Notes under the pieces: generated by a model
Databases searched by the model: none
What the model was told of the DNA's origin: nothing
What the model saw: only the letters and a program-made list of their open reading frames with translations
Translations under genes and position numbers: made by a program
IMG/VR virus record: IMGVR_UViG_3300031976_001148
Span: 1-31,283 of that record
DNA: 31,283 nucleotides
Source of the DNA: a virus
Direction: 5' to 3' (one strand)
In this document: piece by piece, positions 1 to 31,283 of the stretch
How positions within the stretch are numbered: the stretch's first letter is position 1
How the letters are laid out: each line of letters starts with the position of its first letter

Positions 1-472
1 CAGTTCCAAATAAATCCCATGTAGCAGTTGAATCATAATTAGATGAAGCAGGATCTGAGCATCCTATTATTGGTAAGAGACATGGATTAGATACAGTAAA
101 TGGATACTCCCATTCACTCCAATTAGTATAATCTGGTAAAACTGTAGTGCTAATTTGACCGCACCAATTACCGACAAAGAAATCTACTTCATCATTTGGT
201 ATACTATCGAATCCATTTCCTGCAGCATCCTCTAACCATAGTACATAATCACCTATATTAGGTAATTCAATGTATTCAATAATTTCAGTTCGCTGACCTG
301 GAGGTCCGTAATAACCTCCTTCATCAATAGTATCCCCTGTTGCTACTTCTTCTACATACCAAGAAAATTCTTCAGGATGAGTATCTGTTTCTAACCTAAA
401 TGCTACCCAACTTGTTTGAGCTGATAGGAATAAAGGTAAAAATGTAAGAAATGTTAATAAATTTTTTATCAT
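1..472 (-). CDS. Secreted protein with Bacteroidota-type GC-DP-NYD motif (3' end off window)
   Basis: The reading frame is open from an ATG at 472 to the window edge (157 codons seen). It begins with a short basic stretch and a hydrophobic signal-peptide-like segment ending in FLSAQ (residues 1-19), so Sec export is likely. The middle resembles a beta-rich extracellular domain (about 20-135), followed by IIGCSDPASSNYD, the GC-DP-x-x-NY motif common in secreted and surface proteins of Flavobacteriia. The ATG overlaps the stop of the upstream 83-aa membrane gene (ATGA), which suggests translational coupling. I see a secreted Bacteroidota-style domain protein; a role as an adhesin, or as a host-derived cargo gene, is inference. 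The carboxy-terminal part, where a sorting domain could sit, is not in the window. Confidence 0.75.
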   Translation of the reverse strand, partial: MIKNLLTFLTFLPLFLSAQTSWVAFRLETDTHPEEFSWYVEEVATGDTIDEGGYYGPPGQRTEIIEYIELPNIGDYVLWLEDAAGNGFDSIPNDEVDFFVGNWCGQISTTVLPDYTNWSEWEYPFTVSNPCLLPIIGCSDPASSNYDSTATWDLFGT

Positions 473-720
473 GATCGTGAGCCAAATATTTTTTCGGCTC
501 CCGCAATTCCTAGAGAACCTAATGTTATTAAAACAAATGAATTGTAAATAAACTCATTTATAACTAAATCCTTTCCTAAGTAACCAGTAGCTAAATCAAC
601 TACTGCAAATATTACCATTACTGCAAATGATAAAAATCCTATAACGGACTTTTCATTTATGTCGTTTTTATCTCTGAACAATTCTTTAATCCACATTTCT
701 TTTTCCTTTATGGTTGTCAA
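469..720 (-). CDS. Small two-helix membrane protein, holin candidate
   Basis: An 83-aa protein with a charged amino-terminal part (residues 1-24), then two hydrophobic segments at about 26-46 and 56-76, and a short basic tail. Its start lies inside the 3' end of the 149-aa holin-like gene (35-nt overlap), and its stop overlaps the start of the secreted-protein gene. Small two-helix proteins of this type sit in lysis regions of many marine phages and may be holins or antiholins, but no specific family motif proves it. The lysis role comes from position and topology. Confidence 0.65.
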   Translation of the reverse strand: MTTIKEKEMWIKELFRDKNDINEKSVIGFLSFAVMVIFAVVDLATGYLGKDLVINEFIYNSFVLITLGSLGIAGAEKIFGSRS

Positions 721-1135
721 TTTTATCTAAAATTTCGTTTAATAACTCCATTTTAATAAAACCAGCCATAGAGGCGTTCTTCAATGCAGAAACAATTTGA
801 AAAACCATGAATGGTAAAACTATAGTTCCACTTAACCATGAAACATTAAATGATGCCTGAATGCTTAATATAACAAATAATATAATCCACCATATACACA
901 TTGTCTTAATTACTTTTAACGCTTTATATGTTTTAAAGCCTTCTCTTTTAGTTCCAGCTATAACTCCAAAAAAGCCATCTAATAATACAACAAATCCTAC
1001 TGAAAGGAATTGTTCATTATAAGTCATAGTAATATTAAGTATATGATTGCATACAAAACCACAAGCTGCTGAGGATAGCAATACTACCTTCATAACTAAG
1101 GGTAAATTCAAAATACTTGTTATAAAATCCTTCAT
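686..1135 (-). CDS. Holin-like membrane protein
   Basis: A 149-aa protein with about four hydrophobic segments (roughly 12-30, 42-62, 78-98 and 100-125) and a soluble charged tail ending in DNHKGKRNVD. The pattern, with LLDGFFGVIAGTKREGF after the second helix, resembles the phage_holin_4 family, in which an acidic helix end and a basic cytosolic loop are typical. It would form the inner-membrane lesion that lets lytic enzymes act. It lies next to a second small membrane gene and, beyond the fibre-like gene, an M23 endopeptidase, which fits a lysis cluster. Family assignment is by pattern recall, not a search. Confidence 0.6.
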   Translation of the reverse strand: MKDFITSILNLPLVMKVVLLSSAACGFVCNHILNITMTYNEQFLSVGFVVLLDGFFGVIAGTKREGFKTYKALKVIKTMCIWWIILFVILSIQASFNVSWLSGTIVLPFMVFQIVSALKNASMAGFIKMELLNEILDKIDNHKGKRNVD

Positions 1136-1142
1136 TACTCAG

Positions 1143-1153
1143 TTATAAATATA
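1143..1153 (-). promoter_or_regulatory. TATATTTATAA element upstream of holin-like gene
   Basis: Read on the minus strand this is TATATTTATAA, 7 nt before the ATG at 1135. It fits the Bacteroidota -7 consensus TAnnTTTG except for A at the last position. Similar elements precede five other genes in this window. The short distance to the ATG would give an almost leaderless transcript, so an AU-rich translation signal is an alternative. Confidence 0.3.
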
Positions 1154-1160
1154 AAATATA

Positions 1161-2957
1161 TTATGTAAAGCTAGCAGCTACAAATGTAGGTGTAAATGCT
1201 CTAGTTTGATTAATTCGCTGACGGATATCACTTAATCTAACTCCCATGTTAAAGAAGCTTAAACTAGTAGTGCTAAGACCTTCTACAAAATTAGCTCCTC
1301 TTCGTCCTAAAGTTATTACATATAATTGTGAACCTTCATTTTGAGTAATAGTAAAGTCACCATCAAAGAATGCTAGACTAGCTCTTCCATCAATAGTACC
1401 AGGAGTAATCTTTCCTCTGACTTGCCAAGTAGTGACTCCTGTTTCACGATTAGTTTCTCCATTATCGGCTATACTCCAACCAAGTCCATTTCTTGCATTT
1501 AAAGAATCAATAGTCCTTCTCCCACCTTGCCCCACTGAAGGAGCATCAGGATATTCATCAGGTTTAGCTATAATAACAGTAACCCCAGCTCTTTTATCAA
1601 CATAGTTACCATAAATAGGAAATGTGCGTCCAATTGTATTTGCAGCAATATAAGGCGCTTCTAAGTTATTATCTAATACCCAGCTTCTTATACTTCTATC
1701 ATACCATAAAAAGGTTGCTTCACTATTAATAATTCCTGAGTAAGTTGGTAGTCCGTTTATTTTAGTTGATAAAGATCTTGTTAATTCTCCTTGAGCATAT
1801 TTATTGCCATCTGATTCAGTTACATAATCTACTGCTGTAGGATATAAATTAGCTTGGGATTCTTGAGAAGGTTCTTCTTTATTTGGCTTACCTTCAAATA
1901 TAGTTCCTAGTTGTTGAATTTGATTATTTTCACTATTAACAGCAGATTCGCTTCTAGCTTTAACGCTTGCTATATCTATAGTTCCATCATATAACATTTT
2001 AACATTATTTGTAATTTCTTTTTTAGCTATACGGTTTTGAGCCATCACTGAAGTAATTCCAAACTCTTTATCCATATTAACATCATTAACTATCTCCTGT
2101 ACTCTTGTTAATTGGTTATCGAGAGCTTCTCTTATTGCTCGTGCATTAGCAGCTGATACATTACTATCCACTCGCATTAAAGTGGTTTTAAAATCATTTT
2201 TAGCGTTATCATCTACTGTGTTTGTTTTAAAGTTATTATCTCTACAAATTTGACCAATTTGTGCATAAAAGCTTTCTTTAGCATTATTTAATGTTTTACC
2301 TACTGCTGCTCTCGTTGCTGCTTCACCTGCTACTTCAGCTGCTGATTCTAGAGTTGTAGCAAGCCCTACTACTTTAAGAAAATCACTATCAGTGGTAGCT
2401 AAATTAATAAAGTTTTCAGATTTAACTCTTTCTCTTTTTCCTGCTGGCACATCAATATCATATACCTTTTTAGCAAATTCAAAGAAATCAGTTGTTGCTT
2501 CATCTTCAGATTTGCCTTGATTCATTATTTCTTTGATAGCAGTAGTGATAGGAGAAATAATAGTTGAACCTTGAGGAGCTTTTAATGTGCCTGTAAATGC
2601 TACTCCTGTTACTGTATCAGTTCCTCCAGTTAATTCAATATCTCCTGCTGGTACAAAATTAAATGTAAAGAATCCATTAGCATCTGTTGTAGTAGTTTTT
2701 CCTTCAGCTACTGCTAAAACAGTTGCACCCGCAATAGGGCCATCAATACCTTGACCGGAAAATCCCACTCCTCCTCCTGATCCTCCTTGACTATGATGAA
2801 TCATTTTTAGATACTCATTGTATTGTCTTCGTTGATCAGCTTCAAATAAAGCTTGTTCTTTAAGATACTTTTGCTTTACTTCCATTAAAGGAAGACCAAC
2901 ATTATCAGATCTTCTTACAAAGCTTTGCCAAGGTCCAGGATTAGATATAAAAAACAT
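1161..2957 (-). CDS. Putative neck/tail-fibre structural protein with carboxypeptidase-regulatory-like domain
   Basis: A 598-aa protein. Residues 1-60 form an amphipathic, charged amino-terminal segment ending in a glycine-rich linker (GGSGGGVGFSGQG), a layout seen at the virion-attachment end of phage fibre or neck proteins. Residues about 70-130 (GPIAGATVLAV, TTTTDANGFFTF, VPAGDIELTGG) match a CarboxypepD_reg-like beta sandwich. Residues 135-360 are predicted helical and charged. The last 220 residues are beta-rich with many Gly, Ser and Thr, which would suit a receptor-facing domain. There is no signal peptide or membrane helix. It sits between the M23 lysin and holin genes. I infer a virion structural protein; the exact position in the particle is unknown. 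Confidence 0.55.
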   Translation of the reverse strand: MFFISNPGPWQSFVRRSDNVGLPLMEVKQKYLKEQALFEADQRRQYNEYLKMIHHSQGGSGGGVGFSGQGIDGPIAGATVLAVAEGKTTTTDANGFFTFNFVPAGDIELTGGTDTVTGVAFTGTLKAPQGSTIISPITTAIKEIMNQGKSEDEATTDFFEFAKKVYDIDVPAGKRERVKSENFINLATTDSDFLKVVGLATTLESAAEVAGEAATRAAVGKTLNNAKESFYAQIGQICRDNNFKTNTVDDNAKNDFKTTLMRVDSNVSAANARAIREALDNQLTRVQEIVNDVNMDKEFGITSVMAQNRIAKKEITNNVKMLYDGTIDIASVKARSESAVNSENNQIQQLGTIFEGKPNKEEPSQESQANLYPTAVDYVTESDGNKYAQGELTRSLSTKINGLPTYSGIINSEATFLWYDRSIRSWVLDNNLEAPYIAANTIGRTFPIYGNYVDKRAGVTVIIAKPDEYPDAPSVGQGGRRTIDSLNARNGLGWSIADNGETNRETGVTTWQVRGKITPGTIDGRASLAFFDGDFTITQNEGSQLYVITLGRRGANFVEGLSTTSLSFFNMGVRLSDIRQRINQTRAFTPTFVAASFT

Positions 2958-2969
2958 TAAACTTTTTTA

Positions 2970-2980
2970 TAATAAATATA
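2970..2980 (-). promoter_or_regulatory. TATATTTATTA element upstream of fibre-like gene
   Basis: Minus-strand TATATTTATTA, 12 nt before the ATG at 2957, in a 28-nt gap after the M23 gene. It matches TAnnTTTA, close to the Bacteroidota -7 element. No TTTG (-33) is visible at the usual distance. Confidence 0.35.
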
Positions 2981-2985
2981 AAAAA

Positions 2986-3678
2986 TTATTTAACAGTGTA
3001 TCGATTTCTATAGCGAATTAAAGTAATAGAATCAGTGTAAAGAGAGTCACCTTCCATATCCATAATTTCATTTGGATTAAATTGAGCTCCTAAGAATCTA
3101 GTTTCAAAATGTAAGTGAGGTCCTAATGAATTTCCAGTACTACCTATTCTACCAATTGGTGTTCCATTTGTAATAGTATCTCCTTCTTCTACTAATAATT
3201 CTCTAAAATGAGCATAGTAAGTTTCAATACCATTAAAATGTCTGATAATAACTAAGTTTCCATATCCACCATTATAACCATAGCGAGACCATCTTACTAC
3301 TCCATCAAAAGCTGCTGTTGTTGTATCTCTATTATTATAACCAATATCTAGAGCACCATGCCAACCTTGACGTCTATAACCATAACCACTTGTAACTTTA
3401 CCTCCTACAGGAAAAGTAAACTCTCCTGTATCTAAAACTAAAACTAAGCTTACTGAATCTGGATATCCGTTATAAGGTTTAAAATGCATATAACTAAGAT
3501 CTCCTCCTTCATATAGCGTATCAGCTTTTAAAGTATCTGGAGTCGTTGGTAATGGTAAAACTGTATCTTGAATATGTATTGGAACTAACTTTGGTACTGG
3601 ATGTTGCTTAGTATATGTTTTTTGCATAAACATAAAGCTAATCGCTAGTAGTAGCATTGCTAAATAATATTTTTTCAT
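2986..3678 (-). CDS. Exported M23-family peptidoglycan endopeptidase
   Basis: A 230-aa protein with an amino-terminal hydrophobic signal or anchor (residues 4-18), a Pro/Thr-rich linker (27-55) and a complete LytM/M23 domain (about 90-205). The metal-binding residues are visible: H107 and D111 in GWHGALDIG (HxxxD), H157 in YYAHF, and HLHF at 188-191. The family cleaves cross-link peptides of peptidoglycan. The signal suggests delivery to the periplasm by Sec, and its place near holin and transglycosylase genes points to host lysis. It is distinct from the M23 domain in the tail hub gene at the other end of the window. Confidence 0.85.
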   Translation of the reverse strand: MKKYYLAMLLLAISFMFMQKTYTKQHPVPKLVPIHIQDTVLPLPTTPDTLKADTLYEGGDLSYMHFKPYNGYPDSVSLVLVLDTGEFTFPVGGKVTSGYGYRRQGWHGALDIGYNNRDTTTAAFDGVVRWSRYGYNGGYGNLVIIRHFNGIETYYAHFRELLVEEGDTITNGTPIGRIGSTGNSLGPHLHFETRFLGAQFNPNEIMDMEGDSLYTDSITLIRYRNRYTVK

Positions 3679-3691
3679 GATAAAAGTTTGG

Positions 3692-3702
3692 TTAAAAATA
3701 TA
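3692..3702 (-). promoter_or_regulatory. TATATTTTTAA element upstream of M23 endopeptidase
   Basis: Minus-strand TATATTTTTAA, 13 nt before the ATG at 3678, in the 86-nt gap between tRNA-Lys and the endopeptidase gene. It belongs to the same recurring TAnnTTTA-like set. The gap holds no other clear signal. Confidence 0.3.
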
Positions 3703-3764
3703 GCTAGATTAAGCCTCGATATGTAATCGTGTAATGATAAATATCGTAAAATGTTTATAAACTG

Positions 3765-3837
3765 TGACTCGGCTGGGGTTCGAACCCAGGACCCATACAT
3801 TAAAAGTGTATTGCTCTACCAGCTGAGCTACCGAGTC
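3765..3837 (-). tRNA. tRNA-Lys(TTT): tRNA-Lys (anticodon TTT)
   Basis: The minus strand folds as a full cloverleaf: acceptor GACTCGG/CCGAGTC, D arm GCTC...GAGC, anticodon stem ATACA/TGTAT with loop CTTTTAA, a 5-nt variable region GGGTC, and T arm CTGGG-TTCGAAC-CCCAG. The discriminator is A at 3765 and CCA is not encoded. The anticodon TTT reads AAA/AAG lysine codons, which are very frequent in these AT-rich genes. Confidence 0.95.
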
Positions 3838-3838
3838 A

Positions 3839-4141
3839 TTAGTAGGTCTCCCATGGATTATTTACTCTAAAAACAAGTTTATCAGCTTGATATCTATAAT
3901 CTACCCAAAATATTTTATAACGAGCTTGGTAAGGATATCTAACTAAAAACCAATGATGTTTTTGTTCATCTGCTTGGAATTGATAATCAGCTACCCAGTA
4001 TTTAATATCCGCTTGATAAGCATAATCTACTTCATACAATAAAATATCCGCTTGATAAGCATAATCAACCTCAAACATTAATTGTGAAAAACTAATACTT
4101 GGTATAAATAATAAAGCTAATAAAATATTTTTAATACTCAT
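3839..4141 (-). CDS. Exported tandem-repeat protein resembling the DUF6150 (7(1) knot) family
   Basis: A 100-aa protein with a signal peptide (residues 1-20, ending SISFSQ). The rest is almost entirely tandem 12-16-residue repeats: LMFEVDYAYQADI (21-33), LLYEVDYAYQADI (34-46), KYWVADYQFQADE (47-59), a longer degenerate unit (60-75), KIFWVDYRYQADK (76-88) and a terminal half-degenerate unit (89-100). The consensus is hydrophobic-x-[YFW]-x-V-[DA]-Y-x-[YF]-Q-A-D. From memory this is the repeat style of DUF6150, the family predicted and later shown to fold as a 7(1) torus knot. Its role is unknown. It lies between two tRNA genes among lysis/export genes and follows a 64-aa membrane protein. Confidence 0.7.
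   Translation of the reverse strand: MSIKNILLALLFIPSISFSQLMFEVDYAYQADILLYEVDYAYQADIKYWVADYQFQADEQKHHWFLVRYPYQARYKIFWVDYRYQADKLVFRVNNPWETY
4004..4066 (-). repeat. Two 24-bp direct repeats, 39-bp period, inside the tandem-repeat gene
   Basis: The same 24 bases, beginning AATATCCGCTTG on the plus strand, occur at 4004-4027 and 4043-4066. The 39-bp offset equals one 13-residue protein repeat. The near identity of these two units, against divergence of the others, suggests a recent duplication of one repeat. Confidence 0.85.
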
Positions 4142-4142
4142 A

Positions 4143-4337
4143 TTAGAAATAATTATATCCTACTATTACAACAGTAAAAATACCTACTATTAACATCAAA
4201 AAGAAACCAGCCATCTTTACTAGAAAGCTAGAATTAATCGGTGTTTGCTCAGCATCAGCTTTAGTTCCTTCTGATATTAAAGTGTAAACTCCAATCGAAA
4301 AAAGAGCTGTAACTAAGGACGCTAAAAACCCTACCAT
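4143..4337 (-). CDS. Small two-helix membrane protein
   Basis: A 64-aa protein with hydrophobic segments at about 3-20 and 42-62, separated by a polar loop (EGTKADAEQTPINSS). Its ATG shares one base with the stop of the preceding 56-aa membrane gene (TAATG), so the two are probably co-translated. The following repeat-protein gene starts 2 nt after its stop. I do not recognise a family; a lysis-related role is possible only from context. Confidence 0.55.
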   Translation of the reverse strand: MVGFLASLVTALFSIGVYTLISEGTKADAEQTPINSSFLVKMAGFFLMLIVGIFTVVIVGYNYF

Positions 4338-4507
4338 TATTTATTCTTTAGAATATTTAAATAAATGCCCGCACATAAGATTGATGGTACCCATTGACCA
4401 ACAAACATAGCTTGTTCTACATTACCAGTAAAATAAAAGTATTCAGAAGCTACTAAACTAATAACTGCTGTACTTAAAATAATTAAATTAGATTTCGAAA
4501 TTTTCAT
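4337..4507 (-). CDS. Very small membrane protein (56 aa)
   Basis: An ATG at 4507 opens a 56-codon frame beginning MKISKSNLIILSTAVISL and ending YLNILKNK. Hydrophobic stretches at about 8-21 and 40-53 suggest two membrane helices. The stop TAA overlaps the ATG of the next gene by one base, the tight packing expected of a real phage gene, and the gene fills the space between tRNA-Arg and the 64-aa membrane gene. No family was recognised. Confidence 0.55.
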   Translation of the reverse strand: MKISKSNLIILSTAVISLVASEYFYFTGNVEQAMFVGQWVPSILCAGIYLNILKNK

Positions 4508-4533
4508 AACATAAAATTAAAATTAAAAAATAG

Positions 4534-4607
4534 TACTCCGGCTAGGATTCGAACCTAGGACCTACTGCTTAGAAGGCAGTTGCTCTATCCAGCTGAGCTA
4601 CCGGAGC
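4534..4607 (-). tRNA. tRNA-Arg(TCT): tRNA-Arg (anticodon TCT)
   Basis: Full cloverleaf on the minus strand: acceptor GCTCCGG/CCGGAGT (first pair G-U), D arm GCTC...GAGC, anticodon stem ACTGC/GCAGT with loop CTTCTAA, and T arm CTAGG-TTCGAAT-CCTAG. The discriminator is A and CCA is not encoded. The anticodon TCT reads AGA/AGG, and AGA is a favoured arginine codon in an AT-rich genome. Confidence 0.95.
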
Positions 4608-4616
4608 ATGAGTTAA

Positions 4617-4967
4617 TTATCTTTTTCCTCCGAAGTATTTAACTGCGTGACCTTCCGTAATTAACATTTCATTCAAGCTCCAGCCATCTTTTTGTAGGAA
4701 TAATTCTCCTAAACATCTACCAAATTTACCTACTCCGTGAGAAACTAAAATAAATTTATTATCATTTGATTCTAATTGTTCAATAAGATATTGTTTAGCT
4801 GCTAAACCTTTTTCTTTTTCTTCTAAATCTCTTGTACGAGATTCCCAAGCATCGATACCGTTAAGTCTAATACGAACTTTTTTCCAAGTATCAAATCCTA
4901 GATCTACTAGAGCATCGACAGTATCTCCATCTACTACTCTTTCTACTATTGCGTTGTAAGTATACAT
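4617..4967 (-). CDS. Thermonuclease (SNase-like) without signal peptide
   Basis: A 116-aa protein covering a compact staphylococcal-nuclease fold. Visible landmarks are VVDGDTVDA (11-19), VRIRLNGIDAWESR (31-44) and GKFGRCLGELF (80-90). These supply the calcium aspartates (D15, D39) and the equivalents of the catalytic Arg-Glu-Arg triad (R34, E42, R84). It has no export signal, unlike its neighbours, so it probably acts in the cytoplasm on DNA or RNA. Small cytosolic SNase proteins are known in other phages; degrading host nucleic acid to feed nucleotide supply is a plausible role. It overlaps the start of the next gene by one base. Confidence 0.85.
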   Translation of the reverse strand: MYTYNAIVERVVDGDTVDALVDLGFDTWKKVRIRLNGIDAWESRTRDLEEKEKGLAAKQYLIEQLESNDNKFILVSHGVGKFGRCLGELFLQKDGWSLNEMLITEGHAVKYFGGKR

Positions 4968-5386
4968 TATTTGTGTCCTATATAAGTTAAATCTTTCAAT
5001 CTATAAATACTCTTGTATCGGTTCCATTCTGGTATGTATTCTATACAAAAGTTCACCATACCTTGATCAAAGAAAACAAATACTCCACTTCCTGGTTCAT
5101 TAGGTGATTCTAATGTGTAGATATCTACCAGAGATTCAGAATCATGACGCACGAATGTCACATCCATGATATTACTGACTTGTTTCACATAATCATAGAT
5201 TGCAATATGATCGTGATAAAAAGAAATTTTGAGATCAACAACTCTCGTCTCTTCTATAACATAATATTCATCCGAATATTTTACTGGATCTAAGATCTCC
5301 ATTTTTGTACATGAGAAATCATATCCTGTTAGTGATTGAGATATTGCTACTAACGGAGCAAATAATAATAAAAATAATAATCGCAT
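4967..5386 (-). CDS. Exported protein of unknown function
   Basis: A 139-aa protein with a clear signal peptide (residues 1-17, LLFLLLFAPLVAISQS). The mature part alternates short beta-like stretches with acidic residues and has two Cys (in FSCTKME and NFCIEY). I recognise no family. It lies between the exported transglycosylase and the thermonuclease, 8 nt after the former, so it is probably co-expressed at lysis. It could be a periplasmic or outer-membrane factor, such as a spanin substitute or an accessory protein, but nothing in the sequence demonstrates this. Confidence 0.6.
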   Translation of the reverse strand: MRLLFLLLFAPLVAISQSLTGYDFSCTKMEILDPVKYSDEYYVIEETRVVDLKISFYHDHIAIYDYVKQVSNIMDVTFVRHDSESLVDIYTLESPNEPGSGVFVFFDQGMVNFCIEYIPEWNRYKSIYRLKDLTYIGHK

Positions 5387-5394
5387 TATATAAT

Positions 5395-5826
5395 TTAGTG
5401 GTAATAAGCTAATAAATCAAGTTCTTTTCTTACTTTGTTCCAGTAACACTTAGTTCGATGATGACTACTACCAGATGGACCTCCATTCCAACAACGAGCT
5501 ATTGTCTCCCAATCTGAATCAGAATGATAATATTCTCTCCAGATATGGAACATTTCAATAGATTTTTTTACACTAAGACGATCGGTATAAACATAACGAA
5601 CATCACTTCCATTTTTTTCCTGGATACGATTAACTTCTCTAACCATAATAGGCCATATCTGCAATACTCCTATTGCCCATCCACGATCACCTGTAGCAGT
5701 AGAGTCTCCTCTTGATTCAACTTGAATAATTGCTTCTACTAAGCAGTCAATAGGCATATCTTGATACTGTGCTTGAGACACACTTAGAGATAGCGAGAGT
5801 GTAAATAATAGTAATAGTTTTTTCAT
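5395..5826 (-). CDS. Exported lytic transglycosylase-like murein hydrolase
   Basis: A 143-aa protein with a signal peptide (residues 1-20, ending SVSQAQ) and a lysozyme-like transglycosylase fold. The candidate catalytic glutamate is E37 in IIQVESRG. It is followed by GWAIGVLQIWP (49-59), the usual GxxQI signature, and IARCWNGGPSG (109-119), matching the A-x-x-YNGG motif of SLT-type enzymes. It would cleave the glycan strands of peptidoglycan and thereby complement the M23 endopeptidase. A 10-bp dyad lies directly upstream of the start. The fold is confident; the exact subclass is not. Confidence 0.8.
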   Translation of the reverse strand: MKKLLLLFTLSLSLSVSQAQYQDMPIDCLVEAIIQVESRGDSTATGDRGWAIGVLQIWPIMVREVNRIQEKNGSDVRYVYTDRLSVKKSIEMFHIWREYYHSDSDWETIARCWNGGPSGSSHHRTKCYWNKVRKELDLLAYYH

Positions 5827-5831
5827 AACGT

Positions 5832-5857
5832 TAATTTACTTAAATATAAGTAAATTA
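5832..5857. repeat. 10-bp perfect inverted repeat before the transglycosylase start
   Basis: TAATTTACTT (5832-5841) and AAGTAAATTA (5848-5857) form a perfect 10-bp dyad with a 6-nt loop, 5 nt upstream of the ATG at 5826. On the minus strand the centre contains TATATTTAAG, a TAnnTTTA promoter-like element. No U-run follows, so it does not look like an intrinsic terminator. It could be an operator overlapping a promoter, or an RNA hairpin limiting translation of the lysis gene. Confidence 0.5.
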
Positions 5858-5876
5858 TTTCTTATATCCAACTTAT

Positions 5877-8657
5877 TTAAGCGTTATCTAGATCTTTTTC
5901 TAGTTGCTTTTTATGAGCTGTAAGTACTTTCAAGGTTGCAAGAAGATCTTTAACTTTCTTATCATCTCCTGCTTCTTTAGCTACTTTATATTCTTTTGCT
6001 AAACCTTTCATATCCTTTGCTACCTTAGCGAGTTTCCCTGCAATTGATGCTAGTGAACCTCCAGAGCTTTTAATCTGTCCAGCAGTAGGTTCTTCAGTTT
6101 CTTCTGTTATAGATTTATAAATTCTACTAGCTACTGCTTTAGCTCTTTCTTTTGAAAGTGAAGGATTTTCTTTATAAGTTGCTTGATGTACTCCTTTCAT
6201 AGTATATCTTCGACCTTTATCTAAAGTTACTTTATAATCTTTTCCTTTAAATACTCTTTGGTCTCCATCCTCCTCTCTAACTTGAGTTACTGGAGGTATT
6301 TTAGATCTTCTTTTATCTAATGGATCAGATATAGTAGCACCTCTTTCTCTTGCATCTTTAGTTATTCTACCTTTTACTAGATTTCCGGACTTTGTAAAGT
6401 AATGTCCTTTAGGAGCAGATTTAGTTTCAGATTTCATAGCTTTCTTAATAGCTTTATCTCTTGCCATTAAATAATCATCAGAATCAATATCTCCATCACC
6501 GTCATGATCTTTACCTTTTTTCTCTTTAACACTAATTCTAGGCTGTGTATCAAACTCTTCCATGTCATCATAGATAAGATTCATTACTTCTTCTGCTACA
6601 GCTTTAATTTTATCTACTACTTCTGGTTTGTGTTGTTCAGCAAATGACATTAGATTTAAAATACCATTATGTGCCATATCACCTATAGCGTTAAATTCTT
6701 CGACTTTATAACTAGGATAAGTCATCCTATAATCTCTTGCTTCTTTCATTTGTAAGTGTTTTAAATAAGGTTCTTCTGTTCCGTCTTCATATTCAATAGT
6801 ATGATCTTCTACATTATTTGAATCATGAGTATGAATAGCTTTTACTTTTTTACCACCAATGGTAAGTCCTTCATTCATAATTCCTGAGTATTGATATGTC
6901 ATTCCTTCTACTAATTCATCTAAGACATTCTCATCTCTTAATTCAAGAATCATTTGAGAAAATGTTGTAGCTCCTACTTCGTTATATAGTCTTTTAAGAG
7001 CATCTCTAGCTACGTTAAGTCTTTCATTCATTTTTTCTTTTTTTGAAGCAAAAGATAATTCTGAATCATAGTAATATTCATCTTCACCATTAGGAAATTC
7101 TACATTATAAACCATCTCATTAGCTGTTTTCCCATCGATCCTATGTGGGAATACACCGTAAACTGTTCCTACACCTAACTCTGGAGAATTTTTAACTATT
7201 ACTTTATCTTCTTGATTAAAACGACCTATTACATACTTATTACCTGTGCCCATTTTAATTGAATCCAATCTATCTGTAAGGTCTGAAAAAGAATATCCTG
7301 GTTCAGAATCTCCACGTTGTCCTTCTCCTAATTCTCTTCTTAAAGTTTCTGCATCATGATCCATTTGATCTTGTGTTAGCATATCTAAATATGCTTGTAA
7401 TGGATTTTTAGGTAGAACATCAATTTCTCCACTACGTATCTTTCGAAGATAATATAACATTGCTTGATCTCTCAATTCATTCTCTGCTTCTATTTGTCGA
7501 GGATCTTTTGTATGCATTCCTTCATCTAATGGTTCAGCAAATTTTTTCATTGCGTCAAACATTTTAGGAAAAAATTGTCTTGCATAACTACGAGCGTTCA
7601 TCATGACTAAACCTTCCTTATCATCCTCATAGCTCTCAAAATCATCCATATAAAAATCAGTTGCACTTTCAGCGGCATCTATAAGATCAGAAAGGCTAGG
7701 AAATTCAGATGGTTTACCTAATTCTCTATGCATAGATGATACTAAAGCAAATTGATCAGAACGTCCCCATCCATCACCTTCACCTAATGGTCTTCCTTCA
7801 TCATCATATCCCATTCCTACATTTTCATCATCTTGTTCAAAATCAGCATCATAGTCATTATCACCTTTACGATGAATAGGCACTTGATCTTCTATACTAT
7901 AGTTAGGAGCTGATTTACCAGTTAAATCTTCAACATACGCAATAGCATTATTAAGTTCTTTCATACTAAATGCAGCTTTAGAAGCTTTTTTTCTAGCATC
8001 TTTATAGCTTATTCTTCCCATTACTACATCTGCTGCTAAACTTTCTACTTCTTCACCTCCAGTACCAAAATCATCATCAAATTCTAATTGTTCGTTTATT
8101 TCTCCTATTGTTCCTGATCCAATTATGTCTTGTAAGAATCTTCCTACTTCATTTGACTTAACTGCTGCTAGAGCTGCTTCTAAAGAAGATATTGCAATCT
8201 TTCCTGCTTTGAATGCTTTTACAGATCCAGCTCCACTTGCAAGCATTAATGATGCAACTAAGACATGATAGATACCATCTACTGCTTTATCAAGAGCTGA
8301 ACCTTCTTTAGCACCGATTGCTCTAAGTCCTTTTTTAATTACTCCTGTAAGTGTATGGTGAAGTTTATCAGCTACTTTAATAATTTTTTCTCCTGTATTT
8401 CCTGTGCGTCCAATTACAGATGAGAATTTTTTAGAAATCTTTCCTACAATTTTAAGTATTTCCGGAATTGCTAAACTAGCTCCTGCTACAACTAGAGGTG
8501 CTCCTTCTTTAACATCAGCTTTTATGTTTGGTAGTTCGTCTGCAAAATCTTCGACTGCATCCTTAAATACATCTTCAATTTCTTTATCTGCTTTTTTATC
8601 TTCGTCTTCGAATAGAGGATTATTATACAAATAATCGTTTAAGTCAAAATTAGACAT
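5877..8657 (-). CDS. Large virion-associated protein with EF-hand calcium loop
   Basis: A 926-aa acidic protein starting MSNFDLNDYLYNNPLFEDED. Residues about 50-185 are Ala/Gly-rich and hydrophobic in patches (VVAGASLAIPEILKIVG, LVASLMLASGAGSVKAF). The centre is charged and helical. Around residues 715-735 lies DHDGDGDIDSDDY, a complete EF-hand loop with acidic residues at positions 1, 3, 5, 9 and 12. The carboxy end contains GHYFTKSGNLVKGR and a lysine-rich helical tail. From memory, this arrangement occurs in structural proteins of marine T4-like phages. It has no signal peptide. It is placed directly after the truncated polymerase gene. The virion role is inferred; other options are an internal head protein or an injected protein. 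Confidence 0.55.
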   Translation of the reverse strand: MSNFDLNDYLYNNPLFEDEDKKADKEIEDVFKDAVEDFADELPNIKADVKEGAPLVVAGASLAIPEILKIVGKISKKFSSVIGRTGNTGEKIIKVADKLHHTLTGVIKKGLRAIGAKEGSALDKAVDGIYHVLVASLMLASGAGSVKAFKAGKIAISSLEAALAAVKSNEVGRFLQDIIGSGTIGEINEQLEFDDDFGTGGEEVESLAADVVMGRISYKDARKKASKAAFSMKELNNAIAYVEDLTGKSAPNYSIEDQVPIHRKGDNDYDADFEQDDENVGMGYDDEGRPLGEGDGWGRSDQFALVSSMHRELGKPSEFPSLSDLIDAAESATDFYMDDFESYEDDKEGLVMMNARSYARQFFPKMFDAMKKFAEPLDEGMHTKDPRQIEAENELRDQAMLYYLRKIRSGEIDVLPKNPLQAYLDMLTQDQMDHDAETLRRELGEGQRGDSEPGYSFSDLTDRLDSIKMGTGNKYVIGRFNQEDKVIVKNSPELGVGTVYGVFPHRIDGKTANEMVYNVEFPNGEDEYYYDSELSFASKKEKMNERLNVARDALKRLYNEVGATTFSQMILELRDENVLDELVEGMTYQYSGIMNEGLTIGGKKVKAIHTHDSNNVEDHTIEYEDGTEEPYLKHLQMKEARDYRMTYPSYKVEEFNAIGDMAHNGILNLMSFAEQHKPEVVDKIKAVAEEVMNLIYDDMEEFDTQPRISVKEKKGKDHDGDGDIDSDDYLMARDKAIKKAMKSETKSAPKGHYFTKSGNLVKGRITKDARERGATISDPLDKRRSKIPPVTQVREEDGDQRVFKGKDYKVTLDKGRRYTMKGVHQATYKENPSLSKERAKAVASRIYKSITEETEEPTAGQIKSSGGSLASIAGKLAKVAKDMKGLAKEYKVAKEAGDDKKVKDLLATLKVLTAHKKQLEKDLDNA

Positions 8658-8679
8658 AAGTGTTCTTATTTTTTTATTA

Positions 8680-8690
8680 TTATAAATATA
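8680..8690 (-). promoter_or_regulatory. TATATTTATAA element upstream of the 926-aa gene
   Basis: Minus-strand TATATTTATAA, 22 nt before the ATG at 8657, in the 35-nt gap after the polymerase stop. It is identical to the element at 1143-1153 and fits TAnnTTTA. This is the best-spaced promoter candidate of the set, giving a leader of about 15 nt. Confidence 0.4.
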
Positions 8691-8692
8691 GA

Positions 8693-10414
8693 TTAATTAG
8701 TAAAAACTTCTTTATCTATATTACCAGAAAGTAAATCGTGACAGGTATGATTAATGTGTAAAGCTGATTCTTGAATGATACGTTGACCAGATAAAGTAAT
8801 AGCTTCTCCTATAAGTATATTACCATACCTAAAACCATTCATAGCTGTAGCTCCAAATAAAGAATTAAGTAAGATCTTAATTGTATACTGCATTGTATGA
8901 TACTTTGCAGTCATAGCTTTGTTACCTTCAGACTTATACTTCTTCATTAAGTTCTTATATCGTACTCTCTCATTAAACCATTCATTTAATAATATAGAGA
9001 ATACTGATGGTTTATCTTTAGAGAACATTACCCCATTAGCAGCTACTGCGATATCCATATCTTCGATAAACTTAACCAGTTTAGATACTTCCATCATCTT
9101 AGTTTGACCTCTATGATTTTGAACTCTAACATTTAACTCTTGAGGCATCTCTTTTAGATCTTTTAACCCTAATCGGTTATTCTTCTCATCACCATGATAG
9201 ATCTTTCCTATCATAGTTTCCTTACCCATATTGAGAGTCATCATAATAGATGGATATAGAGAGGTTAAATCTAAGTCAAAAATATAATTGTATAGTCCGG
9301 AAGTAGGACAGAATACATAACCACCAGCAATCTTACGATCTAATTTATTATTACGTTCCTTACGAGGTGGAATAATACCTTTAGATAAAAGATAAGCTGA
9401 AATAGCACCATCATGTACTACTGAGGTAGAATGAACCTGATGATAGTTAATCTTACCTTTATGACATAAGTTTTTAGTTAAATCAAGATAACCTAACTTC
9501 TCATCTAATACTTTTAAGATCTCAACATCTCGAAAGTTATATTCGATAAACTTATCAATATCATCTTCGAATAATCGATTAAGAGATCCTTCATACTCAA
9601 TCTTACCTAACCCAGCATACTTCTCTCCAATAGCATCTAACTTATAAGAAGGTTCTTCTCTCATAGAGAACTGCTTATGTAGTCGTAAGTAATCTAAAGT
9701 TTCTAAACCGGCAAACTCAATAGTACGTTCTCTAGACCATTGAGATATATCTCTTGCAATATTAATAGGAGACATAGCCATAGCCCATTCCTCTCCTAAT
9801 ACATTACAGATACGAAAATATAAATAAGGAATATCGAAATGATCACTATTATATCCGATTAAGATATCTGGATCGATTTCTCTAATACGTTCAACCCATT
9901 TAGCAAGTAACTCTTTTTCTGTACGAACAGGTATAATCTCTTTATTACCCTTTTCAGAGTATTGCATTTTACCTTGCTTATCTAAAATCAAGATACCCCA
10001 CTTATCTCTAAACTTATCATACCAAGCAATAGAAGTACAAGGCATTGGAGCTTGACGGATGTACTCTTGAGTTAATCGTCCACCAATCTCAATCTCAATA
10101 TCGAAAAATAATTCTTTATGTGAAGTCGAAGGCTCATCATTAGTACCGTAGGTTTCGATCAGAAACTTTTGAGCCGGTTGCATATCATGATAATGAATAG
10201 TCTTATCATCATAATCCCATTGATACACTTTATCTAACTTCTCACCTCGGAAACCTTCATACTCACCATAATCAGATTCTTTGTAAGCATAATTACGCCA
10301 ATCTAATTGATTATATCCACCATCATCCCATAAGTGAATAGTATAGTTATTCCCTCTACCTTTTTCTGCATAACACTTTTTGTAAGGTAGTACTAATTGC
10401 TCCTTACTGCTCAT
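8693..10414 (-). CDS. 43: Family B DNA polymerase, amino-terminal part ending before motif C
   Basis: A 573-aa relative of T4 gp43 (898 aa in T4). The 3'-5' exonuclease is complete: Exo I FDIEIEI (104-110), Exo II YNSDHFDIP (188-196) and Exo III YNFRDVEI (292-299). Polymerase motif A is DLDLTSLYPSI (380-390) and motif B is KILLNSLFG (513-521). The protein stops at residue 573, 52 residues after motif B. Motif C (YxDTDS), which carries the second catalytic aspartate, and the whole thumb are therefore missing. No other reading frame in this window contains DTDS, and the next gene begins only 35 nt later. The polymerase is either split, with its carboxy part elsewhere in the genome, or inactive for synthesis. 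Overlap with the MazG-like gene is 11 nt. Confidence 0.9.
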   Translation of the reverse strand: MSSKEQLVLPYKKCYAEKGRGNNYTIHLWDDGGYNQLDWRNYAYKESDYGEYEGFRGEKLDKVYQWDYDDKTIHYHDMQPAQKFLIETYGTNDEPSTSHKELFFDIEIEIGGRLTQEYIRQAPMPCTSIAWYDKFRDKWGILILDKQGKMQYSEKGNKEIIPVRTEKELLAKWVERIREIDPDILIGYNSDHFDIPYLYFRICNVLGEEWAMAMSPINIARDISQWSRERTIEFAGLETLDYLRLHKQFSMREEPSYKLDAIGEKYAGLGKIEYEGSLNRLFEDDIDKFIEYNFRDVEILKVLDEKLGYLDLTKNLCHKGKINYHQVHSTSVVHDGAISAYLLSKGIIPPRKERNNKLDRKIAGGYVFCPTSGLYNYIFDLDLTSLYPSIMMTLNMGKETMIGKIYHGDEKNNRLGLKDLKEMPQELNVRVQNHRGQTKMMEVSKLVKFIEDMDIAVAANGVMFSKDKPSVFSILLNEWFNERVRYKNLMKKYKSEGNKAMTAKYHTMQYTIKILLNSLFGATAMNGFRYGNILIGEAITLSGQRIIQESALHINHTCHDLLSGNIDKEVFTN

Positions 10415-10904
10415 TTAATATCGCGCTTAAATTTGGTGGGAAATAGTTAACCGACTTCATGACCTTACGATCACTACTTCTTAATACTACCCAGTAATCA
10501 TCTCTTTGTTCAATATGACATGGTTCACCTTGTTGTTCGGACCGCAGGTCGCGCGTCTGTTCGGCTTCCTCTAAAGTCTTACACAACTTAGACATATTTG
10601 ATTGATGTACTTCTTCATAAGCTGCTTCAAAATGATCTTTAAGACCATGTAGCATTACACCATTTCCGGTTGCAACATAAGTAATATCGGCTAATGCATC
10701 TAAGACCTCTACTACATCCCCTCTCTCGCATGCTTCTTTATACTCATTTAACTCCTCTAAGATAAAGTTATACACAAACATCCATTGTTCTTTTTCGGGA
10801 ACATTAGGAATATACTTGTTAGGCTTATTAAAGGCTTCATTAAATTGTTCTACCTCGGATACAAACGGTACATAATCATCTCTTCTACTATATTTATATT
10901 GCAT
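10404..10904 (-). CDS. MazG/HisE-like nucleotide pyrophosphohydrolase
   Basis: A 166-aa all-alpha NTP-pyrophosphatase. The metal-binding pattern ILEELNEYKEA (about 48-58) and DALADITYVATG (68-79) follows the ExxE...ExxD layout of the family, and EAAYEEVHQSNMSKL (93-107) continues the fold. Residues 125-166 (YWVVLRSSDRKVMKS...YFPPNL) form a small beta-type extension seen in phage members. The enzyme would hydrolyse (d)NTPs, perhaps noncanonical ones, or adjust the nucleotide pool. It overlaps the polymerase gene start, which suggests joint expression. A short GC-rich patch (10536-10566) encodes the linker before the extension. Confidence 0.8.
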   Translation of the reverse strand: MQYKYSRRDDYVPFVSEVEQFNEAFNKPNKYIPNVPEKEQWMFVYNFILEELNEYKEACERGDVVEVLDALADITYVATGNGVMLHGLKDHFEAAYEEVHQSNMSKLCKTLEEAEQTRDLRSEQQGEPCHIEQRDDYWVVLRSSDRKVMKSVNYFPPNLSAILNEQ

Positions 10905-10977
10905 ATATATTTATTCTAATTATATTCTTAAGATAGCGATTTTTCTTCGACTTTTCTACCTTTTTAATAAATCTTTT

Positions 10978-12003
10978 TTACGAAATATGAATTAAACTGG
11001 ACCATACCTCATGTGATATATCTTGACTAAACTTGCTGTTTGGTGCTGTTATAACCGATATTGCATCGTGAGAGTGTAGAGACTCTTGATGAGAGCATAT
11101 TACTCTAAAATCTTTTACTCTTTTATCTTCGGATAATTGTTCGTATAATAATCGAGCGGCATCTTCTACAAATTTGAGATAAGAACCATTAAGTTCAGCA
11201 AAGGCCATTTCGTCTTCTCTCTTTACAACTACTTGAGTTTCGGTCTTAAGAGCTTTAGCACACATCTCTTGTAGATCTTCTATCCATACAATTTTATCAA
11301 ACTCTATTGATATTCTAGCTACCGATCTTTGAGAATGAGATACTGTTGCTTTATTTCTATACTTTCTTGCATGCTCGGCTAATTCATACGAACAAGGACA
11401 AGCAGAAGAATAAACAAAATCAAAATGTAAGATCTTTTTAAAATTACCTGTATAATCAATATTACCTTCTAAAGTTACATTATAATATTGATAACCAGCA
11501 TTATTTGATCTTAAAGAAGGTTGTAAAATAGGATAAGAAAAATGTAATCCAATCTTAGCATCAAATGAATCTAGATTATCTTTATACTTCATTAGAATAT
11601 CATCTAACTTATCATATACGTAATCATCTTTAAACTTATAGAAAGATCTCATAATACGAGACATATTAATTCCTTTCTTATGAGCTGCTAAGGATACTGT
11701 TCCGGTTACTCGAGTTTCTAATTCAATATCCCCTCCTCCACGCTTTTCATACTTAAGAGGTAATCTAAAATTATGAATACCTACTTGTTGGATCTCTACA
11801 GGACTTCCTTGAATCAAAGATGAAGGTCCATTTTGAAGATCAGGAAATGTCTCGATATCAGCTTTTGTAGGTCTATAAGTAGCATCATATTCTCTATCCG
11901 GTTCATTATATTTTACCGAATATTCATTATCTTCCGGTTCCTTATAAGATTTAACATCTCCGATCCACTCATATTTTTTTTCCTTATTTCTGTTATCTTG
12001 CAT
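10978..12003 (-). CDS. folE2: GTP cyclohydrolase FolE2 (type IB)
   Basis: A 341-aa member of the COG1469/FolE2 family, which converts GTP to 7,8-dihydroneopterin triphosphate, the first step toward folate and 7-deazaguanines. Landmarks are GIHNFRLPL (75-83), HKKGINMSR (108-116), SSACPCS (199-205, with the conserved metal-site Cys) and HSQRS (223-227). Residues 1-55 are a charged leader longer than the core requires. It ends the 7-deazaguanine operon, 16 nt after queE. FolE2 differs from FolE1 in tolerating metals other than zinc, which matters because other enzymes of this operon also show altered zinc sites. Confidence 0.92.
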   Translation of the reverse strand: MQDNRNKEKKYEWIGDVKSYKEPEDNEYSVKYNEPDREYDATYRPTKADIETFPDLQNGPSSLIQGSPVEIQQVGIHNFRLPLKYEKRGGGDIELETRVTGTVSLAAHKKGINMSRIMRSFYKFKDDYVYDKLDDILMKYKDNLDSFDAKIGLHFSYPILQPSLRSNNAGYQYYNVTLEGNIDYTGNFKKILHFDFVYSSACPCSYELAEHARKYRNKATVSHSQRSVARISIEFDKIVWIEDLQEMCAKALKTETQVVVKREDEMAFAELNGSYLKFVEDAARLLYEQLSEDKRVKDFRVICSHQESLHSHDAISVITAPNSKFSQDISHEVWSSLIHIS

Positions 12004-12019
12004 AATTTTATTTTAAATA

Positions 12020-12796
12020 TTAAACACATCTTTCTGTACCAAAAGCCATAATATGACTTCTACCTGTAAATCTCCATCCTCTATCTCTAACAAAGTTCAT
12101 TACTACAGGATAGGATTCTTGTAGAGCAGGAATATCATCTCCAGCAGGCATACACCAAATCTTTTCATCTGGTATCTCTAACTCTTTAACAAACTCCTCT
12201 ACTTCCGGAAGAATAGTTAAATCTTTATCTAATACTGGTTTAATATGATAATCATTATGATATTCAATAGAAGCTTTGATTGCTTCTTTATTCAATCGTT
12301 TACTGTTATGTTTGATGATCATCTTCTCATCTACTATCTCTCCTAGCGGTGTTTTAGCTCCTACTACTGGAATAGAATTACTAAATTTAGGTGAAATAGA
12401 TAATAGATTAATAGGATAATCAGTTTCTAAAAAATGAGATCCTTCTGTTTCAATAGTAATAAAGATTCCTCGCTCATGAGCAAAATGAGTTAATTCATTT
12501 ACTAAAGCAGGGTGCATAGTAGGAGATCCCCCAGTTAACATCATCTCTTTTATATGAGGATTATCATCATACATTTTGATAATGTCATTAAAACAGAAAG
12601 TACCTTTTTCCGGATGAATAGATGTATACCAACTATCACACCATCCACCTTCACCAAAGAAGCATCTATGAGTACATCCTGATGTTCTAACTACAATAGT
12701 AGGGTAACCTTGTCTTGAACCTTCAGATTGAACTGCAGTATAAAGCTCTAATACCTGTAAAGGTTTTTCGTAACTTCTTAATCTTTTACATTTCAT
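12020..12796 (-). CDS. queE: 7-carboxy-7-deazaguanine synthase QueE (radical SAM)
   Basis: A 258-aa radical SAM protein converting 6-carboxytetrahydropterin to 7-carboxy-7-deazaguanine. The QueE start signature VQSEGSRQGYPTIVVRTSGC (22-41) is followed by cluster cysteines C41, C45 and C53, a CX3CX7C spacing instead of the usual CX3CX2C. It continues with LTGGSPTMHP (87-96) and FITIETEGS (112-120), the SAM- and substrate-side motifs. It shares one base with the queF stop. The five extra residues between the second and third cysteines (FFGEGGW) are the odd feature; the rest fits the family well, so I expect an active enzyme. Confidence 0.9.
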   Translation of the reverse strand: MKCKRLRSYEKPLQVLELYTAVQSEGSRQGYPTIVVRTSGCTHRCFFGEGGWCDSWYTSIHPEKGTFCFNDIIKMYDDNPHIKEMMLTGGSPTMHPALVNELTHFAHERGIFITIETEGSHFLETDYPINLLSISPKFSNSIPVVGAKTPLGEIVDEKMIIKHNSKRLNKEAIKASIEYHNDYHIKPVLDKDLTILPEVEEFVKELEIPDEKIWCMPAGDDIPALQESYPVVMNFVRDRGWRFTGRSHIMAFGTERCV

Positions 12797-13713
12797 TATT
12801 GACGTAATGTTTTTTGAGTTAAGCTATTCATAGTTCTAAATGCACCAGGAATTAAATGCTCATGAGTAGATCGAATAGGATTAATATCAATCCCTCCTCT
12901 TCGAGTATACATTGCACATACCATTAGTTCTTTAGGATTAAATTCATCGTATAATTTTTTAAAGATCATTTCTACGATCTCTTCATGAAAGTGATTAACT
13001 TGTCTATGAGAAACAATATAGCTTGCTAGACTATCTAGAGTAAATACACTATCCTTCTCATTACCTTTAATAAAAATAAATAAGTCACCCCAGTCTGGTT
13101 GATTAGTTACTCGACAATTACTTCTTAAAAGATTAGTACGAACTTTTAATCTAGGATTAAAATCTTTAAACGATGCTTTGGTAATATCTAATTTTTCTAA
13201 TTTATCATTAGAATAATCTACTTTATCTAAATCTACTAAATCTTCTAGTTCATCATAATCACTAAAGACATCAAAATTAAGACTATCATTTCTTGTAAAT
13301 AATTTACATTCAACTTCTGTTTCTAATAAAGTTGATAAATCTTCTGATACGGTATCCTCAATAATCTTAATACATTCTTCTCCTGTTTCCCCAAAAGGAG
13401 TCATATTAAAGGAATTAAGATATAGTTTAATTGACTTAGATTCAACGTGATATTTAGAATCTGCATCACACCATATCTTCATTACTCCTGATACTGGTCT
13501 TCCAGTATTAGTAATAGCTGATACTTCGTATGCGTTCCAGACATCTCCTCCTATAAACGGAAGATTTTTATTATCAATTCGATAAGTTTCTCGATTTAAA
13601 GATCTAGGAATACGAACTAATAAAGAAGAATCATAAGTTGTTGAATAACCTTCTCCTCCTCTTTTACCTAATAGCGTTCCCGCTATATCATTAATTTGAC
13701 TTTGTGTGCTCAT
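12796..13713 (-). CDS. queF: PreQ0 reductase QueF (long, bimodular type)
   Basis: A 305-aa NADPH-dependent nitrile reductase that turns preQ0 into preQ1. The length and two tandem tunnelling-fold halves match the E. coli-type QueF. Motifs are ESKSIKLYLNSFN (91-103), LLRSNCRVTNQPDWGD (195-210) with nucleophile C200 and general-acid D207, and HFHEEIVE (241-248), a substrate-binding Glu. An acidic insert at about 142-176 is longer than usual. Its presence, rather than only queC, predicts that the base placed in DNA is preQ1-derived. It overlaps the kinase gene by 23 nt and queE by 1 nt. Confidence 0.93.
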   Translation of the reverse strand: MSTQSQINDIAGTLLGKRGGEGYSTTYDSSLLVRIPRSLNRETYRIDNKNLPFIGGDVWNAYEVSAITNTGRPVSGVMKIWCDADSKYHVESKSIKLYLNSFNMTPFGETGEECIKIIEDTVSEDLSTLLETEVECKLFTRNDSLNFDVFSDYDELEDLVDLDKVDYSNDKLEKLDITKASFKDFNPRLKVRTNLLRSNCRVTNQPDWGDLFIFIKGNEKDSVFTLDSLASYIVSHRQVNHFHEEIVEMIFKKLYDEFNPKELMVCAMYTRRGGIDINPIRSTHEHLIPGAFRTMNSLTQKTLRQ

Positions 13714-14245
13714 TAATTGCTTTTTTAATTTGTTTAACTCTTTGTTTTACCGTACCTGTTAATTCCACAACTTCTACACCAAAATTATTTATGTAGGTTT
13801 CAAATAAATCTGCTATATCATCTCTAAAGTCTATATCATCACTTCTCACACCATCACTAACCAGATCAAATTCAGGCTTTAAATAAAATATAATGTCATA
13901 TTGATTAATATAACTTTTAAATACATTTTCACAATAATCATAAACCCAGTTAGGAATACCAGGATTATAATCACATAACCATCGAGTATAGACTAATGCA
14001 TCTAAAATACATCTATCCATTACTACTTTTGGTTTACGTAAATTTACAATATGATCTGTAATAATTAGTATCTGAGTAGTCAGATCTCCTTTCTCATTAA
14101 TATCAAGATTAAATTGTCTTTGTATTCTTCTTGTTACTTCTTTTACAAAAGTATATTCTTCTATTTCTTTAACATTATTATCTGCAAGATAATTAACTAA
14201 AGTAGATTTACCCGTTCCCTGAGCTCCTGTAAATGCTATTTTCAT
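13691..14245 (-). CDS. P-loop kinase/ATPase, AAA_28-like
   Basis: A 184-aa protein with Walker A GAQGTGKST (7-15), and VVMDRCILDALVY (73-85), which contains an aspartate-arginine pair in the position of the kinase Walker B or LID start. The closest family I can recall is AAA_28, related to nicotinamide-riboside kinase of NadR and to small phage kinases. It is embedded between dpdN and queF with a 1-nt overlap at its start and 23 nt at its end, so it belongs to the 7-deazaguanine operon. It could phosphorylate a nucleoside or a pathway intermediate; the substrate cannot be read from the sequence. Confidence 0.7.
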   Translation of the reverse strand: MKIAFTGAQGTGKSTLVNYLADNNVKEIEEYTFVKEVTRRIQRQFNLDINEKGDLTTQILIITDHIVNLRKPKVVMDRCILDALVYTRWLCDYNPGIPNWVYDYCENVFKSYINQYDIIFYLKPEFDLVSDGVRSDDIDFRDDIADLFETYINNFGVEVVELTGTVKQRVKQIKKAINEHTKSN

Positions 14246-14796
14246 TAGTATAACCTTTTATTCAAAAATTGTATCCATAAGCCTATCGACTCGTTTCTTA
14301 ATATACGAAAATAATCATCAAGTTCCAAATTTCTAGTAGGAATTTTATTTTTATAAGCTATAATTTCTCCTTCATCTACCTGTTCAATTACCTTATGCAA
14401 TACTGTTCCTATAAATTTATAATTTTTTTTCCAAGCTTTTAACTGTGGATCCTTTCCTTTTAATTTTGGATATTTAATTATATCTCCTGGGTGACCATTA
14501 TAAATTTCATAACTCCTACATATTTCCGGCGGCAATACTCTTAACCAGCCGTGGAGAGTAACAATAGGATTAAAAACAAATCGTTCAAATATTCCATAAT
14601 ATTCTTCTAGTGTTGGTTTGTTAGATACATAACAAATTTTATTTCTGCATCTATCTAATAAATCTTGATTAATACTTCTTAAATGTTCAGGTCTTTTATT
14701 AGTTATAATAATATCAGGTTCTCTATCTAGAGCATTAATTACTTCTATAAGCTCGCTTCCAGTTTGCGAGAACATTGCGATCCATCTTTTATGCAT
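14245..14796 (-). CDS. dpdN: Formyltransferase-fold enzyme, candidate DpdN (preQ1-DNA formyltransferase)
   Basis: A 183-aa protein matching the catalytic half of the GART/Formyl_trans_N fold. The triad of the family is present: N100 and H102 in IYNGHPGDI, and D141 in QVDEGEIIAY, with KYPKLKGKDPQLKAW (108-122) and FIGTVLHKVIE (128-138) between them, as in PurN. The amino-terminal part is shorter and differs from PurN, so this is not purine synthesis. It lies directly downstream of the dpdA-like gene (8-nt overlap) in a preQ1-making operon. The published DpdN class formylates preQ1 in phage DNA to 7-(formylamino)methyl-7-deazaguanine, using a formyl-folate donor. The enzyme class is seen in the sequence; the DNA substrate is inferred from context. 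Confidence 0.75.
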   Translation of the reverse strand: MHKRWIAMFSQTGSELIEVINALDREPDIIITNKRPEHLRSINQDLLDRCRNKICYVSNKPTLEEYYGIFERFVFNPIVTLHGWLRVLPPEICRSYEIYNGHPGDIIKYPKLKGKDPQLKAWKKNYKFIGTVLHKVIEQVDEGEIIAYKNKIPTRNLELDDYFRILRNESIGLWIQFLNKRLY

Positions 14797-15619
14797 TCCA
14801 TAAATTTTTAAATGCTTTAGTATTATATTCTATTAAATCCCATATTTGAGAATTTAATTTATAATTTATCATAGTAAATAATTTTTGTGATTCTTTATCT
14901 TTTAATCCATATTTTGTATATTGTACATTTTTTATACCATGCACTATAGGATTAGATGTATCTACAGAATCTATAAAAAAGTATCGTTCAGGATCTTCTT
15001 TATAGAATGCTCCTTCTTGTGGTAAACCGCAGCCTAATAGATGAACTGGGATACTATAGTCAATAACTTTGTCCTCGATCATTTGATCTATTAAGCATGC
15101 TCTACCAATTGTAAATCTTTCATATTTATTTGATCCTAAACTTTCGTAAGTATTTAAATAATATGAATAATCAAATGAAATAGCTACTTTATCTACCTTA
15201 GCTTCCTCCACCATAAATTTATAACATTTAACTATTTCTTCATATGTTTTACCTTGAACTACACCAATAGATTTACTTTTAATATCAGGATATTTTGATA
15301 GCCATCTTTTTGCTTTATCAATCGTTTTATCGCAATCTTCTAATACATCTGGAATAATATACCATGTTGGTTCTAGTTCAGTTACCCAATGATAATATTT
15401 TTTATTATTAAATGATTTACCTAATTCAAAAATACTATTATCTAAAATAATTTCTCTGCCTTGTTTTTTAGCTTTAAAAAATATTTCTTTATATTCCGGA
15501 ATTTCATCCATTAAATGAACTAAACAATAATCGTAATCTGTTAGCTGTTGTACCTTATCAAATATTGACATAGGTGCTTCATGAGCTATTCTAATTTTAT
15601 TCTCCATAATATATTGCAC
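14789..15619 (-). CDS. dpdA: DpdA-like DNA 7-deazaguanine transglycosylase
   Basis: A 276-aa TIM-barrel protein of the TGT/DpdA superfamily, which exchanges guanine in polynucleotide for a 7-deazaguanine base. Landmarks are EIILDNSIFELG (56-67), YIIPDVLEDCDKT (87-99), IGVVQGKTYEE (118-128), VAISFD (145-150), VHLLGCGLPQEG (192-203) and FIDSVDTSNPIVHGI (215-229). D91 and D217 or D220 are candidate catalytic acids. The CxCxxC zinc motif of tRNA TGT is absent, and the protein is shorter than a tRNA TGT, consistent with a phage DNA enzyme. Start choice: the ATG at 15619 overlaps queD by 23 nt; an in-frame ATG four codons later (15607) is equally possible. Confidence 0.82.
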   Translation of the reverse strand: MQYIMENKIRIAHEAPMSIFDKVQQLTDYDYCLVHLMDEIPEYKEIFFKAKKQGREIILDNSIFELGKSFNNKKYYHWVTELEPTWYIIPDVLEDCDKTIDKAKRWLSKYPDIKSKSIGVVQGKTYEEIVKCYKFMVEEAKVDKVAISFDYSYYLNTYESLGSNKYERFTIGRACLIDQMIEDKVIDYSIPVHLLGCGLPQEGAFYKEDPERYFFIDSVDTSNPIVHGIKNVQYTKYGLKDKESQKLFTMINYKLNSQIWDLIEYNTKAFKNLWNA

Positions 15620-16067
15620 TATTTTTTTCGTGTTCTCTAACTTCTACTGATACTATTTTACATCGATTATTAGTATCTTCTTTTACCCAATCATTTAATT
15701 TATTATAAAAATACTCAGCAAATTTTTCTGCTCCTACAGCAGGAATAACTCTTACTCGAGCTGCTCCTACTTTATCCATTTGTTTAAAAGCTTCTAAAAA
15801 TGGGTCATCCTCTGCTACTATTACAGTATGATCTAACATATATGATAACCATTCTTTTACTTTCATACCGTCGATTTCTATATTGGATCTTTTAGCTCTG
15901 CCAAAATCTACTACCCAATTTTTATCATCGAGTTCACCTTCGTATGTTATTTTAAGAGATACTGAGTATCCATGTAAATATTGACAGTGTGTATCTGTTG
16001 CTTTCCATTGTCGAAAACAAGTAGAATACCCATCATATATTTTACTTGATAAAAATTTTTTTGACAT
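15597..16067 (-). CDS. queD: 6-carboxytetrahydropterin synthase QueD (phage-type)
   Basis: A 156-aa PTPS-fold protein making 6-carboxytetrahydropterin from dihydroneopterin triphosphate. Recognisable parts are THCQYLHGYS (26-35), NWVVDFGRAK (50-59), LDHTVIV (78-84) and the terminal VEVREHEKNSAIY. Compared by eye with E. coli QueD, the AAH histidine is replaced (STCF here) and LHGHS reads LHGYS, so two of the three usual zinc histidines are changed. I recall similar variants in other marine phages, so this looks like a family feature rather than decay. It overlaps both a 47-codon ORF and dpdA. Confidence 0.85.
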   Translation of the reverse strand: MSKKFLSSKIYDGYSTCFRQWKATDTHCQYLHGYSVSLKITYEGELDDKNWVVDFGRAKRSNIEIDGMKVKEWLSYMLDHTVIVAEDDPFLEAFKQMDKVGAARVRVIPAVGAEKFAEYFYNKLNDWVKEDTNNRCKIVSVEVREHEKNSAIYYGE

Positions 16068-16185
16068 AATTTATTATTTTTTTATACATAAAAATAAATG
16101 GAGTAATCCCTATCATAAGTAAAGATAGTAAGGAAGGATGTGATTCCCCGCATAATCCTAGCATATGATATATAAATTCTTTCAT
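16042..16185 (-). CDS. Possible 47-aa membrane microprotein
   Basis: An ATG at 16185, 6 nt after the queC stop, opens a 47-codon frame that runs 26 nt into queD. It begins MKEFIYHMLGLCGESHPSLL and has one hydrophobic helix (about 17-33) followed by a basic tail. It fills a gap of more than 120 nt that would be unusual in this packed operon. The LGLCGESHPSL segment looks like a conserved motif I associate with small phage proteins, but I cannot confirm it. Confidence 0.45.
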   Translation of the reverse strand: MKEFIYHMLGLCGESHPSLLSLLMIGITPFIFMYKKIINYVKKIFIK

Positions 16186-16190
16186 TAATA

Positions 16191-17003
16191 TTATGTATTA
16201 TAATTTAATAATACTTCTTGTACGTGAGCTTTAGCTTTCTGCCAATGTACTACTCCTGTTTCGTCAGCATATCTTACAGGATCTTTTTTTCCTAACTTAA
16301 TAAATGCTTCGATACGTTCTACAGAAGAAGCTGATTTATAATCAGAATACCATTCTTTATCTATTTGAATAGGTTTATATGAAGTATTCGTTCGAGAATA
16401 TACTTCATTAAAATCTAATCCTAATTCAAAACAAGCAACTTCTCCTGCTTGTAAAATACCATACTTATCATCATTAATAAACGGAGTATAATATTCGATA
16501 TTATCAGCATCCCAGTTTCCTAATTTAAAAGTAGCTAGATCTGCATCTCTAAATTCTTCTCTACAGTCGGGATAAATTGCGTGATCACCTGCATGAATAC
16601 CCATTCCAATATAAGTTGGTAGATTATTTGCTTTATACATTGAGAGAGCAATAGCTTGAGTTATAGAAGAAAAGATTTTATTACGATTAGGTACTACCGT
16701 AGCTTTCATATTTTCTTCTGCATAATGTCCTTCCGGTACTTCTTCTCCTCCTGATACTAGAGCTGAGTTAAGTAGATCTGGAAGACCATCTAATTTAATT
16801 ACTTGATACTTGATGTTTGGTTCATTCAATCTGGTTAGATTAATATAATCAATTAAAGACTGAGCTCTTTCAAGTTCTACACGATGCTTTTGACCGTAAT
16901 CAAAAGATACTGCAGTTACATTAAATCCTTCTTTTAAAGCATGGATTAATAAAGTAGAGGAGTCCATCCCTCCAGAAAGACTAATTACAACATTTTTACT
17001 CAT
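16191..17003 (-). CDS. queC: 7-cyano-7-deazaguanine synthase QueC lacking zinc cysteines
   Basis: A 270-aa PP-loop ATPase converting 7-carboxy-7-deazaguanine to preQ0 with ATP and ammonia. The PP-loop SGGMDSS (10-16), SFDYGQKHRVE (33-43), VVPNRNKIFSS (103-113), IYPDCREEF (143-151) and VERIEAF (228-234) are all as in QueC. However, residues 206-230, where QueC normally carries four zinc-binding cysteines (a CxxC-rich loop before VER), read NTSYKP...YSDYKSASSVER with no cysteine. The only cysteines in the protein are C147 and C191. It begins the operon and overlaps the preceding small gene by 8 nt. Confidence 0.9.
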   Translation of the reverse strand: MSKNVVISLSGGMDSSTLLIHALKEGFNVTAVSFDYGQKHRVELERAQSLIDYINLTRLNEPNIKYQVIKLDGLPDLLNSALVSGGEEVPEGHYAEENMKATVVPNRNKIFSSITQAIALSMYKANNLPTYIGMGIHAGDHAIYPDCREEFRDADLATFKLGNWDADNIEYYTPFINDDKYGILQAGEVACFELGLDFNEVYSRTNTSYKPIQIDKEWYSDYKSASSVERIEAFIKLGKKDPVRYADETGVVHWQKAKAHVQEVLLNYNT

Positions 17004-17211
17004 TTTCTTGTTTTAAATTATCATTAACTGTTTTATTACCTAAATATTCTAAATACTTCATATCATTTTTCGTTAAATTAACTCCATTATCTCTTATTCT
17101 AGAAAATAATATATTTAATTCTTCTTCGAAATATGTATTCTGTAAGACTCTATCTTCTCTATGTGGACCTTTATTTATACCTAATTTAGTCATTCTTATA
17201 TTTTTTTTCAC
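16996..17211 (-). CDS. Small hypothetical protein (71 aa)
   Basis: A 71-aa basic-acidic helical protein starting MKKNIRMTKLGINKG, with no Cys and no membrane segment. It overlaps the 151-aa gene upstream by 26 nt and queC downstream by 8 nt, so it is probably translated with the queuosine-type operon. I recognise no family. A second Met at residue 7 could be the true start; either start keeps the overlap. Confidence 0.5.
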   Translation of the reverse strand: MKKNIRMTKLGINKGPHREDRVLQNTYFEEELNILFSRIRDNGVNLTKNDMKYLEYLGNKTVNDNLKQENE

Positions 17212-17641
17212 AATAATAGTAAAGGTCTTCTAAAGTACCATCAAACTCATCCATTACTCTTTCATAAGCTTTAATACTTATTCTAAATAGTTTACAAAAC
17301 TCCTTACGTATCTCAACTAATAGTTTTGCTTCATCTTTCTCAAAGTCTTCCCATAATCTCTTACAACGTTCAGCCATTAAGCTTAGTTTATCATCTCCTT
17401 GACCACTACCAATATTAGCTTGATATCTTTCATTATAATTAAGAGTAGCTAATTGAGCTTGCCAGAAGTAAATACTGTGATCGTAATCACCATTCTTAAT
17501 TCTTTGAATAAGAGGTGCATAATTACTTAGAAGCTTATTCTTTCTAGTATGACTACGCCACCACATAAATCTATTATAATTTAATGGTTTTAATCTTTTT
17601 AGATTCTTTTCTATAACTTCTCTATCGTAAATATGTCTCAT
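17186..17641 (-). CDS. Hypothetical helical protein (151 aa)
   Basis: A 151-aa, mostly helical, charged protein. Notable patches are the Trp/Arg-rich FMWWRSHTRKNKLL (about 25-38) and a repeat of aromatic residues near the end (EDLYYYCEKKYKND). It has no membrane segment or known motif, and I do not recognise the family. Its ATG is built into one arm of a 10-bp inverted repeat that also contains the stop codon of the preceding gene, so its translation may be coupled to, or repressed by, that hairpin. Confidence 0.55.
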   Translation of the reverse strand: MRHIYDREVIEKNLKRLKPLNYNRFMWWRSHTRKNKLLSNYAPLIQRIKNGDYDHSIYFWQAQLATLNYNERYQANIGSGQGDDKLSLMAERCKRLWEDFEKDEAKLLVEIRKEFCKLFRISIKAYERVMDEFDGTLEDLYYYCEKKYKND

Positions 17642-17674
17642 AACTATTTTAATTAAATATACGAAAAATAGTTA
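17641..17674. repeat. 10-bp inverted repeat joining a stop and the next start codon
   Basis: TAACTATTTT (17641-17650) and AAAATAGTTA (17665-17674) are perfectly complementary around a 14-nt loop. On the minus strand the first arm contains the TAA stop of the 367-aa membrane gene, and the second arm's last base begins the ATG of the 151-aa gene. The loop holds TATATTTAATT, a TAnnTTTA promoter-like element. A translational switch or an operator-promoter are both possible. Confidence 0.5.
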
Positions 17675-18775
17675 ATAAGTAATACTATTATCATCATTAT
17701 TTAATTGTTTTTTTAAAATTTTTTTCCTTTCTTTTAATTCTTCACTAGCTGCGTGAATAGCTCGACCTGATGCCGTGCTTTGCGCTAATTTAATTTGTTC
17801 ATTTTCTATTTCTTCTATTTCTTTTTCAATTTTTTCTCTTTCAGGATTAAATTTATTTTCTTGTAAATCTGGAAGATCCTCTGGTTCAGCTTCTAATTCA
17901 ACTATAGGTGTTTGAGTTATAACTACCTTTTCACCGTAAATATTTTCTCTTTTTTTTGGAAATGCCTTTCCGAACGCAAAATTAGCTGCAAGTACCAAAC
18001 ATATAGCTAAAGGATCAAATACAAATACAATAATTAAGATAAGAACATTAACTGTCTTATCCATCTCCCATCCTGAGATTTTACTAATATATTTTAAAGG
18101 TCCTAATTCGGCTGCTACATCAGAGCTAATTTCAGTTTCAAATCTTTCATTCTCTAATGCTAAAATAGTAGAATCTAATTTTGAAATATCATTACTAACT
18201 CTTAGATATTCCTTATTAGCTATTTCTAATTGAGTAGATAATAATTCTCTTTGATCTCCTGCTCCATCTCTATCTACCCAACTATATTCAATATTATTAA
18301 TGCCTTCGTTTAGTTGAGTGATTCTTTCCTGAACTGAATTTGCTGTTTGTTCTCTTGAAGATTTTTGTTTTTTATAATTCTCTATCTTAGAATCATATAT
18401 AGCTAACTCTTTTTGAGTGATACCTTCTTTATTAGCTGTTTCTTGATATGCAGCAGATAAATAACCATAAATACCCATTGAAGTAATGATAATTAGTATT
18501 ACAACTGCTAAAGTTAAATATATTTTAAGTAATCTATTTAAGTCAGACCAATATTGATGTAGTAATGATGCTACTACTAATTTAGATGCTTCTAAAGTTC
18601 CTGTCATTATAATAACAGCTAATGAAGCTCCAGCAAATAATTTTGATAATCCAATTACTGAAAAAGTAGCCGCTGAACCTGAAATGGCTAAAGCGGTTAC
18701 TGCAATCAGAGTAGGAAAGATAGCTTTTCCTAAAAAGTTAAATAATTTTCTCATACTATTGTTTATGCTTGGCAA
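17672..18775 (-). CDS. Four-helix membrane protein with long coiled coil
   Basis: A 367-aa protein. Hydrophobic helices lie at about 18-40, 43-66, 82-106 and 238-265. Between the third and fourth helix is a roughly 110-residue charged heptad-rich coiled coil (about 112-222), and the last 75 residues form a second acidic coiled coil (EKIEKEIEEIENEQIKLAQ). It overlaps the nrdA stop by 13 nt, so it is expressed with the RNR genes. I recognise no named family, though membrane proteins with long extracytoplasmic coiled coils occur in marine phages. A role in envelope remodelling or superinfection exclusion is only a guess. Confidence 0.6.
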   Translation of the reverse strand: MPSINNSMRKLFNFLGKAIFPTLIAVTALAISGSAATFSVIGLSKLFAGASLAVIIMTGTLEASKLVVASLLHQYWSDLNRLLKIYLTLAVVILIIITSMGIYGYLSAAYQETANKEGITQKELAIYDSKIENYKKQKSSREQTANSVQERITQLNEGINNIEYSWVDRDGAGDQRELLSTQLEIANKEYLRVSNDISKLDSTILALENERFETEISSDVAAELGPLKYISKISGWEMDKTVNVLILIIVFVFDPLAICLVLAANFAFGKAFPKKRENIYGEKVVITQTPIVELEAEPEDLPDLQENKFNPEREKIEKEIEEIENEQIKLAQSTASGRAIHAASEELKERKKILKKQLNNDDNSITY

Positions 18776-20400
18776 CTAGCACAATCCATAATATTCCGTG
18801 AAGTTTCTTGTGCTAGATTAGAAGACCTTTGATAATATAGAGTTTTTAATCCTAATTTCCAAGCTTCAATATATAATGCATTTACATCTTTTAGACTTGC
18901 ATCTGGATGGATAACTAAGTTCAAAGATTGTGATTGATCAATATATTTCTGTCTTCCTGCTGCCTGTTGAATAATCTCTAATGGGGTAATTTCTCCAAAA
19001 GTTTTAAATACAAATTTTTCTCTTTCAGTTAAGAAATCCAAGTGTTGTACCGAACCTCCTTTTGACATAATTGACCTCCAAACCTCACTTGAATTCATTC
19101 CTTTATCCTTTAATAGCTTTTGTAGATAAGGGTTCTTATAAGTAAATTTACCTTTAGCTAGATCCTTAACAAAGTAATTAGAGAACAAAGGTTCTATAGA
19201 TGGAGATACTTGTCCTAAAATAAATGAAGAAGAAGTTGTAGGAGCGGGAGCTACTCTTGTAGTAAATCTTTCTCCGTATCCTTCTAACATTTTAGGTTCT
19301 CCATATAGTTTAGCTAACTCTTTTGATGCCTTTAAAGTTCTTTCATCAATTAATTTAAAGATCTGCGTATTAAGTAGCTTAGCTTCCATACTTTCAAACG
19401 GTATCATAATAGATTGTAGGTATGAATGCCACCCTAATACTCCTACTCCAATACTTCGATGCTCGATTGCAAACTTACGAGCTTTTTCCATAAATGGAAT
19501 TCCTTCTGTCTTATCAATAAATTCTGTATAAACAGCATCTAAGAAATAAGTTAACATCTCTACTGCATCAGTATCTTTCCAATCATCGTAATGCAATAAA
19601 TTTAAAGAAGATAAGCAACATACAAAAGATTTTTCTTCATCTGTATATTCAATTATTTCTGAACACATCTGAGAATGATTAATTTTTAATCCTTTATCTT
19701 CGTACGCTTGGGGTAAATTATTATTTACATTATCATCAAAGAAAATATATGGGTATCCTTTTTCTGCTCTTCTTTGTAAAACTTTAGCCCATAATTTTCT
19801 TTTATTTTTATCACCATCAATCATAGATTGCATCCATCCTTCCGGAATAGTTACTGCAAAAGCTAAATCTTGGATTGGATGTCCTTCAGTATGACAATTT
19901 AAAAACTCTTCTATATCTCCATGATCAATAGGCATGTATGCTGCAAAGAATCCTCTTCTCATTCTGCCTTGAGATACAACTTGAGTAATAGTTTGGAATA
20001 ATTCCATAAAGTGAACTGCCCCTGATGTCTTACCATTATTTTTAATCTCAGATCCTCTTGGTCTTATCTTACCGAAAAAGCCTGCTGTTCCTCCTCCATA
20101 TCTCGTCATAGCACCTATTTCAGATGATGCTCGTAAGATATCCATAATATCATCCTGAATATCAATTCCAAAGCATGATATAGGTAATCCTCTATCTAGT
20201 CCAAAGTTGGACCAAACTGGTGATGAAAAACTATACCATCCTTTCTCAACATAAGAATGAAACTTATCCGAAAATCCTTTTATACCTAATATTTTTTCTG
20301 CTCGATCGCAGATTTCTTTAATTCTTTGCTCTGCTGTTACACCTGGAAGAAGATAGTCTCTTTCCAAGAAAGTCCTAGACTGTTTATTTAACCAATACAT
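18763..20400 (-). CDS. nrdA: Class I ribonucleotide reductase large subunit NrdA (short)
   Basis: A 545-aa RNR alpha subunit reducing ribonucleotides to deoxyribonucleotides. It has no amino-terminal ATP-cone, so it should lack classic dATP feedback. Redox and active-site cysteines are C76 (PISCFG), C246 (SQMCSEI) and C261 (FVCCLSS), with C540 and C543 in the carboxy-terminal CASC tail; the radical-transfer tyrosines lie in LYYQRSS. APAPTTSSS is the usual phosphate-binding stretch. An oddity is Q244 at the position of the conserved active-site Asn (NxCxE in E. coli; QMCSE here). It follows nrdB by 16 nt. Confidence 0.93.
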   Translation of the reverse strand: MYWLNKQSRTFLERDYLLPGVTAEQRIKEICDRAEKILGIKGFSDKFHSYVEKGWYSFSSPVWSNFGLDRGLPISCFGIDIQDDIMDILRASSEIGAMTRYGGGTAGFFGKIRPRGSEIKNNGKTSGAVHFMELFQTITQVVSQGRMRRGFFAAYMPIDHGDIEEFLNCHTEGHPIQDLAFAVTIPEGWMQSMIDGDKNKRKLWAKVLQRRAEKGYPYIFFDDNVNNNLPQAYEDKGLKINHSQMCSEIIEYTDEEKSFVCCLSSLNLLHYDDWKDTDAVEMLTYFLDAVYTEFIDKTEGIPFMEKARKFAIEHRSIGVGVLGWHSYLQSIMIPFESMEAKLLNTQIFKLIDERTLKASKELAKLYGEPKMLEGYGERFTTRVAPAPTTSSSFILGQVSPSIEPLFSNYFVKDLAKGKFTYKNPYLQKLLKDKGMNSSEVWRSIMSKGGSVQHLDFLTEREKFVFKTFGEITPLEIIQQAAGRQKYIDQSQSLNLVIHPDASLKDVNALYIEAWKLGLKTLYYQRSSNLAQETSRNIMDCASCQA

Positions 20401-20416
20401 TCCTACGTTTTACAAA

Positions 20417-21394
20417 TTAAAATAATTCACCTGCATCAAAGCTTTTCATAGCTTTTTGATAATCAATAGGTTTCTTATGAAAGAAATCTGTTAAGGCAGG
20501 AACATATATTTCCTCTTCCATCCATAACGTTTTTTCAGCTAGATTCTCATCTACATCAAACATTTTATCAAATCCTATCTTTTCTAATGAGTCATTCATT
20601 CTAATTCCTAAATATGTTTTTAATATATCATAAGATAAGAATTCATTTTCATACCCATCTAATATCCATTCAATAAGTCTTAATTCAGCATCATATGCTT
20701 CTTTAGCTTCTTCATATATTTTAAGCTCCATAGCATAATCAACTACTTCAGGATATTCTTCTTTAATTTTATTGAGTATAGCGATACCACCTGCTGCATG
20801 TAAGTTTTCTTCTTTTGATGTATATTGTACAACATTTGCAGTATCTTTTAATACATTATAATATCTGTTAAATCCTAAAATAGTATAAAACTGAGAAAAT
20901 AAAGATACATTTTCAGTAAATAAAGAAAATAACGCTAACGAATAATAGATATTTTTTCTATCATCTACATAATTTTTTTCATTATATTTTGTTAAATACT
21001 TAACTCTATTTTGTACAATTTCTGTATCTAACAAAGTACTAAACTCGTCGTTTAATCCTAACTTAGTTAAAATTTCCGAATAAGCTCTTGAATGTATAAC
21101 TTCTACTCCACCAAATACTGATCCCATTTCTGAGATTTCTGGCTTAGGTATAAGTTTTCCAACATTAGACCAATAACTTTTAACTGATACTTCTACTTGA
21201 GAAATCATTAATAATGCACGCTTGACTACCTGTCTTTCTTTTTCAGTTAAATTAGTATTGAAGTCTTGTATATCTTTTGTAAAATTAAATTCATTAACTG
21301 TCCAGTGTGATGCCCACATTGCATCTATTAAAGGGTTTGTTATATCACCATATTCAAATGGTTTATAAAATGGTCTAGGTTGGAATATTCCCAT
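20417..21394 (-). CDS. nrdB: Class I ribonucleotide reductase small subunit NrdB
   Basis: A 325-aa radical-generating beta subunit partnering NrdA. Metal ligands are visible in GGVEVIHSRAYS (E98, H101), LFTENVSLF (second-half Glu) and SKEENLHAAGG (EExxH). The radical tyrosine is probably Y105, four residues after H101 as in E. coli Y122. The carboxy tail ends in KSFDAGELF, an acidic-aromatic tail suited to docking on NrdA. The start overlaps the helicase gene end by 20 nt. Confidence 0.94.
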   Translation of the reverse strand: MGIFQPRPFYKPFEYGDITNPLIDAMWASHWTVNEFNFTKDIQDFNTNLTEKERQVVKRALLMISQVEVSVKSYWSNVGKLIPKPEISEMGSVFGGVEVIHSRAYSEILTKLGLNDEFSTLLDTEIVQNRVKYLTKYNEKNYVDDRKNIYYSLALFSLFTENVSLFSQFYTILGFNRYYNVLKDTANVVQYTSKEENLHAAGGIAILNKIKEEYPEVVDYAMELKIYEEAKEAYDAELRLIEWILDGYENEFLSYDILKTYLGIRMNDSLEKIGFDKMFDVDENLAEKTLWMEEEIYVPALTDFFHKKPIDYQKAMKSFDAGELF

Positions 21395-22757
21395 TGGTTT
21401 TAAGTTTAAAAAATTCGTTAGCTAATATTTTCTTATCATAACTGTCAAGATCTCCATTTCTTGTCGGTTGGGTTCGTGGTGTCAATTCTTGATCTTCATC
21501 ATAATCATATACATCAAATCTTCCCACATTGGTGTCCGCTTTCACCCCATAGGTCATTCCATCCATTCCATATCGATTTTTAATCAAATGAAATCGACCC
21601 GTTCCATTTACTTTATCTTCTCTTTTTCGTGACAAAGATAGGGCAAAGTCTGTAATCATAATCTTATCATATGATCCAGCAGCTTTGTCTCCTTCAATTA
21701 TGTCATCCTTCGCACCAGCTCGGTTAACTTGAGAAACTGACCAAATAGGTAAGTTTAGTTCTCTTGCAAGTCCCTTGGTATTAAGATAAATATCATCTAT
21801 ACTATCTTTTCGTTCTTTACTTTTCTTTCTGCTCCCCATTAAGTCAGCATAGTCGATAATTATTAAGTCAGGTTCGGTGCCGAGGTTTTTTACTTTTTCT
21901 ATATGAGCTCTTACAGTATCAATGGTAGCAATACCTGGTGAATATTCTTTTATAATTAATTTTCCTGGTAGTTGGTTTACTTCTTCAGTTACTTTTGCTA
22001 CGTTTTCTTTAGAACTAATTTCAGATACATTTATACCTGTTAAACTAGCATCATATCTTTTTCCTACATATCCCTCTCCTAATTCTAAAGTATAATGCAA
22101 AACATTATATCCTGCTTTTACAGCATAAGCTCCTAAAGCTACCAATAACCAAGATTTACCACCACCAGGATTACCAAAGATTAATCCAAAGTCGCCGTTA
22201 CCTAATCCTCCCTGTAATAGGTCATTAAATACAGGCCATGGAGTTGGTACTACTGTTCTGTTATCTTCTCTATATCGAGATTCTACATCAATATTATATT
22301 CATGACCAACGTTCTTATCTCCTCCTGCTTCCATTGCTTTCTTAATCCGGAATTGAATAGATTCATAATCTCCTGTTTTAAGTAAGTCAACTGATTCTAA
22401 TAGAGCAGCTTTAAGTTGTTGATTCTGACAGAACTTAGAAAACTCTTCTTGAACGAATTCTAAATCTTCATCTGATGCTTTGTATGCTTCTCTTAATAAT
22501 TCTTTTACTGCTAATTTTAATACATCATTTTCTAGCTTATTTAATTCTACCTTTAGTACATCCATAGTGGGTGTAGTGTGGTATTTTTCGTAGTAAGAAA
22601 CAATTTGCTTAATTACCCACTTACTTGCATCGCTATCAAAATAATCTTCGATTAGAACGTCAAAGATATTTACTAAGAATTTTTTATGTGTTAATAATGA
22701 TGAAATTACTTTTATCTGAAAAGCCTTTCCATATGCGTTTAATGAACTTAATGTCAT
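21375..22757 (-). CDS. 41: Replicative DNA helicase, DnaB/T4 gp41-like
   Basis: A 460-aa RecA-fold hexameric helicase. An all-helical amino-terminal domain (1-140) is followed by the motor: Walker A GNPGGGKSW (195-203), HYTLELGEGYVGKR (231-244, motif 1a), Walker B PDLIIIDYADLM (296-307), PIWSVSQVNRAG (motif 3 with sensor Gln) and a carboxy-terminal arginine-finger region. It would unwind the fork ahead of the leading-strand polymerase. It lies between the FEN nuclease (4-nt overlap) and nrdB. No primase domain is fused, and no primase gene is seen in this window. Confidence 0.9.
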   Translation of the reverse strand: MTLSSLNAYGKAFQIKVISSLLTHKKFLVNIFDVLIEDYFDSDASKWVIKQIVSYYEKYHTTPTMDVLKVELNKLENDVLKLAVKELLREAYKASDEDLEFVQEEFSKFCQNQQLKAALLESVDLLKTGDYESIQFRIKKAMEAGGDKNVGHEYNIDVESRYREDNRTVVPTPWPVFNDLLQGGLGNGDFGLIFGNPGGGKSWLLVALGAYAVKAGYNVLHYTLELGEGYVGKRYDASLTGINVSEISSKENVAKVTEEVNQLPGKLIIKEYSPGIATIDTVRAHIEKVKNLGTEPDLIIIDYADLMGSRKKSKERKDSIDDIYLNTKGLARELNLPIWSVSQVNRAGAKDDIIEGDKAAGSYDKIMITDFALSLSRKREDKVNGTGRFHLIKNRYGMDGMTYGVKADTNVGRFDVYDYDEDQELTPRTQPTRNGDLDSYDKKILANEFFKLKTNGNIPT

Positions 22758-23785
22758 TGTTTACTAATTTTATAAATTTGATTAAAATACTGATTAAACC
22801 AATGTTGTGGATTCCTAATCAGATTACCTAATTTATCAACATTATGCAAACTTTCAAACTCATCAGGGTAATAATTTAATTCTTTATGTGCAATTATTTC
22901 TTTTACTCCCTGAATCTGTTGTTCGGTGACCATAGGATCTTTAAGATTCATTATCTTATAATTCTTTTCTATAGTATTAAAATCATCTAAGATTCTAGCA
23001 TATGAGATATTAGTAGTTAATTTCTCTTCACATATACTATGAAGCTTACCTAAATGTATTTCCTCATTGGCTAATTCAGGTAATCTCTTTGCTAGCGTTT
23101 TTTTACCGAGACCTTTTATACCTTTTACATTATCGGAATTATCTCCGAGTAAGCATTTATATAATAAAAAGTTTTCCGGCTTAATATTAAATGAACTTTC
23201 TACATCTTCATAAGTATAAAACTTCTTCTCTGTAGGTCTATACACTACAATATGATCATCTACTAATTGTAGGAAATCTTTATCTGATGATACTATGAAT
23301 AATTTATTCTTATCGTATGATAATTGATTACATAAAACTGATATAATATCATCAGCTTCTGCTTTATCAAAAGATAATATTTTTACTGGTAGTAATTTAA
23401 GATATTGAACTAATCTTAATAGTTGATCTAATTTAGACTCATGCTCATCTTCTAAAGAATCAAATGAATCCCAATTAGTAATCCTATTGATATTTCTATT
23501 TGCTTTATAATCAGGATTTATATTCTTTCTATTTACAGTAGAACCTTTACCATCAAAAATAACATATATTGAAGTTGGTTGTACTTTATTAATCAAAGTA
23601 CCCATTGATCTTAGAAATCCTCCTAGACCTCCAATATGTGCTCCATTATTATTAGTTAAGTTAATAGTTGCAAAGTTACGAAAGAATAAGTTCAAGCCAT
23701 CAATAATTAAAACTCTATCATGAGGTTTTAATCTAATTTCTTGATCCTCTTCGTTAATGTTATTTAAGATATCCAAGTATTCCAT
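22754..23785 (-). CDS. 5'-3' exonuclease / FEN-type flap endonuclease (T4 RNase H-like)
   Basis: A 343-aa structure-specific nuclease for removal of Okazaki primers. Acidic metal sites are IIDGLNLF (27-34), FDGKGS (87-92), AEADDIIS (143-150), SSDKDFLQL (about 165-173) and GDNSDNVKGIKGLGKKT (the helix-hairpin-helix DNA-binding region). All the acidic clusters of the PIN/FEN family are present, so activity is likely. The arch residues NRKNINPDYKANR are typical of T4 Rnh and T5 FEN. It follows uvsX by 5 nt. Confidence 0.9.
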   Translation of the reverse strand: MEYLDILNNINEEDQEIRLKPHDRVLIIDGLNLFFRNFATINLTNNNGAHIGGLGGFLRSMGTLINKVQPTSIYVIFDGKGSTVNRKNINPDYKANRNINRITNWDSFDSLEDEHESKLDQLLRLVQYLKLLPVKILSFDKAEADDIISVLCNQLSYDKNKLFIVSSDKDFLQLVDDHIVVYRPTEKKFYTYEDVESSFNIKPENFLLYKCLLGDNSDNVKGIKGLGKKTLAKRLPELANEEIHLGKLHSICEEKLTTNISYARILDDFNTIEKNYKIMNLKDPMVTEQQIQGVKEIIAHKELNYYPDEFESLHNVDKLGNLIRNPQHWFNQYFNQIYKISKQ

Positions 23786-23790
23786 GTAAT

Positions 23791-24864
23791 TCAGGGTTCT
23801 TGTGTGTAAGTTGAGATATCAGTTAGATCGTGCTCTTCTTCTACGATATTAAAAGTAGAACCTCCCATAATATCAGACCATTCTTGAGCTCTAGCTTTTT
23901 TATAGTTATTTAGAGCTGTAGGAGTATCTTTGATAAATCCATGAGGAGTCATAATAATTCTTCCTCTTGTAGTTACACCATTAATATGATTCTTTTCTAC
24001 CTGAACGTTTACTCGTTTAGCAAATTCTACTTGCTTACCATCTTTAATTGCTTTAATCTTAGAAGTACCAGCAGACATAATATTACCGAAAGTAACTACG
24101 AATGTTGCATCATACCACATCGAGTAACCTCCTTTATTCATAAGCTTAGGTTGACCCATTGGTGATTCCGGCTTCATAGCCCATACCTTATTAATACAAA
24201 CTAAAGTATTAGTAAATTTAGATGACTCTTTACGAGATAGAACAATTTTCTGATTTACATTATTTGCAAATTGAGTTGACATTGCTCCTGCATTCCATTC
24301 GTTATTATTCTTATTAGAGCGTACTGAAAGATCGCAAGGAATACTTCCGATAGAATCCCATAGGAAAAGAAGATCATAAGGTAAGTTACCATTAGACTGC
24401 TCATCGATAATATCCATAATGAATGCAGCTACATCTTCAATAGTATTTAGAGTTTCTCTATCAACATAGATAAAGTTTCCAGAGTAACCAACTACTTCAC
24501 CAGTTTCTTCATCTACTTCAGTTTCTACTTCTAGTCCCATTTGCATAGCATGCTCCCAGTTCCATTTCATTTCTGTTACGATAATAACAGGAAGTATACC
24601 TCGCTTTTGAGCTGATACAGCTGCTTCGAGTAGAGCTGTTGTTTTACCAGTATCGGAATGCCCTCTTAGTAGAACGATATGTCCCATTGGTATACCAGGT
24701 ACTGATAGTATATCTTGGTAAGCATCAGATAGAGGAATCCATTGTTGTTCTTTAAACTTTACATTTCCTGCTAATCCTTTCTTTTGTTTAAACTTACCTA
24801 AATCAAATTTCGACTTGATCTCCGAAGACACGGCCTCGGACAAAGACTTTTTACTTTTTGCCAT
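23791..24864 (-). CDS. uvsX: UvsX/RecA-like recombinase
   Basis: A 357-aa strand-exchange ATPase. Walker A is GHSDTGKTT (68-76), the region IIVTEMKWNWEHA carries the catalytic Glu, Walker B is LLFLWDSIGS (about 165-174), and NEWNAGAMSTQFAN is the loop L1-like stretch typical of UvsX. The charged carboxy tail (EEEHDLTDISTYTQEP) is acidic as in RecA/UvsX. It would coat ssDNA for recombination-dependent replication together with the SSB encoded immediately upstream (16-nt gap). Confidence 0.92.
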   Translation of the reverse strand: MAKSKKSLSEAVSSEIKSKFDLGKFKQKKGLAGNVKFKEQQWIPLSDAYQDILSVPGIPMGHIVLLRGHSDTGKTTALLEAAVSAQKRGILPVIIVTEMKWNWEHAMQMGLEVETEVDEETGEVVGYSGNFIYVDRETLNTIEDVAAFIMDIIDEQSNGNLPYDLLFLWDSIGSIPCDLSVRSNKNNNEWNAGAMSTQFANNVNQKIVLSRKESSKFTNTLVCINKVWAMKPESPMGQPKLMNKGGYSMWYDATFVVTFGNIMSAGTSKIKAIKDGKQVEFAKRVNVQVEKNHINGVTTRGRIIMTPHGFIKDTPTALNNYKKARAQEWSDIMGGSTFNIVEEEHDLTDISTYTQEP

Positions 24865-24880
24865 AAAATACTATTATTAA

Positions 24881-25726
24881 TTAAAACGGAGCTTCTTCTT
24901 TAGACTCTTCTTCAAATAAATCATCAAACATATCTGCTTTACTTTTCTTTACGGCAGGTGGTTCTGAATGATTAGAAGGTGGTGGAGGTGGAAAAGCTGA
25001 TGGTTGAGCTGTTGTAGTTACATTGCTTGGTGTAGCTACAGTATCGGCTTCTGTGTCTCCTCCGTCCGGATTAATATAATTCTGAAGATTTAACTTCATA
25101 GTATCAAATGGAAGTGGTTTGAATACTTCTAATGGGTTAGGTTGAGTACGTAAAAACTCTTCTGCTAATTTAGCATCTTCATGAACAGGTGACTGATTCA
25201 TAGAAGGTTGTACAGTAGTTTTAGGATATCCTCCATTAGGATCACGTACTACATTAATTTTAATATCACGACCATTATATGCATCAGTATAATCACCTAC
25301 CTCTTCATCTAAGATTAATTGTAGAAGAGATTCATATACCATTTTACCGAATCCCCATAGCTTAACTCCTTCATTTTCTTCTCCTCGAACGATTACAGGA
25401 GCATAGATACGAACTTTAGGATCTAAAGTTTTAGCTAATCTCCAATGTTCAGAGTTATTAGATTGACGAAGCTGCTTTACAAATTCAGCAATAGGATCTT
25501 TCTCTCCCCAGTTTAATGGTGATACCATCATTTTAGATCCAATACCATAATACATTTTCATTTCTGAGAATGGTGATGCGGCATTAAATGCTGATGGAAG
25601 AATCCTAACTTTGGAATTACCTTCAGAAGGTTTCCAGAAATAATTTGGTCGATTATTATTATTGGCTTGACCATTACCTTGATTCTGCATAGACTGCAGT
25701 TTCTGACGAATTGCGTTTAAATCCAT
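24881..25726 (-). CDS. 32: gp32-like single-stranded DNA-binding protein without zinc finger
   Basis: A 281-aa protein with a T4 gp32 layout: an amino-terminal cooperativity helix (1-15), an Asn/Gln linker, NYFWKPSEGNSKVRILP (28-44, the start of the OB fold), LNWGEKDPIAEFVKQL and KLWGFGKMVYESLL. The tail (about 235-281) is Pro/Ser-rich and ends DDLFEEESKEEAPF, an acidic protein-docking tail closing with Phe, reminiscent of bacterial SSB and T7 gp2.5. There is no cysteine in the protein, so the zinc site of T4 gp32 is absent. It sits beside uvsX as in recombination modules. Confidence 0.85.
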   Translation of the reverse strand: MDLNAIRQKLQSMQNQGNGQANNNNRPNYFWKPSEGNSKVRILPSAFNAASPFSEMKMYYGIGSKMMVSPLNWGEKDPIAEFVKQLRQSNNSEHWRLAKTLDPKVRIYAPVIVRGEENEGVKLWGFGKMVYESLLQLILDEEVGDYTDAYNGRDIKINVVRDPNGGYPKTTVQPSMNQSPVHEDAKLAEEFLRTQPNPLEVFKPLPFDTMKLNLQNYINPDGGDTEADTVATPSNVTTTAQPSAFPPPPPSNHSEPPAVKKSKADMFDDLFEEESKEEAPF

Positions 25727-25756
25727 TTTTAAAACTTTTTAAGATGAAACAATTTA

Positions 25757-26224
25757 TTATAACTCGATTATTTGATATATTTTTGTCTTTAACATTTTTA
25801 AACCACCTTGTTGAGTTAGCATGATGGTATTTCTATAGTGGTTCCATTCAATAGGAAATTTAGTATCGACTACTCCACCATTTAATTTTTTAATTAATTC
25901 ATTTAATGCATTAATCGTATACAAAGTATTTGTATGTTTTTTTCTATGCACTAAAATAGTATTGTGAGGAATTGCACTAATATTTGCATTTTCTACATTA
26001 TATGTAATAACATATTCTTCACTATCTTCTACAGATAATACAAATAACTTGTTGTACTTAATTTCATACTCAGAAGTAATATCTTTCAATTTTCCTTCTA
26101 ATTCCTCAAGAGTAACGAATGTACAAAATAATTTATTATTCACGTCTACTTCGCTGTTGATTTTATCATAATCATATCGATTATAAATATCAACTTGCGA
26201 CTCCATAACTAAATTCTCCTCCAT
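25757..26224 (-). CDS. Conserved-looking hypothetical protein in replication cluster (155 aa)
   Basis: A 155-aa soluble alpha/beta protein with no signal or membrane segment. Patches that look conserved are LFCTFVTLEELEGKL (32-46), NTLYTINALNELIKKLNGG and YRNTIMLTQQGGLKMLKTKIYQI near the end. Its place between the SSB and a polymerase, with a 4-nt gap after the latter, suggests a replication or expression-control role. I cannot name the family. A second Met at residue 7 is an alternative start. Confidence 0.6.
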   Translation of the reverse strand: MEENLVMESQVDIYNRYDYDKINSEVDVNNKLFCTFVTLEELEGKLKDITSEYEIKYNKLFVLSVEDSEEYVITYNVENANISAIPHNTILVHRKKHTNTLYTINALNELIKKLNGGVVDTKFPIEWNHYRNTIMLTQQGGLKMLKTKIYQIIEL

Positions 26225-26228
26225 AACT

Positions 26229-27485
26229 TTAACATTTTACAAGATTACCATAATTTTTACCATTTTTACATTTTATTTTAAGATTAAAAATACGAAAAAC
26301 TTCTTTAATTTTCTCTACTATTTTCTCTTCTTTTTTATCTACATCTAATAATATACTATCATAGGTATATAAAACAACCTTAGTTTGTTTACCTCGCAAT
26401 AGTTTCAAGATATCATATAAGATAAGAACATTATTTGAAGTTTCCAAATTTTGCAATAAATAATTCATTAATTTTAATGAATTCATTTGCGGATGATCTT
26501 TCTTTGAAAATTTATAATTAGATATTGGGCATTCTATATAACCTTTTGAATTAAATTCAGACCATAGATTATTTGAATAGTTTTTTACTTTCTGAAAGAA
26601 AGGTATATGTTCGTATTCAGATTTTATTCCTCCATATATTTGTTGAAAAGTTAATTGTTTTGCTTTATCATACGATGTTTGATATACAGATGCAAAATAT
26701 TCATGTATATCTTCTACCTCAAATTCATATTTAAGTAACTGACACAGTAGAAGTATATGATAAGATGAAACATCTATTTCTACAAAATAATCATTTCTTG
26801 GTATAAAACAACTCCTACTGCCATTATCTTTATTTAGAGCTGCATAATTTACTTTCTTAAATGTATTAGATGGTCGAGTAGTTATAGTAGTATAGTTATA
26901 CTGAGTAAAAACAAAATCTTCTTCGTTTTCATAAAAATGTTTTTCAAATAACTGTTTATTTATTTTTATACCACTTGACTCAATAACTGAGAATACTAGA
27001 GGTACTTTATTATTATAAAATGAATTATAATCATTATCAATATGCTCACTAATCTCCTCATACTTAGCTTCGTAGTACTCATATATCTTTACTATAGAGC
27101 AGTTTGAGTTAGATATTTTTCTCCTTTGAAAATCTTGTATAATTAATGGATAATCTATTTGTAATTCTTTGTAATTTATTTGTATATCAAATAGATTTCT
27201 ATGTTTAAAGTTATGTAATAGTTTCTTTTTATCATAACAGTAAAACTTAGATATTCCTTTAAGAAAATCAATAATATTTTTTTGTAATAAATTACCAGTT
27301 TCGTAATGATTTATAGGTAAAATATATCCTTTTTTATCAGTAATAGGTCTAATATAATATCCAACAATATTTTGTTGACAGGGATGCTCATTAAAAAAGT
27401 CAGGTATTATTTCAATATAGAGATTATCTTTTACTATATTTTTAAAAGTATTAAACTGTTTTTTATTCTCTATTAACCAGTACAT
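26229..27485 (-). CDS. Divergent family A (Pol I-like) DNA polymerase
   Basis: A 418-aa protein with a recognisable Pol I order. VPLVFSVIESSGIKIN (161-176) is the helix before the palm, TTRPSNTFKKVNYAALN (202-218) corresponds to TGRLSSxxPNLQN, motif A is VEIDVSSYHILLL (235-247, D238), then DIHEYFA (259-265), motif B is KAKQLTFQQIYGG (274-286), NYLLQNLETSN corresponds to NxxIQGxAAD, and motif C is LYTYDSILLDV (372-382, D376, with YDS instead of HDE). Both catalytic aspartates remain. The first 120 residues align loosely with a 3'-5' exonuclease fold (GYYIRP...GYILPINH), but the DxE pair is lost. It is far shorter than E. coli Pol I. It could be a repair, primer-gap or main replicative polymerase. 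Confidence 0.75.
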   Translation of the reverse strand: MYWLIENKKQFNTFKNIVKDNLYIEIIPDFFNEHPCQQNIVGYYIRPITDKKGYILPINHYETGNLLQKNIIDFLKGISKFYCYDKKKLLHNFKHRNLFDIQINYKELQIDYPLIIQDFQRRKISNSNCSIVKIYEYYEAKYEEISEHIDNDYNSFYNNKVPLVFSVIESSGIKINKQLFEKHFYENEEDFVFTQYNYTTITTRPSNTFKKVNYAALNKDNGSRSCFIPRNDYFVEIDVSSYHILLLCQLLKYEFEVEDIHEYFASVYQTSYDKAKQLTFQQIYGGIKSEYEHIPFFQKVKNYSNNLWSEFNSKGYIECPISNYKFSKKDHPQMNSLKLMNYLLQNLETSNNVLILYDILKLLRGKQTKVVLYTYDSILLDVDKKEEKIVEKIKEVFRIFNLKIKCKNGKNYGNLVKC

Positions 27486-27508
27486 ACTTAAAGATACGAA
27501 AAATATCT

Positions 27509-28579
27509 CTAATAACCACCTCCTCCACTGTAAGATCCTCCTCCGCCTCCAGCAGGTGGGGGAGCTGGTTGAGTTATTTGTGGTGCTGGTGTTACTGGAG
27601 TATTTAATTGTTGTTCTTGAGATCTATAACTATCTATAAGTTGTTGTGTAGAGGGACTGCTTCCACTTTTACCTCCTATATTATTAATAGTTAAAAATTT
27701 TAAAATTTTATTTAATGCTTTAACATTAGCTAAATTTTGAATTCCTGCTTCTAAGCTACCTTTTCTATTTTTAATAAAAAGTTGTTTATGTCTATTTGAA
27801 GTATGAATAGGTCCTTCCATAGGACCCTTATCAGGATGTATATGATAAAGGCCTCTATAATTTAAACCATTATCATATATTAGTTCGTTACCTGCTGTGT
27901 ATAATTGTTCATTTTTATCTCTATAGAATTCATCATAATTAGTATCATTAATATATCTATTTATATCTCTAAAAGATATATTTTTCTTTAGCTCATTAGT
28001 ATAGTATTCATTTATTTTTATTACATCTTCTCTAGAATTAGCTCTTATATACCATATAGTATTTTTTATATTAAATAAGCTTAAATATTTTCTATTATTT
28101 GATTGTAATTCACTTTTAAATGTTTTATAAGAATCTAATGTAGTAAAATAATATATGTTATTATAATTACTTTTAGCTATAAATCTTATCATATTACCTT
28201 TTAAATAATCATATGATGTAGGAGAAGAAGTGTTTTCATGTGGAATAAATACTTCATTATCAATATAATCTTTTATAAATCCACCTTTATTAGTACTTTT
28301 TTTACTTGCAAAATATTCTTCATTATTACGTTCCGTGAATAGATATTGTGTTTTACCATGTGGAAAATCATCTTTAGGAGCTTTTGCTGAGGTTGTAAGT
28401 AATCCACCATCTTTATAGTATAATTTTGCGGTTGTATTTTCTACAGTAGCCCCAGTAAATAATTCACCTGTAATAAGTCTAAATACAGGACCTTGATATC
28501 TTTCCCCTGCTCCAGTATATAAAGGAGCAAAGTTTTTAGTATGCAAATTTTCTTCTATTATACTTTTTGGTAATCTCAT
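27509..28579 (-). CDS. Putative virion protein with Gly-rich tail, probably baseplate/tail
   Basis: A 356-aa protein without signal or membrane segments. Two similar pieces, LYTGAGERYQGPVFRLITGE (20-39) and a later stretch with NYRGLYHIHPDKGPMEGPIH (about 239-258), look like diverged copies of one small domain; the second has spaced His residues. The end is low complexity (PAPPPAGGGGGSYSGGGGY). It is one base after the 238-aa gene and close to the M23 tail-hub gene, so I infer a tail or baseplate component. No named family is recognised. Confidence 0.5.
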   Translation of the reverse strand: MRLPKSIIEENLHTKNFAPLYTGAGERYQGPVFRLITGELFTGATVENTTAKLYYKDGGLLTTSAKAPKDDFPHGKTQYLFTERNNEEYFASKKSTNKGGFIKDYIDNEVFIPHENTSSPTSYDYLKGNMIRFIAKSNYNNIYYFTTLDSYKTFKSELQSNNRKYLSLFNIKNTIWYIRANSREDVIKINEYYTNELKKNISFRDINRYINDTNYDEFYRDKNEQLYTAGNELIYDNGLNYRGLYHIHPDKGPMEGPIHTSNRHKQLFIKNRKGSLEAGIQNLANVKALNKILKFLTINNIGGKSGSSPSTQQLIDSYRSQEQQLNTPVTPAPQITQPAPPPAGGGGGSYSGGGGY

Positions 28580-28580
28580 T

Positions 28581-29297
28581 TTAAATATTATATCTTCTTA
28601 TATATCTATCTTCTTGTAGATCATAAATTTTTACTTTATCTCTATAGTAAGATGTATTCAATACAGCATCATAAGCTTTTATGATTATATTATTATTAAA
28701 TAATGGTTGACCGATTAAATTATGAGTTGCTGATAGGCCGTTATTATTGGGCTGTTTTATTAAGGAATTATCAAAATTTTGATAATTATTTTCTAATATT
28801 CTTAATTGTCTTTGTATTTGTTTATTATTATTCCAATTATCACTATTACAATTAATAATAGTCATATTTCTTTGCTTATTAGACATTGATTTATAATATT
28901 CTAAATCTTGTTCATTTAATTCTGGATCTAATAATAGTATTGGTAATTTATTTAACAATAAATATTTCCATAAATTTTTTGCTCCTCTACCCCATCCAAA
29001 TAATAATAATATTTGTGCTCTTTTATTAATTTGTTTAAGCACGTTTGAAAAGCTTCCGTTAGAAGCATAATTATAATTTAATACTAACCAATTTTGAATA
29101 GTATTAAAATGTTGTATACTAGCATCTTTATCCTTTGGTAAATTATTATACTTTTTTATAAATTCATTATAATATCGAACAGCTTTAGTATTATAATCGC
29201 TAAAAGCTATACAAAAATAATCATTACTATTATTATTAACATAGTAATAATCATTTTGCTCTTCAATGCTGCCATATGAAATAATTTGTTGACTCAT
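28581..29297 (-). CDS. Unknown Asn/Tyr-rich protein in tail module (238 aa)
   Basis: A 238-aa protein unusually rich in Asn and Tyr. The central part reads as an alternating strand-helix fold: AQILLLFGWGRGAKNLWKYL (94-113) followed by KLPILLLDPELNEQDLEYY, suggesting a Rossmann-like core in which GWGRG might bind a phosphate. No family is recognised. It lies 10 nt after the hub gene and 1 nt before the 356-aa gene, so it is probably a late structural or assembly gene. Confidence 0.45.
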   Translation of the reverse strand: MSQQIISYGSIEEQNDYYYVNNNSNDYFCIAFSDYNTKAVRYYNEFIKKYNNLPKDKDASIQHFNTIQNWLVLNYNYASNGSFSNVLKQINKRAQILLLFGWGRGAKNLWKYLLLNKLPILLLDPELNEQDLEYYKSMSNKQRNMTIINCNSDNWNNNKQIQRQLRILENNYQNFDNSLIKQPNNNGLSATHNLIGQPLFNNNIIIKAYDAVLNTSYYRDKVKIYDLQEDRYIRRYNI

Positions 29298-29307
29298 ATT
29301 TTTTTAG

Positions 29308-31283
29308 TTATGCGGCATTATAATTAGACGGTATCTCCAAGGGTGATATATATTTAAACCAATACATACCTTTATCAGTTAATCTTTTATTTCTAGCTAA
29401 TAATTTATCTTTATTATCATCAATCTGACTTTGTAGCATAGTTTTATCGACTTGTAAATTTAATTTACGTATTCTTTTATCTAACATTAATAACCAATAA
29501 AATGAATTAATAGATCTGCTATGATACCCATCCGCTCCTACTTGTACATTAAAATGTAAGTGAGCATATCCTCCTCCAGCAGATCCGCTTTTTCCTGCAT
29601 TTCCTAAAAAATCACCTGCTTCAACTTGTGTACCAACAGCCAATTTGCATGGTTCCTCTAAATGCATATAAAAATAACAAATATTAGTATCAGGTTCTAC
29701 TAGTTTAACATAATTACCAGGCCCACCACTATAACCAGTTTCTACAATTTTACCAGGAGAGCAAGCTACTAATGGAGCATCAGATCCTATAGGGCAAAAT
29801 ATATCTATTCCAAAATGACCTCCATGTGCTCTATGGGATGCATCGCCTCCTCCAATATGAAAATCACTTACATGCTTAATTTTAGTTGGTTGCATATCAG
29901 CAGGACCAATCCATGCAGGCTGACTTCGATCTACTACTGATGTATCGTTTCTATATATTTTTTCAAATGCATCATATCCTATATTCCATTTTATACCTCC
30001 AATAGGAAAAACAAATATATCAGGTAAAGTATAGTCGGTATATCCAATTCTTCCTCCTTTATTTGCTCTATCGCGAGTAACTCTAGTCCTATCAGTAGTA
30101 TTAGATGTTGTTGAGCTATATTCACCCTGAGGTGTAGGAGAAGAATTATTATTAAAATCTTTATAATTTAAACTTAAATTACCAGGATTAGATAAAAATG
30201 TTCTAGCAGTTTCAGAATCTGGAGGTACTGGTATACTAAAGCTATTTAATTTAGTTAACCATCCTTTATCGTTAATACTATGGGTAATTTTTTTTGCTAT
30301 AAAATTTAATACATTAGGATATGTGGCAGGGAGAAATTTAGCTGGTACAGTATAAGTTTCAAATATTTTCATACCTGAAGTTCCATTAAAAGTTAAAGCT
30401 AAATCTATAGGTAAAAACCCAGCTAGTGGTGCAGCTACTTGTCCATCTAAAGCCATCTTAGCATAAGCAGTTCCTAAAGCACTTCTTTGTATATCTGATA
30501 CACCTGCTTCTACGTTTAAATTTACTCCTTGGTAAATATTTTTATCAGTATCAATATCAATTGCAGATACTTCGTGTCCCCATTCTGCCCATAAAAAAGT
30601 TTTATATGATACAGTTACATCAACATCTTTTTCATCATCTAATTCAACATTATATAGTTTTTCTAAAGCTGATAAATATTCTATATAAATTTTATTACGC
30701 TTTTGTATAGTAGCTAAATTACCAGTGGTAGGATTAAATCCTTCTATAAATCGAGTTGGTACTACTCTATCACTTAATCCACTATTCCATTTAGAAAAAG
30801 ATGTACCATCAAATCCACCTGTAGCACCACTTCCTGCTTGATTAGCTCCTACGGTTATTAGTGTAGCTAAATCAGGAGGTATTGTAGATTTTAAGTTAAA
30901 ATTTCTTACTATATTACCAACAAGACCTAAGCCTTGAGCATTAGCAAATCCGTTTATATTAAAAATATATGGATTAGTTGGTTTATTTGCCTCTGATAAT
31001 AATCCGTTTAAATTTGGTAAAGATTTTTTATCTACAAAATAACATACATTTCTATCTTCATCTACTTTAAAATCTATTTGGGTAGTATTGCCAAATGAAT
31101 CGTTTATTCCTTTGCAAATTCTAGATATATGTTGTAAAAAATTTACATTACCAAGATCGTTAGTATCTTCTTCTAATAGTGATTTAGCTAAAAAATCCAT
31201 ATTAAGATAGATATTCATAATATCACCATATACTACATCATCTTTTATTACTCGATAATCAGCAAAAAAATTCTTTCCTGATC
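29308..31283 (-). CDS. Tail/baseplate hub-like protein with carboxy-terminal M23 peptidase domain (5' end off window)
   Basis: The frame stays open from the window edge through 31218, where an ATG could be misread as the start. The upstream in-frame codons (GKNFFADYRVIKDDVVYGDI) look like coding sequence, so the gene is 5'-truncated here. Counting from the Met at 31218, residues 1-340 are a mixed fold with NGTSGMKIFETYTV and FIAKKITHSINDKGWLTKL, similar in feel to hub proteins of myoviruses. A disordered Ser/Thr linker (350-390) follows, then an M23 domain with H468 and D472 (HFGID), H519 (YMHL) and HLHF (553-556). The peptidase would cut peptidoglycan during DNA entry. It has no signal peptide, as expected for a virion enzyme. 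Confidence 0.75.
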   Translation of the reverse strand, partial: SGKNFFADYRVIKDDVVYGDIMNIYLNMDFLAKSLLEEDTNDLGNVNFLQHISRICKGINDSFGNTTQIDFKVDEDRNVCYFVDKKSLPNLNGLLSEANKPTNPYIFNINGFANAQGLGLVGNIVRNFNLKSTIPPDLATLITVGANQAGSGATGGFDGTSFSKWNSGLSDRVVPTRFIEGFNPTTGNLATIQKRNKIYIEYLSALEKLYNVELDDEKDVDVTVSYKTFLWAEWGHEVSAIDIDTDKNIYQGVNLNVEAGVSDIQRSALGTAYAKMALDGQVAAPLAGFLPIDLALTFNGTSGMKIFETYTVPAKFLPATYPNVLNFIAKKITHSINDKGWLTKLNSFSIPVPPDSETARTFLSNPGNLSLNYKDFNNNSSPTPQGEYSSTTSNTTDRTRVTRDRANKGGRIGYTDYTLPDIFVFPIGGIKWNIGYDAFEKIYRNDTSVVDRSQPAWIGPADMQPTKIKHVSDFHIGGGDASHRAHGGHFGIDIFCPIGSDAPLVACSPGKIVETGYSGGPGNYVKLVEPDTNICYFYMHLEEPCKLAVGTQVEAGDFLGNAGKSGSAGGGYAHLHFNVQVGADGYHSRSINSFYWLLMLDKRIRKLNLQVDKTMLQSQIDDNKDKLLARNKRLTDKGMYWFKYISPLEIPSNYNAA

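Follow-up and report, generated by a model that had tools for sequence, protein, structure and literature searches.

A phage-borne DUF6150 repeat protein with a predicted signal peptide and a predicted fold like that of the 7(1)-knotted protein Q9PR55

The stretch of viral DNA analysed here (the window, 31,283 nucleotides, IMG/VR record IMGVR_UViG_3300031976_001148) carries between positions 3839 and 4141 a gene encoding 100 amino acids plus a stop, which is read from the minus strand and translates as MSIKNILLALLFIPSISFSQ followed by LMFEVDYAYQADILLYEVDYAYQADIKYWVADYQFQADEQKHHWFLVRYPYQARYKIFWVDYRYQADKLVFRVNNPWETY. These coordinates agree with those of the first-pass annotation, but the coding strand is minus, and the plus strand of the same interval contains several stop codons. 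The genes around it lie on the same strand. Directly upstream, after a gap of 1 bp, is the gene for a 64-residue membrane protein (4143..4337), and directly downstream is tRNA-Lys (3764..3837). Further upstream are tRNA-Arg (4533..4607), a gene for an SNase-like nuclease (4617..4967; PF00565 and phrog_452) and one for an SLT-type murein hydrolase with a signal peptide (5395..5826; PF01464), and on the downstream side are the genes for an M23 peptidase with an N-terminal anchor (2986..3678; PF01551) and a holin-like protein (686..1135; phrog_199, with PF05105 just under its cut-off). Replication-type genes for a family B DNA polymerase, a DnaB-like helicase, a UvsX-like recombinase, a gp32-like protein and ribonucleotide reductase are present elsewhere in the window, and a 72-kb record with an identical copy of the gene at 3839..4141 also has a large terminase. 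The phage location and the lysis-type neighbours claimed earlier are thus borne out.

The product belongs to the DUF6150 family, as the first-pass annotation had proposed: PF19647 matches it with 44.4 bits against a gathering cut-off of 27 (E 1.7e-11), a cut-off that is passed by seven other phage records as well. Tandem Repeats Finder gave a repeat period of 39 bp, or 13 residues, and the mature chain consists of six units of 13 residues with the core Y-x-x-Q-A-D; the consensus V-D-Y-x-[YF]-Q-A-D suggested in the first-pass annotation holds in this protein. By this period and the alignment, unit 1 (FEVDYAYQADILL) is positioned at 4037..4075, followed on the minus strand by unit 2 (YEVDYAYQADIKY, 3998..4036), unit 3 (WVADYQFQADEQK, 3959..3997), a conserved HHW linker (3950-3958), unit 4 (FLVRYPYQARYKI, 3911..3949), unit 5 (FWVDYRYQADKLV, 3872..3910) and unit 6 with the C-terminus FRVNNPWETY (3842..3871). 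A degenerate pattern of two units was matched at one place in the window and was absent from all 100 dinucleotide shuffles. Unit 1 is identical to unit 2 over 24 bases (4043-4066 and 4004-4027) at sites where orthologues differ, and this identity is what stands of the earlier claim of a recently duplicated repeat. The gain of a unit does not, because all 111 of the aligned homologues have all six units; as judged from the alignment, the identity is better read as local homogenisation or chance retention.

In Bacteroidota members of DUF6150, as in the window protein, the profile match, the six Y-x-x-[QE]-A-[DG] units, the signal peptide, the insert with its tryptophan after unit 3 and the invariant tyrosines are all found, and alignments of 76 and 111 sequences show no gap at any of the six units. 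The window copy differs from these members in that it is phage-encoded and lacks the C-terminal GW...KKHLLY tail. Its PF19647 match stops at profile position 85 of 98, so that the GW...K tail (the last 13 positions), which is common in the family and not required for membership, is missing; window-type copies have no residue after unit 6, as compared with 11-12 in most bacterial members. A few bacterial members also have a short C-terminus, which does not exclude them from the family. The residue preceding QA is aromatic (Y/F/W/H) in the window protein and commonly S or N in the Bacteroidota proteins. Among the 111 aligned sequences this residue varies from protein to protein (S, N, Y, H) and is nearly constant across the six units of any one protein, with a between-unit identity of 93% versus 37% after column shuffling; this uniformity could reflect either a side-chain ladder or concerted evolution.

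A pattern scan with one genome per species detected at least 118 DUF6150 stretches, nearly all in Bacteroidota, with some, among the matches listed, in Ignavibacteriota, Coatesbacteria, Fermentibacteria, Aminicenantes and Acidobacteria. The distribution is patchy, because only 21 of 392 Bacteroidota genomes in an even draw pass the PF19647 cut-off. At L041 and L062 the DUF6150 gene occurs as a tandem array of two or three copies. Neither DUF6150 nor PF19647 was found by name in the literature searched.

The first 19 residues (MSIKNILLALLFIPSISFS, 4085..4141) are predicted, by a sequence heuristic, to form a signal peptide with a positive n-region, a hydrophobic core and an FSQ end, cleaved before Gln20. 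A hydrophobic leader, usually ending in AQ or SQ, was seen in 110 of 111 homologues, a figure that leans towards leaders in that the homologues were picked for having a start codon ahead of the repeats. Export therefore appears to be the rule in DUF6150, and the novelty that the first-pass annotation attached to a secreted version falls away because leaders are family-wide. The one leaderless variant seen (L105:5276-5935) has a different architecture, in which DUF6150-like repeats give way to a low-complexity stretch, then to a membrane segment and finally to a C-terminal portion of SH3-like appearance.

The mature domain (Gln20 to Tyr100; 3842..4084) was modelled with AlphaFold2 from an input alignment of 76 sequences. 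The predicted structure (pLDDT 96.6, pTM 0.80) has six strands with a short helical turn after each. When the model was compared with 350,542 PDB chains by Foldseek, the four best matches were all Q9PR55 of Ureaplasma urealyticum, a solved 7(1) knot (8IWA, 8IWB and 8JRM), with a probability of up to 0.98, and every other match had a probability of 0.03 or less. VIA-align placed the whole model on Q9PR55, with residues 25-83 fully aligned (59 residues, 2.1 A, Z 6.6). A separate model of a bacterial DUF6150 member gave a Foldseek probability of 1.00 to the same protein and superimposed at 2.0 A over 59 residues (Z 6.2). The Foldseek E-values (0.11 and 0.015), TM-scores (0.54-0.56) and Z-scores (below 8) are modest. 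The tie to the 7(1)-knot fold that the first-pass annotation proposed is now supported by a structural match of two predicted models, and both the window protein and the bacterial member are predicted to have the fold of Q9PR55 over its knotted core. The window chain is only 15-18% identical to Q9PR55, with no sequence-level match: Q9PR55 was absent, up to an E-value of 10, from the phmmer and hmmsearch lists obtained when the PDB was searched with DUF6150, and a made-up repeat bait did not retrieve it from PDB sequences. These searches gave no link between DUF6150 and Q9PR55 that would point to common descent. The six-unit domain has about 22 residues more than Q9PR55 over the same core, and the fit of a 59-residue core within a chain of 81 residues suggests that the two have equal numbers of units and that the turns are longer in DUF6150.

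The knot core of Q9PR55 spans residues 27-83 (Brems et al., PMC9278004), and its 7(1) knot has been confirmed by a crystal structure, according to a later review (PMC13352647). From the likeness of the models we infer a putative knot of the 7(1) type in the window protein, with the caveat that AlphaFold is able to let one chain run through another (PMC10672856). The last crossing in the phage chain may be shallow or missing, because the chain stops at the edge of the knot core.

Distinct copies of DUF6150 were identified in seven IMG/VR records (L001, L002, L003, L018, L012/L017, L013 and L015), of which the L001 copy is identical to that of the window. No member of the family came up among 50,697 named phages, in a profile search of PHROGs or in a fold search of BFVD. 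With the proteins of the window, L013 and L090 as queries, tblastn returned nothing from named phages or plasmids, a result to be read with BLAST low-complexity filtering in mind, and two further repeat patterns yielded no new viral records. A looser pattern retrieved 24 stretches from viral contigs, none of which was DUF6150 by a home-made profile.

The position of the gene is conserved in the window, L002, L003 and L018/L185, in the order SLT, a 139-residue secreted protein, SNase, tRNA-Arg, DUF6150 and M23 peptidase; L002 lacks the 139-residue gene from the otherwise conserved flank, and the genes immediately beside DUF6150 vary among the four records. The gene is under selective constraint, the dN/dS of the mature part being 0.12-0.28 for the window versus L002 and L003, and appears to have evolved under purifying selection in this syntenic lineage. 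In L012, L013 and L015, DUF6150 lies among other, unrelated neighbours, outside lysis regions. In the tree, the window, L002, L003, L018 and L015 form one clade. It is likely that phages acquired the gene at least twice, because the copy of the 266-kb record (L013) lies apart from that clade, among bacterial sequences, in a tree that is limited by long branches. With the same long branches, the tree does not tie the phage copies to any one bacterial lineage. In G015, the record of L018, the DnaB-like helicase frame at 49252-52820 has internal TAA codons, attributable to a frameshift, a split gene or an assembly error.

With moderate confidence, we interpret the gene as a host-derived DUF6150 gene carried by a phage, the product of which is an exported domain of Q9PR55 type that serves as an accessory envelope protein. 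The gene would most likely have been acquired long ago from a Bacteroidota host. Its product would be made with a Sec signal peptide, would cross the inner membrane unfolded and would then adopt a compact six-unit fold of the Q9PR55 (7(1)-knot) type. The periplasm of the host or its cell surface is the probable site of action of this moron-type accessory envelope protein, and a very stable protein of this kind would tolerate proteases and the lysing cell. The benefit that we think most likely is envelope modulation, for example superinfection exclusion or the restraint of murein hydrolases. T4 Sp and Imm, which are superinfection-exclusion proteins, are small phage proteins that act in the host envelope; the analogy to the window protein is one of role only. 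A bolder version, which we consider unlikely, has a viral 7(1)-knotted protein that passes the Sec channel unfolded, ties itself outside the cytoplasm with neither the ribosome nor ATP-driven chaperones at hand, and serves in the envelope as an all but indestructible effector directed at the host or rival phages.

The tie to lysis is not general, because other phages keep DUF6150 among unrelated genes. That the protein is a dedicated lysis protein of the window phage, spanin-like or a regulator, is quite improbable even though its own strand carries SLT, M23 and holin-like genes close by; no member has a lipobox, the window protein has no transmembrane segment past the leader, its mature chain is modelled as a globular strand-turn domain and not as a spanin or holin type, the L012, L013 and L015 copies lie as described above, and most members are bacterial. 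Another function to be weighed is that the protein partners or inhibits a secreted nuclease and so would shield the DNA of the phage, either in the periplasm or once the cell has lysed. Seven marine Flavobacteriales loci (L047, L060, L072, L115, L116, L128 and L135) have a gene for Endonuclease I (PF04231) that adjoins DUF6150 at 8-95 bp on the same strand and is found nowhere else in these loci, at least one copy having a type IX secretion tail; moreover, SNase is near DUF6150 in the four syntenic phages, and a secreted Endonuclease_NS is encoded about 8 kb from it in the 266-kb phage record. However, the SNase of the phages lacks a signal peptide and most bacterial DUF6150 loci have no such neighbour; apart from the Endonuclease I subset, no gene neighbour is widespread across them. 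We regard the nuclease role as a serious though improbable alternative.

Two other explanations concern the fold. The protein could be a simple repeat protein with no knot, for instance a beta-solenoid, that matches Q9PR55 only through short strand-turn units, and the short units and the modest Foldseek and Z values would be compatible with it. No solenoid was among the PDB matches, however, and Q9PR55 alone was prominent in two separate searches with its whole core aligned, which makes this explanation very improbable. Alternatively, the fold and the export could be as proposed and the truncated phage chain, because it is without the C-terminal tail, could form a less complex torus knot (5(1) or 3(1)) or be able to slip open. 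P73136 of Synechocystis, a relative of Q9PR55, is predicted to have a 5(1) knot, one terminal winding away from the 7(1) of Q9PR55 (PMC9278004), and so shows that a terminus can change the knot type. The complete loss of residues after unit 6 is in line with such a change, but the window model still covers all of Q9PR55 25-83, and we consider a simpler or slipping knot a doubtful alternative to the 7(1) type.

The DUF6150 family and its fold are of already known kinds; what is new within the collections searched is that phages carry members, that the phage lineage has a trimmed C-terminus and that a family with this fold is, judged by its leaders, almost wholly secreted. This secretion bears on how such knots form, given that a chain exported unfolded by Sec must knot in the periplasm without the ribosome or cytosolic chaperonins, and a large exported family of Q9PR55-type fold is a natural test of deep-knot formation. 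The nearly interchangeable six units and the C-terminally trimmed phage copies are ready variants for probing knot depth. If the knot is confirmed, the window protein would be, within the collections searched, the first case of a virus encoding the most complex knot known in proteins.

Other genes of the window also drew attention. The family B DNA polymerase frame (8693-10414, 573 residues) ends inside the polymerase domain, its match reaching 568 of 856 in phrog_262, and is perhaps split or interrupted. The region 10978-17003 encodes two GTP cyclohydrolase-type proteins, a radical SAM protein (QueE-like), a QueD-type protein, QueC and, with its match to phrog_19058, a possibly DpdA-like protein, and looks like a cluster for 7-deazaguanine DNA modification. 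Finally, a 418-residue protein encoded at 26229-27485 has motifs resembling the palm of family A DNA polymerases (YDSILLDV).
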